This document shows, one piece after another, positions 1 through 64,000 of a stretch of DNA of 64,000 bases. A model generated the notes under the pieces. The model had not been told where the DNA came from and ran no database searches. It saw only the letters and a program-made list of their open reading frames with translations. Source of the DNA: a candidate division WOR-1 bacterium RIFOXYB2_FULL_45_9 (GTDB taxonomy: Bacteria > Margulisbacteria > WOR-1 > O2-12-FULL-45-9 > XYB2-FULL-48-7); assembly GCA_001771575.1 (NCBI GenBank), contig MEUD01000001.1:832815-896814 (forward strand), written 5' to 3'. Positions within the stretch are counted from its first letter, which is position 1. The number at the start of each line of letters is the position of its first letter. The translations under genes were made by a program, and so were the position numbers.

Positions 1-917
1 AAGACCGCGCTTAATCCGGCAAAAAAATCCGGCTGGCCGACATTTATTTTGCCCGCCTTTTTCAAGCCGATCGATTGGGAATAGAGAGGCCAATCAAAGT
101 TTTTGGACATTTTAGCAAGAGCGGCAAGCGGGAGCGGATTATAGTTTTTTCGGGGATCGCGCAGTTCCACTTTGCTCCGGGAAATCCTGGCCAGCTCGGT
201 CTCTATTTTCAAAACAATCTCTGCCTTTGCCCCTGCCTTTGCCTCTGCCTTTTGCCCCGCCTTCTCTCCCGCCCTATCCATTAATCTAAACATCTTAGCC
301 ACGTATTGCAGGTATTTAGCCCGAGTCTCTTTGGAATATTTATCGTCTTTGAGGTAAAAATCCCGGTCAGGGAGGTTCAGCCCCCCTTGATATAGTTCAA
401 TGATATTCAAATCGCTGTCCGCGGGATCGGGACCGACAAAAACATGGAAGAGAGGATCGGCACTGTTTTGGTGCATGTGTGCGACCGCCAAAGTTAACCC
501 TTTTAGGTCGGTGACCGCTTCGATCCGGGCCAGTTCATCGGCCAGGGGGGTTATCCCCGCCGCCTCGATCCCCTTCTCATCCATCCCACTGGCATAAAAA
601 TCACCAACCATCTCTTCCATCTTTACCTCCTCCTTCTGCCCCGCCCTTGCCCAAGCCCTTTGTTCCGCCCTTTCCATTACCTCCCGCAGGGTCTTAAGGT
701 TCTCTTCCCCTAGGATAACAAAGCTCCCCCAACTGCCGTACTCGGCCGGGATCGGGTTTTTTTTCAGCCAGCCACCGATGGAGTAGCGGTAGAAATCGTC
801 CCCCGGTTTAACGGAAGTATCGAGGCTATTAAGATCGAGTGGTTTATCAGTTTTGTTGCTCATAGCGCATCCGCATAGAAGGGCCAGGCAGAGCCCGGCG
901 GCCATCACCTTTCTCAT
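1..917 (-). CDS. M13-family zinc metallopeptidase, lipoprotein (N-terminal part; 3' end outside window)
   Basis: About 305 residues are visible and the frame stays open to the window edge, so the catalytic HExxH part is missing. The N-terminus is a lipoprotein signal (LCLALLCGC lipobox near residue 16). Next comes GDDFYRYSIGGWLKKNPIP, the hallmark opening of neprilysin/PepO-type peptidases, and later GGLNLPDRDFYL, also typical of the family. By family knowledge it should be an envelope-anchored oligopeptidase. Two Ala/Lys/Gly-rich tracts (about residues 81-99 and 213-232) look inserted relative to the family and are encoded by low-complexity DNA. A TATAAT box lies 7 bases before the ATG, with no Shine-Dalgarno, so the mRNA is probably leaderless. 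Confidence 0.88.
   Translation of the reverse strand, partial: MRKVMAAGLCLALLCGCAMSNKTDKPLDLNSLDTSVKPGDDFYRYSIGGWLKKNPIPAEYGSWGSFVILGEENLKTLREVMERAEQRAWARAGQKEEVKMEEMVGDFYASGMDEKGIEAAGITPLADELARIEAVTDLKGLTLAVAHMHQNSADPLFHVFVGPDPADSDLNIIELYQGGLNLPDRDFYLKDDKYSKETRAKYLQYVAKMFRLMDRAGEKAGQKAEAKAGAKAEIVLKIETELARISRSKVELRDPRKNYNPLPLAALAKMSKNFDWPLYSQSIGLKKAGKINVGQPDFFAGLSAV
221..279 (-). repeat. In-frame low-complexity insert in the M13 peptidase gene
   Basis: The minus strand reads as repeated GGCAAAGGCAGA-like units coding for alternating Ala/Lys/Gly/Glu. A related tract lies at 621-675 of the same gene and another, sharing the AGGGCGGAAC core, at about 9800-9845 inside metH. The frame is kept in every copy. 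I infer a repeat tolerated as a surface loop. Confidence 0.55.
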
Positions 918-924
918 TTCCCCG

Positions 925-930
925 ATTATA
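925..930 (-). promoter_or_regulatory. -10 box of the M13 peptidase gene
   Basis: TATAAT on the minus strand ends 7 bases before the start codon. No good -35 is visible at 16-18 bases. A transcript from here would begin at or next to the ATG. Confidence 0.5.
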
Positions 931-1005
931 GCACGCTGAAACAACTTAAAATAAAGTGAAATTTTGGTTGAAAGTTAACGATATATATACGGAAGAGGTA
1001 TATTT

Positions 1006-1227
1006 ATGGACATCAACAGTGTTTCAAATAAATTAAATGGTCTGCAAAACCGGGTCGCTAATGCCTTGGGCAAAGCAACCCAAGAGCAGGGCCTCTCGTC
1101 AATACTAGACACCCAAGAAACATTAAATACCGGCTTTAATCTTTCCGCCTATATGCTCCATCTGATCAGAGAAGCCGAAAAGGAAATGACCAACATCGGC
1201 CGGACCGTCGACGTCATCGTCTTCTAA
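1006..1227 (+). CDS. Small protein of unknown function (73 aa)
   Basis: I do not recognise it with certainty. The ATG follows a purine-rich GGAAGAGG about 7 bases upstream, so translation is likely. The product is soluble and helical, starts MDINSVSNKL and ends IGRTVDVIVF. The MDI start, a KATQEQG segment and the G-x-x-VDV end faintly resemble the YjfB-type putative motility proteins, but the middle is longer and no flagellar genes are in the window. It stands alone between divergent or convergent neighbours, and its stop overlaps the stop of the cation exporter on the other strand. Confidence 0.6.
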   Translation: MDINSVSNKLNGLQNRVANALGKATQEQGLSSILDTQETLNTGFNLSAYMLHLIREAEKEMTNIGRTVDVIVF

Positions 1228-2126
1228 TGATGATGATACCCCGCCCCTCCCTCTGATCTCTCCATGACGCAAAACAACTCATCACCGCACGATTGGCATT
1301 CGGTCTGAAAGGTCGAATGCCCGATCGCGTAATTATCTCTCAACAGATGCTCCACCTCATGAATGATCCGGGGAGCTTTTTTGGCCGCCTTCGGCTCGAG
1401 CTCGATATGGGCGGAGATCGCGTTCATCCCTGATGTAATGGTCCAGATATGTAGATCATGGAGCCCTTTTATCCCCTTGACCCGGCGGATATCAGCGGCA
1501 ACTTTACGCGGATCAACCCCTTTTGGGCTCCCTTCGAGCAGAATATTGACCGCTTCCAGGACCAGCTTGATCGCTCCATAAAGGACAACCAGCGCGATCG
1601 CGATCCCCAGGACCGGATCGACCAGATACCAGCCGGTAAACGCGATCGCCAAGCCGCCGCCGATCACCGCGACGGAAGAAAGGGCGTCGGAAATAACATG
1701 CAGCAGCGCCCCTCGAACGTTTAAGTTCTGGCGGGAGCCGGCCAGTACCAGGGCTGAAATAATATTAGCCGCCAGACCAATTAGAGCGACGACCATCATT
1801 AAGCCGCTGTTGACCGGCTCGGGGCGGGCAAACCGGCCAAATGCCTGGTAGAAAATAAACCAGGCCAAAAAGATCAAGAGGGTCCCATTGGCAAACGCGG
1901 CCAGGATCTCGACCCGGTGGTAGCCGAAGGTCTTTTCTTTATCAGCCGGCCTAAGGGCCAGGAACGCGGCCAAAAGGGAAAAGATGAGGACCAAAGCGTC
2001 GGTTAACATGTGCCCGGCATCGGAGACCAGCGCCAGACTATTCGCCAAATATCCGCCAATAAACTCGACCGCCATGATCGTTAGGGTAATTGCCAGCGCG
2101 ATCGTCAGTCGCTCGGGATTCTTCAT
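1224..2126 (-). CDS. Cation diffusion facilitator (CzcD/ZitB-like Zn/Co/Cd exporter)
   Basis: A 300-residue member of the CDF family, which exports divalent metal by proton antiport across the inner membrane. It has six predicted membrane helices. The metal-site motifs SDAGHMLTD (about residue 36, helix II) and HVISDALSS (about residue 145, helix V) give the HxxxD pairs expected for zinc. The cytoplasmic ferredoxin-like C-terminal domain follows (LHDLHIWTIT, then ISAHIELE). It ends in a HHH tail after a short Cys/Glu segment, possibly an extra metal-binding tail. It is divergent from the thioredoxin-fold gene at 2213 and has a TAGAAT -10 just 7 bases upstream of the ATG. Confidence 0.93.
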   Translation of the reverse strand: MKNPERLTIALAITLTIMAVEFIGGYLANSLALVSDAGHMLTDALVLIFSLLAAFLALRPADKEKTFGYHRVEILAAFANGTLLIFLAWFIFYQAFGRFARPEPVNSGLMMVVALIGLAANIISALVLAGSRQNLNVRGALLHVISDALSSVAVIGGGLAIAFTGWYLVDPVLGIAIALVVLYGAIKLVLEAVNILLEGSPKGVDPRKVAADIRRVKGIKGLHDLHIWTITSGMNAISAHIELEPKAAKKAPRIIHEVEHLLRDNYAIGHSTFQTECQSCGDELFCVMERSEGGAGYHHH

Positions 2127-2133
2127 GAAACGT

Positions 2134-2162
2134 ATTCTAGAACAATTTCCCCAAGGAGTGAA
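2134..2162 (-). promoter_or_regulatory. Promoter of the cation exporter gene
   Basis: Minus strand: TTCACT (-35), 17-base spacer, TAGAAT (-10). The -10 ends 7 bases before the ATG at 2126, so the transcript should be leaderless. Confidence 0.5.
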
Positions 2163-2174
2163 GAGGCGCTTTCC

Positions 2175-2202
2175 TTGACATTCCCTTCACGGGGGGTATA
2201 AT
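2175..2202 (+). promoter_or_regulatory. Consensus sigma-70-type promoter, leaderless
   Basis: Perfect TTGACA at 2175-2180 and perfect TATAAT at 2197-2202 with a 16-base spacer. The ATG at 2213 is 10 bases after the -10, leaving at most 3-4 untranslated bases. This is the clearest anchor for the leaderless pattern seen through the window. Confidence 0.8.
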
Positions 2203-2212
2203 TTTTAGTAGC

Positions 2213-2686
2213 ATGAAAAAAGCGTTTGTTCTCTTTACCGCGGTCTTGCTGTTTGCCGGGGCGGCGGCGGCGGATATCTCCTCCAACATCGGACTGGAGC
2301 TTCCGGAGATCGACCTCCCCAGTCTTGACGGAAAACCGGCCTCGCTTCAGGAAAACAAAAAAACCATCCTGGTCTTTTTTACCAGCTGGAGCAAAGCCAG
2401 CCAAAACAACCTTGGTTTCCTCCAATGCCTTAAAGAAAACGACCAACCGGTCAGGATCGTCGGCGTCTCATTCGACAAAAAGGCGAAAAATGTCCAGGAG
2501 TTCGCTTCCGACAACAAGATCTCCTTCCCCATACTGATCGATAAAAAACTTTCTTTGATCAATAAACTGAAGCTCCTGGTAATTCCCACGACCTTTTGCG
2601 TTAATTCCAGCGGGGTGATCGAAAAAGTTTTTGTTGATTATGACGACAATGTTAAAAAAGCGATCGCTGAATGGGTAAAATTATAG
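2213..2686 (+). CDS. Secreted TlpA/AhpC-TSA-like thioredoxin-fold protein lacking both active-site cysteines
   Basis: 157 residues with a signal peptide (KKAFVLFTAVLLFAGAAAA). The TlpA-like fold is recognisable from LPEIDLPSLDGKPASL, then VFFTSWSKASQNN, and the cis-proline region VIPTTFCVNSSGVI. Where the family has WCxxC, this protein has WSKAS: both cysteines are serine. Two other cysteines remain (LQC near residue 67, TFC near residue 128). It therefore cannot do the usual dithiol exchange, and I infer a chaperone-like, binding or modified-peroxidatic role in the periplasm. It stands alone, convergent with the exporter permease. Confidence 0.82.
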   Translation: MKKAFVLFTAVLLFAGAAAADISSNIGLELPEIDLPSLDGKPASLQENKKTILVFFTSWSKASQNNLGFLQCLKENDQPVRIVGVSFDKKAKNVQEFASDNKISFPILIDKKLSLINKLKLLVIPTTFCVNSSGVIEKVFVDYDDNVKKAIAEWVKL

Positions 2687-2687
2687 C

Positions 2688-3881
2688 CTACTCGTAGCGC
2701 AGGGCGATCACCGGGTCAAGCCTGGCCGCTCTCACCGCCGGATAAACCCCAAAAAATATCCCGACCACCGCCGAAACGACCGTCGCCAGGATCACCGCCC
2801 ACCAGGCAATGACCAGCGTTCCTTTAATAAAAAACATGATCAAAAACGCGCCCAAAAGACCTATAATGATCCCCAGCGCGCCGCCTAATAAACTGATCAT
2901 CATCGACTCGACCAAAAACTGCAAAACAATATCGCGGCTTTTGGCCCCGATCGCCTTCCTAACCCCAATCTCCCTGACCCGCTCATTCACCGCGACCAGC
3001 ATGATGTTCATGATCCCGATCCCGCCGACAAGAAGAGAGATCGCCGCTATCCCCGAAACAAAACCGGTCAATACGACCAAAATATTGTTGACGATATCGA
3101 GGATCCCCTGCTGGGTGATAAAACGAAAATCATCGTTCCCCAGCCGGCGCTCCATCAGGACCTTGACCTTGGCTTTGACCTCGTCCATTTTCGCGACATC
3201 CTTGGGGAAAATGTTCATTCTCATAATATTTCCGGTCCCCATCATGTTTTGGGCGGTCGTCACCGGCAAGATAACTCTCGCGTCCATGTCAAAGACCCCG
3301 ATGCTTCCCTTAGCTTCCGTCACTCCGATAATCAGGTAATTATTCCCTCTTATCTTGATCTTCTCCCCAAGCGGAGAGATCTCCCCAAATATGTCTTTGG
3401 CGACTTTGGGACCGATCACCGCTACTTTTCTGCGGGCCTCGACTTCCGCCTCATTAAAAAACCGTCCTGACGCGAGCCCCCAGCCCATCAGGGCCATGTT
3501 ATTGGCGGTCGTCCCGATGATCACCGGCGCCTTGTATTTTTTTTTGCCGTAATAAATGTCGCCGCTCCCCGGGTTTATCGCGACAACATCTTTAACCCCG
3601 GGGACCCGGGATTTGATCAGCTCGATGTCGGCGTAGACAAACTTCGGATTGGGGGGGACAGAATTGTCCTTTCCCGCTACCATGATAAAAGAATCATAGC
3701 CGGCGCCAAGGCTCTGTACCTGGTCGGTCACGTATTTTTTTGCCCCTTCACCGATCGTCACCAGCGTAATGACCGAAAAGATCCCGATGATCACCCCAAG
3801 CATGGTCAGGGCGCTCCGAACTTTATTCGACAGCAAAGCCCGCCAGGCCTGTTTCATGCTCTCCCAGAGAAAAAAGATCAT
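2688..3881 (-). CDS. MacB-type ABC transporter permease (second of two)
   Basis: 397 residues: N-terminal membrane helix (about 20-42), a large periplasmic MacB_PCD domain, and three C-terminal FtsX helices (about 270-385). The segment LVGGIGIMNIMLVAVNERVREIGVRKAIGA is the family signature before helix III. It is the last gene of the efflux operon and its start overlaps the stop of the first permease by 4 bases. The ATPase is encoded separately, as in YknYZ-type or LolCDE-like systems rather than fused MacB. Two different permeases could form a heterodimer. Substrate unknown. Confidence 0.9.
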   Translation of the reverse strand: MIFFLWESMKQAWRALLSNKVRSALTMLGVIIGIFSVITLVTIGEGAKKYVTDQVQSLGAGYDSFIMVAGKDNSVPPNPKFVYADIELIKSRVPGVKDVVAINPGSGDIYYGKKKYKAPVIIGTTANNMALMGWGLASGRFFNEAEVEARRKVAVIGPKVAKDIFGEISPLGEKIKIRGNNYLIIGVTEAKGSIGVFDMDARVILPVTTAQNMMGTGNIMRMNIFPKDVAKMDEVKAKVKVLMERRLGNDDFRFITQQGILDIVNNILVVLTGFVSGIAAISLLVGGIGIMNIMLVAVNERVREIGVRKAIGAKSRDIVLQFLVESMMISLLGGALGIIIGLLGAFLIMFFIKGTLVIAWWAVILATVVSAVVGIFFGVYPAVRAARLDPVIALRYE

Positions 3882-5074
3882 ACCTCAAACCTCAAGGCGT
3901 CGACCGGGTCAAGTTTTGAAGCGCGGACCGCCGGATAGACCCCAAAAAAGAGGCCGACGAGCAGAGCAACCAGGCAGGCGATGGCGGCGGCATTGTAGGC
4001 AATGACCGCTTCCAGCTTCAGGGCGCTCATGATCCCCCAGGAGGCCAGGGTCCCGATAGTGATCCCCAAAACCGCCCCGCTTAAAGTGATCAGGATCGAC
4101 TCCATGACGAATTGCAGGAAAATATCGCGCCGCTTGGCCCCGATCGCCTTGCGGATCCCGATCTCGCGGGTCCTCTCGGTCACCGCCACCAGCATGATGT
4201 TCATGATCCCGATCCCGCCGACGAGAAGGGAGATCGCCGCGATCGCGGAGACTATCCCGGTCAAGGCATTTAGGATGTTGTTGGTAATGTCGATCAACCC
4301 GGCCTGGGTATGCATGTGAAAATCGATCCTCCGGTGTCTGGCTAAAAGAAGCTTGGTGATCTCGTCCATCACCTCGGGGACGTCTTTTTCGTCATTAGTC
4401 GTGATCATCATCTCCCAAATATTTTTTGTTCCCATGGTCAATTCCGCCAGTGAAGAGGGGATCAGGACCATGTCATCCATATCGTAGGTGAGCATCGCCC
4501 CTTTTTCCTCCAGGATCCCGATCACGATAAAACCGACCCCATTGATCTTTATCTTTTCGCCGATCGGCGAGAAATTCCCGAACAAGTTGCGCGCCACGGT
4601 TTTTCCGATCACCGCCACCCGTTTGCGCCCGCTATCTTCCGCCAAAGAAAAAAAACGCCCCTCCGCCGCTTTCTGCTTGTACGCCAGCGGGTAATCCTGG
4701 GAAACTCCCAGGGTATAGCCGGGAGTATATTCTTTGGCGCCGTACTTAAGCCGTCCGCGGCCGATAATTTCCGGCATTAAATATTGGATCTTCTTGACCT
4801 TTTCCCGGATCGCGATCATATCGCCATAGGTCAGGGTCAGTTCCGGAATGCTGGTGCCGGCACCATCCCCCGGCTGAAGGGTGATGCTGTTCGCCCCAAC
4901 CCCCCAACCACTGATCTGGTTAAGGACATAGCTTTTGGCCCCTTCCCCCATTGAGACCAGGGTAATGACCGCCGCAACCCCAATGACCACCCCCATGGTA
5001 GTCAGAATAGTTCGAAGTTTATTTGAGAGGAGCGATTGGCTGGCCAGTTTGAGCGGTTCAGCGAGGTTGATCAT
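3878..5074 (-). CDS. MacB-type ABC transporter permease (first of two)
   Basis: 398 residues with the same layout as its downstream partner: one N-terminal helix, a periplasmic domain, and three C-terminal helices with LVGGIGIMNIMLVAVTERTREIG. The two permeases are clearly paralogous yet diverged, as expected of a tandem duplication followed by heterodimerisation. The start overlaps the ATPase gene by 4 bases (ATGA). Its place between the ATPase and the second permease supports one complex. Confidence 0.9.
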   Translation of the reverse strand: MINLAEPLKLASQSLLSNKLRTILTTMGVVIGVAAVITLVSMGEGAKSYVLNQISGWGVGANSITLQPGDGAGTSIPELTLTYGDMIAIREKVKKIQYLMPEIIGRGRLKYGAKEYTPGYTLGVSQDYPLAYKQKAAEGRFFSLAEDSGRKRVAVIGKTVARNLFGNFSPIGEKIKINGVGFIVIGILEEKGAMLTYDMDDMVLIPSSLAELTMGTKNIWEMMITTNDEKDVPEVMDEITKLLLARHRRIDFHMHTQAGLIDITNNILNALTGIVSAIAAISLLVGGIGIMNIMLVAVTERTREIGIRKAIGAKRRDIFLQFVMESILITLSGAVLGITIGTLASWGIMSALKLEAVIAYNAAAIACLVALLVGLFFGVYPAVRASKLDPVDALRFEV

Positions 5075-5763
5075 CGAACTTTTTCATCGGCCACGACCAG
5101 TCCGTCTTTTAACCGGACGATCCTTTTACTGGAATTAGCGATATCCTGGTCGTGGGTGACCATTATCAAAGTGATCCCTTTCTTGTTCAGCTCGGAAAAA
5201 AGATGGATGATCTCCGCTCCGCTCCTGGAGTCAAGATTGCCGGTCGGCTCGTCCGCCATGATGATCGAAGGATTATTGGCCAGCGCCCGGGCGATCGCCA
5301 CCCGCTGGCTCTGTCCCCCCGACATCTCCGCCGGCCGGTGAAAAGCCCGTTCCTTCAGATCGACCATTGCCAGCAGTTCCAGCGCTCTTGACCGCCGCTC
5401 TTCAGTCTTGAGCCCGGCATAGATCAAAGGGAGCTCAACGTTCTCAACCGCGTTTAATTTCGGCAAAAGATTGAAGGTCTGGAAAACAAACCCGACTTTT
5501 TTATTGCGGATCTCCGCCAGGCTGTTGTCGTCCAGCTCGTCAATATCGACGTCGTCCAAAAGAACATGTCCGGTCGTCGGCCGGTCGAGACAGCCGATAA
5601 TATGCATCATCGTCGACTTACCGCAACCAGATGGCCCCATGATCGAAAGGAACTCCCCCCGATTTACGGTTAAACTGATCCCCTGGAGCGCTTTGACCTC
5701 GACCTTTCCCATCATGTAGGTCTTGGTGATATTGTTTATGGTGACGACCGGCTTATCGCTCAA
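5071..5763 (-). CDS. ABC transporter ATP-binding protein (LolD/MacB-type)
   Basis: 230 residues, typical for LolD/YknY ATPases. Walker A GPSGCGKST (about 43-51), Q-loop in FQTFNLL, signature MSGGQSQRVAIARAL, Walker B IIMADEPTGNLD and H-loop VTHD are all present and intact. It drives the two downstream permeases. The start overlaps the end of the adaptor gene by 11 bases, indicating translational coupling. Confidence 0.95.
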   Translation of the reverse strand: MSDKPVVTINNITKTYMMGKVEVKALQGISLTVNRGEFLSIMGPSGCGKSTMMHIIGCLDRPTTGHVLLDDVDIDELDDNSLAEIRNKKVGFVFQTFNLLPKLNAVENVELPLIYAGLKTEERRSRALELLAMVDLKERAFHRPAEMSGGQSQRVAIARALANNPSIIMADEPTGNLDSRSGAEIIHLFSELNKKGITLIMVTHDQDIANSSKRIVRLKDGLVVADEKVR

Positions 5764-6730
5764 TCTTTACCCTGCCTTTATCTTTTAATTTGGCCACGTT
5801 GCTGATGGCAACAACATCCCCTTCCCTCACCCCGCTGACCGCCTCAACGCTAACGTACGAGCGAAGGCCAATCTCGATCTGCTTCTCATACGCCCGGTTA
5901 TTTTTGATCGTAAACACGTATTGCTTGTCATCCCTGCTGATCAACGCTTCGCGCGGAACAATGGTCGCTGAACTTTTGGCCCGCGTCACGATCTCCACGT
6001 TGACCGTCATGTTAGCCTTTAATTCGCTCCGGCCGTTCAGGAACCTGATCTTGCTCGGAAAAACATACGATTCCTCGTCCATTTTCACCCGGCCGCCGAC
6101 TTTGCGCAATTCGGCCAAAGGGGCGATCCAATAAAGTTCGCCAAAGAATTTCTTGTCCGGATAAACGTCGGAAGTGATCACAACCTTGTCGCTAATTTTA
6201 ATGTTGGCAATATCGATCTCATCGATCTGGGCCTCGACCCAGGCGTCATCGTAATTGACCACGGTGATCGCCGGCTGGCCGGGGATCACCGTCTCCCCTT
6301 CCCGATAGTCGATCTTGGCGACAACCCCGTTGTTCGGCGAAACGATCCGGGAAGCGTCGAACATTGTTTTGGCGGCATCATAAGCTTGTTTGCTCGCCGC
6401 GCCGTCTTGAAACAACTGGCGGGTCCGCTCAAAATCGTTCCGCGCCTGCTCAAAACTGTCAAACTCGGCCAGAAGCTGGCCTTTGCGGACATTGGCCCCT
6501 TCTTTAACTTTTAAGCTGGAAATTTTTCCGCCGATCTTGGTCCCCAGCTCATAGATCGGCGCGTCAACTATCCCGGTCGCCGCGATGATCTCCTCGATCC
6601 CCCCCTGGGAGACCACGGCGGTCTTAACCGTCACCACGTCCCGGTTCAGCCAGTTGGAGGCCATTCTCCACCCGATAAGAACAACGATCACCCCGACAAC
6701 AATCCAGACCCATTTTCTTTTTATTTTCAT
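5753..6730 (-). CDS. MacA/HlyD-family periplasmic adaptor
   Basis: 325 residues: an N-terminal anchor helix (VWIVVGVIVVLIGW), then biotinyl-lipoyl-like halves (GGKISSLKVKEGANVRKGQLL and GVVAKIDYREGETVIPGQP) around a short alpha-hairpin, then beta-barrel and membrane-proximal domains. By family it bridges the inner-membrane ABC transporter and TolC. The hairpin (about residues 108-130) is shorter than in canonical MacA. It overlaps the TolC gene upstream by 4 bases. Confidence 0.92.
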   Translation of the reverse strand: MKIKRKWVWIVVGVIVVLIGWRMASNWLNRDVVTVKTAVVSQGGIEEIIAATGIVDAPIYELGTKIGGKISSLKVKEGANVRKGQLLAEFDSFEQARNDFERTRQLFQDGAASKQAYDAAKTMFDASRIVSPNNGVVAKIDYREGETVIPGQPAITVVNYDDAWVEAQIDEIDIANIKISDKVVITSDVYPDKKFFGELYWIAPLAELRKVGGRVKMDEESYVFPSKIRFLNGRSELKANMTVNVEIVTRAKSSATIVPREALISRDDKQYVFTIKNNRAYEKQIEIGLRSYVSVEAVSGVREGDVVAISNVAKLKDKGRVKIER

Positions 6731-8055
6731 AACACAACCTCTTTTCCAACAACTTTATTTAATTTTGCCCTGGCGGTCTCCAGGTCAAAAAGGGACTGGA
6801 GATAATTTATCCGAGCCTGCGTCAAAGAGACCTGGGCGTCAAGGACCTCCAGGTTGGTCCCGGCGCCCGACATAAAACGCAACGATGAGACCTTTTGGTT
6901 TTCTTCGGCGGAAGAGACCGCCTTTTTCGCCGAGGCGATCGTTTCCGCCGCGCTTTTTAGGGTAAAACAAACGTCGCGGACCTCGAGAGCGACCCCGTTT
7001 CGAACCTGTTCTTTGGCCGCTTTCTGGGAGTCCAGGTTGGCGGCCGCTTCTTTGATCCTGTTCTCCCTGCCCAAACCGTCAAAAATGGTCCAAGACGCGG
7101 CTCCCACCACCGACCAGGAATTGGTCGACGAATCAAACCCAGGATATTCGGTCACCCGGTTGCCGGTCTGCGCGGAAAGAAAAACAGTCGGCAAATATTC
7201 GAGCTGGGAGACCCGAAGGGTCTCCTGGGCGATACTTTCATTGAACAGATAGATCCGCCAATCCGGGCGATTCTCCAGGGCGAGCCGCAGTATTTCCTTA
7301 TAATCCGGGATCATTAACAATGTTCCGGTAAAGCCTTCATCCTTGAGATCGACCTCTTGTTCCAGCTCCCGTCCCAAAGAATTGTTAAAAGCGTCTTTGG
7401 CCAATTCCAAGGAGTTTTTCGCTTTGGTCAGCCCGACTTCACTGTTAGCCAGCTGGACCTCCGCCCGCAATTGGTCAGCCCGGGTCGACACCCCGGCCGC
7501 AAGCAACATTTTGATCTGATTCAGATGCGACTCCGCCATCTCTTTGGATTCTTCGGAAAGTTTGACGTATTTGGCCGCCCTCAATACTCCAAAATAACTT
7601 TGGGTAACATTGAACGCCGCTTCCAGCCGGGCTTTTTTATACTCTTCACCGGCCAGGTCAACAACTTTTCGGGCAATACCGTAGCCGGGCCAAAGAGCGG
7701 CGACAAAGAGCGGCTGGGATAGTGATACCCCCCACCCCTGCGCGGTCACGGTCGAATTGGTCCCGGTGGTAAAGTCCTGGGTAAGAGCCCCCTGCGAAGT
7801 GGAAACGGTCACCTGCATGACCGATGGATCAGAGTAAGATTTCCCATAGTTCGCGTCAAGTTTGACGGTGGGGAAGAAGGCGCCGACCGCCTGGCCAAGC
7901 CTGGCATTCGCCGCCGCGAGCTTTTTTTGCGCCGCTAAAACGCTCGGATTATTGGTCATCGCCAAATCGACGCTTTCCTTAAGGGTCAAAGCATCGGCAT
8001 TTGCCGCGATCAGCAAGAAGCAGAAGATCGAAGATTTAATAATTATCTTTCTCAT
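6727..8055 (-). CDS. TolC-family outer-membrane efflux protein
   Basis: 442 residues with a signal peptide (IIIKSSIFCFLLIAANADA) and two outer-membrane-efflux repeats rich in coiled-coil heptads (LTLKESVDLAMTNNPSVLAAQ opening; LEVLDAQVSLTQARINYLQSLFDLETARAKL closing). First gene of the export operon TolC-adaptor-ATPase-permease-permease. Its presence implies a diderm envelope. A TTGACA/TAAAAT promoter lies just upstream. Confidence 0.93.
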   Translation of the reverse strand: MRKIIIKSSIFCFLLIAANADALTLKESVDLAMTNNPSVLAAQKKLAAANARLGQAVGAFFPTVKLDANYGKSYSDPSVMQVTVSTSQGALTQDFTTGTNSTVTAQGWGVSLSQPLFVAALWPGYGIARKVVDLAGEEYKKARLEAAFNVTQSYFGVLRAAKYVKLSEESKEMAESHLNQIKMLLAAGVSTRADQLRAEVQLANSEVGLTKAKNSLELAKDAFNNSLGRELEQEVDLKDEGFTGTLLMIPDYKEILRLALENRPDWRIYLFNESIAQETLRVSQLEYLPTVFLSAQTGNRVTEYPGFDSSTNSWSVVGAASWTIFDGLGRENRIKEAAANLDSQKAAKEQVRNGVALEVRDVCFTLKSAAETIASAKKAVSSAEENQKVSSLRFMSGAGTNLEVLDAQVSLTQARINYLQSLFDLETARAKLNKVVGKEVVL

Positions 8056-8084
8056 AAGGTTATAGGGAAAGGAAGCTAGTTAAG

Positions 8085-8112
8085 ATTTTATTATATAAGG
8101 GGTAAATGTCAA
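8085..8112 (-). promoter_or_regulatory. Promoter of the efflux operon
   Basis: Minus strand: perfect TTGACA at 8112-8107, 16-base spacer, TAAAAT at 8090-8085. An overlapping TATAAT at 8095-8090 is too close to the -35 to pair with it. The predicted leader is about 20-25 bases without a convincing Shine-Dalgarno. Confidence 0.55.
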
Positions 8113-8117
8113 CCGAC

Positions 8118-9074
8118 TTAAGCTAATTCAGCGCCGCTTAAGGCGTTGCGGTAAAATTGGGCATACTTGTCTTTATCTTTGCCGGCCCGGAGGGCCATCG
8201 CGTCCCGCGGGTGCTGGTTCAGTATCCCGGTGATCATGTGAGGAATGATGTAACCCCATTCGAGCTTTTCCCGCAGAGGGATAAATTCGGTTTCGATCAC
8301 TTCCAATATCGGTTCCAATTTAAACTTGGGGTTCTTTAAAAAAGCGAGAAGAAGCTCCATGGGACAGTTCCCCGCCGCCCTGCCGATCCCAAAGATCGTC
8401 GCGTCAAGATAATTCGCCCCTTTGCGGATCGCTTCGATCGTGTTGCCAAAGCCCAGTTGTTGGTTGTTGTGGCAGTGGATCCCGACTTCGATCCCTTTAG
8501 GATTAAGATATTTCTTGTATAGCGCGACCAGAAAATGGATCTGTTCGGAATAAAGAGCGCCGAAACTGTCGACAATGTAAACCGCCTTGACCGGCACGTC
8601 GGCCAATTGCTTAAGCGCTTCTTCCAGGTCGGGAACCAGAGCGGTCGAGATCGCCATGATATTGATGGTCGTCTCGTAGCCCTTGTCGGCGCAGGCTTTA
8701 ACGTGCTGGATCGCCTTATCGACGTCTTTGACGTAGCAGGCGACCCTGATCATGTCGACGACGCTCTCTTTTTTCGGCCTGATCGCGTCAAGGTCGACCC
8801 GGCCGATATCGATCATCGTCGATATTTTTGACTTTGACTCGATCCCGTCGATCGCTTTTCTGACGTCGGATTCTTCGCAGAACTTCCATTTGCCGTATTT
8901 ATCAGGGGAAAAGAACTTTTTGTCAGCCTGGTAGCCGACCTCAATGTAGTCGACCCCCGCGGCTGAACAGGCGGCATAGACCGCCCGGACAAACTTGTCT
9001 TCAAAATTGCATTCGTTGATTAAGCCGCCGTCGCGGATTGTGCAGTCAAGGACCTTGATTTCTGGTCTGAACAT
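8118..9074 (-). CDS. DRE-TIM metallolyase / HMG-CoA-lyase-like aldolase
   Basis: 318 residues. The opening KVLDCTIRDGG gives the Arg-Asp pair of the DRE-TIM active site, and GIHCHNNQQLG supplies the His-x-His metal ligands at about residues 198-200. Closest general type is the 4-hydroxy-2-oxovalerate aldolase catalytic domain, found singly here without the dehydrogenase partner, so the substrate is uncertain. It follows metH by 7 bases but has its own TATAAT overlapping the metH stop, so it may also be transcribed alone as a leaderless mRNA. Confidence 0.85.
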   Translation of the reverse strand: MFRPEIKVLDCTIRDGGLINECNFEDKFVRAVYAACSAAGVDYIEVGYQADKKFFSPDKYGKWKFCEESDVRKAIDGIESKSKISTMIDIGRVDLDAIRPKKESVVDMIRVACYVKDVDKAIQHVKACADKGYETTINIMAISTALVPDLEEALKQLADVPVKAVYIVDSFGALYSEQIHFLVALYKKYLNPKGIEVGIHCHNNQQLGFGNTIEAIRKGANYLDATIFGIGRAAGNCPMELLLAFLKNPKFKLEPILEVIETEFIPLREKLEWGYIIPHMITGILNQHPRDAMALRAGKDKDKYAQFYRNALSGAELA

Positions 9075-9080
9075 TTATGT

Positions 9081-9086
9081 ATTATA
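9081..9086 (-). promoter_or_regulatory. -10 box of the aldolase gene, overlapping the metH stop
   Basis: TATAAT on the minus strand ends 6 bases before the ATG at 9074. No clear -35. Suggests an internal promoter in the long operon. Confidence 0.4.
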
Positions 9087-11523
9087 CCATTTTGAGCAGA
9101 TGCTTGGCCAGCGCAACCGCCCCGACCGCGTCAGCGCTGTAAAAGGCGCCGATCTCGTCTGCGTAATCGTCGGTCACCACCGCACCGCCGACCATGATCG
9201 GTATATTCAACCCTTCCTTTTTAAGCTCCTTGCCGACCTGCTCCATCTCGACCATCGTCGTCGTCAGGAGAGCGGAAAGACAGATCGCGTTCGGTTTTTC
9301 CCGTTTAGCCGTTTCCAGAATTATTTCCGAAGGAACATCTTTTCCCAGGTCGAGGACCTCAAAACCATGATTCTCCAGCATCATTTTCACGATGTTCTTG
9401 CCGATATCATGGACATCCCCTTTAACCGTCGCCAGCAAAACTTTTCCAACCTTCCTGACCTCGTCTTTGGGAATTTTTTCTTTGCAGATCGCGAAGCCCG
9501 CCTTCATCGCTTCGGCCGAGGCCATGACCTGCGGCAGAAAGATCTTTTTGGCCGAGAAATCTTTGCCGACCTTTTCCATTCCTTTGACCAGCGCCTGATC
9601 GATGATCTTTTGCGGCGTTTCCCCTTTAGCCAATAATTTATTAGTCAGATCAACGACGATCTCGTCGTCCCCTTCGATCACCGCCGCTTCGATCCCCTTA
9701 AGGTTCTCTGGATATTGTTTGATCGCGCTTTCCCCCGTGTCCCGTACCCCGTATCCCGTATCTCCCTTCTCCTCCACCGCCAACTTAAATTCTGCCAATA
9801 ACCTTGTCTTCTCTTTCGCCTTATGTTCCGCCCTATCTCCCGCCATTGCTTCTATTTTTTCGGCAAACTCGATCGCTTCCTTCGTCGCCGGATCGGTAAT
9901 ATCGACGATCCCGGCATCAAGCCCGTTAAGCAGGCAAAGTTTTAAATAGAGATTATTGAGTTTTGAGCGGTTCGGCATTCCGTGCGAGACGTTGCTCACC
10001 CCCAGGATCGTCCTGACACCAAACTTCTGCTTAACGATCGGAATAGCGGCCAAAGTGTCGAGCGCCCCTTTGGTCCCGACCCCAACGGTCATCACCAGAT
10101 TATCAATATAAACTTGGTCGCGCGGGATCCCGACCGCGTCGGTCGCTTTAATAATTTTTTCGGCGATCGCCACTTTCTGCTCGACGGTTTCGGGGATCCC
10201 CTGGTCGTCCAAGACCAGACCGATCAAAGCGGCGCCGTATTTTTTCGCCAGCGGAATAACTGTCTTCAGGCTCTCTTCTTTGCCGTTAACTGAATTGATC
10301 AATCCCCGGCCGCAAAAGGTTTTTAAGCCGGCTTCGATCGCCGCGGGATTCGGGCTATCGATCGACAAAGGCCGCGCTGAAGCGGTCGACGCGATGATCA
10401 CCGCCTGTTTCATCGCCGCCACGTCGTCAATCTTGGCGACCGAAACGTTAACGTCAAGCAGGGTCGCCCCATGCTTGGTCTGGTTCTCCGCTTCCGCCCG
10501 AACAATTTTAAATTTACCAGCCTTGAGCTCTTCCCGGAAGAGTTTCCGTCCGGTCGGGTTGATCTTCTCGCCGACGGCGATAAAACCGTCCGGCGCGATC
10601 ATCTTGGTCCGGCTGGAGAAACGGGTCACGGATAACTGGGTACGGGTAACGGGGACAAGCCCAACCGTTTTTTCTTTCACCGCTTTAATGTGATTGGGGT
10701 TCGTGCCGCAACAGCCGCCAACAATGCTTATCCCAAGTTTAAAGGCTTTGGCCAAATGTTTGGCAAATTCGTCCGGGGTCATTTTGTAGACCGCTTTGCC
10801 ATTCTCTAAGACCGGCATTCCGGCATTCGGCATGATCATGACCGGTAGGTTGGTCACTTTCAACAATCGCTCGGCAACCTTAAGCAGACCCTCTGGTCCG
10901 GCCGAACAGTTCGCCGATAGAATATCGGCCCCTAGCGCCTCCAAAACAACGGCGGCGGCTTCAGGGGTGGTCCCGGAAACGGTCGTCTCCCCTTCGTCAT
11001 AGGTCATGCTGGCAATAACCGGCAGGTTAGTTCCACTTTTCGCCGCGATCAAAGCGGCCCGCATCTCCTGCAAGTCGGAGATCGTCTCCAAACAAAGGAG
11101 ATCAGCCCCGGCATCGGCCAGCGCTTTGGCCTGCTCGGCAAAGGTTTCGACTGCCTGGTCAAAAGTTAACGCCCCCATCGGTTCTAAAAGCTGGCCGATC
11201 GGACCGATCGAGCCGCAGACAAAACCCTTTTCTCCGATCGCCCGGCGGGCCAGTTTGACCGCCGCTTCATTGATCTCTTTAACCTTATCGGCCAAACCAT
11301 ACTCGCCCAGCTTGATCCGGTTAGCACCAAAAGTATTGGTCTCGATGATGTCGGCCCCCGCCTCGGCATAAGCCTTATGGACAGAGTAGACCGCTTCCGG
11401 ATTTTTCAGGTTTTGGGCATCAAAGCAATCGTCCGGCCGGATCCCCCGCTCCATCAGCTGGGTCCCCATGGCGCCGTCAATGATCAGGATCCGCTTTTTA
11501 ATTTCGGCTAAAAATTTATTCAA
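9082..11523 (-). CDS. metH: Cobalamin-dependent methionine synthase without reactivation domain
   Basis: 813 residues; makes methionine from homocysteine and methyl-tetrahydrofolate. Homocysteine domain: GAMGTQLMERG at the start, zinc cysteines in SANCSAGP (about 206) and GGCCGTNP (about 270). Pterin-binding domain about 320-570 (GEKINPTGRK). Cap and B12 domains about 630-813, with the cobalt-ligand motif DVHDIGKNIV near 703. The AdoMet-binding activation domain of E. coli MetH is absent, as in some anaerobes, so a separate reactivation partner or none would be used. Low-complexity inserts lie between domains at 9732-9767 and 10621-10657. The start overlaps rimI by 8 bases. No SAM or cobalamin riboswitch is visible, since the gene is internal to an operon. 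Confidence 0.93.
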   Translation of the reverse strand: MNKFLAEIKKRILIIDGAMGTQLMERGIRPDDCFDAQNLKNPEAVYSVHKAYAEAGADIIETNTFGANRIKLGEYGLADKVKEINEAAVKLARRAIGEKGFVCGSIGPIGQLLEPMGALTFDQAVETFAEQAKALADAGADLLCLETISDLQEMRAALIAAKSGTNLPVIASMTYDEGETTVSGTTPEAAAVVLEALGADILSANCSAGPEGLLKVAERLLKVTNLPVMIMPNAGMPVLENGKAVYKMTPDEFAKHLAKAFKLGISIVGGCCGTNPNHIKAVKEKTVGLVPVTRTQLSVTRFSSRTKMIAPDGFIAVGEKINPTGRKLFREELKAGKFKIVRAEAENQTKHGATLLDVNVSVAKIDDVAAMKQAVIIASTASARPLSIDSPNPAAIEAGLKTFCGRGLINSVNGKEESLKTVIPLAKKYGAALIGLVLDDQGIPETVEQKVAIAEKIIKATDAVGIPRDQVYIDNLVMTVGVGTKGALDTLAAIPIVKQKFGVRTILGVSNVSHGMPNRSKLNNLYLKLCLLNGLDAGIVDITDPATKEAIEFAEKIEAMAGDRAEHKAKEKTRLLAEFKLAVEEKGDTGYGVRDTGESAIKQYPENLKGIEAAVIEGDDEIVVDLTNKLLAKGETPQKIIDQALVKGMEKVGKDFSAKKIFLPQVMASAEAMKAGFAICKEKIPKDEVRKVGKVLLATVKGDVHDIGKNIVKMMLENHGFEVLDLGKDVPSEIILETAKREKPNAICLSALLTTTMVEMEQVGKELKKEGLNIPIMVGGAVVTDDYADEIGAFYSADAVGAVALAKHLLKMV
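9732..9767 (-). repeat. In-frame tandem repeat in metH
   Basis: Coding strand carries GATACGGG-like units (GATACGGG, ATACGGGG, TACGGGA, CACGGGG) translated as GDTGYGVRDTGE in the linker before the cap domain. The tract at 10621-10657 of the same gene contains the reverse-complement type of unit (CCCGTTACCCGTACCC on the coding strand, read as VPVTRTQLSVTR), so one family appears twice in opposite orientation. Confidence 0.55.
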
Positions 11524-11929
11524 ACGGTATCCTCCTCATTACCAGGGCGTCCTCACCGTCTGGATAATAGGCTTTTCTGGTGCTGATCACTTTAAAGCCA
11601 TAGCGCTCATAAACGCCCTTGGCCGTTTCGTTGGAAGTCCTAACTTCCAGAAAAAAGACATCTTCATCGTTTAAAACATGCTGCATCAGCCGCTTAGCGA
11701 TCCCCTGTCCCCGGTATGCCGGGTCAACCGCCATATTAATTATGTGGGTTTCGTCGATGATCTTCTCGATCCCGATGTAACCGACGACCTGGCTCCCTTC
11801 TTTGGCGACCAGATATTTGTGCTCATCTTCGCGAAAGATCGACTCCGGCTTTGGGAACCGGAAACACTTCGCTTCGATCGCCACTACCTGGGCAATATCC
11901 TTCTCCTTCAAGGGAATTATCTCGATCAT
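11516..11929 (-). CDS. rimI: Ribosomal-protein-alanine N-acetyltransferase, GNAT family
   Basis: About 137 residues from the ATG chosen here (MIEIIPLKEKDIAQVV); a TTG six codons upstream is possible but nearer the TsaB stop. GNAT motif A is the RGQGIAKRLMQH segment, and FFLEVRTSNETAKGVYERYGF is the typical RimI ending. Known role: acetylates the N-terminal alanine of ribosomal protein S18. The TsaE-TsaB-RimI order is a very common bacterial arrangement and supports the call. Confidence 0.9.
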   Translation of the reverse strand: MIEIIPLKEKDIAQVVAIEAKCFRFPKPESIFREDEHKYLVAKEGSQVVGYIGIEKIIDETHIINMAVDPAYRGQGIAKRLMQHVLNDEDVFFLEVRTSNETAKGVYERYGFKVISTRKAYYPDGEDALVMRRIPFE

Positions 11930-11950
11930 AAAAAGATTATAACACAACTT

Positions 11951-12613
11951 TTAGTGAGGATATTCACGAATATTGGGGCGGTGCGAGTAATGAGGGGCTA
12001 ACTTCAGCGGATCTTCCAGCCGACCCGCTTTGATCTGTTTGAGCCCCAGACGAGCGACATTTATCCCATAAGGGATCGAATGGATCTCATCGGCGTATAA
12101 AATATTATTTCCAACCAGCCCCTGCTCCCTAAACCCTCGCGAATTGCCAACCAGGTGGATAGTCCCGGTCACCTCTTTTAACTTCGCGACGATCTGGTCC
12201 CTTTTCATTGCCAGATCTTCGGTCAAACGCTGGAGCTCCCCTCCCTTAGCGCTGAACAGAGCAAAATTGTACTCATCGGCCCTGGCATCAAGAACTACCG
12301 CCATGGTCCCGGTAATCTCCGACAGATTATAAGCGATCGCTTCCAGGGTGTTGACCGATGTCAGAGGGATCTTCAGGGCTTGGGCCAGGGTTTTTGCCGC
12401 GGTAACACTCCCCCGCAAACCGGAATATGAGCCCGGTCCAACGGCCACCGCGACCCCTTCGAGCTGTTCCGGCTCGATCCCCGCTTCCTTAACGTAGAAC
12501 ATAATCCTCTCCGATTGAACACCGGCCACGGTCGTCTCCAGCAGAATCCTTCCGTCATCGATCAAGCCGATGCTGACTACTTTAGTCGCGCTGCTAATCC
12601 CGAGGATAGGCAT
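11951..12613 (-). CDS. tsaB: tRNA threonylcarbamoyladenosine biosynthesis protein TsaB
   Basis: 220 residues of the ASKHA fold. It starts MPILGISSATKVVSIGL and carries the diagnostic VGPGSYSGLRGSV segment at about residue 58. It is the inactive partner that dimerises with TsaD in making t6A at position 37 of ANN-decoding tRNAs. TsaE is directly upstream with a 37-base overlap, while TsaD is 40 kb away at 52883. Confidence 0.93.
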   Translation of the reverse strand: MPILGISSATKVVSIGLIDDGRILLETTVAGVQSERIMFYVKEAGIEPEQLEGVAVAVGPGSYSGLRGSVTAAKTLAQALKIPLTSVNTLEAIAYNLSEITGTMAVVLDARADEYNFALFSAKGGELQRLTEDLAMKRDQIVAKLKEVTGTIHLVGNSRGFREQGLVGNNILYADEIHSIPYGINVARLGLKQIKAGRLEDPLKLAPHYSHRPNIREYPH

Positions 12614-13008
12614 ATTTCCCTCTCATTCTCATCGATCAATTTGATCTCGATCGTTTCTCTATTCACTGGTAAAAGTTCCGTCATCCGCTCCGCCCATTCG
12701 ATCAGGCACACTCCGCCCCGCTGAAAATATTCATCGACCCCCAGCTCTTCGATCGAGCCAGGGTCTTCCAGCCGGTAGAGATCGAAATGGTAAAGCGGCA
12801 ATCGTCCTTGATATTCATTGATAATAATGAAGGTTGGCGAGGTGACATAATCATTGACCCCAAATCCCTGGGCGATCCCCTGGATAAGAGTTGTCTTGCC
12901 GGCCCCCAACCCACCCGTCAACGCGACTACCTCATTGGCCCGTAAAACCGCGCCGATCTTTCTGCCAAGTTCAACAGTCTCCTCGGCGCTTCTGGTGATC
13001 GTTTTCAA
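12577..13008 (-). CDS. tsaE: tRNA t6A biosynthesis ATPase TsaE
   Basis: About 143 residues from a TTG start that follows GGTAAG and lies one base beyond the folK stop. An upstream in-frame start would add 34 residues that read antisense-like sequence inside folK and match nothing in the family. Walker A GGLGAGKTTLIQG (about residues 33-45), SPTFIIINEYQGRLPLYHFDLYRL and CLIEWAERM are all TsaE hallmarks. ATPase of the TsaBDE complex. Confidence 0.92.
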   Translation of the reverse strand: MKTITRSAEETVELGRKIGAVLRANEVVALTGGLGAGKTTLIQGIAQGFGVNDYVTSPTFIIINEYQGRLPLYHFDLYRLEDPGSIEELGVDEYFQRGGVCLIEWAERMTELLPVNRETIEIKLIDENEREICLSSGLAARLK

Positions 13009-13009
13009 C

Positions 13010-13621
13010 TTACCAGCGTTCGAAGTCGTCCAGGCTCGCCCCTTTGATCTCTTTAAATCCGGGGAGCTCGTCGTCGTAGGTTTCGCCGTGCTCCGCTTTC
13101 CGCTCGTCATAGATCGCTTCGATCGTCTTCTCCAGGACCGGGTGGATCAGCCGCGGGGCGATCTCTTTTAACGGCTTGAGGACAAAAAGACGCTCGTGCA
13201 TCAGCGCATGCGGCACCTGCAAAGTGTCGTCGGAATAGATCAGATCGTCATATAACAGGATATCAAGGTCCATCGTCCGCGGGCCCCACTCCAGTTCTCT
13301 TTCCCGACCAAGGGCCGCTTCGATCTCCTGGCAGAAATCAAGCAATTTCTGAGGTGAGAGTTTGGTCCTGATCTCGACAGCCGCATTAATAAATTTCGGC
13401 TGTTCGCTCCCCCCCTCCGGTTCGGTCTCATAATTGGTGGAGCGCTTCGTCACCTGAATGCTTGGGTTCTTCTCCAGCAAGAAGACTGCCTGTTCGACAA
13501 ACTCTTCACGGTCCCCCACATTTGACCCAAGACCTAAATACGCGGTCACCAATCCACTCTTTTTAACCGCTTTTTTTTCTTTTTTCGCCGGAGCCGCCTT
13601 TTTTACCTTTTTCCTGGCCAT
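13010..13621 (-). CDS. folK: 2-amino-4-hydroxy-6-hydroxymethyldihydropteridine pyrophosphokinase
   Basis: 203 residues; transfers pyrophosphate to 6-hydroxymethyl-dihydropterin in folate synthesis. Core motifs: AYLGLGSNVGDRE, FINAAVEI, EAALGRERELEWGPRTMDLDILLYDD and HPRM-equivalent VPHALMHERLFVLKPL. It has a lysine/alanine-rich N-terminal extension of about 22 residues and a C-terminal tail of about 35 residues beyond the usual 160-residue enzyme. The downstream TsaE start is immediately adjacent, and folP lies 1 base upstream. Confidence 0.94.
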   Translation of the reverse strand: MARKKVKKAAPAKKEKKAVKKSGLVTAYLGLGSNVGDREEFVEQAVFLLEKNPSIQVTKRSTNYETEPEGGSEQPKFINAAVEIRTKLSPQKLLDFCQEIEAALGRERELEWGPRTMDLDILLYDDLIYSDDTLQVPHALMHERLFVLKPLKEIAPRLIHPVLEKTIEAIYDERKAEHGETYDDELPGFKEIKGASLDDFERW

Positions 13622-13622
13622 A

Positions 13623-14810
13623 TCAAATCCTCCTCACGATCGCGTCCGTCATCTTGATCACCTGTTTTATTTCCGAGACATCATGGACCCTGATAATATC
13701 AGCCCCATTTTGGACCGCCAAAGCAACAGCCGCCGCCGTGCCAAACAAACGCTCTCCCACCGGCTTATCCAGGACCTGCCCGATCATCGATTTGCGCGAC
13801 GGTCCGACCAGCAGGGGGAGTCCAAAACATTTGAGCTCTTTAAGCCTTCTGACAATCTCAATATTATGTTCGAGCCGCTTGCCAAAACCAAGACCGGGAT
13901 CGATCACAAATTTATCAGGTAGTATACCAGCATTTGACCCGATTTCAATACTCTCTTCCAAAAAAGAAGCAATCTCTCCCATCAGGTCATGATATTTGGG
14001 ATTTTTTTGCATCCCGGCCGGGCTCCCTTGAGCGTGCATGACGCAAACCGGGACCCGATATCCAGCGACCGTCGCCGCCATTTTCCGGTCGTGGCGCAGG
14101 CCGCTGACATCGTTGACCATCTCGGCCCCCGCTTCCAACGCCGCCCGGGCGACTTCCGCCTTCCGGGTGTCTATCGACATGAGAATTTTCCCGGTAAGCC
14201 GCCTGATCACCGGGACGACCCGGGAGATCTCCTCGCTTGCCGGAACGGTCCGCGCTCCCGGCCTGGTCGATTCTCCACCGATATCAACAATATCAGCTCC
14301 CGCGGCCTGGAGCTCAAGCGCCCGCTCGGCCGCCGCTTCTGGAGAATAGAAATTGCCACCGTCAGAAAATGAATCCGGGGTAACATTGACGATCCCCATA
14401 ATATAAGTCCGTCGCCCAAAATGCCAGCTCTTTTTACCGATCTCAAGGGAACGCGAAACGGCGCCGGTTTTGGCCAGAAGGGCTTCGATGCCTGACCCAA
14501 CCCCCGGGAGGCCAAACTGATGGGCCTTGAGCTTTTTGGCGAGAGCCAGTAATTGGCGAATGGTCCCGCAAACGATCACTTCGGTCGTTTTGACCGAATG
14601 ATCGATCGATCCATAAGCGGTCGCCACCTCCGCGCCAAATGATAGGGCCTCTTGTTTCAAAATATTGGCAGCTACGGGGCGAAGAGCATAAACCTTAATC
14701 GCGCGAAAAACCGCTTTGCCGGACATCAGCTTGATCCCGGCCGGGTCGACCCCAATAGCCGACATCTCCCTGGCCGCGTCACCTATATTATTGATCTCAA
14801 TAATTCTCAT
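13623..14810 (-). CDS. folP: Dihydropteroate synthase with an N-terminal extension
   Basis: 395 residues. The catalytic DHPS domain starts near 135 with YIMGIVNVTPDSFSDGG, then ESTRPGA, DPGLGFGKRLEHN, GPSRKSMIG and a final IIRVHDV. It joins pterin pyrophosphate with p-aminobenzoate, next to FolK, whose product it uses. The extra 130 residues at the N-terminus (MRIIEINNIGDAAREMSAIGVD onward) are a domain also seen in some clostridial and archaeal-type DHPS proteins; its role is unknown. It overlaps tilS by 4 bases. Confidence 0.92.
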   Translation of the reverse strand: MRIIEINNIGDAAREMSAIGVDPAGIKLMSGKAVFRAIKVYALRPVAANILKQEALSFGAEVATAYGSIDHSVKTTEVIVCGTIRQLLALAKKLKAHQFGLPGVGSGIEALLAKTGAVSRSLEIGKKSWHFGRRTYIMGIVNVTPDSFSDGGNFYSPEAAAERALELQAAGADIVDIGGESTRPGARTVPASEEISRVVPVIRRLTGKILMSIDTRKAEVARAALEAGAEMVNDVSGLRHDRKMAATVAGYRVPVCVMHAQGSPAGMQKNPKYHDLMGEIASFLEESIEIGSNAGILPDKFVIDPGLGFGKRLEHNIEIVRRLKELKCFGLPLLVGPSRKSMIGQVLDKPVGERLFGTAAAVALAVQNGADIIRVHDVSEIKQVIKMTDAIVRRI

Positions 14811-16183
14811 GATTTAATAAGTTCAAATTTGACGATCCGCCGGGTATTGGGGGTCACTTTTGACCGATCATCCAGCCTCAAACCTCCCAGCCAAATGATC
14901 CGCCCAGCGCTTTCAAAAACCGGAACGGCGTCCCGGTCGTCCTGCGGGACCTTTTCATCGACAAAAAAATCTTGCAGTTTTTTGGTCCCGGAAAGACCGA
15001 TCGGCTGGAAGCGGTCACCGGGAAGCTTATTCCTAACAATAATATCGCGGCCAAGCGTCTCCTGGTCGATAAAAGCGGTCTTCGGCCCGGTTTGCCCCAG
15101 CTTTTCCCCCTCAGAAACCCTGACCTTCAACCCGATCTCCGGAATAACCGTCTCTCCGGGAATGGAGACCGCGTAGCGAAAAGGCTCGATCTTCGCTTTT
15201 TTCAGGCGCTCCCGGCTGACGGTCAAAACTGTGCCGTTGCCAAAAACAAAGATCCCGTCCGGCAAATGAAGCTCCCATTTCTCCTTCGCTCCGATCTTAT
15301 CAATTATCGAGCGAACATGGTCAAAAGTAAGCTGGTTCAGGTCCCCTTTGACCTTTTCGATCGCCAGACGAAGCAAATGCCGCTTGATCGCCAGAGGATA
15401 CTCTTGAAGTTTTTTCAGATCCAGCTCAACCTTCCCTTCCCCTTCTTCCAGGATCAGCCTGGAGATCACTTCTTCCGTTTCGTTCTCAAGATAATATCGG
15501 TCCTCATTGAGCATTAAGACCGTCTGAATGAGGATATCTTTAATGTTCATGTTGTAAAGCTTAAGCTGGGGAACAAGCTTCAGGCGAATGCTATTGCGCA
15601 TATACTTTGATTCATAATTGGTGTAATCGCGCCGGGGGATGATCTTCAAAGCGCTGACGTAATCTTCAACCTCGCGCCGCCAAACCTTGATCAGCGGCCT
15701 AACGATCCGACCCCGCCGGGCCGGGATACTGCAGAGTCCTTTAAGTCCGGAGCCGCGCAAAAGACGCATCAAAAAAGTCTCGATATTATCTTCAGCGGTG
15801 TGGCCGACCGCGATCTTCCGGGCGCCGATCTTGTCCGCCAGGCGCTCAAAGAACTCATAACGGGCGATCCTGGCCGCTTCTTCGATCCCCCGCCGCTCCG
15901 CCGCCGCCAGCGCCGCCACATCGCGCGATTCAACACTGATCGGCAAACCCATTTTCTGCGCCAAGCCTTCGACAAAGCGGAGATCAAGCTCGGCGTCGTT
16001 CTTGCGAAGCATATGATTAAGATGAGCGACGTGCAGAGAAATGCCCAGCTTATCTTTGTGGTCATTAAGCAGGCTTAAAAGGGCACAGGAATCCGGCCCG
16101 CCGGAAACGGCGACTAAGACCATCTCCCCCGGTAAAAACATTTGGTATTCAGCGATCGCGTCAAGAAAACTTTCCTTGATCAT
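14807..16183 (-). CDS. tilS: tRNA(Ile)-lysidine synthase
   Basis: 458 residues. PP-loop AVSGGPDSCALL at about 25-36, the HLNHMLR stretch and GHTAEDNIETFLMRLLRG are typical TilS active-site elements. The C-terminal TilS domain is present (NKLPGDRFQPIGLSGTKKLQDFF near 385). It converts C34 of tRNA-Ile(CAU) to lysidine so that it reads AUA. First or second gene of the long folate/tRNA-modification run. Confidence 0.94.
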   Translation of the reverse strand: MIKESFLDAIAEYQMFLPGEMVLVAVSGGPDSCALLSLLNDHKDKLGISLHVAHLNHMLRKNDAELDLRFVEGLAQKMGLPISVESRDVAALAAAERRGIEEAARIARYEFFERLADKIGARKIAVGHTAEDNIETFLMRLLRGSGLKGLCSIPARRGRIVRPLIKVWRREVEDYVSALKIIPRRDYTNYESKYMRNSIRLKLVPQLKLYNMNIKDILIQTVLMLNEDRYYLENETEEVISRLILEEGEGKVELDLKKLQEYPLAIKRHLLRLAIEKVKGDLNQLTFDHVRSIIDKIGAKEKWELHLPDGIFVFGNGTVLTVSRERLKKAKIEPFRYAVSIPGETVIPEIGLKVRVSEGEKLGQTGPKTAFIDQETLGRDIIVRNKLPGDRFQPIGLSGTKKLQDFFVDEKVPQDDRDAVPVFESAGRIIWLGGLRLDDRSKVTPNTRRIVKFELIKS

Positions 16184-16198
16184 TTCCCGCCACCTTAA

Positions 16199-16501
16199 TT
16201 AATGAGGTATGGTAAAAGAGATGCCCCGATAACACCGACCGGAACAATACGCGGCATAGAGAAAAGAAGCGGCCCCGACGGAAAATTCAACCGCTTCCAA
16301 GTGAGGGATGTATTTAAACGACCAGATCACGTTGATCCCCAGCCTTACGGCAAAAAATACGATAAAGATCATCGTCCAAAGCGTAAGCGCCTGACGAACA
16401 TGAACGCCTAGTTGGGTGTTCCCGCGGCAATCAAGCAATCCCAGATAGATCGCCGGGATCCAGGTCAAATAACAAATTGCCGCCAATTTTTTTTCTCTCA
16501 T
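16199..16501 (-). CDS. Small membrane protein, DUF4870-like
   Basis: 100 residues with three predicted membrane helices (about 8-25, 40-60, 70-88). The layout (KLAAICYLTWIPAIYLG, then HVRQALTLWTMIFIV) resembles the DUF4870/Tic20-like small membrane proteins, but I cannot assign a function. It lies 15 bases upstream of tilS and just after tRNA-Met, all on the minus strand. Confidence 0.7.
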   Translation of the reverse strand: MREKKLAAICYLTWIPAIYLGLLDCRGNTQLGVHVRQALTLWTMIFIVFFAVRLGINVIWSFKYIPHLEAVEFSVGAASFLYAAYCSGRCYRGISFTIPH

Positions 16502-16517
16502 TATCAGTAAATATTAA

Positions 16518-16591
16518 TGCCGGGGGCCAGGATCGAACTGGCGACCTAGGGCTTATGAGTCCCTCGCTCTAACCAACTGAGCTACCCCGGC
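16518..16591 (-). tRNA. tRNA-Met(CAT)
   Basis: 74 nucleotides fold as a standard cloverleaf: acceptor GCCGGGG/CCCCGGC, D-arm with GCTCAGTTGGTTAGAGC, anticodon loop CTCATAA, T-arm GCCAG-TTCGATC-CTGGC, discriminator A, no encoded CCA. CAT can be elongator Met or lysidine-modified Ile; the sequence alone does not settle this, and TilS, which would act on the Ile type, is encoded just downstream. Confidence 0.93.
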
Positions 16592-16698
16592 CGGGGTTTA
16601 CCGTCACTATTTAGGATAACATACCCATATTTTTATTGCAATCGGCCGGTTGCGGTGTTAAAATAGCTTTCGATAAACTTCGCGAGGGAGGGGCTACT

Positions 16699-17124
16699 TT
16701 GTCAGACAACGTTAAGATCATAGTTATAGACGATGAACCGTCGGTTTTGGAATCGTTTAAAATGATCCTCAAGATTAAGGATTATGACGTTACCACCTTC
16801 CCGGACGGCCCCTCCGCCCTGGCGGGAATTGAAAAAGGGAAATATGATCTTGCCTTTGTCGACTACAAGCTCCCCGGGATGGACGGGCTTGAAGTCCTGA
16901 AAAAGATCAAAGAGCTAGATTCGGCGATCGAGGTCATTATTGTCACCGCTTACGCGACCGAGTCGTCGCACGCCAACGCCATCACCCTGGGAGCGCTGGA
17001 ATACCTGCGCAAACCGTTCTTGATGGAAGAGATCTATGAACTGGTAGAACGAGGCCTGCGCCGCAAACGGACCAAGGCCAGCCGCCGCGACGAAAGCGGC
17101 CCATCACTGACCGGAATTCATTAA
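16699..17124 (+). CDS. Stand-alone response-regulator receiver protein
   Basis: About 141 residues from a TTG start preceded by GGGAGGGG at good Shine-Dalgarno spacing; longer starts reach back towards the tRNA without a site. It has one CheY-like domain with the acidic pair near the start (VIDDEPS), phosphoacceptor in FVDYKLPGMDGLEVL, and the Thr and Lys of VTAYATE and RKPF. A basic tail (RRKRTKASRRDE) follows and no output domain. Probably a Spo0F-like relay member or a partner of a kinase elsewhere. It is convergent with nadA, with stops overlapping by 4 bases. Confidence 0.88.
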   Translation: MSDNVKIIVIDDEPSVLESFKMILKIKDYDVTTFPDGPSALAGIEKGKYDLAFVDYKLPGMDGLEVLKKIKELDSAIEVIIVTAYATESSHANAITLGALEYLRKPFLMEEIYELVERGLRRKRTKASRRDESGPSLTGIH

Positions 17125-18038
17125 TCCTGCCGGCCGATCGCCAGCATTCGCCGGATCGCTTTTTCCGCTTTTTCTCTGATTGTCCCGTCTACCCGTATAA
17201 CCGTTCCCATGTCTTCCAGCGACCACAAGACTTTTTCCAGCGTCGTCATTTTCATATTGGGACAGATCGCCAGTTCGGTTAGCGGATAAAAGCGCTTGCC
17301 GGGATTTTCTTTGTTCAAGCGGTGAATGATCCCAATCTCCGTGCCAATGATGAACTCTCTGTCATTCGAATTTTTCACGTATTTAATCATCCCATCGGTT
17401 GATAGCGCCGCGTCGGCCAAGGCAACGACATCGGGCCGACATTCCGGATGCACCAAGACCTTGATCCCTTGATGCCTTCCCCTGGCTTGTTCAATATGCT
17501 GCGGCATAATTTTCGCGTGGGTTGGGCAGTAACCATTAAACAAGATAAGCTTTTTTTCCGGCGCTTCTTTTTGGGTATTTTGACCAAGGAACTTGTCGGG
17601 GACAAAGATTATTTCTTGATCTGGAAGAGATTTGACGACCGCGGCGGCGTTGGCCGAGGTACAGCAGATGTCCGATTCCGCCTTGACCGCGGCGCTTGAA
17701 TTGACGTAACAAACGACCGGCGCGCCGGGATGCTCGCGCTTTAAGGCGCGCAGTTTTTCCGCATCTATCATATTGGCCATGGGACAGCCGGCGCCACTTT
17801 CCGGGACCAGGACCGTTTTGTCCGGCGAGAGAATAGCGGCGGTCTCCGCCATAAAATCGACTCCGCAAAAAACGATCACTTGAGCGGTCGTTTTGGCCGC
17901 TTCGATCGACAAACCCAGGGAATCGCCGACATAGTCCGCGATGTCCTGAACCTCTCCCGGCTGATAATTATGAGCTAAAATAACCGCCCGGCGCGAAGCT
18001 TTTAGTTTATTGATCTTTTCGGCTAATGATCCCGCCAC
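17121..18038 (-). CDS. nadA: Quinolinate synthase
   Basis: 305 residues; condenses iminoaspartate with dihydroxyacetone phosphate in NAD synthesis using a [4Fe-4S] cluster. AHNYQPGEVQDIADYVGDSL is the family opening. Candidate cluster cysteines are in VFCGVDFMAETA, the CC of ESDICCTSANA and LAICPNMKMTTLE. No nadB or nadC is in the window. The start overlaps the end of mnmA by 32 bases. Confidence 0.94.
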   Translation of the reverse strand: MAGSLAEKINKLKASRRAVILAHNYQPGEVQDIADYVGDSLGLSIEAAKTTAQVIVFCGVDFMAETAAILSPDKTVLVPESGAGCPMANMIDAEKLRALKREHPGAPVVCYVNSSAAVKAESDICCTSANAAAVVKSLPDQEIIFVPDKFLGQNTQKEAPEKKLILFNGYCPTHAKIMPQHIEQARGRHQGIKVLVHPECRPDVVALADAALSTDGMIKYVKNSNDREFIIGTEIGIIHRLNKENPGKRFYPLTELAICPNMKMTTLEKVLWSLEDMGTVIRVDGTIREKAEKAIRRMLAIGRQD

Positions 18039-19107
18039 CTAAGACTTCCTCCCCTTGATAAAGAACGACCGATTGTCCGGGGGTGATCGCCAGTTGCGGT
18101 TCTTTGAAGATCACCCTGATCTCTTCCCCCCGGCCGGCCACAGTTGCCTCAGCCGCAAGAGCATTATATCTAATTTTAGCGGTCACGGCCAATGGCTCGC
18201 TCAATCTCACCCCGGAAACAAAAGCAACGTCAGCCGCCATTAACCCAGTCCCGTAAGTCTCTTTCTTTGTTCCGATTACGACGGCGTTTTGCTCGCGGTC
18301 CAGGGCGATCACGTAACGCGGCTCCCGGTGCGCTCCGATCCCTTTGCGCTGGCCGATAGTGTAAAAAACGATCCCTTCGTGCTCCCCGACTTTATTGCCG
18401 GTAGAATCGAGGATCGGCCCCGGCCGGACCGCTTCCGGCACTTTCTCCCTGATAAAACGGGCGTAGTCGTCGTCTTCAATAAAACAGATCTCCTGGCTCT
18501 CTTTTTTCTCGGCGACCGCCAACCCTAATTCCTTCGCCTTTGCTCGAACCTCATCTTTCGTCATCTCCCCCAATGGAAAAAGAGTGTGGGCCAGCTGTTC
18601 CTGCGTCAGCCGATAGAGAAAATACGACTGGTCCTTTTTGGGGTCGAGACCTTTGAGCAGTTTAAGACCCCTATCCCCCATCCCCCACCCCCTTATTCTT
18701 GCATAGTGCCCCGTCGCGACATATTCCGCTCCAAGCTCACGCGCTTTTTTCAGCAGTAGATCGAATTTTAAAAATTGATTACAGCGGACGCAAGGATTGG
18801 GGGTCCGCCCCTGTTTATACTCTTCAATAAAGTTATCGATGATCAACCTCTGAAAATCATCTTTAAAATTAATCGTATAATGAGGAAAACCGAGCTGGTC
18901 GGCGACTTTTTTGGCGTCAGTGGCCGCCGCGGCGGAACAGCAACTCCGTTCTGAAGCGCTGGTCGCGCAATACAGGGTCATGGTTATCCCGATCGGTTCA
19001 AAACCCCGCTCTTTAAGAAGGGCGGCCGCTACGGATGAGTCGACCCCACCTGACATGGCAACGACCACTTTCCCCTTGTTTTCCTTGAAATTTAGGGCAT
19101 TTACCAT
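18007..19107 (-). CDS. mnmA: tRNA-specific 2-thiouridylase
   Basis: About 366 residues from the ATG at 19107; a longer start is unlikely because a -10 box lies in that stretch. PP-loop AMSGGVDSSVAAALL, catalytic cysteines in NPCVRCNQF and SQEICFIEDDDY. It thiolates U34 of Glu, Gln and Lys tRNAs using sulfur from a desulfurase such as the IscS encoded 2 kb away. The stretch RGWGMGDRGLKL (about residue 145) is encoded by a GGGGGAT-rich low-complexity tract and looks inserted. Confidence 0.94.
   Translation of the reverse strand: MVNALNFKENKGKVVVAMSGGVDSSVAAALLKERGFEPIGITMTLYCATSASERSCCSAAAATDAKKVADQLGFPHYTINFKDDFQRLIIDNFIEEYKQGRTPNPCVRCNQFLKFDLLLKKARELGAEYVATGHYARIRGWGMGDRGLKLLKGLDPKKDQSYFLYRLTQEQLAHTLFPLGEMTKDEVRAKAKELGLAVAEKKESQEICFIEDDDYARFIREKVPEAVRPGPILDSTGNKVGEHEGIVFYTIGQRKGIGAHREPRYVIALDREQNAVVIGTKKETYGTGLMAADVAFVSGVRLSEPLAVTAKIRYNALAAEATVAGRGEEIRVIFKEPQLAITPGQSVVLYQGEEVLGGGIISRKDQ
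18667..18694 (-). repeat. In-frame G-rich tract in mnmA
   Basis: Coding strand has GGGGGTGGGGGATGGGGGAT-like units, read as GWGMGDRG. A complementary-type C-rich tract lies in tsaD at 53244-53270. Frame is preserved in both. Confidence 0.45.
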
Positions 19108-19110
19108 AGA

Positions 19111-19120
19111 TATAATTATA
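19111..19120. promoter_or_regulatory. Symmetric -10 element shared by two divergent leaderless genes
   Basis: TATAATTATA is its own reverse complement. On the plus strand TATAAT ends 6 bases before the ATG at 19123; on the minus strand TATAAT ends 7 bases before the mnmA ATG at 19107. Only 15 bases separate the two start codons. On the plus side a TTGAAA lies 20 bases upstream, long for a -35; on the minus side no good -35 is seen. Confidence 0.6.
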
Positions 19121-19122
19121 TC

Positions 19123-20103
19123 ATGACCAAACTGGCCAGAATAAACCACACGACCCTACCGCCACTCCTGGAAACTCGCGCGCTCACTTTCCTCAAGGCT
19201 CCCCTGCCCAGGAAAGAGTACCTTGAGGTCCTGGCCGACGCCGGAGCCGTCGGCCGCCAGATCCGGGCGGTTATGACCCTCTCCGGACCTATGATTGAAG
19301 AGCTGAAAGTGACGACGATCTCTGATTTCACCCTGGCTTTCGAATGGACCATGAGTGAACGGATCGGCTATGACCATTTTGCCGCCTTCGCCGAAGCCGG
19401 GACCTGTCGAATGGTCGATCCCCGTTTTCCTTCCCCAACTAAAAAGGTCGCCTTCTCCGTCTTCGCCAGAGATCGGCTTGCTCTGATCGAGGAGATCAGC
19501 GCTCGTTTCTTCATGACGCCGGCAATGCCGTCTGATATCGTCCTTGCTCCCTGGGCCTGCGACTGCTGTTTCGAGACTCAACACCTGGACTACTTAAAAA
19601 GCCTCCTTGACCTGCGCGGGATCGGTTCGATGCTGATCATAAGAATCATGGCAACAAATTTCGGCCAAGCCTTTGATCGCGTCGCCGCCTCCCCATTTTT
19701 GACCTGGATGCAAGCGGCCGGATTTGAGCCTTCCTGGTTTCTCGGTTTTGATAATCTTGTTTATTTAAACGACCTGGCTCTTGATGAAGAGGCTAATGGG
19801 AGAGGAAGCGTTCTCTACCCCCTGCCGGGCAGGAAAATTGGAATGGAGGTATTGGCTCTGCGTCAGACAATAAAAGAGAAGATCGGCCATAATGAGCCGT
19901 ACTTCGATCACCTGTTTAATTTGTATCTTGTTTTTCAGCGGATCGAATGTTCAGACCGCGTCGTTTTGAACAAGATTTTCGCCGAAGCAATGCAATGGGA
20001 AAGGGAACACGCGGAGGAAAGACGTCCTCGCAAGGGAAAAGAAACATCCAGGTTGATCGACCGCTTTTCTAAGCGATTGCCTTTTCTGCTGGATCAGTTA
20101 TGA
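19123..20103 (+). CDS. Protein of unknown function (326 aa) with a CDCC motif
   Basis: I do not recognise this family. It is a soluble, helix-rich protein without signal peptide or clear membrane segments. Visible marks: several RRA/RQIRA basic stretches near the start, WACDCCFETQHLDYLKSLLDLRG near residue 145 with three cysteines, and a basic C-terminal tail. It is transcribed from the symmetric -10 shared with mnmA and followed 52 bases later by another unknown gene on the same strand, so the two may belong together. Confidence 0.65.
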   Translation: MTKLARINHTTLPPLLETRALTFLKAPLPRKEYLEVLADAGAVGRQIRAVMTLSGPMIEELKVTTISDFTLAFEWTMSERIGYDHFAAFAEAGTCRMVDPRFPSPTKKVAFSVFARDRLALIEEISARFFMTPAMPSDIVLAPWACDCCFETQHLDYLKSLLDLRGIGSMLIIRIMATNFGQAFDRVAASPFLTWMQAAGFEPSWFLGFDNLVYLNDLALDEEANGRGSVLYPLPGRKIGMEVLALRQTIKEKIGHNEPYFDHLFNLYLVFQRIECSDRVVLNKIFAEAMQWEREHAEERRPRKGKETSRLIDRFSKRLPFLLDQL

Positions 20104-20155
20104 TCAAATCCAGCTTCTTTCTGAAATTTTCAAGAAAAATCGTAGAAATACCGCT

Positions 20156-20689
20156 ATGAAAATCAGGGGCCCAAAAAGCCACTCCAGCGCAACCAATATT
20201 ATAAAGCCGAGGAAGCCGGGAAAAAGGGACGCTGCCAAGATCCAAATGATCAACAACTGCCTGGTTAGAGATCAGGTGATCCAAGCCCTCCGCCTCTCCC
20301 GGCAGATAGAAGACCCGGCCCTCCGCTTTAAGACTCAAATGGAAACAATGGTCGATCCATTCCTTTATGGCGACAATGCCGGGGTCGCCGGTGAACTATT
20401 ATGCTTCGACTGTCCGGCTTTCGCGAAATCACTCCCTCGCGCTGAAGGGGTCAGGCTGTTGGCCGTGATCGCTTACAAATTGCATAAAATCAACGGGAGC
20501 ACCGACGAACTGACCGCGCAAATTAACGCCACCCTTTTACAAGCGGCGGTCATCTTTACCGAAGAATACCAGGACTTAACCGATAAAAATATAAATGAGC
20601 TGGTCGTGGTGATCTCCAGAGAGTGGGGTAATTTCACCCTGACAAAATATCATGATCGGTTGGTCCGACTTCTCAAGATACAACCTTAA
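20156..20689 (+). CDS. Protein of unknown function (177 aa)
   Basis: Not recognised. The N-terminal 25 residues are basic and low in structure (KIRGPKSHSSATNIIKPRKPGKRD), and the rest is helical and soluble. It lacks a clear Shine-Dalgarno; the first methionine is taken but a start at the downstream Met (residue 31) cannot be excluded. It follows the 326-residue unknown on the same strand, and its stop overlaps that of the Fe-S scaffold gene by 4 bases on the other strand. Confidence 0.6.
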   Translation: MKIRGPKSHSSATNIIKPRKPGKRDAAKIQMINNCLVRDQVIQALRLSRQIEDPALRFKTQMETMVDPFLYGDNAGVAGELLCFDCPAFAKSLPRAEGVRLLAVIAYKLHKINGSTDELTAQINATLLQAAVIFTEEYQDLTDKNINELVVVISREWGNFTLTKYHDRLVRLLKIQP

Positions 20690-21117
20690 TGTTCGCAGAT
20701 CGGGCCGTCTGATGGCTTGAACCCGGGGAGCCCTTTTCCGGTCGTTTTCTTTAAATAATCGTCGATCGCCGCTTTGACCGCTTCTTCCGCCAGGACGGAG
20801 CAGTGCATTTTAACCGGCGGCAGTCCCCCCAGCGCATCGGCCACCGCCCGATTGCTAAGTTTGAGCGCCTCTTCGATCGTCTTCCCTTTGATCATTTCGG
20901 TCGACATTGACGAGGTCGCGATCGCCGCGCCGCAACCGAAAGTTTTAAATTTGACGTCCGTAATAACGTTATCTTTAACTTTGATGTACATCTCCATGAT
21001 GTCGCCGCAGGTCGGGTTGCCGACCTTGCCGACACCGTCCGGATTTTCCATCTCACCCACGTTTCGCGGGTTGCGAAAGTGTTCCATTACTTTTTCACTA
21101 TAATTAGCGGCCATCAT
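20686..21117 (-). CDS. iscU: IscU/NifU-type iron-sulfur cluster scaffold
   Basis: 143 residues. The three cluster-ligand cysteines are in NPTCGD, FGCGAA and MHCSVLAEEA, with the Asp next to the first as in the family. Receives sulfur from the desulfurase encoded 9 bases upstream. The ATG follows GAGGAGGAAT, a strong Shine-Dalgarno. A glycine-rich C-terminal tail of about 20 residues is added. Confidence 0.94.
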   Translation of the reverse strand: MMAANYSEKVMEHFRNPRNVGEMENPDGVGKVGNPTCGDIMEMYIKVKDNVITDVKFKTFGCGAAIATSSMSTEMIKGKTIEEALKLSNRAVADALGGLPPVKMHCSVLAEEAVKAAIDDYLKKTTGKGLPGFKPSDGPICEH

Positions 21118-21126
21118 ATTCCTCCT

Positions 21127-22293
21127 CTATTCTTTGCAATTGTAAAGCGGCGACATCTGGCGCAGGCGCTCAACGATCGGCGGAAAAACCGCCAAAACAC
21201 GGTCGATCTCCGCTTCAGTGGTGTATTTGCCAAGCGAAAAACGGACCGAGCCGTGCGCCAGCTCGTGCGGCAAGCCGATCGCCAGCAGAACATGCGACGG
21301 CTCGAGCGAGCCGGAACTGCAGGCCGACCCGGTCGACGCGGCAATCCCTTCCATATCAAGGCTCAAAAGCATCGATTCTCCTTCGACATATTTTATCGTT
21401 ATGTTCAGATTGTTTGGCAGTCGATCGGTCGGGTGGCCGTTAAGCTGGGATTCCGGGATTTTCGCGAGCAGGCCTTCTTTTAGCTTGTCACGCAACCTGG
21501 CGACCCGCTGGTTCTCCGTTTCCATTTCACCGCCCGCCAGTTCGGCCGCCGCGCCAAAGCCAACTATCCCGGGAACGTTTTCCGTGGAACCCCGCTTCCC
21601 CCCCTCCTGCGCCCCGCCATGGAGAAAACTGGTCAACCTGGTCCCTTTCCTAATATACAAACAGCCAACCCCTTTTGGTCCGTACAGTTTGTGGGCCGAG
21701 GCCGAAAGGAGATCTATCCCAAGCTTTTCAACGTCGATCGGCAGATGTCCCGCGGTTTGGACCGCGTCGGTGTGGAAATATGCCCCTTTGGCCTTGACCG
21801 CTTTCGCGATCTCGGCGATCGGCTGGATGGTCCCGATCTCGTTATTGGCCTGCATCACCGAGACCAGGATGGTCTTCTCTTCGATCGCTTTGGCGACATC
21901 CACAGGGTCAACCAAACCATATTTATCAACTGGAACGGTAGTCACCCTTAAACCTCTTTTTTTCAAGAACTCGGCGCACTCCAGGACCGCGTGATGTTCA
22001 ACGGCGGAGACGACCAGGTGGTCCCCTTTTTTTTCGTTGGCGTACGCAACCCCAAGGAGGGCGTGGTTGTCGGCCTCCGTCCCGCCGGAGGTGAAAACAA
22101 TCTCCTTGGGTTTGGCGTTGATGAGCCTGGCCACTTGCTCTCTCGCCTTCTCCACGGCGCCCCTGGTCTCCTGTCCAAACCCATGGATCGATGATGGATT
22201 GCCAAATTTATCGGTAAAATACGGGGCCATCGCCAGGGCGACTCGTTTATCGCACGGAGTGGTAGCCGCGTAATCAAGATAGATCCGATTCAT
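21127..22293 (-). CDS. iscS: Cysteine desulfurase (IscS/NifS type)
   Basis: 388 residues; PLP enzyme that takes sulfur from cysteine. YLDYAATTP at the start, TSGGTEADNHALLG, PLP-lysine in SASAHKLYGPKG (about 199) and the catalytic loop TGSACSSGSLEPS (Cys about 322). The operon is larE-iscS-iscU, so the sulfur may feed Fe-S clusters and thio-tRNA made by the nearby MnmA. A GAGGAGG site precedes the ATG, which overlaps the larE end by 20 bases. Confidence 0.95.
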   Translation of the reverse strand: MNRIYLDYAATTPCDKRVALAMAPYFTDKFGNPSSIHGFGQETRGAVEKAREQVARLINAKPKEIVFTSGGTEADNHALLGVAYANEKKGDHLVVSAVEHHAVLECAEFLKKRGLRVTTVPVDKYGLVDPVDVAKAIEEKTILVSVMQANNEIGTIQPIAEIAKAVKAKGAYFHTDAVQTAGHLPIDVEKLGIDLLSASAHKLYGPKGVGCLYIRKGTRLTSFLHGGAQEGGKRGSTENVPGIVGFGAAAELAGGEMETENQRVARLRDKLKEGLLAKIPESQLNGHPTDRLPNNLNITIKYVEGESMLLSLDMEGIAASTGSACSSGSLEPSHVLLAIGLPHELAHGSVRFSLGKYTTEAEIDRVLAVFPPIVERLRQMSPLYNCKE

Positions 22294-23095
22294 CTGAAAC
22301 CTCCTCGTTCAGGCTTCCGGTCCGGTACCCCTTCAGGTCAAGTGTAACATAAAAATAACCTAATCCCTCAAAATAGCGGGTCACTTCCGGCATTAGCCCG
22401 TTTTCCATAATCAGCGGAATAAATTCTTCTTCCAATTCGATCCTGGCGATCGATCCATGATGGCGGACCCTGACCTGTTTGAACCCTTTTTGCTTTAAAT
22501 ATTCTTCTCCCCAGCCGATCTTGGCCAGAGTTTCCAGGGTGATCCTGGTCCCATACGGTATCCTTGAAGATAGGCAAGCCAAAGATGGCTTATCCCAGGT
22601 CGGCAGATCGCTCTGCCTGGAAAGCTCCCTGATCTCGGCCTTGGTCAATCCCGCCTCCTGCAAGGGACTGCGGACGCCAAATTCGAGCTTTGCCTTACTG
22701 CCGGGACGAAAATCTCTTAGATCGTCAAAATTTGATCCATCGGCTAAATGCGTGATCCCCTTTTCCAGAGCGAGTTGTTTTAACTTGGCAAACAGCTCTT
22801 TTTTGCAAAAATAACAGCGCTCTTTTGAGTTGCGCAGGAAATTCTCATCGCTGAATTCCTCTGTTTTAATCTGCCGGCATTCCACGCCAAGCTTATCCGC
22901 CAATATTATCGCGGCCGCGATCTCTTCTTGAGGGTAGGTCGGCGATTCGGCAATAACCGCCAGGACATTTTCCTTCCCAAGTTCTTGAAGCGCCTGGAAA
23001 AGTAAAAACGTACTATCAACGCCGCCGGAATAAGCAATGACCACCTGTTCCAGGGCGGTCAATTCATCCCTTAGCTTGGCCAGTTTATTCTCCAC
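22274..23095 (-). CDS. larE: LarE-type ATP-dependent sacrificial sulfur transferase
   Basis: 273 residues. PP-loop VIAYSGGVDSTFLL at about 18-31 and the LarE segments ERCYFCKKELF and PSLACLSSRIPYGTRIT, whose Cys (about 171) is at the position that donates its own sulfur in Lactobacillus LarE. In the known pathway LarE thiolates the pyridinium mononucleotide of the nickel-pincer cofactor with LarB and LarC, neither of which is in this window. Adjacent cysteine desulfurase suggests the sulfur-relay variant or another thiolation role. Confidence 0.88.
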   Translation of the reverse strand: MENKLAKLRDELTALEQVVIAYSGGVDSTFLLFQALQELGKENVLAVIAESPTYPQEEIAAAIILADKLGVECRQIKTEEFSDENFLRNSKERCYFCKKELFAKLKQLALEKGITHLADGSNFDDLRDFRPGSKAKLEFGVRSPLQEAGLTKAEIRELSRQSDLPTWDKPSLACLSSRIPYGTRITLETLAKIGWGEEYLKQKGFKQVRVRHHGSIARIELEEEFIPLIMENGLMPEVTRYFEGLGYFYVTLDLKGYRTGSLNEEVSDESDLS

Positions 23096-23134
23096 CTATT
23101 AATATTAGCTTATTTACCAATGAGAGGCAATAAA

Positions 23135-23165
23135 AAAGCCCTCCGGTTTTTTGCCGGAGGGCTTT
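23135..23165 (-). terminator. Intrinsic terminator of the 3D-domain gene
   Basis: A 12-bp perfect stem (AAAGCCCTCCGG with its complement) and 7-base loop, followed on the minus strand by a T-run. It lies 20 bases after the 3D-domain stop codon. The A-run on the other side makes it potentially bidirectional. Confidence 0.88.
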
Positions 23166-23185
23166 AAAGTTAACCCGAGAATGAA

Positions 23186-23638
23186 TTACGATTTAACTAT
23201 ATAAAAATCAATATCCCGTTTACCATATTTCATCGCGTCATTATAGCCCCGGAACCAGACGTCGATCCGATCGCTAAAACGGGTGTGCATCCGGTCCTCA
23301 ACCACGAATACTCTTTCTCCAAAGCCTTCGATCATCACTTTTGTGCCCAATGGCAAGAAATTAGAGGCAACCACCCCTTCCCTGCATCTTGTCCCCATCG
23401 CAGTGATCCAGGGGGTATCGTCGGTCTGGTTAGGAAGAGAATTATAGGCAGTAGAGGTCACCGTCCCACCATAATATACGTTATATTTATGGGAAATTAT
23501 CATCGCCTGGATATTGCTTTCCTTCCCCGATGATTTAACCACCGAAAATGAAGCAATTAATAACAAAAGAAGAATAATCCTGACGCTCTTTTGATTATTA
23601 TTTACTATATTAATTACCTTTTTTGCTATTTTAATCAT
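23186..23638 (-). CDS. 3D-domain cell-wall protein
   Basis: 150 residues with one N-terminal signal/anchor helix (about 20-36: SVRIILLLLLIASFSVV). The 3D (Asp-Asp-Asp) domain follows: TVTSTAYNS, VASNFLPLGTKVMI, VFVVEDRMHTRFSDRIDVWF. The three aspartates are those of the MltA/YocH-like double-psi barrel, so a peptidoglycan-active, possibly lytic, envelope protein is likely. A strong AGGAGG site precedes the ATG, an intrinsic terminator follows, and a 270-base upstream region separates it from copA. Confidence 0.88.
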   Translation of the reverse strand: MIKIAKKVINIVNNNQKSVRIILLLLLIASFSVVKSSGKESNIQAMIISHKYNVYYGGTVTSTAYNSLPNQTDDTPWITAMGTRCREGVVASNFLPLGTKVMIEGFGERVFVVEDRMHTRFSDRIDVWFRGYNDAMKYGKRDIDFYIVKS

Positions 23639-23871
23639 TTACTTATTTCCTCCTATGGTTTTTTAGATAAAGGACGAACAGCAGAGATGCTGGAGATCAG
23701 CAGAGGGTAGAAGCTTGATCAATGTTGCGGCCGATGTTCATATCCATACACTTACTTATCGTTATAGTTAGAGGAAATATTGCATTGAATTATGCCATTT
23801 TAGGGGCATTATCCACATTATTGGCTTATTTAAGCTATAATATAGCACATTGCCCATTAATTGGGCACTAA
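23639..23871 (-). other. Long non-coding upstream region of the 3D-domain gene
   Basis: No gene is visible. On the minus strand it holds a TATTAT at 23842-23837, a possible -10 that would give a leader of about 190 bases, a small hairpin near 23680-23705 (TGCTG-loop-CAGCA), and the Shine-Dalgarno. A 6-bp inverted repeat TGCCCA/TGGGCA lies at 23851-23867. I could not match it to a known riboswitch, including the c-di-AMP class often found upstream of cell-wall hydrolases. Confidence 0.35.
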
Positions 23872-23897
23872 TAACCGCGGACTTAAGTCCGCGGTTA
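23872..23897. repeat. Perfect 26-bp palindrome
   Basis: Twofold-symmetric TAACCGCGGACTT and its complement, 15 bases after the copA stop. No T-run follows on either strand, so simple intrinsic termination is doubtful. Its outer TAACCG/CGGTTA half-sites recur in the 28-bp palindrome at 63476. Confidence 0.75.
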
Positions 23898-23912
23898 AAT
23901 ATCTTGAGTTGG

Positions 23913-26102
23913 CTACGATTTGAAGCGGCGCATCAAGAGGGAGTTAGAAACTACTGAAACGGAGCTGAAGGCCATAGCGGCTCCGGCAACAACAGGGCTC
24001 AAGAGAAACCCATTAATAGGAAAGAGGATTCCGGCCGCGATGGGGATCCCTATAATGTTATAGATAAAAGCCCAAAATAAGTTTTGCCTGATCTTTCGCA
24101 TGGCATATTTACTTAATTTTATGGCAACTGCGACGTCTCGGAGGTCATTTCTTACCAAAATGATTGATCCGGTCTCAATCGCCACATCAGTCCCTGATCC
24201 AATGGCAATCCCCAAGTCAGCTTGAGCCAAAGCCGGAGCGTCGTTGATCCCATCGCCAACCATCGCTACTTTTTCGGTCTGTAATTCTTTGACCTTTTCC
24301 GCCTTCGCCTGCGGAAGAACCTGGGCTAAGACCTGGTCAATCCCCGCTTCTTCGGCAATAGCTTCGGCAGTCGCCTGGTTGTCACCGGTTATCATCACGA
24401 TCTTTAACCCCATTTTTTTTAAGGAGGTTACAGCCTCTTTAGCTGAACCCTTCAGTTGGTCTGATACCCCAATGGCGCCGACCAACTGACTGTTCCTGGC
24501 AATAATGACAACCGATCGCCCCTTCTCCGCCAAACTTGTGATTTTAGATGCCAATTCTCCAAGCGGGATCCCTTTTTGCTCAAATAAACTCCGATTTCCA
24601 AGCAAAATAGTCGCGCCGCCATAAACGGCCTCTACCCCTTGACCGGAAATCGAGCTAAATTGCTCCGGATCAGGAATGTTTTCCGCTTTTCTTAGGATCG
24701 CTTCCGCCAAGGGATGTTCGGACCTCTTCTCGGCAATACCGGCCAAAAAAAGAGTCTCCCTATGCCCTATTATGTCGGTCACTTCCGGCTTTCCCACGGT
24801 CAAGGTCCCGGTTTTGTCAAAAACGATCGTTTTGATCTGGGAAGCAATTTGCAGGGCAGCCGCATCCTTGATCAGGATCCCCCGCTCCGCCCCCAAACCG
24901 GTCCCAACCATCACCGCCGTCGGGGTCGCCAACCCCAGGGAACAGGGACAGGCAATAATAAGTACAGAGATAAAGATGGTCAGAGAAAAGATCAGGGTTT
25001 GTCCAAGGAGCAGCCAGACCAGCAAAGCGGCAAAGGCAACCAGAATGACCGCCGGGACAAAATAGGCAGAAATAAGATCGGCCAATTCCTGTATGGGGGC
25101 CTTGCTCCCCTGCGCTTCTTCCACCAGCCTGATCATCTGGGCGATAAAAGTCTCGTTGCCGACCTTTTCCGCTCTGAACTTAAAGGCGCCTGTTCCATTG
25201 ATAGTCGCGCCGATCACCTTGTCCCCTGGGTTTTTAACGATCGGCAGGCTCTCGCCGCTGACCATCGATTCATCGACCGCTGAACTGCCGTCGATAACAA
25301 CACCGTCAACCGGGATCTTCCCCCCCGGTTTGACAACCAAAACGTCGCCCACTATTACCTCGCTCATCGGAACTTCGCGCTCTTTTCCTTCCCTAATTAC
25401 AACCGCCGTTTTCGCCTGGAGGCCGATCAATTTTTTAATCGCCGCCGAGGTTTGCCCTTTGGCCAGCGCCTCAAAGTACTTCCCCAGCAGGATAAAGGTG
25501 ATCAGAAAGGCGGCTACTTCATAGTAAAGCCCCTCCATTCCCAACGGGATCTTCCCCAACCATTGGCCGATCGTCACTACCAAACTATATATAAACGCGG
25601 AGGCCACCCCAATAGAGACCAGGGTATCCATATTGGCGGTTCGGGTCTTGCCCAGGGCGAGTATCCCTCGTTTAAAGAAAATGGCCCCAAAGAAAAGGAT
25701 CGGCAAAACCAGAAGAAATTCAATGGTAGCCGCATACATTACAAAAAGATGAGGCAGGGGCCAACCAAATATAGAGTGAAACATAAAATAAATAAGGGGG
25801 AGACTAAACAATAGGGAACCGGAAAGGCGCCGGCGCAAGCCAGCCATTTCCTGTTCTCGGTCGACCGTCTCATCGTCTTTTTCTCTAACAACCTTAAAAC
25901 CAGTCGCTTCAACAACTTTTTCAATGGCGGCAAGGTCAGTTATAGTGCTATCGTATTCAACAATTGCTTTTTCGGAGGCAAAATTTACGTTGGCAGAAAT
26001 AACACCGGAAAAGCCGCGCAGCGCGTTTTCAACAGCTGACGCACATGAGACGCAATCCATCCCGGAGATGGAAATGATAAGCTTCCCGGACTTTTGGGGC
26101 AA
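23913..26102 (-). CDS. copA: Copper-exporting P1B-type ATPase
   Basis: 729 residues from a TTG start with AGGAGAGGG upstream. One heavy-metal-associated domain (GMDCVSCA, CxxC at about 16-20), eight predicted membrane helices, transmembrane metal site CPC in [13 protein letters not shown] (about 382), phosphorylation motif DKTGTLT (about 429), hinge [12 protein letters not shown] and the C-terminal helix motif [18 protein letters not shown] plus the MxxSS ending fit the Cu(I) subgroup. It exports copper from the cytoplasm. Next to two iron/peroxide-defence genes on the same strand. Confidence 0.93.
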
Positions 26103-26117
26103 AAAAACCCTCTCCTC

Positions 26118-26567
26118 TTATGACTTGGAAAGAATGCGGCAAATATGACCGATAGTCTCGGCGTGCTGGCGCTCCTCCCCGGCCAGTTCAAAAAAGATCT
26201 TCTTAGTCTCTTCGTCGGTCTCTTTTTCCGCGGAATGACTATAAAAAGCTTGCGCTTCATTCTCGTCTTTCAGGGCGACCTGACAAACCTCTAAGTCGCT
26301 GGCTTCACGGTCCGGGATATGCTCTTCGGTCAAAGCGGAAATGGCGGTCCCCACCGAATCAATTTCAACGGCGGTCGGCTCATGTCCGGCCAGCTTTTTA
26401 AACTTTTTTATCAGCTCGCGGCAATGTCTCTCTTCCTGCGACTTGATCTTGTTTAGGGCATCCTTCCCCTGTTGGTTGGTCACTCGTTTCGCGGCTCGGG
26501 AGTAATATTCGATCGCTTTTTTCTCGGCTTTAATGGCGATCAGCAAAGGTTTAAGTTTAGTTTCCAT
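26118..26567 (-). CDS. Ferritin-like diiron protein (rubrerythrin family, no rubredoxin)
   Basis: 149 residues from the ATG that follows the rubrerythrin stop by one base; a longer frame reads through the end of that gene and was rejected. Two ExxH-type carboxylate sets, EERHCREL (about 44-52) and EERQHAETIGH (about 131-141), plus EKKAIEYYSRAA and ENEAQAFYSHSA, give the four-helix diiron site. Likely peroxide reduction or iron handling, downstream of and coupled to rubrerythrin. Confidence 0.85.
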   Translation of the reverse strand: METKLKPLLIAIKAEKKAIEYYSRAAKRVTNQQGKDALNKIKSQEERHCRELIKKFKKLAGHEPTAVEIDSVGTAISALTEEHIPDREASDLEVCQVALKDENEAQAFYSHSAEKETDEETKKIFFELAGEERQHAETIGHICRILSKS

Positions 26568-26568
26568 A

Positions 26569-27144
26569 TTAATAATTCTCCGCCAGAAGTTCGTAGTAAG
26601 CTTTGGGATGAGCACAGGCCGGACAGAGGTCGGGAGCCTCATTCCCTTCGTGGACGTAGCCGCAGTTGCGGCAGTGCCATTTTACCGGCTGGTCTTTTTT
26701 GAAAACTTTCCCCTCTTTAACGTTTTTAAGCAAAGCCCGGTATCTCTTTTCGTGCTGTTCCTCAACTTCGGCGATCTCCTTAAAAACCGCGGCGATTTCA
26801 TCAAATCCTTCTTCCTTCGCCGTTTTTGCACAATCAACGTAGATCCTGGTCCATTCCATCTTCTCGCCTTCGGCCGCCGCCTCCAGGTTCACTGCCGTGT
26901 CCCCGATCACTCCGGCCGGATAAGCGGCGGTTATCTCAACGTCCCCGCCTTCAAGAAACTGAAAGAACCGCTTGGCATGCTCTTTTTCATTGTCGGCGGT
27001 CTCCAAAAAAATCGCCGAGATCTGCAGGTAGTTCTCTTTGACAGCCTTGGAAGCAAAGTATGTATAGCGGTTTCTCGCTTGCGACTCGCCGGCAAAAGCG
27101 GCTAATAAATTCTTCTCGGTTTTGGTCCCTTTTAAACTTTTCAT
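26569..27144 (-). CDS. rbr: Rubrerythrin
   Basis: 191 residues. Diiron four-helix domain with [16 protein letters not shown] and [10 protein letters not shown], then a C-terminal rubredoxin-like iron site with [10 protein letters not shown] and [12 protein letters not shown]. Known to reduce hydrogen peroxide in anaerobes with electrons passed through rubredoxin. An AAGGGGG site precedes the ATG. Operon with the short diiron protein; copA follows on the same strand. Confidence 0.95.
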
Positions 27145-27228
27145 GAATTATCCCCCTTAGATAGTGGTATTTTACTATAATTTCGGCAAATTGAAAAGTG
27201 CGCCGGCTGCTCTAGGCAGTCTGGGCGA

Positions 27229-27765
27229 TCATGGCTGGAACAAAGTATCGGGGAGGAACCTAACCGATCGCACACCCGGAAACTGCCTGGCGGTCTTTTC
27301 GATCTGGTCCGCCAGCAATTCAACCCGGGACGCCCCACCTGTCGTAAAACCCGGAATATCCGTAAACTCCAAGGTCAAAGTTCCTTTATCCAGGTCGGCC
27401 CTGATCAGCTTAAAGCCGGGATGCGGAAATTCTGTCGCAAAACCGGCGTTCTTTTCCTCGTCGGTAAGCTCCCCATTGATCAGCATTTGGATCGCCGCCC
27501 GGAGGGGGGCCTTGCTCTCCGGGATTATCCTCTCCACCGGCAGGATAGAGGCCGATCTTTCATTGTAAAAATAAAGCTTGATCTTGGTCCCTGATGTTTG
27601 GTCGGCGATTGCCGGCCTCTGATCGGCGGCCTGCTTTTCAGTCAGCTCACCAAGGGCCCAAAAACCGAACAAGACGATCAGGATAAAAAGTAAAAAAGCG
27701 GCGCTCCACCATAACCATCGCCAATCGAGCCGTTTTGTCCTTTTTTTTGCTTTTTTAATTTTCAC
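27229..27765 (-). CDS. GerMN-domain membrane-anchored protein
   Basis: 178 residues from a GTG chosen because a TATAAT box lies 10 bases before it; an upstream TTG would place that box inside the coding part. A basic cytoplasmic start (KIKKAKKRTKRLDWR), one membrane helix (about 20-40), then a GerMN domain (KIKLYFYNERSASILPVERIIP, AIQMLINGELTDEE, LTLEFTDIPGFTTGG). GerMN occurs in spore germination protein GerM and in lipoprotein LpqB, but is widespread in non-spore-formers; no sporulation gene is seen here, so I infer an envelope role. Confidence 0.82.
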   Translation of the reverse strand: MKIKKAKKRTKRLDWRWLWWSAAFLLFILIVLFGFWALGELTEKQAADQRPAIADQTSGTKIKLYFYNERSASILPVERIIPESKAPLRAAIQMLINGELTDEEKNAGFATEFPHPGFKLIRADLDKGTLTLEFTDIPGFTTGGASRVELLADQIEKTARQFPGVRSVRFLPDTLFQP

Positions 27766-27775
27766 AAACTGGCTG

Positions 27776-27781
27776 ATTATA
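27776..27781 (-). promoter_or_regulatory. -10 box of the GerMN gene
   Basis: TATAAT on the minus strand, 10 bases before the GTG start codon. Supports the GTG over the upstream TTG. Confidence 0.45.
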
Positions 27782-27834
27782 CCTGAAGAAAAGAGGAGAG
27801 ACAATAAGGATATTTTTCCGGAAAAATAACGGTT

Positions 27835-28434
27835 TTATCGGCGGCTGACCCGCCAGATCAGTGCCAGCGCCCAGATCAATCCGGCCGCCAGAAAAAGATC
27901 AGCCAGGCCAAAAAGAAATTTCTCCAAAAACTGGCTCCCAAAAAACAACCGCTCGTTCATCCCTTCCATCGGAAAGATCGGATCGGAGCCAAAAAAGACC
28001 ACGTACGCGATCCCTTTATATATCAACAGTGCGGACGCCGCGAGCGCGCCGGTAAAATAAACCAGACAGCTCCGGCGAAGAGAACGCACTTCCCCGTCGA
28101 CCAGTTCCCGCCGATAGGTCCGGACAAAAAAAGCAAGCAGGGCCGGAACGATGGCCCCTAAAATAAAAAAGAGGAGATAGGCGGTCCTTAAAGGGAGCGC
28201 GGCCAATTGTTGATAGTCGAGCGGAACGGCGCGAAGCGTAAAGTCGATCAGCCATTCGGAAGTCAGGGTAAATATTAAAGCCGCCAGAATAAAAACAACT
28301 GAAGCCCCGACCAAAGAAGAGACCAGATCATCGGCGGTAGTCCGCCTGAAAATACTCTCCTGCTTGACGATAAAACTGCTGGCCGGACGGCGTCTCATAA
28401 CGCAAGGATAAATCATCGGCGGCGGGCCTGTCAA
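27835..28434 (-). CDS. Membrane protein of unknown function, four helices
   Basis: Up to 199 residues; the start is unsure because TTG 28434, ATG 28416 and ATG 28398 all lack a Shine-Dalgarno. Four predicted membrane helices (about 38-62, 84-108, 128-150, 172-195) with basic loops (RRRPASS at the start, VSRR at the end). Not recognised as a named family. It begins 4 bases after the uppP stop and so probably belongs to the secD-secF-uppP transcript. Confidence 0.7.
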   Translation of the reverse strand: MTGPPPMIYPCVMRRRPASSFIVKQESIFRRTTADDLVSSLVGASVVFILAALIFTLTSEWLIDFTLRAVPLDYQQLAALPLRTAYLLFFILGAIVPALLAFFVRTYRRELVDGEVRSLRRSCLVYFTGALAASALLIYKGIAYVVFFGSDPIFPMEGMNERLFFGSQFLEKFLFGLADLFLAAGLIWALALIWRVSRR

Positions 28435-28438
28435 GGAG

Positions 28439-29194
28439 TTATTGAATAAAAATAATGACCAGCAAGCCCAGAGCGAAACAATAGTAAGCGAAAGCCCGGA
28501 TCGAAGTCTTTTGGACCAGGGTCATAAAAAACTTGATCGCCAGAAGGCCCGAAAATAAAGCGGCCAGAAACCCGATGACCAGCGGGCCCGCACCTATCCC
28601 GATCGTTCCGGCTTTCACGATCGCCTTTGACTGCAGGAGCCCGGCTCCCAATATCGCCGGGATAGCCAGCAGAAAAGAAAACCTGGCGGCCGCCTGCCGC
28701 TCAAAATCGCGGCCAAGAGTGGCCGAGATCGTCGTCCCTGACCGGGAAATCCCCGGCACGATCGCCACTCCCTGGGCGATCCCGATAATAATGGCGTCAA
28801 TCCAATTTAGAGCAGTGATCTTCCGCCGGCCATGGCCGATCCATTCCCCCAATAAAATAAAAAGTCCGGTCACCAGCAGAAAAAAACCGACCATTCTCGC
28901 CGAGCTAAAAAGGCTCTCAAAAAAATCCTTGCCGGTAAACCCGATCGCTCCCGTTATCGCGGTCGCGAGAAGGAGCATCCCCAATAGATGCCGGTTTTCT
29001 TTTTTCAAGAGATTCCAGAGGTCGCTCCAGAAGTAGATGATAAGCGCCAGCGCGGTCGCGAGGTGGACAACGGTATCAAAGGCAATATTCTCTCCTACCC
29101 CCAACACCGACTGAAAGATTACCAGATGTCCGGAAGAAGAGACAGGCAGAAATTCAGTCAGCCCCTGGATGATCCCCAGAAAAAAATAGTTCAT
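28439..29194 (-). CDS. uppP: Undecaprenyl-diphosphatase (BacA type)
   Basis: 251 residues, multi-pass. The two signature stretches GLTEFLPVSSSGHLVI (about 11-26) and VPGISRSGTTISATLGR (about 147-163) hold the catalytic Glu/Ser/His and Arg. It regenerates undecaprenyl phosphate for wall and envelope glycan synthesis. The ATG overlaps the secF stop by 4 bases. Confidence 0.95.
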   Translation of the reverse strand: MNYFFLGIIQGLTEFLPVSSSGHLVIFQSVLGVGENIAFDTVVHLATALALIIYFWSDLWNLLKKENRHLLGMLLLATAITGAIGFTGKDFFESLFSSARMVGFFLLVTGLFILLGEWIGHGRRKITALNWIDAIIIGIAQGVAIVPGISRSGTTISATLGRDFERQAAARFSFLLAIPAILGAGLLQSKAIVKAGTIGIGAGPLVIGFLAALFSGLLAIKFFMTLVQKTSIRAFAYYCFALGLLVIIFIQ

Positions 29195-30069
29195 TTCCTC
29201 GATTCATTCTGGTGCCAGAGGGCCAGGAGCGGCGGGGCGACAAAGATGGACGAATACGCCCCGATCGCAAACCCGACCAGGAGGGTCAGGGAGAATTCGC
29301 GCAACGGCTCTCCGCCAAAGATCAAAAGACAAGATACCATAAACAGGACGGTCAACACCGTATTGATCGAACGGGCCATTGTCTCCCAGATGGAAATATT
29401 GACCACTTCATTGAATTTCTTCTTGGCAAGGCTCGGTTTTTTCAGGTTCTCGCGAATCCGGTCAAAAATGACGATCGTGTCGTTGATCGAATACCCCATA
29501 ATAGTCAGGATCGCCGCGACAAAAGTAACGTCCACCTGCCGCCAGAACAAAGCAATAATACCGGTAGTAATGATCGCGTCATGATATAAAGCGATCAGTG
29601 CCGCCATAGCGTATTTGAACTCAAATCGGAACGAAACGTAAATAATAATGCCGATCGACGCCAGGATCAAGGCCCAGATGGCTTGATTCCCCAGCTCCCG
29701 GCCGACCGTCGGGCCAATGACATCGGCTTCCAATATTTCGGTCTGGCTGATCTTTGAATTAAAATCGCCTAGCAATCTGGTCCGAACATCGTTATCCAGC
29801 GGCTTGGTCCTGATCAAGATATCGTTCTCTCCGGCTTTCTGGATGACGCTCTCCCCCAACCCATAGCCGTCTAAAACCCGGCGGACGTCGCCGACCGAGA
29901 CCGTTTTGGCGAAGCGGAGATTGAGCATCGTCCCGCCGGTAAAGTCGATCCCGAAGTTGAGCGGTTTGGCGTGGACCATAAAATTAAACAGGAGAACGGC
30001 GATCGCCAAAACAACCAGCGAACCGGACAAGGTCAGCCATAAACGTGTTTTTTTGATTACATCAAACAT
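29191..30069 (-). CDS. secF: Protein translocase subunit SecF
   Basis: 292 residues with six predicted helices. FGIDFTGGTMLNLRF after helix I and YSINDTIVIFDRIRENL in helices IV-V are SecF hallmarks. With SecD it uses the proton or sodium gradient to pull secreted proteins across the inner membrane. It starts 7 bases after the secD stop. Confidence 0.96.
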   Translation of the reverse strand: MFDVIKKTRLWLTLSGSLVVLAIAVLLFNFMVHAKPLNFGIDFTGGTMLNLRFAKTVSVGDVRRVLDGYGLGESVIQKAGENDILIRTKPLDNDVRTRLLGDFNSKISQTEILEADVIGPTVGRELGNQAIWALILASIGIIIYVSFRFEFKYAMAALIALYHDAIITTGIIALFWRQVDVTFVAAILTIMGYSINDTIVIFDRIRENLKKPSLAKKKFNEVVNISIWETMARSINTVLTVLFMVSCLLIFGGEPLREFSLTLLVGFAIGAYSSIFVAPPLLALWHQNESRK

Positions 30070-30076
30070 AACATCC

Positions 30077-31411
30077 TCATTTGTAAAGCATTTTTGATTT
30101 TGGATCGGTCACGATCTTAGCGTCAACCAACAGATTGAGCATCATCCGGGTCAAGGTCAGCGCGGTAAACATAGAGATCACGATACCGATCGCCAGGGTG
30201 ACGGCAAATCCGCGGATCGTCCCGGTCCCGACAAAAAAGAGGGTCAGAGCTCCGATAATGGTAGTGACGTTGGAATCAAGGATCGCCGAAAAAGCCCGGT
30301 CAAAAGAAGCGGAAAAAGAGGCTTTCACCGTTTTGCCGAGACGGAGCTCTTCTTTTAACCGCTCAAAAATAATAACGTTGGCGTCAACCGCCATGCCGAT
30401 CGACAATAAAAATCCGGCAATGCCGGGCAAGGTCAGGGTCGTATGAAAAAGGGCCAGGACCGCCAAAGTCAAAGGAACATATATTCCAAGCGACAGGATC
30501 GCAATAAAGCCGGGAAGACGATAATAAACGATCATGAATATAATGATAAAAACAAAGCCCAATATTCCGGCGATCGTGCTCCGATCGATCGAATCCTTAC
30601 CTAACGATGGACCAACGATCCTGGTCTCAACCATTTTTACCGGGATCGGCAGGGAACCGGCCTTGAGCTTGATCACCATGTCCCGGACGTCTTCCGCCTT
30701 AAAACTTCCGGAGATCTGGGCCCGGCCGGAAGGGATCGGTTCGCGGACATTGGGAGCGGAAATGATCCGTTTGTCCAGAATGATCGCCAGCGGTTTATTG
30801 ACCGATCGGCCGGTGACTTCGGCAAAGATCTGCGCCCCTTTGTCATTAAACTCAATGTCCACCACCGGGTTGCCGTACTGGTCAAAACTGGGGAACGCAC
30901 CTTTGAGGTCGGCCCCGGTCAAGACGGTCTTTTTTAAAACGATCGGCCGTTCGCTCTCAACCCGGCCATCACGCATATCCTTGACCGAATCGATCCTGGC
31001 GTCCGCGCCGTAAAATTCCTTAACTTTTTCCGGAGAGGCGCCGCGGGCGTCTCCCGGAAGCCACTCCGCTTCGACAAATTCAAGCAGAGCGGTATCCCCG
31101 ATCAGGGCGATCGCCCTTTCCGGGTCTTTGATCCCGGGGAGTTCGACAATAACCTGGTTTACCCCTTTGCGTTGAATGGTCGGCTCACTTACCCCCAACC
31201 CATCGATCCGGTTGCGAATGACCGCCGCCACCCCGGCCATGGAGTCATCGCTGACCTTTACCTTCTCGGTATCCTCCCCTTCGTATACCAGGCGGGTCCC
31301 GCCCTGAAGGTCGAGGCCAAGGTTGATTGGAAATTTAATTAATACAAAAACGGAGGCGACAAAAATGCCCAAAATCAATAAGATCCGCAGTTGGTTGATA
31401 TTTTTTGACAT
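30077..31411 (-). CDS. secD: Protein translocase subunit SecD
   Basis: 444 residues, six helices. LGLDLQGGTRLVYE follows helix I; the large periplasmic P1 region covers about 40-265; GMAVDANVIIFERLKEEL and ALTLFFVGTGTIRGFAVTLAIGI mark the RND-like membrane half. First gene of secD-secF-uppP. A TTGATA/TATATT promoter lies directly before the ATG, with no Shine-Dalgarno. Confidence 0.96.
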   Translation of the reverse strand: MSKNINQLRILLILGIFVASVFVLIKFPINLGLDLQGGTRLVYEGEDTEKVKVSDDSMAGVAAVIRNRIDGLGVSEPTIQRKGVNQVIVELPGIKDPERAIALIGDTALLEFVEAEWLPGDARGASPEKVKEFYGADARIDSVKDMRDGRVESERPIVLKKTVLTGADLKGAFPSFDQYGNPVVDIEFNDKGAQIFAEVTGRSVNKPLAIILDKRIISAPNVREPIPSGRAQISGSFKAEDVRDMVIKLKAGSLPIPVKMVETRIVGPSLGKDSIDRSTIAGILGFVFIIIFMIVYYRLPGFIAILSLGIYVPLTLAVLALFHTTLTLPGIAGFLLSIGMAVDANVIIFERLKEELRLGKTVKASFSASFDRAFSAILDSNVTTIIGALTLFFVGTGTIRGFAVTLAIGIVISMFTALTLTRMMLNLLVDAKIVTDPKSKMLYK

Positions 31412-31419
31412 CGGTTGTT

Positions 31420-31449
31420 AATATAACACAGACTGACAATGACTATCAA
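31420..31449 (-). promoter_or_regulatory. Promoter of secDF-uppP, leaderless
   Basis: Minus strand: TTGATA, 18-base spacer, TATATT. The -10 ends 8 bases before the secD ATG. Confidence 0.5.
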
Positions 31450-31473
31450 GAGGAAACCTTACTAAAGTTTTTT

Positions 31474-31511
31474 CCGCCCCTCTCCCTCTGGGAGAGGGGT
31501 TGGGGTGAGGG
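31474..31511. repeat. REP-like hairpin element between two genes
   Basis: CCCCTCTC and GAGAGGGG arms enclose a short loop, followed by GGTTGGGGTGAGGG. Its reverse complement matches the element inside lpd at 61688-61723 almost base for base through CTCACCCC, CCCCTCTC and GAGAGGGGCG. It lies downstream of an MBL gene end and upstream of secD. Confidence 0.7.
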
Positions 31512-31513
31512 TA

Positions 31514-32272
31514 TTATAAAGAAAAAGTCATCCTATCAGTAGCGGCAATCACTTTCGTTTTAAGCTCCTGGCTTAAGTGTTCGGCAATTAACCACGGTTT
31601 AGCCGCGAGCATTTGCTTGCCAAAATGAGTCATGATCGTCACCCGGGGTTTGATCCCCTGCACCAACTTCTTCAGGTCATCAACACAGAGATGTTCCAGG
31701 TGCGATGGCTCCTGGCGCAACACGCTCACTACTAAAATATCGGAACTTTTATAAGCTTTGACCAGTCCGGGGAAAAACCTGGTATCGGCAATATAAGAAA
31801 TGGTCGTCTTCTTCCCTTTGAACCTAAATCCATAAGTCTCCGTATTATGATGAAAATGCTCAACCGGGGTGGTAAAAGATAAACTTCCAACCTTATACTT
31901 GGCTTTAGCTTTGATAATCTCCAGTCGTTCCGGGTATTGGCGAACGTATTTTAAGATCACTGGATCGCCAACCAGCGCTTCTTTTGGGGCAAAGACCGCC
32001 CCCCGTTTTTTAAAGGTCCCTTCAGTCATCGCCTCGATCATGGCGTTAACATCGCCGGAATGATCAAGGTGCTTATGGGAGAGAAGGATCCCGTCCAGAG
32101 TGGTCGGGTCAAGTTTAGGCCGGGAAGCCAGGGCTTTAACTAAAGCTCCCGGTCCAGGATCGATCGATAAGTTCGTCCCGTCAAGCGAAAGCCAGATGCC
32201 ACCGGAAGCACGCAGTTGTTTGGAGACCACCACCCTGGCCCCGGCGGTCCCAAGAAATTTGATAAAGTCCAA
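31514..32272 (-). CDS. Metallo-beta-lactamase-fold hydrolase
   Basis: 252 residues. The dinuclear metal motif LSHKHLDHSGD (about 64-74) is intact, followed by ADTRFF and TIMTHFGKQM, which supply later ligands. The fold resembles RNase Z or phosphonate-cleavage-type MBL proteins, but the diagnostic segments of those are not clear, so the substrate is open. It starts 3 bases after the exchanger stop, in the same direction. Confidence 0.82.
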   Translation of the reverse strand: MDFIKFLGTAGARVVVSKQLRASGGIWLSLDGTNLSIDPGPGALVKALASRPKLDPTTLDGILLSHKHLDHSGDVNAMIEAMTEGTFKKRGAVFAPKEALVGDPVILKYVRQYPERLEIIKAKAKYKVGSLSFTTPVEHFHHNTETYGFRFKGKKTTISYIADTRFFPGLVKAYKSSDILVVSVLRQEPSHLEHLCVDDLKKLVQGIKPRVTIMTHFGKQMLAAKPWLIAEHLSQELKTKVIAATDRMTFSL

Positions 32273-32275
32273 CTT

Positions 32276-33238
32276 TTATCCCCTTTGGATCAAATAAAGG
32301 ATGTAAATAATGTAAAGAAAAATGAAAGCCCCCCCCTGCCAGCGCTGGAGCATATGTTTTTTGCCGATAAACATCGCCGCAAACAAGATCAAGGTAACGG
32401 CCAAACAAAATAAAATATCAATGTAGGCCGCATCCCCTATCGGAATTGGTTTAATAACGCAAGTAACACCCAGTATGTAAAATATGTTAAATATATTTGA
32501 ACCAACGACGTTGCCGATAGCGATATCCGACTCGCCTTTTAGCGCGGCGATCACCGAGGTCGCCATTTCCGGAAGCGATGTTCCCACCGCCACTATAGTC
32601 AATCCGATCAAAATCTCTGACAATCCGGCTAATTTCGCCAGGATAATCGCCTGACTAACCAGCAATTGGCCGCCAAAAAATAAAAACAATAATCCTCCCA
32701 AAATCAACAAAAAAGCAATGGGAGTGGAATATGTCTTGATCTCTTCCGCGGGTTCTTCAACATTTTTCCTGCGAAACATGTCAAAAGCGTAATACATAAA
32801 AACCGCGAAGAAGCCAAGCAGAACTAGGCCATCGATCCTGGTCAAAACATTCTCCCAGTTCCGGTCAAACAACTTATCGCTAGCCAGGACAAAAAGAGCG
32901 ACTACCGCTAAGATCGCGAACGGGATCTCTTTCCAGGTGGTATTTCTGCGGACCTTCAGGTCAACAATTAGAGTGGAAACCCCCAAAATCAAAAGAATGT
33001 TGGCGATATTACTGCCGATGATATTTCCCACCGCGATATCAGTGGTCCCTTTAAACGCGGATATAAGGTTAACGATCAGTTCGGGGGCGGAGGTCCCAAA
33101 AGCGACAATGGTCAAACCAATGACTATCGGCTGGATCCCGGCCCGCTTGGAGACGGAGGAGGCCCCTCTTACCAGCGCCTCCGCTCCGGCGATAAGAACC
33201 ACCAGACCGATAATAAGATAAATAATAGCTAAGATCAT
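32276..33238 (-). CDS. Calcium/sodium antiporter (YrbG/CaxA type)
   Basis: About 320 residues from the ATG at 33238; a longer frame runs into the tRNA and was not used. Two inverted repeats each hold the ion-binding alpha motif: [17 protein letters not shown] (about 44-60) and [17 protein letters not shown] (about 210-226). About ten membrane helices. Exchanges calcium for sodium or protons across the inner membrane. Confidence 0.93.
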
Positions 33239-33256
33239 TTTGTCGTATCGTAAAAA

Positions 33257-33330
33257 TGGGCCCGGCGAGATTCGAACTCGCAACCTTCGCCTTCGGAGGG
33301 CGACACGCTATCCAGTTACGCCACGGGCCC
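33257..33330 (-). tRNA. tRNA-Arg(CCG)
   Basis: 74 nucleotides: acceptor GGGCCCG/CGGGCCC, anticodon stem TCGCC/GGCGA with loop CTCCGAA giving CCG, T-arm GCGAG-TTCGAAT-CTCGC, discriminator A, no encoded CCA. Its 5' half and the flanking bases recur at 36542-36642. Confidence 0.93.
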
Positions 33331-33376
33331 ATATTTTATTTATTTTAGCACAATTATCGCTTTTCGACCCTGGTCG
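33286..33376. repeat. Left direct repeat: tRNA-Arg 5' half plus C39 peptidase tail
   Basis: Bases 33286-33307 and 33316-33333 (inside and just past tRNA-Arg) and 33342-33376 match 36542-36642 in the same orientation. Bases 33340-33375 on the minus strand still read DQGRKAIIVLK and stop, against DQGRKAIIVVK and stop at the end of the intact C39 peptidase. The unit therefore once joined a C39 gene end to the tRNA. Confidence 0.75.
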
Positions 33377-33424
33377 CCAAGCAACCCGCGGTAAAATTTC
33401 GATCATTATTGTTTAAGCTCGATC

Positions 33425-34051
33425 CTAGTTCTTGTTTTCTAATCCCTTAACCTTATTTTTCAGTTCCAAAATCATATCTTCGCGGTCCATGGCGGACTTA
33501 TAGAAGACTTCCAGCTCGCCAAGCCTTTTCTTCAATTCTTCCTCCACTTTCTTGCGCTTAGTGATATCAGCCTCTAACTCCATCATTTTGCTCTCAAGCT
33601 GTCTAACCACCCGCTCATTATAACCTTTCAGGAATTCAACGCTCGACGCGTCAAGCGCTCGGTGTGGCACCACCCCTTCCTTTTTTATCTTCTCCAACAC
33701 CTCATTTACCGCTTTAAGTGTTTCGGCTGGCCCCATCGGCCACATTATAAAGCCATCCGCTCCCAATTTTAAGGAGAACTGTTCGTCGCTTTTATCCGTA
33801 TAGCTCGAAGTAGCCAGGATAAAAGGGATGTTCTTTAGTTTTTCATTTTCTTTACACTTCAGGCACAACTGAAAGCCATCCATTTTCGGCATAAGAATGT
33901 CGGAAATAATCAGGCCAACTGGTTCCTGCCGCAGAATAGCCAGCGCCTCCTCGCCATTATTGGCGCTTACAACTTCATACCCTCCGCTCTTTAATATCGT
34001 CTCAAGGAGATAAAGATTCTGTTTATTGTCATCCACAGTTAGAACTTTCAT
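33425..34051 (-). CDS. Response regulator with C-terminal coiled coil and no output domain
   Basis: About 208 residues from the ATG that follows AGGAGGCTGG. Receiver domain 1-120: LTVDDNKQNLYLLE, phosphoacceptor in LIISDILMPKMDGFQL, then ATSSYT and MWPMGP where Lys is usually found (the conserved Lys is not obvious here). Then a helix (about 140-205) with predicted coiled coil ending ELEVFYKSAMDREDMILELK, a signalling-helix ending also found in the PAS protein at 51459. Third gene of the kinase-regulator-regulator set. Confidence 0.87.
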   Translation of the reverse strand: MKVLTVDDNKQNLYLLETILKSGGYEVVSANNGEEALAILRQEPVGLIISDILMPKMDGFQLCLKCKENEKLKNIPFILATSSYTDKSDEQFSLKLGADGFIMWPMGPAETLKAVNEVLEKIKKEGVVPHRALDASSVEFLKGYNERVVRQLESKMMELEADITKRKKVEEELKKRLGELEVFYKSAMDREDMILELKNKVKGLENKN

Positions 34052-34067
34052 TTTTCCAGCCTCCTTT

Positions 34068-34427
34068 TTACAGATACTTTTCGATCTCGGGGATAAAAGT
34101 CTCCGGATCGATCGGTTTCTCAATATATCCCGTACAGCCGGCCGCCATTACTTTCTCCCGGTCACCGGTCATGGCACAAGAGGTTATGGCAATAATCGGA
34201 ACCTTCCCGCCAGCTTCGCGCTCCCTGATTCGCTTTGTTGTTTCATACCCGTCTATCCCCGGCAGCATGATATCCATTAATATCAGGTCCGGACGTTCTT
34301 TTATCGCCAGCTCAACACCTTTTTCTCCGGTTTCGGCTTTTATTACTTCATAGTTTTTATTTGAAAGGATAAAGTTCATAAGATACATGTTCTTTTCATT
34401 ATCCTCAACTATTAGTACTCTTTTCAT
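34068..34427 (-). CDS. Single-domain response regulator (DivK/CheY-like)
   Basis: 119 residues: VLIVEDNEKNMYLMNFIL, phosphoacceptor in LILMDIMLPGIDGYE, Ser of ITSCAM and Lys in YIEKPID. No output domain, so it probably carries phosphate or docks onto partners. The start overlaps the kinase stop by 4 bases, making the kinase its likely donor. Confidence 0.93.
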   Translation of the reverse strand: MKRVLIVEDNEKNMYLMNFILSNKNYEVIKAETGEKGVELAIKERPDLILMDIMLPGIDGYETTKRIREREAGGKVPIIAITSCAMTGDREKVMAAGCTGYIEKPIDPETFIPEIEKYL

Positions 34428-36520
34428 TCGCTTCCCCCTTTGTATTCCACCGGTAAAATAACGGTAAAAATGCTCCCTTTTTTAAATTCGCTTTCGGCTT
34501 TGATCACGCCGCCCAAAATCTTGGCCAGCTTTTGCGAAAGATAAAGACCGAGCCCGGTCCCTTCCTGCTGGGGCTGACCATCAGTAAAAATGCGACTAAA
34601 CTGTTTAAACAACTTCGGCAGGTTTTCAGCTTGTATGCCGTAGCCGGAATCGCAAACGGAAACTTCTACCTGATCCTGTTTTATTCCGGCCCGGATCGTT
34701 ATTTCACCTTTTCCCATAAACTTGATCGCGTTGCTGACCAGGTTCATGACAATCTGCTTAATCCGCCGTTCGTCGCTTTTGATCATGAGCTTTTCGGGTA
34801 TATCAAGCGTCAGCTGATCCCCTTTTTCTTCCAACGCGGTTTGGAACGTCTCCTTAATATTTATAACCGTATCGGAAAGGTTAAATTCATCTATCGAGAG
34901 CTGGATTTTCTCCGCTTCGATCTTGCTGACATCAATGACATCGTTGATCAGCGTCAGCAGATGACGCGCGCTCCCTTTTACCATGCCAAGCTGTTTTTTC
35001 TGTTCGTCATTTAGTTCTCCCGCCATTCCTTGAACGAGTATCCCGGTAAAACCAATGATCGAATTAAGCGGGGTCCGCAGCTCATGGCTCATGCTGGCGA
35101 TGAACAGGCTTTTCATCCGGTCAAGCTCGCGCACTTTTACCAGTTCCATTTCTCTTTCCGCCGCCAGTTTGCGCTCGGTGATGTCGCGCACGATCGCCAG
35201 GAGCAGCACTTCGTCGCCCAAGAGCAAACGGCTCAAGTTCACTTCCGCCGCAAAAGAGGTTCCATCTAATCGGCAGTGCTCCCACTCAAAATACTGCGGC
35301 CCATCCGTCAGCGCCAATTTGATCTTTTCCAGCGCCTTCTCCTCGGACCGCCTCCCATCCGGTTGCAACGGCGGAGAAAATTTATAAAAAGAAGCGCCAA
35401 TGATCTGCTCCCGTCTGCAGCCAAATAAAGCCAGCGTCCGGGTATTACAGTCAACGAAGCAATCTTGACGTATCAGGAGGATCGCGTCATTTGCGGTCTC
35501 AAATAGAGTACGATATTTTTCTTCGCTTGCTTTCAACCGTTCATTGGCCAGCTTCCGCTCGGAGATCTCTCTGGTCAGCTCCTTTGTTTTCAGCTCAACC
35601 AATCGTCGCAGAGAGCGGGTCCAGATCAGGCTAAGCAGGCCGATCAAAACTACGATCCCAATGGATAATAAAACAACCGTCCAAAATTGTTTACTGGCGA
35701 ACCATGGTTCGTAGCGGCTTTTGACATAGTGCGCGTTAATCGCCTCGCGTTCGCTCTCCGATATCGCCCGCAACGCTTTATCTAAAATAACGACCAGCAT
35801 GGGCCAATCATTGCGCGCCCCAATGGTCAGCTCACTCGGCGGGATCCCAAGCCTCCCCTGCAGTTGGAGATTATTAATAATTTCCTTTTCGATCAGGTAG
35901 ATCGCTACCGCCCGGTTGCCGGCATAGGCGTCGGCTTCGCCCCGGGAGACAGCGTCAAGCGCGTCGCCGGTCGAATTATATTCCTTGATCTTTACCTCCG
36001 GATAATTTTGGCGGAAATAAGTAATGTTGTAATAACCTTTTTCCAACGCTACGGTCTTCGCTGTTAAATCCTTTTCCGAGGAAAAATAAGGGCCTTCTTT
36101 CCGGCCAACGATCACATGAGGAACAGCCAGATAAGGTTTAGTAAACTTAAAAAACGCCTCTCGATCCGGCTTTGGAGTAATATCCATCAACGCATCAAGC
36201 TGTTTGTTTTTAACTTTCTCGTAGTTTTCTTGAAAAGGGGCCGGCTCAAGGACCAAGCTCCCCCCCAGTTTTTTATTGAGCGCCTCAAAATAACCAACCC
36301 CGATGCCCGCCGGCTTGCCATTCTCATCCACATAATTTAAGGGGGGCCAGTTGTTCATGATGCCGATCCTGATCGGGGTATGTTCGGCTAAGAAAACTTT
36401 TTCAGCGGTGGTAAGTTCAAGATTATTGGTAATTTTCGTCTGACACAACCCAACATGGGGGAATAACAGCAAAAAGCTAAATAACAAAAAAACGTTGGTC
36501 TTATTTATCAAACACTTCAT
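34424..36520 (-). CDS. Histidine kinase with periplasmic solute-binding sensor and PAS domain
   Basis: 698 residues. Signal peptide (1-26), SBP_bac_3-type Venus-flytrap domain (about 47-275: PIRIGIMNNWPPLNYVDENGKPAGIGVGY), membrane helix (about 282-305), PAS (about 335-455), then HisKA with SMSHELRTPLNSIIGFT and HATPase_c with NLVSNAIKF, DSGYGI and GTGLGLYLS. It resembles EvgS/BvgS-type sensors without the receiver and HPt parts, which may be supplied by the two downstream receiver proteins. Ligand unknown, perhaps an amino-acid-like solute. The whole set is flanked by direct repeats. Confidence 0.92.
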   Translation of the reverse strand: MKCLINKTNVFLLFSFLLLFPHVGLCQTKITNNLELTTAEKVFLAEHTPIRIGIMNNWPPLNYVDENGKPAGIGVGYFEALNKKLGGSLVLEPAPFQENYEKVKNKQLDALMDITPKPDREAFFKFTKPYLAVPHVIVGRKEGPYFSSEKDLTAKTVALEKGYYNITYFRQNYPEVKIKEYNSTGDALDAVSRGEADAYAGNRAVAIYLIEKEIINNLQLQGRLGIPPSELTIGARNDWPMLVVILDKALRAISESEREAINAHYVKSRYEPWFASKQFWTVVLLSIGIVVLIGLLSLIWTRSLRRLVELKTKELTREISERKLANERLKASEEKYRTLFETANDAILLIRQDCFVDCNTRTLALFGCRREQIIGASFYKFSPPLQPDGRRSEEKALEKIKLALTDGPQYFEWEHCRLDGTSFAAEVNLSRLLLGDEVLLLAIVRDITERKLAAEREMELVKVRELDRMKSLFIASMSHELRTPLNSIIGFTGILVQGMAGELNDEQKKQLGMVKGSARHLLTLINDVIDVSKIEAEKIQLSIDEFNLSDTVINIKETFQTALEEKGDQLTLDIPEKLMIKSDERRIKQIVMNLVSNAIKFMGKGEITIRAGIKQDQVEVSVCDSGYGIQAENLPKLFKQFSRIFTDGQPQQEGTGLGLYLSQKLAKILGGVIKAESEFKKGSIFTVILPVEYKGGSE

Positions 36521-36541
36521 AATGTTTTCCTACGACCGAGA

Positions 36542-36593
36542 TTCGCCTTCGGAGGGCGACACGTCCGCCGCAGGCGGATTACGCCACGGGCCC
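36542..36593 (-). pseudogene. Truncated tRNA-Arg fragment with an inserted palindrome
   Basis: On the minus strand the 5' acceptor arm (GGGCCC) and the anticodon arm with the CCG loop are retained, but the T-arm and 3' acceptor strand are absent. The D-loop bases CTATCCAG (plus-strand sense) are replaced by TCCGCCGCAGGCGGA, a 6-bp-arm hairpin. It cannot fold as a tRNA. Confidence 0.8.
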
Positions 36594-36642
36594 ATACTGC
36601 TTGAGTTATTTTACCACAATTATCGCTTTCCGACCCTGGTCG
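36542..36642. repeat. Right direct repeat
   Basis: Same-orientation copy of the tRNA-Arg 5' half and adjoining sequence at 33286-33376. It overlaps the 3' end of the intact C39 peptidase gene. Recombination between the copies would delete the kinase-regulator set. Confidence 0.75.
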
Positions 36643-37241
36643 ATGGTTTTCTTGTTGCCGGTCCAATCATGTATCGCTCGAAAAAGGACTCGGAACTTAT
36701 AACGGTAATTTGCCCCCCGGCGGGTACCGGGATCATTGGCAATAAAAACCCCGCCAGCTTCATCGTACCCCTTGATCAACAAATAATGATAATAAGGCCC
36801 GGGCGGAGTAAAATACGGGTTTTTCAATTCCCGTCCAGCCATCGGAGCAATAATCAAATTCCCATCCGCCAAAAGCTTTTTCAACTCTTGAATAGTGGCC
36901 GCCTCACGAACTTCGACCCCATCGTATTTATAATAATCTTTTATCAGCTTGGCCGATTGCTCGGCGGTCAGATCATAATGCCCGCCCCAATTTTTTATTT
37001 GCCAATTAACTAACGCTAAAATTGCTCTTTTTCCTTTTTCCCTGTTTACCTTTTCTCCTTTTATCTTCCCCATGGCCATAATGATCGCCGCTTCCTCGCA
37101 CGCATCCTGCCAGGGCTGACGCCAGTCCCCATAAGGAGCCTGGCACAAAAATGGGATCGGACGATCGATCTTTCCGGCCGCTCCTGCTAACCCGGCAAAT
37201 ATCACCCAAATCATCACAAACGCGATAATCAGCCTTTTCAT
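36606..37241 (-). CDS. Secreted C39-like cysteine peptidase
   Basis: About 211 residues from the ATG before a clear signal peptide (KRLIIAFVMIWVIFAGLAGAAG). Peptidase_C39_2 layout: PFLCQAPYGDW then nucleophile in WQDACEEAA (Cys48), His in YYHYLLIKGYDEAGG and Asn/Asp in FIANDPGTRRG. Likely processes or binds peptides in the periplasm; target unknown. A Lys/Glu-rich low-complexity patch (KIKGEKVNREKGKR, about 58-71) is encoded by an A/G tract. The 3' end is part of the right direct repeat. Confidence 0.85.
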   Translation of the reverse strand: MKRLIIAFVMIWVIFAGLAGAAGKIDRPIPFLCQAPYGDWRQPWQDACEEAAIIMAMGKIKGEKVNREKGKRAILALVNWQIKNWGGHYDLTAEQSAKLIKDYYKYDGVEVREAATIQELKKLLADGNLIIAPMAGRELKNPYFTPPGPYYHYLLIKGYDEAGGVFIANDPGTRRGANYRYKFRVLFRAIHDWTGNKKTIDQGRKAIIVVK

Positions 37242-37324
37242 GCTAAAAATATAATGACACAATTCTCCCGAAAAATGCAAGTTTAAGCTTGATCGGTACG
37301 AATAGTATATGTAGGGGGGAACAA

Positions 37325-37528
37325 ATGACATCAATTACCGCGGTCCGCTACGATTCATCGTATCATTTACACATTATTAAACCGTATGATATTGACGGCG
37401 GGCCAAAAGTTAAAGAATTGGCCGACCAGCACCAGACCACCATCGCGGAATTGGAAAGGCTTAATCCGGAAATAGCCAACCTCAAAGAGGGGGACCTGTT
37501 AATGACCCCGATGCCGCGAAGCCGCTAA
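37325..37528 (+). CDS. Small LysM-like domain protein
   Basis: 67 residues from the ATG after AGGGGGGAACAA. Almost the whole protein is one LysM-like unit: HIIKPYDIDGGPKVKELADQHQTTIAELERLNPEIANLKEGDLLMTP, with the usual YxVKxGD start altered. No signal peptide, so a cytoplasmic or loosely cell-wall-linked role is unclear. Its stop overlaps the FAH-family gene's stop on the opposite strand by 4 bases. Confidence 0.65.
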   Translation: MTSITAVRYDSSYHLHIIKPYDIDGGPKVKELADQHQTTIAELERLNPEIANLKEGDLLMTPMPRSR

Positions 37529-38136
37529 GCGGCTGCCACTCTATTTTTTAAGCGTCCGATCTTTTCGATCTCAACTTCAACCACGTCGCCAACTATCATC
37601 GGCCCGATCCCTGGCGGGGTCCCGGTCAAGATCAGATCATTGGGCTCCAGCGTCATCACGCTGGAAATAAACGCGACCAGCTCCTCCGCTTTAAAAACCA
37701 TGTCGGCGGTATTTGAAGACTGCTTGAGCTCTCCATTCAGATAGCACCTGATCGCCAGATTGTTTGGATCAATATCGGGAACTATCCGCGGACCGACCGG
37801 ACAGAAAGTATCAAACGACTTCGCCCTACCCCACTGACCATCCTGAAGCTGAAGGTCCCTCGCGGTAACGTCATTGGCGCAGGTATATCCCAGGACATGT
37901 TTTAGCGCGTCTTTGGCGGAAATATTTTTGATCCGATCCTTAATGACGATCGCCAGTTCAGCTTCGTAGTGGAGTTCTTTGGTTTGAGAAGGATAAATAA
38001 TATCGACGCCGTTATCGATCAAAGAAGAAGTCGCTTTTAAAAAAAGGAGCGGCGCTTTTGGCCGCTCCATCTTCATCTCCCGAATATGTTCGATATAGTT
38101 TAAACCGACCGCGACAATCTTAGACGGTTTAAGCAA
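37525..38136 (-). CDS. Fumarylacetoacetate hydrolase-family protein
   Basis: 203 residues, the short FAH form. KIVAVGLNYIEHIREM, LFLKATSSLI, ELHYEAELAIVI (metal-binding EAE), GYTCANDVTARDLQ and LTGTPPGIGPM are family marks. Known members include acylpyruvate hydrolases and oxaloacetate tautomerases/decarboxylases; the exact substrate cannot be read from this. It starts 2 bases downstream of the barrel protein's stop. Confidence 0.88.
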   Translation of the reverse strand: MLKPSKIVAVGLNYIEHIREMKMERPKAPLLFLKATSSLIDNGVDIIYPSQTKELHYEAELAIVIKDRIKNISAKDALKHVLGYTCANDVTARDLQLQDGQWGRAKSFDTFCPVGPRIVPDIDPNNLAIRCYLNGELKQSSNTADMVFKAEELVAFISSVMTLEPNDLILTGTPPGIGPMIVGDVVEVEIEKIGRLKNRVAAA

Positions 38137-38138
38137 AT

Positions 38139-38789
38139 TTAAAAGAAAGCCAGCCTGACGCCGGCCGCCAGGACATACCCGTCCAGCGGCAATTCGACGC
38201 TGTTGGCGTCCTTAATGCTGGTCTTCTGATATCCGACCTCCGCGTAGCCGCTGGTGTTGGGACCAAAAGCCAGTTCGATCCCGGCCCCTCCCAGGATCCC
38301 CATCCCGGCAAAACTGGATGGATTGGTCGCCAAAGCGGTGGTCTCCGACACTTTATTTCCGGTATAATAATCGACTTCGGCATTGACATACAGATTGAAA
38401 AAGCCGTGAGAACTGCCGTATTCTCCCCAGTACATCGTATAGATCCTGGCGCCGTAGCCGAATTTTACCAAGGTGTAAGTCGCGTCAACGCTGGAGCCGA
38501 TCTGCAGTTTTTTATTCAGGATCAGTCCGAAACGGGGCCCGGTATCAAGATTTTCGTTCAGTTTGGCGTCGAATTCCAGACCAAAATCAAAGGCCGAGTT
38601 CTTGTCGACGTTGACGTTATCGGTCGGGGAAAGGAGACAGCCGCGGATTCCCAGGCGATAGGTCTTGCGCTGGGCCAAACTATAGAAGTCTTTGGAGGCG
38701 ATCGTCGCCGTCCCTTCGATCGCGATAATTTCCCCGGCGAAAAGAATACTTAACCCGACAACCATTAAACCGACCAGCGTTTTTTTCAT
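38139..38789 (-). CDS. Predicted outer-membrane beta-barrel protein
   Basis: 216 residues with signal peptide (KKTLVGLMVVGLSILFAGEIIA). The rest alternates polar and aromatic residues in strands (FDFGLEFDAKL, FNLYVNAEVDYYTG, SGYAEVGYQKTSI) and ends GYVLAAGVRLAFF, with the terminal Phe typical for Bam-assembled barrels. Family not recognised. It has a GGGGAGG Shine-Dalgarno and a consensus promoter, the most conventional expression signals in the window, suggesting high expression. Confidence 0.75.
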   Translation of the reverse strand: MKKTLVGLMVVGLSILFAGEIIAIEGTATIASKDFYSLAQRKTYRLGIRGCLLSPTDNVNVDKNSAFDFGLEFDAKLNENLDTGPRFGLILNKKLQIGSSVDATYTLVKFGYGARIYTMYWGEYGSSHGFFNLYVNAEVDYYTGNKVSETTALATNPSSFAGMGILGGAGIELAFGPNTSGYAEVGYQKTSIKDANSVELPLDGYVLAAGVRLAFF

Positions 38790-38825
38790 TATAAAAACCT
38801 CCCCGCAATATTAGAAGCTGGAGAA

Positions 38826-38853
38826 ATTATATCTCTATCAGGCGATCTGTCAA
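38826..38853 (-). promoter_or_regulatory. Consensus promoter of the barrel protein gene
   Basis: Minus strand: perfect TTGACA (38853-38848), 16-base spacer, perfect TATAAT (38831-38826). A leader of about 30 bases with a strong Shine-Dalgarno follows, unlike the leaderless genes. Confidence 0.8.
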
Positions 38854-38861
38854 TCCTATAA

Positions 38862-39728
38862 CTATTTCTGACAGGTCGGGCAATACGACGAGGTCCGTCC
38901 CCCAACCTTTTGCCGCTTGATCTCTCCCCCGCACCGCAAGCATTTTCGGCCGTATCGCTGGTACACTTTAAGTTTTTTGGCGTAAGATCCCGCCTCCCCA
39001 TTGGAGTTAACATAATTGCTGAAAGTCGTCCCTCGTGCGGCGATCGCCGCGGTCAGGATCTTTTTTATCCCCTGGTAGATTTTTTTGATCTCCGTTTGGC
39101 CAAGGCTTTCCACCCGGCGGTCCGGCCGGAGTCCGGAAAAAAAACAAACCTCATCGGCGTAAATATTGCCGATCCCTACCACGTTCCTCGCGTCCATGAT
39201 GAACTGTTTGATCTTGCTTTTTGGCCGGCGGAGCAGGCTCTTGGCAAATTTCCCAGGCGTAAATTCCCTGGTGAGCGGCTCGGGCCCCAATGCCATTTTC
39301 ACAAAAAGCTTTTCCAGCTCTTCTTGCCTGTGGAGCCGGAGCCAGCCAAACTTACGGATATCGTTAAAATAAAGCCGACTTCGGTCGGAAAAAGTAAATG
39401 TAGCGTGAGTAAACTTGTTGGGAAGCTGTTCACAGCTTTTATCAATGGTATGCCCGCCGATCAAACACTCCCCCTTCCCCCGAAAGACCAGCTGGCCGGT
39501 CATCTTCAAATGGATCAAAATCCGCCAATCGCTGGTGAGCTCAAGAATGATCATCTTCGCCCGGCGTTTGACCGCGACAACTTCCAGAGACCGGATGATC
39601 GCGGCATATTTTTTCAAAGGATAATTAAGCATTTTGGGGGTATCGCAATCAAAACCGGAGATCTTTTTGCCAACCAATACTTTGGCCAGACCTTGGCTGA
39701 CCGTCTCAACTTCGGGGAGTTCAGGCAT
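38862..39728 (-). CDS. mutM: Formamidopyrimidine-DNA glycosylase
   Basis: 288 residues. Begins PELPEVETV with catalytic Pro1/Glu2, keeps the helix-two-turn-helix (ARNVVGIGNIYADEVCF) and ends in the zinc finger with CLRCGGEIKR and CPTCQK. Excises oxidised purines such as 8-oxoguanine in base-excision repair. The ATG is 3 bases after the stop of the AI-2E-type gene. Confidence 0.96.
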   Translation of the reverse strand: MPELPEVETVSQGLAKVLVGKKISGFDCDTPKMLNYPLKKYAAIIRSLEVVAVKRRAKMIILELTSDWRILIHLKMTGQLVFRGKGECLIGGHTIDKSCEQLPNKFTHATFTFSDRSRLYFNDIRKFGWLRLHRQEELEKLFVKMALGPEPLTREFTPGKFAKSLLRRPKSKIKQFIMDARNVVGIGNIYADEVCFFSGLRPDRRVESLGQTEIKKIYQGIKKILTAAIAARGTTFSNYVNSNGEAGSYAKKLKVYQRYGRKCLRCGGEIKRQKVGGRTSSYCPTCQK

Positions 39729-39731
39729 TTA

Positions 39732-40772
39732 CTACAGCGCTTCCTTGAAAATCTCAATGACCACGTCAAAGATCGTCAGGATCAACGGCCCGACAATGAT
39801 CCCGGCAATGCCAAAGAGCTGAATCCCGCCGATAATACCGAAAAGAACGATCAGGGGATGGACATTGGAGTTGTCGCCAACGATCTTCGGCTTCAGAACA
39901 TTGTCGATGAGACTGATAACAAAGACCCCGTAAAACAGCAAAATGATCGCCGGCAGATAATTGCCGCTCATTGTCCCGACCAGGAAAAGATAGATGTCAA
40001 TCGGCACCCAGATCAAAGCGGCCCCAAAAAGCGGGATCATTGAGATTATCGCCGTCAAGCTCCCCCAAAGAATGGGACTGGGAACGCCAAGAAAAAAGAA
40101 GCCCAACCAGGCCAAGAGACCCTGAATGATCCCGACTAAGACCTGCCCAATGATCACTCCCCGGCTCAAGTTGTCAAAACGGGTGATGATCTCTTTGTAA
40201 CGTTTTTCCGAGATCGGGAAGAGATCGGCAAAAAATTTATACAGGTCGGTCCCGTGGACCAGGAAATAATAGATCGAGAAAATAGTAATAAAAATATGGA
40301 GCAGGACATTGGGGATCCCCTTCAATATCCCCTGCAGAAGGCTAAATAGTTGTCCGATGAGTTCAGTCGCTCCACTCTTTAAATGCGGCAAAAGCTGTCC
40401 CATCTGGGTAAAGCCGGGAGGGAGATTTTCCAGCTGGAACTGGGGGGACGAAATGACCTCTTGAATAAAGTGATATGCGCTTTTGACCTCGCTGGAAAGG
40501 AGAACGGCAATAAAGATCGAAGGGATCAGCACGACCGATAAAATGATCAGGCAGGTCAATAGCGAAGCGCTCTTTTTCCCCAGCGGGACGGAGCTTAATA
40601 TTCGGGCTAAAAACGAGTATAACGGATAAAAGATAAAAGCCAGAGCAGCGGCCGATAAGAGCGAGACCACGAAAGGACGAATGATCAGAAACGAAAGGAT
40701 CAGGACAACAACGACCAGCGAGATCGCCGCGGTCCGGCGGTAGCTTTCGATCCGCTCTTTTTCTCTGTTCAT
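39732..40772 (-). CDS. AI-2E/PerM-family membrane transporter
   Basis: 346 residues, about seven helices. FSIYYFLVHG and YKEIITRFDNLSRGVIIGQVLVGIIQGLLAWLGF are typical of the family, as is the GGIQLFGIAGIIVGPLILTIF ending. Members export autoinducer-2 or act as ion antiporters, so substrate is open. Its TATAAT is 7 bases before the ATG, back-to-back with the promoter of trkH. Confidence 0.88.
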   Translation of the reverse strand: MNREKERIESYRRTAAISLVVVVLILSFLIIRPFVVSLLSAAALAFIFYPLYSFLARILSSVPLGKKSASLLTCLIILSVVLIPSIFIAVLLSSEVKSAYHFIQEVISSPQFQLENLPPGFTQMGQLLPHLKSGATELIGQLFSLLQGILKGIPNVLLHIFITIFSIYYFLVHGTDLYKFFADLFPISEKRYKEIITRFDNLSRGVIIGQVLVGIIQGLLAWLGFFFLGVPSPILWGSLTAIISMIPLFGAALIWVPIDIYLFLVGTMSGNYLPAIILLFYGVFVISLIDNVLKPKIVGDNSNVHPLIVLFGIIGGIQLFGIAGIIVGPLILTIFDVVIEIFKEAL

Positions 40773-40779
40773 GCCAGGT

Positions 40780-40809
40780 ATTATATATCATTATTATTTG
40801 ACTTGCCAA
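40780..40809 (-). promoter_or_regulatory. Promoter of the AI-2E-type gene, leaderless
   Basis: Minus strand: TTGGCA, 18-base spacer, TATAAT ending 7 bases before the ATG. It overlaps the divergent trkH promoter. Confidence 0.5.
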
Positions 40810-40826
40810 CTGAATTGTACTAACAT
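40798..40826 (+). promoter_or_regulatory. Promoter of the first trkH, leaderless with GTG start
   Basis: TTGACT, 17-base spacer, TAACAT. The GTG start is 8 bases after the -10, so translation would begin on a leaderless GTG. Confidence 0.5.
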
Positions 40827-40834
40827 TTTGCTTC

Positions 40835-42148
40835 GTGTTAAGAATACGCGCCAGCGCGCTGATCGCACTTAGTTTTTTAGCGGTGATCTTCGCGGGAGGG
40901 ACCCTGCTCTCCCTGCCGATCGCTTCGGCGCAAAATATTCCGACCAACTTCCTGGACGCTTATTTTACCGCCAACTCCGCAACCTGCGTTACCGGTCTGG
41001 TCACCCTGAACACCGGGACCCATTTTTCTCTTTTTGGCATCCTGGTCATCCTGGCCCTGATCCAGATCGGCGGCCTGGGCTACATGACCTTCTCGACTTT
41101 TATGGTCCTGGTCTTCCGGCAGAAACTTTTTATCTCCCAAAAACTGGCGGTCCAGGAAGCGCTCAACGTCTACTCGACCAAGGATGTCATCTCGGTCTTA
41201 AAAAAAGTTTTTGGAATAGTTTTTATCTTAGAGGCGATCGGAGCGGCGATCCTCTACGCCCGCTGGCTCCCGGAAATGGGGAGCAGTCAGGCCCTGCTGT
41301 ACGCAGTTTTTCATGCCATCTCCGCTTTTAACAACGCCGGATTTGCCCTGACAAGCAACTTTGCCAGCCTGCTCCCCTATTCCGCCGACTGGATCGTTAA
41401 CTTGACCATTACCTCCCTGATAGTCATCGGCGGCATCGGGTTTATTGTTATCGCCGATATCATTGAAAGACGAAGATTGGCGCTCCACTCCAAGGTCGTC
41501 CTGCTGGTCACATTTTTGCTGATCAGTCTGGGAACCATCCTGATCTTCACCCTGGAATATAACAATCCAAGCACGCTCGGCCCGCTGACCCTTCCCCATA
41601 AAATGCTTGCTTCCTACTTTCAGTCGGTTACCGCCAGGACCGCCGGCTTCAACACCTTAAACATCGGCCAATTGACCCAGCCGACGCTACTCTTCTTTTT
41701 GTTCCTGATGTTCATCGGCGCCAGCCCGGGAGGGACCGGCGGCGGGATCAAGACCACCACTTTTGCCGTGATCATCGGGACGATCATCGCGACCCTTAGA
41801 GGATTTCGCAACACGATCATGTTCAACCGCCGTATCCCGGTCGAGACGGTCCGTCGGGCGATCACCATCACCTTTCTCGCCCTGACGGTCATCGCCCTGG
41901 CAATTTTTGCTCTTGATAATCTGGAATCGTTCGGACTGATGCCGGTCGCCTTTGAGATCTTTTCCGCTTTCGGCACGGTCGGCCTATCAATGGGGATAAC
42001 TCCCAGCCTCTCCCCATTAGGAAAAATTATCATTATGCTTGTTATGTTCATCGGCCGGGTCGGGCCGCTCACCATGCTGATCGGCTTGACAATGAGCCAG
42101 CGGGATAATAAAGTTGAACCACCAAAAGAAGGCTTATCCATTGGTTAA
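40835..42148 (+). CDS. trkH: TrkH/KtrB-family potassium uptake protein (first copy)
   Basis: 437 residues from a GTG. Four P-loop repeats of the SKT superfamily, for example TANSATCVTGLV, SAFNNAGFAL, SVTARTAGFNTL and SAFGTVGLSMG, whose Gly residues line the filter. Forms the potassium channel or transporter gated by the TrkA-like ring encoded 18 bases downstream. The C-terminus IGRVGPLTMLIGLTMSQRDN matches the family. Confidence 0.94.
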   Translation: MLRIRASALIALSFLAVIFAGGTLLSLPIASAQNIPTNFLDAYFTANSATCVTGLVTLNTGTHFSLFGILVILALIQIGGLGYMTFSTFMVLVFRQKLFISQKLAVQEALNVYSTKDVISVLKKVFGIVFILEAIGAAILYARWLPEMGSSQALLYAVFHAISAFNNAGFALTSNFASLLPYSADWIVNLTITSLIVIGGIGFIVIADIIERRRLALHSKVVLLVTFLLISLGTILIFTLEYNNPSTLGPLTLPHKMLASYFQSVTARTAGFNTLNIGQLTQPTLLFFLFLMFIGASPGGTGGGIKTTTFAVIIGTIIATLRGFRNTIMFNRRIPVETVRRAITITFLALTVIALAIFALDNLESFGLMPVAFEIFSAFGTVGLSMGITPSLSPLGKIIIMLVMFIGRVGPLTMLIGLTMSQRDNKVEPPKEGLSIG

Positions 42149-42166
42149 AATCTGGAGGAAAAAATC

Positions 42167-42835
42167 ATGAAAAGAAGACAATTCGCGATATTAGGATTGG
42201 GACGTTTCGGCAGTAAGGTCGCCAGGGAACTTTATTATAAGGGACAGGAAGTAATCGCGATCGACAAGGACGAGGTTAAGATCCAAAACATCAAGGACGA
42301 GGTGACCCACGCATACGTCGGGGACATCACCGACGAAGGAGCGCTCAAAGAAGCCGGGGTCGCCGATTGCGACACGGTCGTCATCGCGGAAAGCACCCAC
42401 ATGGAGAGCAATATTATCGCGACCCAAATCTGTAAAAGCTTAAAGATCCCGCAGGTGATCTGCAAAGCCAACAACACGATCCACGGGCAGATACTCCAAA
42501 AGATCGGGGCCGACCAGATTGTCTTCCCGGAACAAGACACCGCCATTAAGCTGGTTAATGTTCTGACCTGCCAGGGGGTGCTGGACTACTTTGACCTTGG
42601 CGAAAAGGTGAAGATCGTCGGCACCAAAGCTCTTCCCCAATGGTCGGGGAAAAGCCTCTCCGAGCTTGACCTGCGGACTAAATATTCGATCACGGTCCTG
42701 GCGATCCGCCGGGGAGAAGAGAGCATCGTTATCCCGTCCTGGAGCACTCCGATCCAAAAAGAAGACGTCTTGATCCTGTTCGGCGAAGAAGAATCTCTCA
42801 AGAAGCTCGACATGGACATAACGCATAAGACTTAG
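42167..42835 (+). CDS. trkA: TrkA/KtrA potassium uptake regulatory subunit
   Basis: 222 residues: RCK_N nucleotide-binding domain (LGLGRFGSKVARELYYKGQEVIAIDKDE, ending ADQIVFPEQDTA) and RCK_C (about 135-218). One RCK pair, as in KtrA, rather than the double-length E. coli TrkA. It binds ATP/ADP or NAD(H) and gates TrkH. GGAGG precedes the ATG. Confidence 0.95.
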   Translation: MKRRQFAILGLGRFGSKVARELYYKGQEVIAIDKDEVKIQNIKDEVTHAYVGDITDEGALKEAGVADCDTVVIAESTHMESNIIATQICKSLKIPQVICKANNTIHGQILQKIGADQIVFPEQDTAIKLVNVLTCQGVLDYFDLGEKVKIVGTKALPQWSGKSLSELDLRTKYSITVLAIRRGEESIVIPSWSTPIQKEDVLILFGEEESLKKLDMDITHKT

Positions 42836-42871
42836 CTTACAGCTATAAGCTTTAAGCAGATAAAGCAGGGA

Positions 42872-43195
42872 TTAATTCACTTCGTTATCAATCCACTTGA
42901 GAAAATCATGGCTTCCTTCGTTAATCGGCAGGCTGACGACACACGGGACTTCATAACTATGCAGGCTTTTGACCTTTTCGATCAAAGCGGGAACGATTGA
43001 TTCTTTAGTTTTGGCAATAAGAAGAGCCTCTGACCCATTCTGGACCTTCCCCTCCCACCAGTAGATCGATTCGAGCTTATCGATAATATTGACCCCAGCC
43101 GCTAAACGATTAGAGACCAATTCAAAGCCGATTTTTTTCGCTTCGTCCTTATCTTTGGTTGTAATATACACTAAACAATATTTTTCTTTGCTCAT
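42872..43195 (-). CDS. cutA: CutA-family divalent-ion tolerance protein
   Basis: 107 residues, full length. YITTKDKDEAKKIGFELVSNRLAAGVNI, IYWWEGKVQNGSEALLIAKT and HSYEVPCVVSLPI are CutA hallmarks of this PII-like trimer. The physiological role is debated. It points away from the MBL gene at 43248 on the other strand. Confidence 0.94.
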   Translation of the reverse strand: MSKEKYCLVYITTKDKDEAKKIGFELVSNRLAAGVNIIDKLESIYWWEGKVQNGSEALLIAKTKESIVPALIEKVKSLHSYEVPCVVSLPINEGSHDFLKWIDNEVN

Positions 43196-43235
43196 TTTTC
43201 GCTTATCCCTTAATCCTTATCACTTATCTTTCTGC

Positions 43236-43241
43236 TATAAT
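43236..43241 (+). promoter_or_regulatory. -10 box of the glyoxalase-II-like gene
   Basis: TATAAT ends 6 bases before the ATG at 43248. No clear -35. A leaderless transcript is expected. Confidence 0.45.
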
Positions 43242-43247
43242 TATGCC

Positions 43248-43832
43248 ATGAAATTCGAGGTTAAGAAAGTCGGGCCGATCTCCGCCAACTGCTATGTCGT
43301 CTGGGATGAGCCGACAAAAGAAGCGCTGATCATTGATCCGGGAGATGACTCCGGTTCGATCATAAAAATTATCGCCGCGAACCAGCTATCCGTAAAAGCG
43401 ATCGTCAACACCCACGGACATTTTGATCATGTCGGAAGCAATGGAGAACTGAAACAGGCGACCGGCGCCAAACTAATGCAACACCCGCTCGATGCTAAAA
43501 TGGCTCGATTAACCGACCCGACAATGGCGGACGAAATGCTCGAAGATGGTGGGAGCGTCACGATCGGCCAAAGCCATTTTAAGGTCATCCACACCCCTGG
43601 CCATAGCCCCGGAGGGATCTGCTTATATAATGAAGAGGAGAAAGTCCTCTTTAGCGGAGACACTCTTTTCCTGGGCACCTACGGACGGGTCGATCTCCCC
43701 AATTCGTCCGCGCCGGCAATGGCCGCTTCGCTCAAAAGGCTCTTCGCTCTTCCACCCGAAACCATCGTCTGCCCGGGGCATGGCCGACCAACCACTATCG
43801 GCGACGCGAAGAAGGCAATCGATCTCCCATGA
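43248..43832 (+). CDS. Glyoxalase II-like MBL-fold hydrolase
   Basis: About 194 residues from the ATG just after the -10 box; a longer frame runs antisense to cutA and was dropped. NCYVVWDEPTKEALIIDPGDD, metal motif VNTHGHFDHVGS, HTPGHSPGGICL, SGDTLF and CPGHGRPTTIG give a complete dinuclear site. Typical of YcbL-type small hydrolases acting on thioesters such as glutathione or other thiol adducts. Overlaps the next gene by 4 bases. Confidence 0.9.
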   Translation: MKFEVKKVGPISANCYVVWDEPTKEALIIDPGDDSGSIIKIIAANQLSVKAIVNTHGHFDHVGSNGELKQATGAKLMQHPLDAKMARLTDPTMADEMLEDGGSVTIGQSHFKVIHTPGHSPGGICLYNEEEKVLFSGDTLFLGTYGRVDLPNSSAPAMAASLKRLFALPPETIVCPGHGRPTTIGDAKKAIDLP

Positions 43833-44479
43833 ACAATAAATTGCCGATAGAACTCCTCTTGTTTGACTTTGACGGGACCATCACCAATTCCCTCCCATCC
43901 GCAGTCAAGGCGATCCAGAAGATGCTCAAAGAATTTAATTTTCCGCCCAAAAGCACGGCGGAGATCAACGAGCATATCGGTTTTGGCGAAACCGCTCTGG
44001 TCAGCGGGTCGATCGGCAGCGGCGACCCGGCAACGATTGAGAAAGCCAAGGAAGCGTATTTCCACCACGTCAAAGACCTGGCCGGAGAAGTGGAAGTTTT
44101 TCCTCATGTTCGGGAAATTCTGGAATACTTTAAAAGCAAAAGAAAAGCGATCCTTTCCAACAAAAGGGACGCCTTGATCCATCACATTTTAAAATTACAT
44201 GGTTTGGACCACTACTTTAGCGCAGTTTACGGCGGTGACACCTCTCCTTGCCTCAAGCCTGATCCCTGCGTTAGCAACCAAATTATTAAAACCTACCAGA
44301 TCGACAAAGAAAACGTTCTTCTAGTCGGCGACATGACCATTGACGTAGAGACCGGGAAGAACGCCGGGATCCGCACCTGCGCCGTAACTTACGGGTTTGA
44401 CGACAAAGCTAAACTGGCGGCGGCCAAGCCCGACCTGCTGATCGACGACCTGCTGGAGCTGAAAGAATTGATAATTTAA
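43829..44479 (+). CDS. HAD-family phosphatase, phosphoglycolate phosphatase-like
   Basis: 216 residues. HAD motif I LLFDFDGTITNSL (nucleophile Asp about 13), motif II ILSNKRD, motif III CLKPDP and motif IV VGDMTIDVETGKNAG are all present with a C1 cap. Probably removes 2-phosphoglycolate or another small phosphate ester. Translationally coupled to the MBL hydrolase; a strong hairpin follows its stop. Confidence 0.88.
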   Translation: MNNKLPIELLLFDFDGTITNSLPSAVKAIQKMLKEFNFPPKSTAEINEHIGFGETALVSGSIGSGDPATIEKAKEAYFHHVKDLAGEVEVFPHVREILEYFKSKRKAILSNKRDALIHHILKLHGLDHYFSAVYGGDTSPCLKPDPCVSNQIIKTYQIDKENVLLVGDMTIDVETGKNAGIRTCAVTYGFDDKAKLAAAKPDLLIDDLLELKELII

Positions 44480-44483
44480 TATG

Positions 44484-44524
44484 GGCTTGGAAGCCGCAGA
44501 TAATATCGTCTCGGCTTCCAAGCC
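44484..44524 (+). terminator. Large hairpin after the HAD gene, possible terminator
   Basis: A 13-bp perfect stem, GGCTTGGAAGCCG with its complement, extended by AGA/TCT, starts 5 bases after the stop. The first T-run (TTTTT) is about 9 bases past the stem, later than in a textbook terminator, so it may instead be a palindromic repeat. Confidence 0.55.
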
Positions 44525-44556
44525 TAGCCAAGTTTTTCCTGTTTTTCAATTCCTGC

Positions 44557-44620
44557 TATAATAGCCATGGTCATGATCTTCAACTCCGAACATTAATGTC
44601 GGAGCACCCAGACCTCACTT
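44557..44620 (+). promoter_or_regulatory. pabB leader: -10 box, mini-ORF and hairpin
   Basis: TATAAT at 44557-44562 is followed at once by an ATG-started 9-codon frame (MVMIFNSEH, stop at 44594-44596). That frame's last codons lie in a hairpin, CTCCGA at 44585-44590 pairing with TCGGAG at 44599-44604 plus CAT/ATG inside. The pabB ATG is at 44621. The layout resembles a leader-peptide control, but there are no Trp codons or other telling residues. Confidence 0.4.
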
Positions 44621-45715
44621 ATGCTTGTCCAAATTGAATTTGAAAAACAACCTTTACTATTTGAACAGCCGATCGACCTCATCGTGGCGCGGCAAGGCCA
44701 TGAATTGCCGGCCTGTTTTGCCCAAATGGAATTGTCACTTGCTAGTGGTTACTATCTGGCCGGGTTCCTTTCCTACGAAGCAGGGTACGGATTTGAGGAA
44801 AAACTCGCCACGGAAAACAAATCGTCTTTTCCCTTGCTTCAGATGGGGATCTTTAAGGAACCGCGACGTTTAGCCATGCCTACCGGCAGGCAGGTCGCAG
44901 GCTCCTTCAATAAGGTGACGAATAAAAAAACAAACATCACCCAGGAGAAATATTTTGCCAATATAAGAAAAATACGGGAGTACCTGGAGGCGGGCGATAC
45001 CTATGAGATCACCTACTGTTTGAAATTCCTCTTTGACTTTGCCGGAAGCCCTTATAACTTTTACCGGCAACTTTATTCAACCCAACCGGTCCCCTATCCC
45101 GCGTATATTAAGGGTGATGATTACTTCATGTTATCCCTTTCCCCTGAATTGTTCATGAAAAAGCAAGGAACTTTTCTAACCACCAAACCGATGAAGGGGA
45201 CCTGGCCGAGAGGAAAAAATCTTTGGGAAGATATGTGGGCCGGGCGAAAACTTCACTTTGACGGGAAAAACCGGGCCGAGAACCTGATGATCACCGACCT
45301 CCTCCGCAACGACCTGGGGCGGATCGGCGGCAGGGTTAAGGTCCCCAAGCTCTTTGAGGTCGCCCGCTACAACACTCTCTATCAGATGACCTCAACCGTT
45401 ACCGCTAACATTCAAAAAGATTTGCCGCTCTATGATTTATTCAAAGCTCTCCACCCTTCCGGTTCGGTGACCGGCGCCCCCAAGATCCGCTCAATGGAGA
45501 TCATCCGCGAGCTGGAACCCGAACCCCGCCACATTTACACCGGGGCGATCGGCTACATCACCCCTGAACGGGACCTGATGTTCAATGTCCCGATCAGAAC
45601 AATCCTATTAGAGGGGACACATGGCGAGATGGGGGTCGGCGGCGGGATAGTTTGGGACTCGACGCCTGTTGGGGAATGGGAAGAGTGCCTCTGGAAGGCA
45701 GGGTTTCTCGGCTAA
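44621..45715 (+). CDS. pabB: Aminodeoxychorismate synthase component I (chorismate-binding)
   Basis: 364 residues, the compact PabB form. Chorismate-binding marks: TKPMKGTWPRGKN, RAENLMITDLLRNDLGRI, SVTGAPKIRSMEIIRELE and GVGGGIVWDSTP. It makes aminodeoxychorismate for p-aminobenzoate, feeding the FolP encoded at 13623. The stretch AMPTGRQVAG (about 86-95) is encoded by a palindromic repeat and is an insertion relative to the family. pabA and pabC are not in the window. TrpE is the alternative, but the PIKGT-like motif and length favour PabB. Confidence 0.88.
   Translation: MLVQIEFEKQPLLFEQPIDLIVARQGHELPACFAQMELSLASGYYLAGFLSYEAGYGFEEKLATENKSSFPLLQMGIFKEPRRLAMPTGRQVAGSFNKVTNKKTNITQEKYFANIRKIREYLEAGDTYEITYCLKFLFDFAGSPYNFYRQLYSTQPVPYPAYIKGDDYFMLSLSPELFMKKQGTFLTTKPMKGTWPRGKNLWEDMWAGRKLHFDGKNRAENLMITDLLRNDLGRIGGRVKVPKLFEVARYNTLYQMTSTVTANIQKDLPLYDLFKALHPSGSVTGAPKIRSMEIIRELEPEPRHIYTGAIGYITPERDLMFNVPIRTILLEGTHGEMGVGGGIVWDSTPVGEWEECLWKAGFLG
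44877..44892. repeat. Near-palindromic repeat inserted in frame in pabB
   Basis: TGCCTACCGGCAGGCA, symmetric except for one pair, adds MPTGRQ to the protein and keeps the frame. Hairpins of this PAGRQ-coding type are familiar to me from genes of other uncultured bacteria. Confidence 0.6.
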
Positions 45716-45788
45716 TTTTACGCTTTTTTTACGTTGCTTGGCGGTATTTTTACCTCATTTTAACGCGTTTTAGTGATAGTATTTTTTT

Positions 45789-47132
45789 ATGCGGCCTAAA
45801 TTTGGTCTAAACGCGATGCAAATCTTAGTCTTCGGTTATTTTATCGTAACGATCATCGGCGCCCTTATCCTCTCTTTGCCGATCTCATCAGCAGACGGAA
45901 CCTCACAGCCATTCGTCGACGCCCTCTTTCTGGCGACTTCTGGAATAAGCACTTCCGGATTGACCGTTATCGATATCGGTAGTTATTATTCACTCTTCGG
46001 CCAAATCGTTCTCATGCTGATCTTCCAGGTCGGCGGCATTGGCTACATGGCCTTTTTCGTTTTTATCGCTTATCTTCTCGGGAAAAAATTCTCAAAAACG
46101 ACCTCGACGGTCGCCAGAGAATCAATGGCCACGGACAGCCACAATATGCACATGCTCGGCGGTTTTTTCCTAAAAGTCATAAGCTTCACCCTGTTTTTTG
46201 AGATCATTGGGGCGGTCATCCTTGCCTCCTATTGGTCCAGAGAATACACCCTGCCGCGAGCCATATATCTTGGGGTCTTCCATTCTATTTCCGCCTTTTG
46301 CACCGCGGGCTTTAGTCTTTTTCCAACCAGTCTGGTCAATTATAAAACCAGCTGGACCATTAATCTTACGATCAATATTATTTCAATTATCGGCGGGATC
46401 GGCTTTTTTGTTCTGTCGGACGCTTATAACGCGTTAATCAGCAAGATCAATAGACTGAAGCCGACCAGGTTAACCCTGCATAGTAAAATGGTGCTCATTA
46501 CCACGGTCATTGTTATGCTGGCGGGGACATTGATCATTTTGGTCGCCGAACAGTGGCCAGGTTCCGCCACGCTTCAGGAAAAAGTCGTCATCGCCTCTTT
46601 CCAGTCAATTTCGGCGTCAACGACCGATGGTTTTAATACTATCGATATCGGAAAAATGTCCGCGACCAGCCTGGTCGCGCTGATGCTCCTCATGTTCATC
46701 GGCGCTTCACCGGGGAGCACCGGCGGCGGGATGAAAACCACGACCCTGGCCACCCTCTTTGCCGCGGTCCGCGCCTCACTGCGGAAAAAAGATCGGACCG
46801 CCGTTTTTGAAAGGAAGATCCCGATTGAAATAATCATCAAAGCGCTGACAATTTTCTTTCTTTTTTCAGCTGTCGCGGCAATCGATATTTTAATAATGGC
46901 CAATACTGAAAAAGCAACTTTTCTGCAAACTTTGTTTGAGATCGTTTCCGCCCTGGGGAATACCGGTCTCTCGACCGGAATAACCGGCAGTCTGTCTACT
47001 GCCGGCAAAATCATCTTAATAATAACCATGTTTATCGGCCGGGTCGGCCCCTTAACAATTGGCTCGGCAATCTTCACCAGCGAAAAACATAATGCCTTGA
47101 AACTTCCCAAAGAAGAACTGTTTGTGGGCTGA
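45789..47132 (+). CDS. TrkH/KtrB-family potassium uptake protein (second copy)
   Basis: 447 residues. P-loops TSGISTSGLTV, SAFCTAGFSLF, SISASTTDGFNTI and SALGNTGLSTG keep the filter glycines, though the third is SASTTDGFN rather than the usual TAGFN, which may change ion preference. C-terminus IGRVGPLTIGSAIF. It lacks its own trkA and is followed at once by a KdpDE-like pair, which may regulate it. It is clearly diverged from the copy at 40835. Confidence 0.92.
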   Translation: MRPKFGLNAMQILVFGYFIVTIIGALILSLPISSADGTSQPFVDALFLATSGISTSGLTVIDIGSYYSLFGQIVLMLIFQVGGIGYMAFFVFIAYLLGKKFSKTTSTVARESMATDSHNMHMLGGFFLKVISFTLFFEIIGAVILASYWSREYTLPRAIYLGVFHSISAFCTAGFSLFPTSLVNYKTSWTINLTINIISIIGGIGFFVLSDAYNALISKINRLKPTRLTLHSKMVLITTVIVMLAGTLIILVAEQWPGSATLQEKVVIASFQSISASTTDGFNTIDIGKMSATSLVALMLLMFIGASPGSTGGGMKTTTLATLFAAVRASLRKKDRTAVFERKIPIEIIIKALTIFFLFSAVAAIDILIMANTEKATFLQTLFEIVSALGNTGLSTGITGSLSTAGKIILIITMFIGRVGPLTIGSAIFTSEKHNALKLPKEELFVG

Positions 47133-47164
47133 CCCAATCCCTTCCCCAGACGGGTTTTTAGGTC

Positions 47165-47170
47165 TATAAT
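47165..47170 (+). promoter_or_regulatory. -10 box of the KdpD-like kinase gene
   Basis: TATAAT, 10 bases before the ATG at 47181. No clear -35. Confidence 0.4.
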
Positions 47171-47180
47171 TAACGGATAA

Positions 47181-48236
47181 ATGACCCAAGGGCAATGGCA
47201 TTTTCCCATAAATGATCTCATCGTTACGGTAGCGACAGTCGTTGGCATTGCCGCGGCCAATCACTTGCTTAGCCCTTTTATCGGTTATCAATCCACCGGC
47301 CTCGTCTTATTATCATCGGTCCTGTTCCTTGGTTTATTCGTTTCATTTCCCGCTCTCATATTATACGCGGGGCTTAGCGCCTTGATCTGGAATTTCTTCT
47401 TTATCCCGCCGCACGGGACCTTGGCGATCGCTAAGCCCGAGGACCTGATGATGAACATTGTCTATTTCTTTGCCGCGATCGTGACCGGTTATTTGGCCGA
47501 TAAGATAAAAAAGCATCAAAAACAACTCGCCTTAAAAGAGACCAGAGAAGGGCTTTATCTGACGATTTTTGACAGCCTGTCGCACGAACTTAAAACCCCG
47601 ATCACATCGATCATTGGGATCGCTTCCACGCTCAATACGGTAAAAGAGGAAAACAAAAAAAACGAACTGTCGGCCGAGTTGGCCGATTCGGCCGAACGCC
47701 TTGATCGGATAGTGACCAACTTACTTGATATGTCCAGGCTGGCTTCCGGTTCCATCTCCTTAAAAAAGGAATGGCAGGAAAGTTCGGAAATAATTCAGGT
47801 CTGTCTGCGTCATCTCGGAAAAAAACTGGCCGATCATCGGCTGGCGGTGACAACCGAAGAGCAACTGCCGCTGCTGCTAATCGATTACGTGCTTTTCGAA
47901 CAAGCCCTATCGAACGTCCTGCTTAACGCGGTCAATTATTCCCCAAAGGGATCAACGATCAGCGTCCACGCGGCCAGGCGGGAAAACTGGCTGGTAATCT
48001 CCGTATCCGACAACGGGCCGGGAATAACAGATAAGGATCTCCCCAATATCTTCGATAAGTTTTACCGGTCCGCCGATTCTCCGCCGGGCGGGACCGGGCT
48101 GGGCCTCGCGATCTCCAGAAGCGCGCTTGAAATCAGCGGCGGCAAGATCAAAGCTCGGAACAAAAAAGAAGGGGGCTTAGAAGTCGCGCTTTATTGGCCG
48201 ATCGATAAACAACCTGAAATAAAGGAGCGGTCATAA
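47181..48236 (+). CDS. KdpD-like sensor histidine kinase, short form
   Basis: 351 residues. It holds the KdpD membrane block of four close helices (about 10-100: FINDLIVTVATVVGIAAANHLL and PALILYAGLSALIWNFFFIPP are typical DUF4118), then HisKA with DSLSHELKTPITSIIG and HATPase_c with LSNVLLNAVNYSP, DNGPGI and GTGLGLAIS. The large cytoplasmic KdpD and Usp domains of full KdpD are missing, as in truncated KdpD proteins. No kdpFABC operon is present; TrkH is the neighbour. Overlaps the regulator gene by 1 base. Confidence 0.9.
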   Translation: MTQGQWHFPINDLIVTVATVVGIAAANHLLSPFIGYQSTGLVLLSSVLFLGLFVSFPALILYAGLSALIWNFFFIPPHGTLAIAKPEDLMMNIVYFFAAIVTGYLADKIKKHQKQLALKETREGLYLTIFDSLSHELKTPITSIIGIASTLNTVKEENKKNELSAELADSAERLDRIVTNLLDMSRLASGSISLKKEWQESSEIIQVCLRHLGKKLADHRLAVTTEEQLPLLLIDYVLFEQALSNVLLNAVNYSPKGSTISVHAARRENWLVISVSDNGPGITDKDLPNIFDKFYRSADSPPGGTGLGLAISRSALEISGGKIKARNKKEGGLEVALYWPIDKQPEIKERS

Positions 48237-48928
48237 TGAACAAGGGGGCCAGGGTCCTGATAATTGACGATGAACGATCGATCAGAAAACTGCTTGATAT
48301 AAATTTATCGACCCAGGGATTTGCCGTTTGCCTGGCAAAAACCGGAAAAGAGGGCCTGCTCCTGTTTAACAGTTTCCGGCCCGACATCGTTATTCTCGAC
48401 CTGCATCTTCCGGACATCAACGGGGACGAGGTCCTGGCGCAAATAAAGACAAGAGCTTCCGTCCCGGTCATTATTCTCACCGTCAAGAACGCCGATTCCG
48501 ACAAGATCGCCCTGCTGGACGCCGGCGCCGACGACTATATAACCAAACCGTTCAGCCCCGATGAATTAGCCGCCCGGATCAGGGTCGCCCTGCGGCACAG
48601 CTTAAATTTAAAAGAGGAACCTATTTTTCGGCATGGCCGGATAAAGATAGATTTTAGTCTGCGCGGCCTGGAAATCGACAACGAACCGGTCAAGCTTACC
48701 AATACGGAGTTTGACCTGTTAAAAGCGTTGGTCCAAAATGCCGGTAAAATTGTGACCCAAAAACAGCTCCTAAAGGAGATCTGGGGACCTGAATCAACCA
48801 CCCAAACCCATTACCTTAGGATCTATTTCAGCCAATTAAGAAAAAAGCTCGATAAATACAAGCTTGCGAACATTATTATTACCGAACCCGGTATCGGCTA
48901 TCGGCTTGATCTGCAAAGCACTAATTAA
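48236..48928 (+). CDS. KdpE-like OmpR-family response regulator
   Basis: 230 residues. Receiver 1-120 (LIIDDERSIRKLL, IVILDLHLPDINGDE, ILTVKNADSDKI, YITKPFSP) and winged-helix DNA-binding domain (LTNTEFDLLKALVQNAGKIVTQKQLLKEIWG, HYLRIYFSQLRKKLD). Pairs with the KdpD-like kinase, whose gene stop it overlaps. Likely targets the adjacent trkH, by inference. Confidence 0.94.
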   Translation: MNKGARVLIIDDERSIRKLLDINLSTQGFAVCLAKTGKEGLLLFNSFRPDIVILDLHLPDINGDEVLAQIKTRASVPVIILTVKNADSDKIALLDAGADDYITKPFSPDELAARIRVALRHSLNLKEEPIFRHGRIKIDFSLRGLEIDNEPVKLTNTEFDLLKALVQNAGKIVTQKQLLKEIWGPESTTQTHYLRIYFSQLRKKLDKYKLANIIITEPGIGYRLDLQSTN

Positions 48929-48930
48929 AA

Positions 48931-49122
48931 ATGATGAAAAATATTTTGATCTATTTATTTCTTCTGTTATCCTTCTCCTTCTTTGGTTGCGGGCAATTCA
49001 ACGCCTCTCCTTCAACCGGTCCGATCTTTACCGACCCGGCGGTTAAACTTGCCGAACTCTCCCGCCAGGATTTCACCTTAAAACTTTATTATGAGGCGAT
49101 CGCGCGGGAGCCGCGCCTCTAA
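48931..49122 (+). CDS. Small putative lipoprotein (63 aa)
   Basis: Begins MMKNILIYLFLLLSFSFFGCG, a clean lipoprotein signal with Cys about residue 20, then about 43 residues with no recognised domain. It sits 2 bases after the response-regulator stop. It could be a real small lipoprotein or the truncated start of a larger lost gene; no continuation is found in the 113 bases that follow. Confidence 0.5.
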   Translation: MMKNILIYLFLLLSFSFFGCGQFNASPSTGPIFTDPAVKLAELSRQDFTLKLYYEAIAREPRL

Positions 49123-49197
49123 TCGCCCCCATCATTTCACTGGAATAAGCGCCGGAAGTCGATCCCTGCCATTCACAATGGGAATTTTATCTCAAAG

Positions 49198-49226
49198 TTG
49201 AGCAGTATGGTCTATTGGTTTATAAT
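49198..49226 (+). promoter_or_regulatory. Promoter of the thioesterase gene, leaderless
   Basis: TTGAGC, 17-base spacer, TATAAT ending 9 bases before the ATG at 49236. Confidence 0.55.
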
Positions 49227-49235
49227 TAACCGGTA

Positions 49236-49634
49236 ATGAACGAATTCAGGCTCGATCTAACCGTCCGGGATTACGAGTGCGACCTGCAGGGGATCGTCAA
49301 CAACGCCACTTATCTGAATTATCTTGAACACACCAGGCACGAATTCTTAAAAAGCCTGGGGATCGATTTTGCCGGGATGCACCAGCAAGGGATCGACCTG
49401 GTGGTGGTCAGGTCCGAAGTGGATTACAAATATTCACTGACCAGCGGGGACAGTTTCTACGTTACCCTGAAAATGGCGCTGGAAGGAAGGATCAGGATCG
49501 TTTTCTATCAGGATATTTTTCGCTTGCCGGACAACAAGCCGATCATCAAAGGAAAGATCACCGGTACAGCCCTTTCCTCTCAAGGCCGCCCTTTTCTGCC
49601 GGACGAAATAAAGGAGATATTATTAAAAATATGA
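49236..49634 (+). CDS. YbgC/4-hydroxybenzoyl-CoA thioesterase-like acyl-CoA thioesterase
   Basis: 132 residues of the single hotdog fold. VRDYECDLQGIVNNATYLNYLEHTRHEFL is the family signature with the catalytic Asp (about 14) in ECDLQG, followed by YKYSLTSGD. Hydrolyses short acyl-CoA or acyl-ACP. Its stop overlaps the start of the Ntn hydrolase gene by 4 bases. Confidence 0.92.
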   Translation: MNEFRLDLTVRDYECDLQGIVNNATYLNYLEHTRHEFLKSLGIDFAGMHQQGIDLVVVRSEVDYKYSLTSGDSFYVTLKMALEGRIRIVFYQDIFRLPDNKPIIKGKITGTALSSQGRPFLPDEIKEILLKI

Positions 49635-50875
49635 AAACACTAACCGCCACCACGCTTCTGCTGATTGGTCTTATTCTTTTTCCCGGGTGTGTCCAAAAAA
49701 GCGGCTCCCCTTCTCCAACCCTAAAGTTTGAAGAGGGGGCTAAGTATGTTTTTGACTATGTGCCGACCGTAACCCTCAAAGGGAACTGGAAAGAAATGGG
49801 CCGGCAATACGGCTTTTTGCTCTCGGACAATATCCGCGAGGTCTACAACCTGGTCGCTCCGTATAAGGACAAGTACAACCTGGCTTGCGGAAAAATGAAC
49901 ACGGAGATCATTGAAGACTTCTATCAGTCCTATCCAGACAAGATCAAATTGTTTTTCCAGGGGATGGCCGAAACTTCCGGCCTGACCATGGAACAGTTAA
50001 AGACCGCCAACTCACTGGAGATCGTCTTAATGTTCGGCAGCCGCGTCTACAATACCCGTTGTTCCGGACTGGGGGTTGGAGAAGGATACTCGAAAAGTGG
50101 GAAGATCGTCTACGGACGAAATTACGATTATAACCGGGAATTCCTGGCGCTCAACGACGATATTGTGGTCGCGGTATTTCACCCGGACGACGGCTCTGTG
50201 CCGGCGGCGACCTGCACCTGGGCCGGTTGTATTTACGCTTCCAGCGGGATCAATCGGTGGGGAATTTTTATTGAAGAGAATGACTGCTCCGGCCACGACA
50301 AACAGTCGGCCGGCATGTACAAGACGGAAGACCATTATAACGTTAAGAACTGGGTCAAAGACGACGCTCTCCTCCTCTCTCTGCTCACCTCGGCAAGGAA
50401 CATGGGAGAAGTTGACGCCTGGATGAAAAAGAACCTGCCGATCTATCCTCACAACATCGGCATAGCGGATAAGAATGACGCTCGCTGTTATCAATGGAAC
50501 GTGCCGGATATGGTCCCTCACTCCCCATTTGTCCAACAGGCGAAAGGCTTAATGGCGCAGACAAACCATTATTTTACTATTCCGGACGGCTGGGCTCTCC
50601 CACCTTATACGGAAGGAGATAGCTCTGGTTCAACCGTGCCAGGCGGCAGTATTCCACGCCTAACCAATCTTCTGCGCTTAGCGGAAAAGAACAAAGGCAA
50701 GATCGACGTGTCGGGGATGTGCGACATAATGGATATAAGTTATGATAATGGGGGGGCAACGGTTGCCGGCTCTTTATATCAAATCGTCTGCGAGCCCGGG
50801 TCATTTACCTTCAAATTAAAAACTCTCGGCAAACGCGACCGTTGGGTAGATATTCCCATTGCCGCTTTGCTATAG
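49631..50875 (+). CDS. Lipoprotein of the C45/linear-amide C-N hydrolase (Ntn) superfamily
   Basis: 414 residues with a lipoprotein signal (LTATTLLLIGLILFPGC). Ntn core: YNTRCSGLGVGEGYSKSGKIVYGRNYDYNREF, where the Cys of TRCSG (about 145) is the expected nucleophile after self-cleavage, as in isopenicillin-N acyltransferase and bile-salt or penicillin-V hydrolases. Later GIFIEENDC and ATVAGSLYQIVCEPG also fit. Likely an envelope amide hydrolase; substrate unknown. A remnant of a second gene of the same superfamily follows directly. Confidence 0.82.
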   Translation: MKTLTATTLLLIGLILFPGCVQKSGSPSPTLKFEEGAKYVFDYVPTVTLKGNWKEMGRQYGFLLSDNIREVYNLVAPYKDKYNLACGKMNTEIIEDFYQSYPDKIKLFFQGMAETSGLTMEQLKTANSLEIVLMFGSRVYNTRCSGLGVGEGYSKSGKIVYGRNYDYNREFLALNDDIVVAVFHPDDGSVPAATCTWAGCIYASSGINRWGIFIEENDCSGHDKQSAGMYKTEDHYNVKNWVKDDALLLSLLTSARNMGEVDAWMKKNLPIYPHNIGIADKNDARCYQWNVPDMVPHSPFVQQAKGLMAQTNHYFTIPDGWALPPYTEGDSSGSTVPGGSIPRLTNLLRLAEKNKGKIDVSGMCDIMDISYDNGGATVAGSLYQIVCEPGSFTFKLKTLGKRDRWVDIPIAALL

Positions 50876-51010
50876 CATCCGGATGTTTCTAAACTGCCCC
50901 GGGATAATGTGATCCAGATCGCCGACATCGCCCGCTGGATATTGGGGAGTTTTGCCACCGTGGACGAAGTCGAGCAGGGATTGAAAAAAGTTGTGGTCAG
51001 AAGTTGGACT
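50876..51010 (+). pseudogene. C-terminal remnant of a choloylglycine hydrolase-like gene
   Basis: Right after the Ntn hydrolase stop the plus strand reads, with no start, SKLPRDNVIQIADIARWILG then SFATVDEVEQGLKKVVV. That segment matches the helical part of choloylglycine/penicillin-V acylase-type proteins (typically ...IARWILGNFATVDEV...). About 40 residues survive and then the frame runs into a promoter region. I infer a decayed paralogue. Confidence 0.65.
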
Positions 51011-51043
51011 ACCGGCATGATAAAAGTCTCGATCCTAATGTGC

Positions 51044-51049
51044 TATAAT
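51044..51049 (+). promoter_or_regulatory. -10 box of the DMT-type membrane protein gene
   Basis: TATAAT, 9 bases before the ATG at 51059. It fixes the start codon, since an in-frame start further upstream would include the pseudogene remnant. Confidence 0.45.
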
Positions 51050-51058
51050 CCACCCGTT

Positions 51059-51430
51059 ATGCGGCATTTATTGACTTGGATGTTCATTTATACTCTGGTC
51101 ATGGCTTTAGGCCAGATATTCCTGAAAATGGGAATGAGCAAAATGGCCGGCTTTTCACTGCAAAGCACCAAAGACGCTTTTCTAATCCTGCCGGGCCTGT
51201 TAAGAAGTCCCTATATATTGCTGGGCGCCGGACTGATGGCCGCTTCCTTTGTTCTCTGGCTGTTCATTCTCTCCTGGTTCAGATTAAGCCTGGTTTTCCC
51301 CTTGACCGCCCTGACTTTTGTCTTTGTCGTGCTCCTCTCCTATTTTATGCTCGGTGAAAAGATGTTAATACAAAATTACGCGGGCATTGTCCTGATCGCT
51401 TTTGGGATTTTTTTTCTGCTGTATAAATAA
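51059..51430 (+). CDS. Small EamA/SMR-like membrane protein
   Basis: 123 residues with four predicted helices (about 3-24, 43-58, 62-82, 101-122). The ending LTFVFVVLLSYFMLGEKMLIQNYAGIVLIAFGIFFL is typical for half-size drug/metabolite transporter proteins such as ArnE/EmrE relatives. It would work as a dimer. Substrate not known; no undecaprenyl-arabinose genes nearby. Confidence 0.82.
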   Translation: MRHLLTWMFIYTLVMALGQIFLKMGMSKMAGFSLQSTKDAFLILPGLLRSPYILLGAGLMAASFVLWLFILSWFRLSLVFPLTALTFVFVVLLSYFMLGEKMLIQNYAGIVLIAFGIFFLLYK

Positions 51431-51458
51431 AAGGCGCGCGGCGTAAAAATCGTTGGGC

Positions 51459-52778
51459 TTATAAAGACTGTGGTTCCTGGCTTTTTTTCAGCCGCTCAAT
51501 CTCCTTCTCCAGCTCGATCATTTTTATTTCCCGGCCCACAGTTAACTTATAGAATTCTTCAAGGTCGTCTATTTTCTTCTTCAATTCCATATCCATCTGC
51601 TTGCGTTCGGTTATGTCCTCGGAGATCCCCAGCAGGAATTTTGTGGCCCCGTCTTCTCCCTTTACACAAACCTTATGGGTATGCAGTAAACGCACCCCTT
51701 GCTTAGCCGTCGTAATTGGTTCTTCCGGAATATCCACTTTGCCGGTCGCCCCATCCAGGACTTCCCGGTCTTTGGCCATAAAGTTTGCCGCCTGTTCCGG
51801 CGGAAAAAGATCCAGATTGTTCTTGCCGAGCAGATCTTTGCGGTCATATCCCAGGAGCTCCTCTCCCGCGCGATTGAAAATGACGAAACGCAGGTCAGTC
51901 GCCTCTTTAAGAAAGATCATGAGCGGGATATTTTCCACGACCGTCTCAAAAAGTGTTTTTGAATCATTCAATTCCTTTTGGGTCTGTTTGCGCTTGGTGA
52001 TATTATGCATGATCCCGAGTTCTCCGGCTTCCTTGCCCACGATCCCTTTCAGGGGTGACGTAGTGATCTCAAAATATAATTTCTGGCCGTTGCTACCGAT
52101 CGCTTCAACCTCATAGGGCTCAACAGCAACTCCCTCTTTTCTAGCGGCAAAGTTGGCAACCATCAAGTCCACGCTTTCTTTCGTAAATTTACCGATCATA
52201 GCGTTTAATTTTTTGCCGACGATCTCCTCTCTTTTATAGCCGCTGATTAATTCAGCCTGCGGATTAAGATCAACTACAGTCCCAGACGCGTCAAGCTGGA
52301 CCAGGATATCGGAGGATGAATCGAACAGGGATTTGTACCGCTCCACAGCGCTCCTGGTCTCGGCCTCGATCCGCTTGCGCTCGGTAATGTCGCGCTCGGT
52401 CGAGGCGATCCCAATTACTTCCCCCGTTTCGTCGACCAGTTTCGTTACGGTCAGCCAGACATCGAGCAGGCGCCCGTCTTTGGTCAGCCGCTGGGTTTCC
52501 AGCGAAGAGACCTTTTCGCCGGCTAATAACCGGCGGTTGAAATCCTTTTGCTCGGCAGATTTATCAGGGGGAGTAAGGTCCCAGATGTTATTTTTCAGCG
52601 CTTCTTGCTCGCTGTAGCCATACATCAGCTCGGCGCCGCGGTTCCAGGCGGTAATCTTTCCCTCGAAATCCTGAATCGTGATCGCGTCGTTACTGTCCCG
52701 CACCACCGTCACCATCCGGCTGGCTTCGTTCAGACGGGCCTGCAGTTTTTGGTATTCACTATCGGGTAGTTCAACCAT
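51459..52778 (-). CDS. Triple-PAS sensor protein without a kinase or output domain
   Basis: About 439 residues from the ATG at 52778, or 461 from an ATG at 52844 whose extra codons cross a C10 run. PAS 1 about 10-130 (NDAITIQDFEGKITAWNRGAELMYGYS; ends DITERKR), PAS 2 about 140-265 (ends NITKRKQ), PAS 3 about 270-400 (ends DITERKQ). A coiled coil closes the protein, EEFYKLTVGREIKMIELEKE. No histidine kinase, GGDEF or receiver domain follows, so it must signal through a partner. The upstream region looks phase-variable. Confidence 0.88.
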   Translation of the reverse strand: MVELPDSEYQKLQARLNEASRMVTVVRDSNDAITIQDFEGKITAWNRGAELMYGYSEQEALKNNIWDLTPPDKSAEQKDFNRRLLAGEKVSSLETQRLTKDGRLLDVWLTVTKLVDETGEVIGIASTERDITERKRIEAETRSAVERYKSLFDSSSDILVQLDASGTVVDLNPQAELISGYKREEIVGKKLNAMIGKFTKESVDLMVANFAARKEGVAVEPYEVEAIGSNGQKLYFEITTSPLKGIVGKEAGELGIMHNITKRKQTQKELNDSKTLFETVVENIPLMIFLKEATDLRFVIFNRAGEELLGYDRKDLLGKNNLDLFPPEQAANFMAKDREVLDGATGKVDIPEEPITTAKQGVRLLHTHKVCVKGEDGATKFLLGISEDITERKQMDMELKKKIDDLEEFYKLTVGREIKMIELEKEIERLKKSQEPQSL

Positions 52779-52786
52779 TTGACAAT

Positions 52787-52814
52787 AGTATACGTCTAGG
52801 GGGGGGGGCGTCAA
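52787..52814 (-). promoter_or_regulatory. Promoter with a C10 homopolymer spacer, putative phase-variable switch
   Basis: Minus strand: TTGACG (52814-52809), 16-base spacer made of ten C residues plus six others, TATACT (52792-52787), then ATG after 8 bases. Gain or loss of a C would change the spacer towards or away from the optimum 17. The same run is also in frame behind an alternative ATG at 52844, which has AAGGA upstream. Confidence 0.65.
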
Positions 52815-52882
52815 TAGCTTTACATAAATAAATAGGACAGCCATTATATTCCTTCGTATTATGCTAAAATACTGATAATTAC

Positions 52883-53902
52883 ATGTTCTGTTTAGCGATT
52901 GAAACCTCGTGCGATGAAACCGCCGCCGCTGTTGTCAGGGACGGCCAGGAAGTCTTGTCCAACGTCATCGCTTCCCAGATCGAGTTCCACAAAAAATACG
53001 GCGGGATCGTCCCCGAGGTCGCGTCCCGTTTGCACGCGGAAACGATCTCCCCCATCATCTTGGAAGCGCTTACCCGGGCCGGAAAAGAGCTCTCGGAGAT
53101 CGACGCGGTCGCCGTAACCTTTGGCCCCGGACTGGTCGGCTCTCTGATCGTCGGGGTCAGCGCCGCGAAAGCGCTTGCCTGGGCGATCAAAAAACCACTC
53201 ATCGGAGTAAATCACCTGGAGGGGCATATCTACGCGAACTTCCTAACCCCCATTCCCCAGTCCCAAGTCCTCTCGTTCCCCTTCATCTGTCTTCTGGTTT
53301 CCGGCGGCCATACTTCATTAGTACTGGTCAGGGGCCATGGCAACTACGAGACGATCGGACGGACCAGAGACGATGCCGCCGGAGAAGCCTACGATAAAGT
53401 CGCCCGGTTCCTGAAGATCGGCTACCCCGGCGGACCGATCATTGATAAGCTGGCAAAAGAAGGAAATCCTAAGGCAATTCAATTCAAGCGGCCGATGATC
53501 GAAGAGGAGTTCGGCCTGGATTTTAGTTTCAGCGGCCTAAAAACAGCTGTAGTTAATTTTGTCAACAAGGCGGGGGGAACCGAGAATTTATTCTCAGGAG
53601 GGACCCGCCTTGTTGATCTCTGCGCCTCTTTCCAAGCCGCCGTCGTCGACGTCCTGGTTGAAAAAAGCCTGAAAGCGGCAAAACAACATCACTGCCAAAC
53701 AATCGCCCTGGCCGGCGGGGTCTCAGCCAACTCGGCGTTGAGGCAAGAGCTAAAGGCGAAGGCAGAGGCCAAAGGGATTGTGGTCCACATCCCGCCGCTT
53801 GAATACTGCACCGATAATGCCGCCATGATCGCCTGCGCTGGATATTATAAATCCATTAATTCGTCATTCTCCCTCGCCCCTATTGCCAGCGCCAGGATCT
53901 AA
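52883..53902 (+). CDS. tsaD: tRNA N6-adenosine threonylcarbamoyltransferase
   Basis: 339 residues, ASKHA fold. AIETSCDETAAAVV, YGGIVPEVASRLH, metal ligands in NHLEGHIYANFL (His about 111 and 115), SGGHTSLVLV and the later CTDNAAMIACAGY. Transfers the threonylcarbamoyl group to A37; partners TsaB and TsaE are encoded 40 kb away. The stretch TPIPQSQVLS (about 122-131) comes from a C-rich low-complexity tract and lengthens a loop. A TAAAAT box 12 bases upstream is its likely -10. Confidence 0.95.
   Translation: MFCLAIETSCDETAAAVVRDGQEVLSNVIASQIEFHKKYGGIVPEVASRLHAETISPIILEALTRAGKELSEIDAVAVTFGPGLVGSLIVGVSAAKALAWAIKKPLIGVNHLEGHIYANFLTPIPQSQVLSFPFICLLVSGGHTSLVLVRGHGNYETIGRTRDDAAGEAYDKVARFLKIGYPGGPIIDKLAKEGNPKAIQFKRPMIEEEFGLDFSFSGLKTAVVNFVNKAGGTENLFSGGTRLVDLCASFQAAVVDVLVEKSLKAAKQHHCQTIALAGGVSANSALRQELKAKAEAKGIVVHIPPLEYCTDNAAMIACAGYYKSINSSFSLAPIASARI
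53244..53270 (+). repeat. In-frame C-rich tract in tsaD
   Basis: CCCC-spaced units (ACCCCCATTCCCCAGTCCC) coding TPIPQSQ. Similar in style, on the opposite sense, to the G-rich tract in mnmA. Confidence 0.4.
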
Positions 53903-53911
53903 CGGTATAAT
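53883..53911 (+). promoter_or_regulatory. Promoter of the histidine kinase gene, leaderless
   Basis: TTGCCA, 17-base spacer, TATAAT ending 8 bases before the ATG at 53920. It lies over the end of tsaD. Confidence 0.6.
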
Positions 53912-53919
53912 CCCGAAAG

Positions 53920-55200
53920 ATGTCTTCTAAGCCTTTGAGCGAAAACCAACTCCTGGCCCTTCGCTTCGTCCAACTCCGCTGGGCGGCGATTTTTTCCATG
54001 TCTTTGATCGTCTTGGCCCTTTTTCTATTCAGCCAAAGACATGATGTGTTCATTAACAGTTTTATTGTCATCGGCGTCGCAGCAATTTACAACCTTCTCT
54101 TCCCTTTTCTCATTAAAAGGTTTTTTTTCTTTACTGAAAACCGGGTTTTCACTTACTTTCGATCCACGGCCGACATCATTGTCGTTACCCTGCTTATTCA
54201 TTTTACCGGCGGGGTAGAAAGCCCTTTTGGCTTTTTTTACCTCCTGGAGCTGGCCGCGATCTCCATGTACAGCTTTGAGCTGATCGCTGTCCTTATTTCT
54301 TCACAAGCCGCTTTTTTATATTGGGTGATTTGTTCTTTGGAGGCGTATTCAATCCTTCCTCACTATCGGATGGTTGACACTCCCGGCACGATTTATTATA
54401 GCCAGGCGTATGTTAACTCCAAAGGGCTGGCCCTGTTTTTTTCTTCGCTCCTGATCATTTATATTGTCTCCTATCTCGCGAAAAAACTACGAGACAAACA
54501 ACACCAGATCGAAGCCATGTCGGTCGCCCAGGCCGACTTTATGAACATGGTCATGCATGAAACAAAAACGCCCTTGACCTCAATCCTCGGGTACACCGAC
54601 CTCCTGATCGATAAAAATCCGATGGAAAACCAGCGGGATCCGCTGGCCGTCATAAAACGCCAGGCCAAGCGGATCCTAAACATGGTCAACGACCTGTTAA
54701 GCCTGGCCCGGATCGAATCCGGCAAGTCCAAACTAAACAAGATCGATTGCGACCTGCGGGACATTGCCGAACGGGCGATTGAAGAGATCGATCCCATTGT
54801 CAAGAATAGCGGAGTCGAGATCGTTAAAGAATTTGAATCAAGCCTGCCGCTGGTCAAGGTCGACGAAGATAAGGTCCATGAGATCTTCATTAACCTGCTT
54901 TCCAACGCCGTTAAGTTTTCCAATAAAGGCGGAAAGATCTTCGTCTCGATCTCGCTGATCGGCCAGGAATTGACCGTAGCGGTCAGGGATGAAGGGCTGG
55001 GAATTGAAAAGAAAGACCTGCCGCTGATCTTTGATAAGTTTTACCGGGCCAGCAAAGAATCGGTCGAGCGCAAGGGGACTGGCTTGGGCCTGGCCCTCTG
55101 CCGATCAGTCATCGAGCTCCATGGCGGACGGATCTGGGCGGCGTCGGCCGGTCCCGGCCACGGCTCGGTCTTTTATTTTGCCCTTCCCGTCCAGGCTTGA
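53920..55200 (+). CDS. Membrane sensor histidine kinase
   Basis: 426 residues: five to six N-terminal helices (about 15-190) with no large periplasmic domain, then HisKA with NMVMHETKTPLTSILGYTDLL (His about 213) and HATPase_c with NLLSNAVKFSNKGG, DEGLGI and GTGLGLALCRS. Signal sensed in or near the membrane. No response regulator is next to it, so the partner is elsewhere. Alone between tsaD and gatC. Confidence 0.92.
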   Translation: MSSKPLSENQLLALRFVQLRWAAIFSMSLIVLALFLFSQRHDVFINSFIVIGVAAIYNLLFPFLIKRFFFFTENRVFTYFRSTADIIVVTLLIHFTGGVESPFGFFYLLELAAISMYSFELIAVLISSQAAFLYWVICSLEAYSILPHYRMVDTPGTIYYSQAYVNSKGLALFFSSLLIIYIVSYLAKKLRDKQHQIEAMSVAQADFMNMVMHETKTPLTSILGYTDLLIDKNPMENQRDPLAVIKRQAKRILNMVNDLLSLARIESGKSKLNKIDCDLRDIAERAIEEIDPIVKNSGVEIVKEFESSLPLVKVDEDKVHEIFINLLSNAVKFSNKGGKIFVSISLIGQELTVAVRDEGLGIEKKDLPLIFDKFYRASKESVERKGTGLGLALCRSVIELHGGRIWAASAGPGHGSVFYFALPVQA

Positions 55201-55206
55201 TATAAT
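55178..55206 (+). promoter_or_regulatory. Promoter of the gatC operon, leaderless
   Basis: TTGCCC, 17-base spacer, TATAAT ending 9 bases before the gatC ATG. Confidence 0.55.
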
Positions 55207-55215
55207 ACCTTCATC

Positions 55216-55494
55216 ATGCGCATTGATGTCGAACACGTAGCCAAACTTGCCCGGCTTGGGCTGACGGACGAAGAAAAAAAACTTTTTGGGCCGCAGCTCT
55301 CGGCAATCCTCGGTTACGCGGAAAACCTCAACCAGCTTTCGACCGGCAATGTTTTGCCGACTTCCCACGCCATCCCGATCAAGAACGTCCTGCGGGAAGA
55401 CAAGGTCATCCCCTGCGCGAATGTCGACGATATCATGGCCAACGCCCCGGATGAAGCCGATCATATGTTTCGCGTTCCAAGGATCGTCGAATGA
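55216..55494 (+). CDS. gatC: Asp/Glu-tRNA amidotransferase subunit C
   Basis: 92 residues, usual length. [20 protein letters not shown], then [11 protein letters not shown] and RVPRIVE at the end are GatC marks. Wraps around GatA and GatB to stabilise the complex. Overlaps gatA by 4 bases. Confidence 0.95.
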
Positions 55495-56942
55495 TCAACA
55501 AATCTGCCCACGAGCTCCATTCCCTTCTCTCAAGCAAGCGGGTCAGTTCGCTGGAGTTGACCGAAGCGGTCTTCGCGCGGATCGATCAGGTTGAAGATAA
55601 GGTCAAAGCTTATATCACTCTCACGAAAGAAGAAGCGCTCCGGCAGGCTCGGGCCGCCGACGCCCGTTTGAAAGCCGGAAACAATATCACGCCGCTGACC
55701 GGGCTCCCGGTCGCGGTCAAAGACAACATGTGCACCCAAGGGGTGCTGACCACCTGCGGCTCAAAGATCCTGAACAATTATCTTCCCCCTTACGACGCGA
55801 CAATCGTCGCCGGGTTGAAATCCGCCGGCGCGGTGATCATCGGCAAAGCGAACATGGACGAATTTGCCATGGGCTCTTCGACTGAAAATTCCGCCCTTTA
55901 TCCGACCCGCAATCCCTGGGACCTGACCACCGTCCCGGGTGGATCTTCCGGCGGTTCCGCCGCGGCGGTCGCCGCTGACGAAGCGGTCCTGGCGCTGGGT
56001 TCTGACACCGGCGGCTCGATCCGCCAACCGGCCGCTTTTTGCGGCGTGGTCGGGATGAAACCAACCTACGGCCGGGTCTCACGCTTTGGCCTGGTCGCCT
56101 TTGCTTCGTCGCTCGACCAGATCGGCCCCCTGACCAAAGACGTGACCGACAGCGCCATCTTGCTCGGCGCGATCGCCGGCCATGACGAAAAAGACGCGAC
56201 TTCAGTCGACCTGCCGGTCCCCGATTATCGAAAAGCGCTGATAGACGACGTCAAAAAGGTCAAGATCGGCTTGATCTCCAATCTGCTTGGCGACGGGATC
56301 GCTCCGGAAGTAAAACTCGCGGTCAAAGCGGCCGCCGAAGCGCTGGCCAAGCTGGGAGCGGAGATCGTTGAAGTTGAGCTCCCCTCTTTTGAATACGCCG
56401 TTTCCACTTACTATCTTCTGGCGCCGGCCGAAGCCAGCTCCAACCTTGCCCGGTTTGACGGGGTCAAATACGGCCACCGGAGCGGCGGGACCAAAGACCT
56501 GCTCAACATGTATTACAATACCCGCCGCGAAGGCTTTGGCCCGGAGGTCAAGCGCCGGATCATGATCGGGACTTACGCCCTGTCCGCCGGATATTATGAC
56601 GCTTATTACTTAAAAGCGCTTAAGGTCCGGACCCTGATCAAACAAGATTTTGAAAAAGCGCTTGGCAAGTGCGACGTCCTGATCTCTCCGACCGCCCCGA
56701 CCGTCGCTTTTAAGGTCGGCGAAAAGACCGCCGACCCGCTGGCCATGTACCTTTCGGATATCGCGACGATCCCGGTCAATTTGGCCGGGCTTCCCGCCCT
56801 CTCCCTCCCCTGCGGTTTCTCCGGGGGACTGCCGATCGGACTGCAGATCATTGGACGGGCGTTCGCTGAAGAAACAATTTTAAGGGTCGCGTTCACTTAC
56901 GAGCAAAACACCAAATGGCACACTCAAAAAGCAAAATTATAA
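55491..56942 (+). CDS. gatA: Asp/Glu-tRNA amidotransferase subunit A (amidase)
   Basis: 483 residues. Catalytic Ser-cisSer-Lys triad: Lys in [11 protein letters not shown] (about 75), Ser in [13 protein letters not shown] and [16 protein letters not shown]. Releases ammonia from glutamine for transamidation of Glu-tRNA(Gln) or Asp-tRNA(Asn). gatB follows, but an unrelated secreted-protein gene lies between. Confidence 0.96.
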
Positions 56943-57991
56943 TCGGCCTTTTACTTTTAGGAGCGCTGGCCGGAGCGGTTTTCGCCGCTCCGAGCGCGGA
57001 AGACGTTAAAAGCTTCCCGGCGATCGGAGGCGAAGTTTCCGGGGTCACCATTCCCGGAGTAAAATCGATCTCGATTAACGATAAGCCGGTCAAGGTCAAC
57101 CCGGACAATACTTTTTTCACCCGCGTCGAACTTAAAGCCGGAGAAAAATACCTGATCCTCAGGATCACTTATCAGGGACTGCGAGTGATCAAGAAATACC
57201 TGGTCCTCCGCTCCGAAAAGAGCAAACAATTCAAGGTTTTTGTCCCTAAAGCCGAGATCGAAACCCCGCTCAAGGTCTCCCGCGCGGCCAATAGACCGGT
57301 TAAAAGAAAAACGATCACTAAAGAAGAGATCGAGAGGATCAAGCGCGAAGCCAAGGCAAGGGAAAAGGCGGCAAAGGTCCAAAAAGAGAGCAGAGTTTAT
57401 GATTTTTCTAAAGAAGAGTTCGGCCAGGGGACGGAAACAATGAAAGGGCTCTCCACCGCTATCGTCAACGATAACTACGGCATGAACTTAAAATCGCCGA
57501 TCGGCACCCTCTCGTACCTTAAAGAGATCCTAAGGATGACGAATTTCTACGATCGCTACTGGAAACCGCGCTGGGGGGACCGCCCGGTCAGCGCCGCGAT
57601 CAATAACCTGCTAAAAATAACCCAAGGGTATCGCGGCAAGCCGTTTTCCTCGCTGACCGCGGAACAACAGATGAACATCCTGAAGCTAAACCGGCTTTTA
57701 TTGGAAACGACCTATCCCGGGCTTTGCCCGATCAGCGAGCTCAAGAAGCTGATCATCGATGAATCATGGATGAGCGAGATCCCGCTCAAGAACAACGGCT
57801 ATATTTACGTCTGGGAATTCAGCCACGGCAAATTCCTGGTCCTGAAAGTGGTTAACCAGAAATTCTCGGCCGATATTTACGTCCCACTCACCGAGGAGTG
57901 GATCAGCCTGCAAAACCTGTCATACAAGGAATTGAAGGAGCTGATCGCCAAGCCGGCCTGGGAGATCAATAGCTTCGAGGAAAAGAAATGA
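56915..57991 (+). CDS. Secreted protein of unknown function inside the gatCAB operon
   Basis: 358 residues. Signal peptide ([23 protein letters not shown]), then an Ig- or carboxypeptidase-regulatory-like strand region (about 38-110: [42 protein letters not shown]), a basic coiled stretch (about 128-150: [18 protein letters not shown]) and a C-terminal domain with several Trp/Tyr. Not a family I know. It overlaps gatA by 28 bases and gatB by 4, so all are co-translated. Cell-envelope location is likely; a link with tRNA amidation is not expected. Confidence 0.8.
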
Positions 57992-59427
57992 ACTACGAAA
58001 CGGTGATCGGGCTGGAGATCCACGCCCAGGCGCTGACCCAAAGCAAAATGTTCTGCGCCTGCTCAATTAAGTTCGGCTCGGAACCGAACTCCAACATCTG
58101 CCCGGTCTGCACCGGCCAGCCCGGCTCCCTTCCAGTCGCCAATAAGAAAGCAATCGAGCTGGGGATCAAGGCGGCCCTTGCCCTCAATTGCAAGATTGAG
58201 CCGAGCAGTATTTTCGCCCGGAAGAACTACTTTTACCCTGATCTCCCCAAAGGGTATCAGATCTCCCAGTATGACAAGCCGCTGGCAACCGGTGGCTGGG
58301 TCGACATCGACGTCGACGGGGTCACGAAACGGATCGGCATTACCCGCCTTCACCTGGAAGAGGATGCCGGCAAACTGGTCCACGTTGGCGCGGACAGAAT
58401 AATGGGAGCGGAAGAATCGCTCGTCGATTACAATCGCGGCGGCACCCCCTTGATGGAGATCGTCAGCGAACCCGATATCCGCTCGGCCAGGGAAGCGGCC
58501 GTTTACACCGAAACGCTCGCCAACCTTCTCCGCTATATCGAGGTCTGCGACGCCAAGATGGAGGAAGGATCGCTCCGCTGCGACGCCAACGTCTCCCTCC
58601 GCCCGGTCGGCCAAAAAGAGTTTGGGACCAAGACCGAAGTCAAGAACATGAACTCTTTTAAAGCGATCGAAAAAGCTCTGCTCTCCGAAGAAAAACGGCA
58701 TGAAGAAGTTTTGGAAGAAGGCGGGAAGATCACGCAGGAAACCCGCTTCTATTCCGAAGAGACCAACACGACGTCCGGCATGCGGAGCAAAGAAGAAGCC
58801 CATGATTACCGCTACTTCCCGGAACCGGACCTCCCCCCCATCGAACCTGACGACAAATGGATAGAAGAAATTCGGCAATCGCTGGGTGAACTCCCGCAAA
58901 AGCGCCGGCAACGGCTGATCGACCAATTTGGTCTCAATACCGAAAGCGCCTCGATCCTGGTCTACGACAAACCGCTGGCCAACTTTTTTGAGGATACGAC
59001 GAAGCTTTATGATAAAGGCGCGGTCGTCGCCAACTGGCTGACCGGAGAGGTCACCGCATACCTTAAAGAAAAGAAGAAAACGATCGAAGAGCTCGACCTA
59101 AAACCGCCGCAATTGGCGGAGCTCCTCAAGCTGATCGACGAAGGGACCTTGAGCGGAAAACTTGCCAAAGGAGTACTGGTTAAAGTTATTGAGACCGGCA
59201 AACAGGTTAAAGATATCGTCGCTGAATCAGGAGCGCAGATCAGCGATCAAGGCGAACTAAATAAAATAATCGCTGAAGTTATCGCAAACAATACCAAAGT
59301 AGTTGCCGACTACAAAGGCGGGAAAGAGACCGCCCTCACCTTTCTGGTCGGCCAGGTGATGAAACTTTCCAAAGGTCGGGCCAATCCGGCTTTGGCCAAT
59401 CAGCTCCTCAAAGAAGCGCTTACATAG
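57988..59427 (+). CDS. gatB: Asp/Glu-tRNA amidotransferase subunit B
   Basis: 479 residues, full length. ETVIGLEIHAQ, CPVCTGQPGSLPV, FYPDLPKGYQISQYD, NRGGTPLMEIVSEPDI and the C-terminal YqeY-like domain are present. Kinase and transamidase subunit that activates the tRNA-bound Glu/Asp. Its last 28 bases overlap tail-to-tail with the unknown gene on the minus strand. Confidence 0.96.
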   Translation: MNYETVIGLEIHAQALTQSKMFCACSIKFGSEPNSNICPVCTGQPGSLPVANKKAIELGIKAALALNCKIEPSSIFARKNYFYPDLPKGYQISQYDKPLATGGWVDIDVDGVTKRIGITRLHLEEDAGKLVHVGADRIMGAEESLVDYNRGGTPLMEIVSEPDIRSAREAAVYTETLANLLRYIEVCDAKMEEGSLRCDANVSLRPVGQKEFGTKTEVKNMNSFKAIEKALLSEEKRHEEVLEEGGKITQETRFYSEETNTTSGMRSKEEAHDYRYFPEPDLPPIEPDDKWIEEIRQSLGELPQKRRQRLIDQFGLNTESASILVYDKPLANFFEDTTKLYDKGAVVANWLTGEVTAYLKEKKKTIEELDLKPPQLAELLKLIDEGTLSGKLAKGVLVKVIETGKQVKDIVAESGAQISDQGELNKIIAEVIANNTKVVADYKGGKETALTFLVGQVMKLSKGRANPALANQLLKEALT

Positions 59428-61025
59428 AGCTCATCAAACTTGCCTATTAGCGACTGATACCGGCTAATATAACTCTGCCAGGCCAAGGCGTTTGTCGCCC
59501 GACCGTCGCGGTTCTCGTAAAAAAAGCCTATTTGAAGAATGAAAAGGGCTCCCTTTTTCAACTTTTCCGCTTTCTGCGCGCCGGTTAGCGACTGATCGCT
59601 TAGCTTCGGCAAAGCTCTCTTTAGGCCGTATATCCTGCTTTTACTCCCTTTTAGCCACGGCTCGCGCATCTCTTCCCGCAGGAAGGTCCCCAGAAAACCG
59701 CCCAACCGCCGATCGATCCGGCCCAGCCAAATAGGATCGGTCAAAGATCTTGGATCGGCTAAATCATCAACGATCGACAAAGCGAACCTCATCAATTTAT
59801 CGACCAGCATTTTTTCCGCTCCCTCTTTGACCTTTTGCATCCTGGCCGCCTGCGACCGTAAAACGTCCTGCCTTTTAAGCAGGGTCTCCCGCGCCACGCC
59901 CAACATGCTTTGGGCCAATCTGATCGCCTGATCGGAGCCGACCAGCGTAACATGCAGGGCCGTTTCCAGCTCCACGCAAGCCTTATCTTTATGCCAGGCG
60001 AAAAAAGAGTCGAAGCGCTCGTGCAGATCAAGCAATTCCGACCAATACCCAAGGGGATCGCTTTCGATCCGTTTGATCCGCTCCATGTGGCTTTCGTTCT
60101 CCTCCTGTTCCTGGGAAATTTTTTCCAGCTCATGATCGATCATGCTCAACAACTTGGCGGTTGAAACCCGGTGCGGGATCGATTCCCGGCGCAGGACCCC
60201 CCCGGCGGTCTGCCGGTAGCCGACCTGATTAATAACCCATCCCCCCCTCTCTTTTGAGGAGGTAATTTTCCAACCCTGGGCCGGACGGACGCGGCGCAGA
60301 CGCTCGACCATTTGCTCACCAAGCCTTTTGACCAAACGCTCGGTCAAATACTGTAGAATGGTATCGGCGGCAACATTGTTCCCCCTGCCGCTTAAGCAGG
60401 CCACCGCCCTGGCAAGGCTCTCTTTATCCCGTTCAATGTTAAAGGGAAAATTATCGCGAAAATAAGAGAGAAGTTCGATGATCTCTTGAAAAGGAACGGC
60501 CGCGACCGGCAAACCGAGTTTTTTTACGGCCGAGCGCTCTTCCCCGGCCTTATAAAGCTCCAATCTTGTCCGCAGAACGATCTTGTACAAAAATAAGGCC
60601 GCGTATTCGGGATCGCTCGCAAAATTGTTCTTTTCTTGATCAAGGATCGACACGAATTCTGCCAACAACCGCGGCCGATACCCCAAAATCTCTTTTTGGC
60701 CGCGCGACCGATCGTTCCTGAAGCGGACCACTCCTTTATTGAATGAAAAGCTCAATCCTTCCCTCGATAGTCCAGCGGGAACAATGATCGATTCGATCTT
60801 TCCAGACGTTTGGCGCAAACGCGCGAGCAGTTCGCCGGTTTCGCGGGGATGCAGTTTGGCCAAATTCTCCAAATTGGCGCGCGAGCCGTCTGTGATCTTC
60901 GCTCCGGTCCGCCCGATCAAAGCGCCGACAACCCGCCAGGACTTTGGGCCATTATCAGCCCTGCCGCCTATCCGCTGGAGTTGAAAAAACCGCGATCTTA
61001 AAACGTCAACTAATAAATGTTTCAT
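59400..61025 (-). CDS. Large protein of unknown function (about 541 aa)
   Basis: Not recognised. Start taken at the ATG MKHLLVDVLRSRFFQLQRIGG; an upstream in-frame start would add 22 residues overlapping the radical SAM gene. Soluble, strongly basic and helical, with no signal peptide, Walker box or zinc motif. Notable stretches: IGRTGAKITDGSRANLENL near residue 38, a Glu-rich coil (DHELEKISQEQEENESHMERIKRIESD about 315-340) and many Arg/Lys pairs near the C-terminus. Divergent from the radical SAM gene and convergent with gatB. Confidence 0.72.
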   Translation of the reverse strand: MKHLLVDVLRSRFFQLQRIGGRADNGPKSWRVVGALIGRTGAKITDGSRANLENLAKLHPRETGELLARLRQTSGKIESIIVPAGLSREGLSFSFNKGVVRFRNDRSRGQKEILGYRPRLLAEFVSILDQEKNNFASDPEYAALFLYKIVLRTRLELYKAGEERSAVKKLGLPVAAVPFQEIIELLSYFRDNFPFNIERDKESLARAVACLSGRGNNVAADTILQYLTERLVKRLGEQMVERLRRVRPAQGWKITSSKERGGWVINQVGYRQTAGGVLRRESIPHRVSTAKLLSMIDHELEKISQEQEENESHMERIKRIESDPLGYWSELLDLHERFDSFFAWHKDKACVELETALHVTLVGSDQAIRLAQSMLGVARETLLKRQDVLRSQAARMQKVKEGAEKMLVDKLMRFALSIVDDLADPRSLTDPIWLGRIDRRLGGFLGTFLREEMREPWLKGSKSRIYGLKRALPKLSDQSLTGAQKAEKLKKGALFILQIGFFYENRDGRATNALAWQSYISRYQSLIGKFDELYVSASLRS

Positions 61026-61069
61026 GATATTTTCATTTCGTCGGAATAAACCGATAATTTCACTTATGT

Positions 61070-61075
61070 TATAAT
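61070..61075 (+). promoter_or_regulatory. -10 box of the radical SAM gene
   Basis: TATAAT ends 6 bases before the ATG at 61082. No good -35. Confidence 0.45.
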
Positions 61076-61081
61076 GCCTGC

Positions 61082-61687
61082 ATGCAATCAATCGCTTATC
61101 CGGTGGGGGAAAACCTCTATCTGAACATCACCAACCGCTGTAGCAATGAGTGCGCTTTTTGCATCCGGAATAAGACCCGCGATTTCAACCAAAAGTTCTC
61201 TCTCTGGCTGGAAAAGGAGCCGTCCATCGATGAAATTATGGCAGCTATCGGCGAAGAGAAAAAATACCAGCAGATCGTCTTTTGCGGCTACGGCGAACCG
61301 CTGATCCGTCTTGATGCCGTCAAAGAGGTTGCGAAAAGACTTAAACGGCAAGGGGCAAAGATCAGGATCGATACTAACGGGACCGCTAACCTGTTTTGGG
61401 GGAAAAATATCCTCCCCGAGCTCAAAGGGATCATCGACTCGATGTCGATCAGCCTGAACGCCCAGAACGCCGAGGTTTACAACAAGCTTTGCCGGCCGGC
61501 TTTGGGAGATAAAAGTTTTGAGGCGGTCCTTGATTTCATCAAAGAAGCCAAAAACTTTATCCCGGAGGTTGAGGTTTCGGTCGTCTCCCTCCCGGCGGTT
61601 GATATCGAAGCCTGCCGAAAGATCGCGGAAAAACTTGGGGTAAAATTCCGGGTCAGGACCTATTATGAGGAGAACTATGTCAAATAA
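61082..61687 (+). CDS. Radical SAM protein of the TatD-associated type
   Basis: 201 residues. Cluster motif NRCSNECAFCIR gives CxxxCxxC at about 20-27. GYGEPLIRLDAVKEVAKRL and RIDTNGTANLFWGKNILPEL match the small TatD-linked radical SAM family. Usually found next to TatD, which is absent here; lpd follows with overlap. Function of the family is unknown. Confidence 0.85.
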   Translation: MQSIAYPVGENLYLNITNRCSNECAFCIRNKTRDFNQKFSLWLEKEPSIDEIMAAIGEEKKYQQIVFCGYGEPLIRLDAVKEVAKRLKRQGAKIRIDTNGTANLFWGKNILPELKGIIDSMSISLNAQNAEVYNKLCRPALGDKSFEAVLDFIKEAKNFIPEVEVSVVSLPAVDIEACRKIAEKLGVKFRVRTYYEENYVK

Positions 61688-63047
61688 CTCACCCCCATCC
61701 CCTCTCTTGACAAGAGAGGGGCGAAAAGAATTTGATCTGGCGATCCTGGGCGGCGGACCGGGTGGTTACGCCGCCGCGATCAGAGCGGCCCAGCTTGGGG
61801 CGAAAGTCGTTTTGATCGAACAGGATAAGGTCGGCGGAACCTGCCTCAACCGGGGATGCATCCCGACCAAAGCGCTGATCGCTTCCACTAATTTTTACGA
61901 GAGGATGCAGAAGGCCGAGAGCCTCGGTCTCTCCGCGACAAATATTTCCATCGATTTTGCCAAAGTCGTCGCCCGCAAGAACGAAGTCGTTGCCAAATTG
62001 GTTAAAGGATTAGCCGGACTGATCGAAAAGAACGGGATCGAGATAATTTATGGCCAAGGAGAAGTTGTTGCTCCAGGATTAATTAAGATCAATAACCGCG
62101 ACGTTCAGTCGCGGGCCATAATCCTGGCGACCGGTTCGCTTCCTGCCTCTCTTCCGGGGGTTGCTCATGATGGTAAAAAGTTTATCTGCAGTGACGAAGC
62201 CCTGGAACTAGCGATCCCTCCTGCCCGGCTCGATATTATCGGCGGCGGGGTGATCGGGATCCACTTCGCCATGATCTATAGCTCCCTGGGGACCGCGATA
62301 ACGATCTATGAGGCGCAACCGGAGATCCTGCCGGGGGTCGACGACGAGGTAGTGGCAATGGTCAAGCGGCTTTTAAAGCGAAAAAAAATTGAAGTGCTAA
62401 CGGGAACCTTCTTTGATCCGCAAAAAGCCGGCGAGGTTTCACTGATCTGCGTCGGAAGGACGCCTAATCTGACAGGCATTGAGGCTTTAGGCTTAAGGCA
62501 AGAGGGAAAGAGAGTCTGGGTTAACGAGAAAATGGAGACCAGTCTCCCAAACATTTACGCTGTCGGCGACCTGGTCAGCCTGAAACAATTCGCTCACGTC
62601 GGTTATGAACAGGGAGTGGTCGCGGCGGAAAACGCGCTGGGAGGGAACAGAAGCTACAATTACGATTGTGTTCCCTATGGCATTTACACCCAGCCGGAGA
62701 TCGCCGGGGTCGGCCTAACCGAGAAGGAGGCACGAGTCAAAAACCCCAATATCAAAACCGGCAAATTCCCCTTCGGCGCTCTTGGGATCGCCCAGGCGAT
62801 GGGCGAGATCGAAGGATTCGTAAAATTCGTCGCCGACGAAAAAGGAAAGATCCTCGGGGTCCACATTATCGGACCGGAAGCAACCGCTCTGATCGGCATG
62901 GCGACGCTGGCGATAAAAAACAATTTAACGATTGAACAGTTCGGCTCGACCTTCCAGGCCCACCCCTCCTATCCCGAAGGGATGCAGGAAGCGGCCGAAG
63001 CGGTCTTAAATCGGGCACTGCATATAGAAATTCGAGGCTTGGCCTAA
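61677..63047 (+). CDS. lpd: Dihydrolipoyl dehydrogenase
   Basis: 456 residues from the ATG after AGGAGA. FAD-binding LAILGGGPGGYAAAIRAAQLG (about 19-39), redox disulfide GGTCLNRGCIPTKAL (about 54-68), NAD site IIGGGVIGIHFA and the C-terminal AHPSYPEGMQEAAEAV with the catalytic His-Glu. The E3 subunit of oxo-acid dehydrogenase or glycine cleavage complexes; none of the partners is in the window. The first 16 residues (NSPPSPLLTREGR) are extra and come from a REP-like hairpin. Overlaps the radical SAM gene by 11 bases. Confidence 0.94.
   Translation: MSNNSPPSPLLTREGRKEFDLAILGGGPGGYAAAIRAAQLGAKVVLIEQDKVGGTCLNRGCIPTKALIASTNFYERMQKAESLGLSATNISIDFAKVVARKNEVVAKLVKGLAGLIEKNGIEIIYGQGEVVAPGLIKINNRDVQSRAIILATGSLPASLPGVAHDGKKFICSDEALELAIPPARLDIIGGGVIGIHFAMIYSSLGTAITIYEAQPEILPGVDDEVVAMVKRLLKRKKIEVLTGTFFDPQKAGEVSLICVGRTPNLTGIEALGLRQEGKRVWVNEKMETSLPNIYAVGDLVSLKQFAHVGYEQGVVAAENALGGNRSYNYDCVPYGIYTQPEIAGVGLTEKEARVKNPNIKTGKFPFGALGIAQAMGEIEGFVKFVADEKGKILGVHIIGPEATALIGMATLAIKNNLTIEQFGSTFQAHPSYPEGMQEAAEAVLNRALHIEIRGLA
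61688..61723 (+). repeat. REP-like hairpin element within the start of lpd
   Basis: CCCCTCTC-TTGACA-AGAGAGGGG hairpin preceded by CTCACCCCCAT, in frame as SPPSPLLTREGR. It matches the intergenic element at 31474-31511 in reverse complement. Confidence 0.7.
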
Positions 63048-63051
63048 TTTA

Positions 63052-63369
63052 TTAGAAACGATATGCATTTAAAAGAGTCCATAGGTCATTGGCTCTCAGG
63101 TCCCAGACCGCTCTGATATCTCCCGGAGTGCAAGTGTAGGGATTTACTCTTCTGGCGGCTTCCCCGGCGCGTCCGCTTCTTATCAAATACTCAAGATTAT
63201 TGGTCAAAGCCCATGAGTATTCAGTCCGTGGGGCCATGTCTTGACCCCCAAATACTTGGTTAAACTTCGCGGAAATTTCTACCGCTCCGATCCTTGTTGA
63301 CATTAGTACTCTGGCGGCATGCCCCAAGGCCAAAGAAGGATGAGGACGGCCAACAAATTTAATATTCAT
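63052..63369 (-). CDS. Protein of unknown function (105 aa)
   Basis: Start at the ATG after GGGAGGTGA, one of the best Shine-Dalgarno sites here; longer frames were dropped. Sequence MNIKFVGRPHPSLALGHAARVL, later EYSWALTNNLEYLIRSGRAGEAARR and DIRAVWDLRANDLWTLLNAYRF. No signal peptide or known domain. It is monocistronic, downstream of nothing on its strand but the GpmI gene, from which it is separated by a perfect palindrome. Confidence 0.65.
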   Translation of the reverse strand: MNIKFVGRPHPSLALGHAARVLMSTRIGAVEISAKFNQVFGGQDMAPRTEYSWALTNNLEYLIRSGRAGEAARRVNPYTCTPGDIRAVWDLRANDLWTLLNAYRF

Positions 63370-63475
63370 AAAACTCACCTCCCAGAAAAAACATTTAACA
63401 AGCCCATTGACACGCACCCTTAGTTGTCTAAGAAAAACCAGAAAAATTTCAGTTGAATTCAATTATTAGGGGATT

Positions 63476-63503
63476 TTAACCGATGAATTAATTCATCGGT
63501 TAA
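63476..63503. repeat. Perfect 28-bp palindrome over the gpmI stop codon
   Basis: TTAACCGATGAATT and its complement, centre at 63489/63490, covering the last codons of gpmI. No T-run follows. The outer TAACCG/CGGTTA is shared with the palindrome at 23872. Confidence 0.7.
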
Positions 63504-64000
63504 CTAATGAATGAGCGGTCATCGCTTTGGGGATCGGCAGACCGATCAGGTAAAGAATAGTCACGCCGATATCGGGAATAATCCCTTTTTCTTTCAGTTT
63601 AGCAGCCGAACCCAAAGCCCAAAACGGGACCGGATTGAGCGAATGCTGGGTGCTGACTACTTCTTTGCCTTTATTTTCAATCTTCATTTCATCGGCATTA
63701 CCGTGATCGGCAGTAATGATAAAAACTCCGCCTTTCGCCAGCCAGGCGGGGACCAGCTTTTCCAGGCATTTTGAAAGATCGGCGATCGCTTCGGTCGCCG
63801 CCGCCAGGTTGCCGGTATGGCCGACCATGTCGCCGTTCTGGAAATTGTGGACGATCAAAGAGTAATTTTTTTCGGCGATCGCTTTAAGCGCGTAATCGGT
63901 CTCGAGAAAGGCGGTCATCTCCGGCACCCAGTCATAATGCTTCCCCCCCTCGGTCCGCTCCTTGAGGGTCAGGTCCTGGGCGAGATGGCGCTCCTCCCCC
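63493..64000 (-). CDS. gpmI: 2,3-bisphosphoglycerate-independent phosphoglycerate mutase (C-terminal part)
   Basis: About 169 residues; the 5' part lies beyond the window. YSLIVHNFQNGDMVGHTGN and the metal motif FIITADHGNADEM, then STQHSLNPVPFWALG, are the GpmI phosphatase-domain signatures. Interconverts 3- and 2-phosphoglycerate in glycolysis using two manganese ions. C-terminal PDIGVTILYLIGLPIPKAMTAHSL is complete. The frame continues to the window edge. Confidence 0.95.
   Translation of the reverse strand, partial: GEERHLAQDLTLKERTEGGKHYDWVPEMTAFLETDYALKAIAEKNYSLIVHNFQNGDMVGHTGNLAAATEAIADLSKCLEKLVPAWLAKGGVFIITADHGNADEMKIENKGKEVVSTQHSLNPVPFWALGSAAKLKEKGIIPDIGVTILYLIGLPIPKAMTAHSLVNR

Follow-up and report, generated by a model that had tools for sequence, protein, structure and literature searches.

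Putative promoter of the PAS gene

On the minus strand of the window (the whole stretch of 64,000 nucleotides that was analysed), a run of ten C residues is located within a plausible promoter of a gene encoding a PAS-domain protein. The question raised by this locus is whether the run serves as a phase-variable switch, as was proposed in a preliminary description of the sequence. Direct reading gives the minus-strand order TTGACG, C10, TAGACG, TATACT, ATTGTCAA and ATG (Table 1), and a promoter consensus scan returned 10/12 matches with a 16-nt spacer for the TTGACG/TATACT pair. The distance of 16 bases between the two hexamers, ten of them C, the ATG 8 bases after TATACT, and a second ATG at 52844 with an AAGGA site, downstream of which the C10 run is in frame, had been reported in that description and were all confirmed at the positions given there. 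The ORF list likewise opens the PAS frame at ATG 52844. Inspection of the sequence 3-12 nt 5' of ATG 52778 showed no Shine-Dalgarno-like site, and the extended -10 TG is absent from the PAS promoter both here and in G001, the single additional genome from this genus that was compared.

The C run probably forms the slippage-prone spacer of a sigma70-type, effectively leaderless promoter situated at a recombination junction, where its length may tune expression; this is the reading preferred here over that of a selected switch.

Table 1. Features of the putative promoter region of the PAS gene (positions in the window)
Feature	Position	Strand	Remarks
PAS gene, 439 aa	51459..52778	-	three PAS domains and a coiled-coil-like tail, without an output domain
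ATG, conserved (putatively leaderless) start of the PAS gene	52778-52776	-	direct reading
TATACT, putative -10 hexamer	52787..52792	-	kept in G001; 8 nt 5' of ATG, as at many genes here
TAGACG, between C10 and TATACT	52798-52793	-	direct reading
C10 homopolymer	52799..52808	-	in the putative -35/-10 spacer; orthologous tract is C12 in G001
TTGACG, putative -35 hexamer	52809..52814	-	5/6 match; missing from the G001 orthologue
Alternative upstream ATG	52842..52844	-	in frame through C10; no G001 counterpart
AAGGA, Shine-Dalgarno-like	52850..52854	-	would serve ATG 52844; direct reading
tsaD, divergent neighbour	52883..53902	+	syntenic in G001, there parted from the PAS gene by a Fic-family gene

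A putative leaderless promoter layout across the genome

The window contains 16 instances of the arrangement TATAMT-N5-9-ATG; 2.3 are expected, and the observed count was reached in 0/100 shuffles. Genome-wide, TATAMT-N7,8-ATG was found 80 times compared with 29 for the reversed control, and the histogram of TATAMT-to-ATG gaps peaks at 6-10 nt. Sites of this kind that lead into an open frame number 72; they commonly carry the extended -10 TG (T 53%, G 60%) and show TTG most often at a spacer of 17 nt. Taken together, this enrichment, the gap peak and the TG and TTG preferences make many genes of the organism look leaderless. It is the placement of the -10 box relative to the ATG that goes beyond chance, and at the PAS locus the -10 half of the promoter is well supported. 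Since the layout is widespread and TATACT-N8-ATG fits it, ATG 52778 is the likely start of the PAS gene, giving a protein of 439 aa that begins with MVELPD; transcription would begin at this ATG or 1-2 nt before it, as appears to be the case at many genes of the organism. The PAS gene resembles other leaderless sigma70-type genes in placing TATACT 8 nt upstream of a conserved ATG and in having no Shine-Dalgarno site, but differs from them in the missing extended -10 TG and in its unusual C-run spacer. Its -35 (TTGACG, 5/6) belongs to the better ones found at the 72 sites, many of which have no good -35.

The same layout, with TATAAT or TATACT 6-10 nt before an ATG, can be seen across the window, for example at 8118-9074 (minus strand) and at 19123, 49236, 53920 and 61082 (all plus strand). 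It could help to correct annotated starts and to place gene starts in this lineage; no specific report of leaderless genes in uncultivated phyla emerged from a literature search.

Comparison with G001 and probable exchange of the PAS gene

The orthologue of the PAS protein in G001 shares 95% protein identity, and the sequence upstream of its gene reads ...GCCATTGCGCCG-C12-ACCAAGGTG-TATACT-ATTGGCAA-ATG, with TATACT-N8-ATG conserved. Counting the run in related genomes had been proposed as a check on the switch. Its length does differ, being C10 here versus C12 followed by ACC in G001 (C-rich stretch of 10 versus 15), a single comparison between two genomes; a scan of genome contigs for the PAS protein found distant relatives from other phyla only and no further strains. 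The DNA match to G001 sets in exactly with the first C of the tract (window 52808). Beyond that point the G001 orthologue has no TTGACG, no counterpart of the upstream ATG and AAGGA, and, ahead of the conserved ATG, no ATG, GTG or TTG in frame. A -35 of its own was considered for G001 and rejected, as the nearest TTG belongs to TTGCGC, which at 23 nt from the -10 is too far away.

Identity to G001 at the DNA level is ~93% for the PAS gene and ~78% for the adjoining syntenic genes. Similarly, dS against G001 is 0.205 for the PAS gene, compared with 1.02 for tsaD, 1.19 for HK, 0.65 for gatA, 0.68 for the EamA-like gene and 1.29 for the 358-aa gene. The simplest interpretation is that the PAS gene forms a block which was exchanged or recombined recently and is bounded on the left by the C tract. 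Alignment of 51459-52808 with L061:17666-19006 outlines a single-gene block with a dS of 0.2, the left edge of which falls sharply at the C tract. Between tsaD and the PAS gene, G001 carries a Fic-family gene; a search with Fic gave relatives in 12/13 genomes and did not account for the junction. At L002:323-1465 in G001, after the Fic-family gene come TAATCCGGCAA repeats together with a 25-bp segment, which matches the 5' end of tsaD of the present genome at 24/25 positions, better than it matches the tsaD of G001 itself.

On the preferred reading, the spacer would thus hold a slippage-prone C tract exactly at the left edge of the exchanged PAS block. The downstream half of the promoter (C tract, TATACT and ATG) would have travelled with the PAS gene, a direction of exchange that is itself presumed, and the upstream half would be local flank, namely TTGACG here and unrelated sequence in G001. 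A change of one C would shift the spacer from 16 to 15 or 17 and could tune expression in this lineage, the tract probably being ordinary, drifting sequence rather than a selected switch.

C tracts in the genome

Under a first-order model of the window, 0.40 C/G runs of at least 10 are expected per 64 kb, and the C10 run alone is not significant against chance. Scaling the same model up to the genome gives expectations of ~35 tracts of at least 9 and ~10.5 of at least 10, compared with 10 and four observed, respectively. Five coding C/G tracts of 9-10 were identified in the genome, all within intact ORFs, among them a G10 at genome position 1515687-1515696 (a further G10 is at 170986-170995); because these stay in frame, the assembly error against which the preliminary description had cautioned is unlikely. 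Eight C/G tracts of at least 9 could be aligned with G001, and the PAS tract is the sole unbroken run among them, the other seven being interrupted in G001; of nine tracts compared, those in L035, L037 and L045, which matched G001 only beside the tract, were left out of this count, and the match of L025 is diverged and paralogue-like, making its place among the seven the least certain. Among the runs found in G001 the PAS tract is the longest as well, and its unbroken state and length there could hint at selection. The C runs were also considered as a family of contingency loci; this was rejected, as they are rarer than expected and 7/7 of the other alignable tracts are broken in G001. An intergenic C11 (G000:C1:1218742-1218752), which is broken in G001, and an intergenic C9 (G000:C1:1142966-1142974), for which G001 gave no alignment, are each located 15-30 nt upstream of a gene start. 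A search for the combined pattern of C tract, -10 and ATG in this genome and in 31 genomes of the class yielded no second locus.

Is the C tract a switch?

Phase variation through promoter spacers is best known from host-associated bacteria and their surface proteins, and in porA the spacer tract between -35 and -10 is a homopolymer. In Neisseria meningitidis, the length of the porA tract sets the spacing, and switching has been documented in strains (van der Ende et al. 1995, reference 24 of PMC5084427). A poly-C tract of variable length is present in the promoter region of opc of the same species (Sarkari et al. 1994, cited in PMC5084427; PMC3960869), and opc phase variation has been shown experimentally (PMC3960869). 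A survey of meningococci drew on length polymorphism across genomes together with deep reads (PMC5084427). Like that of opc, the tract described here is a poly-C of variable length lying in the promoter region of one gene; unlike it, it is known from one assembly per species, adjoins an unconserved -35 and belongs to a gene encoding a sensor rather than a surface antigen. With porA it shares a homopolymer between -35 and -10 whose length sets the spacing, but the switching of porA is documented in strains, while the evidence here consists of the geometry in a single genome. A selected on/off switch at the C tract is possible but unproven. That the spacer is a poly-C switch of the porA/opc type, acting on a leaderless PAS sensor gene with no output domain and giving single cells a sensory state that is inherited yet can be reversed, is judged quite unlikely.

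A phase-variable promoter in the general sense, that is, a contingency locus at which slipped-strand mispairing in the C tract alters the -35/-10 spacing and so adaptively switches the PAS gene, is unlikely. The position of C10 within the 16-nt spacer between TTGACG and TATACT, the difference in tract length from G001 and an unbroken run kept while 7/7 other alignable tracts are broken are all in its favour. In addition, a spacer of 17 is preferred in the genome, so that C11 would outscore C10, and the promoter score of an EM model does rise from C10 to C11, although this score is rough and indicative only, every site having been placed in the -35 class. Of the features by which contingency promoters are recognised, a simple-sequence tract in or next to the core promoter is present and its length differs between related genomes (one comparison), but conservation of both flanking elements is lacking, as TATACT is kept and TTGACG is absent from G001, where TTGCGC stands 23 nt from the -10. 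The case rests on two genomes, tracts are under-represented genome-wide, and the search of the 31 class genomes yielded no further example. Furthermore, retention of the run by chance is likely at the low divergence of the block: the probability that 10 bases remain unchanged at 18-7% divergence is roughly 0.14-0.5 by our own estimate, and survival of the tract is unremarkable because the PAS block appears to have been exchanged recently. The promoter geometry, the -10/ATG layout and the difference in tract length put forward for a phase-variable switch stand, while the unconserved TTGACG, the missing second locus and the lack of tract enrichment speak against the switch itself.

Slippage had also been suggested to act on translation, alone or together with transcription. 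Initiation at ATG 52844 would then proceed through the C tract, with slippage toggling a long form of the protein, and both the Shine-Dalgarno-like site at this ATG and the frame open through C10 would allow it. However, G001 has no in-frame start upstream and the upstream sequence of this genome has no counterpart there, and the 22 added residues fall in no PAS domain, the first of which starts well inside the 439-aa form; this mode of switching is highly improbable. Neither the transcriptional nor the translational version is conserved as a device, because TTGACG and the upstream ATG and AAGGA are all absent from G001. A third view takes the tract for nothing more than a chance run or the site of a recombination junction and TTGACG for a coincidence, the gene being transcribed either from a promoter farther upstream or from TATACT in the absence of a -35. 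Homology breaks off exactly at the tract, TTGACG is not conserved in G001, and leaderless sites without a good -35 are numerous here, as this view would have it; yet neither genome has an extended -10 TG, so that TATACT alone would be weak, and TTGACG is a 5/6 match at a plausible spacing. This third view is considered rather doubtful, and the leaderless promoter with a slippage-prone, unselected spacer is retained as the preferred reading.

A tract that did switch would bring promoter-spacer phase variation to a sensory protein of a lineage that has been little studied. Otherwise, the locus would show that a recombination junction can give rise to a spacer homopolymer convincing enough to be taken for a switch, and would still expose a widespread leaderless-promoter layout in the lineage.

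The PAS protein and its relatives

Pfam analysis of the PAS protein identified three PAS domains and nothing else. Such a protein had been regarded as unusual for want of an output module, a view not borne out by the genome, in which PAS-only ORFs with a like tail are common. ORFs of 295, 182, 503 and 533 aa encode one to three PAS domains, in one case with CHASE4, and no output domain, and all four possess a similar tail of the GRE-x-x-MIEL type. The present protein shares with these PAS-only proteins both the PAS domains and the tail ('LEEFhxLavGREl+MIELExEI'), and differs from them in its three tandem PAS domains and in being a seemingly recently exchanged allele. It is likely to be an adaptor or input protein acting through partners. 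A tail related to that of the PAS-only proteins was also observed in a receiver-domain protein encoded at 33425-34123 on the minus strand, and the tail may represent an interaction module shared by the two kinds of protein.
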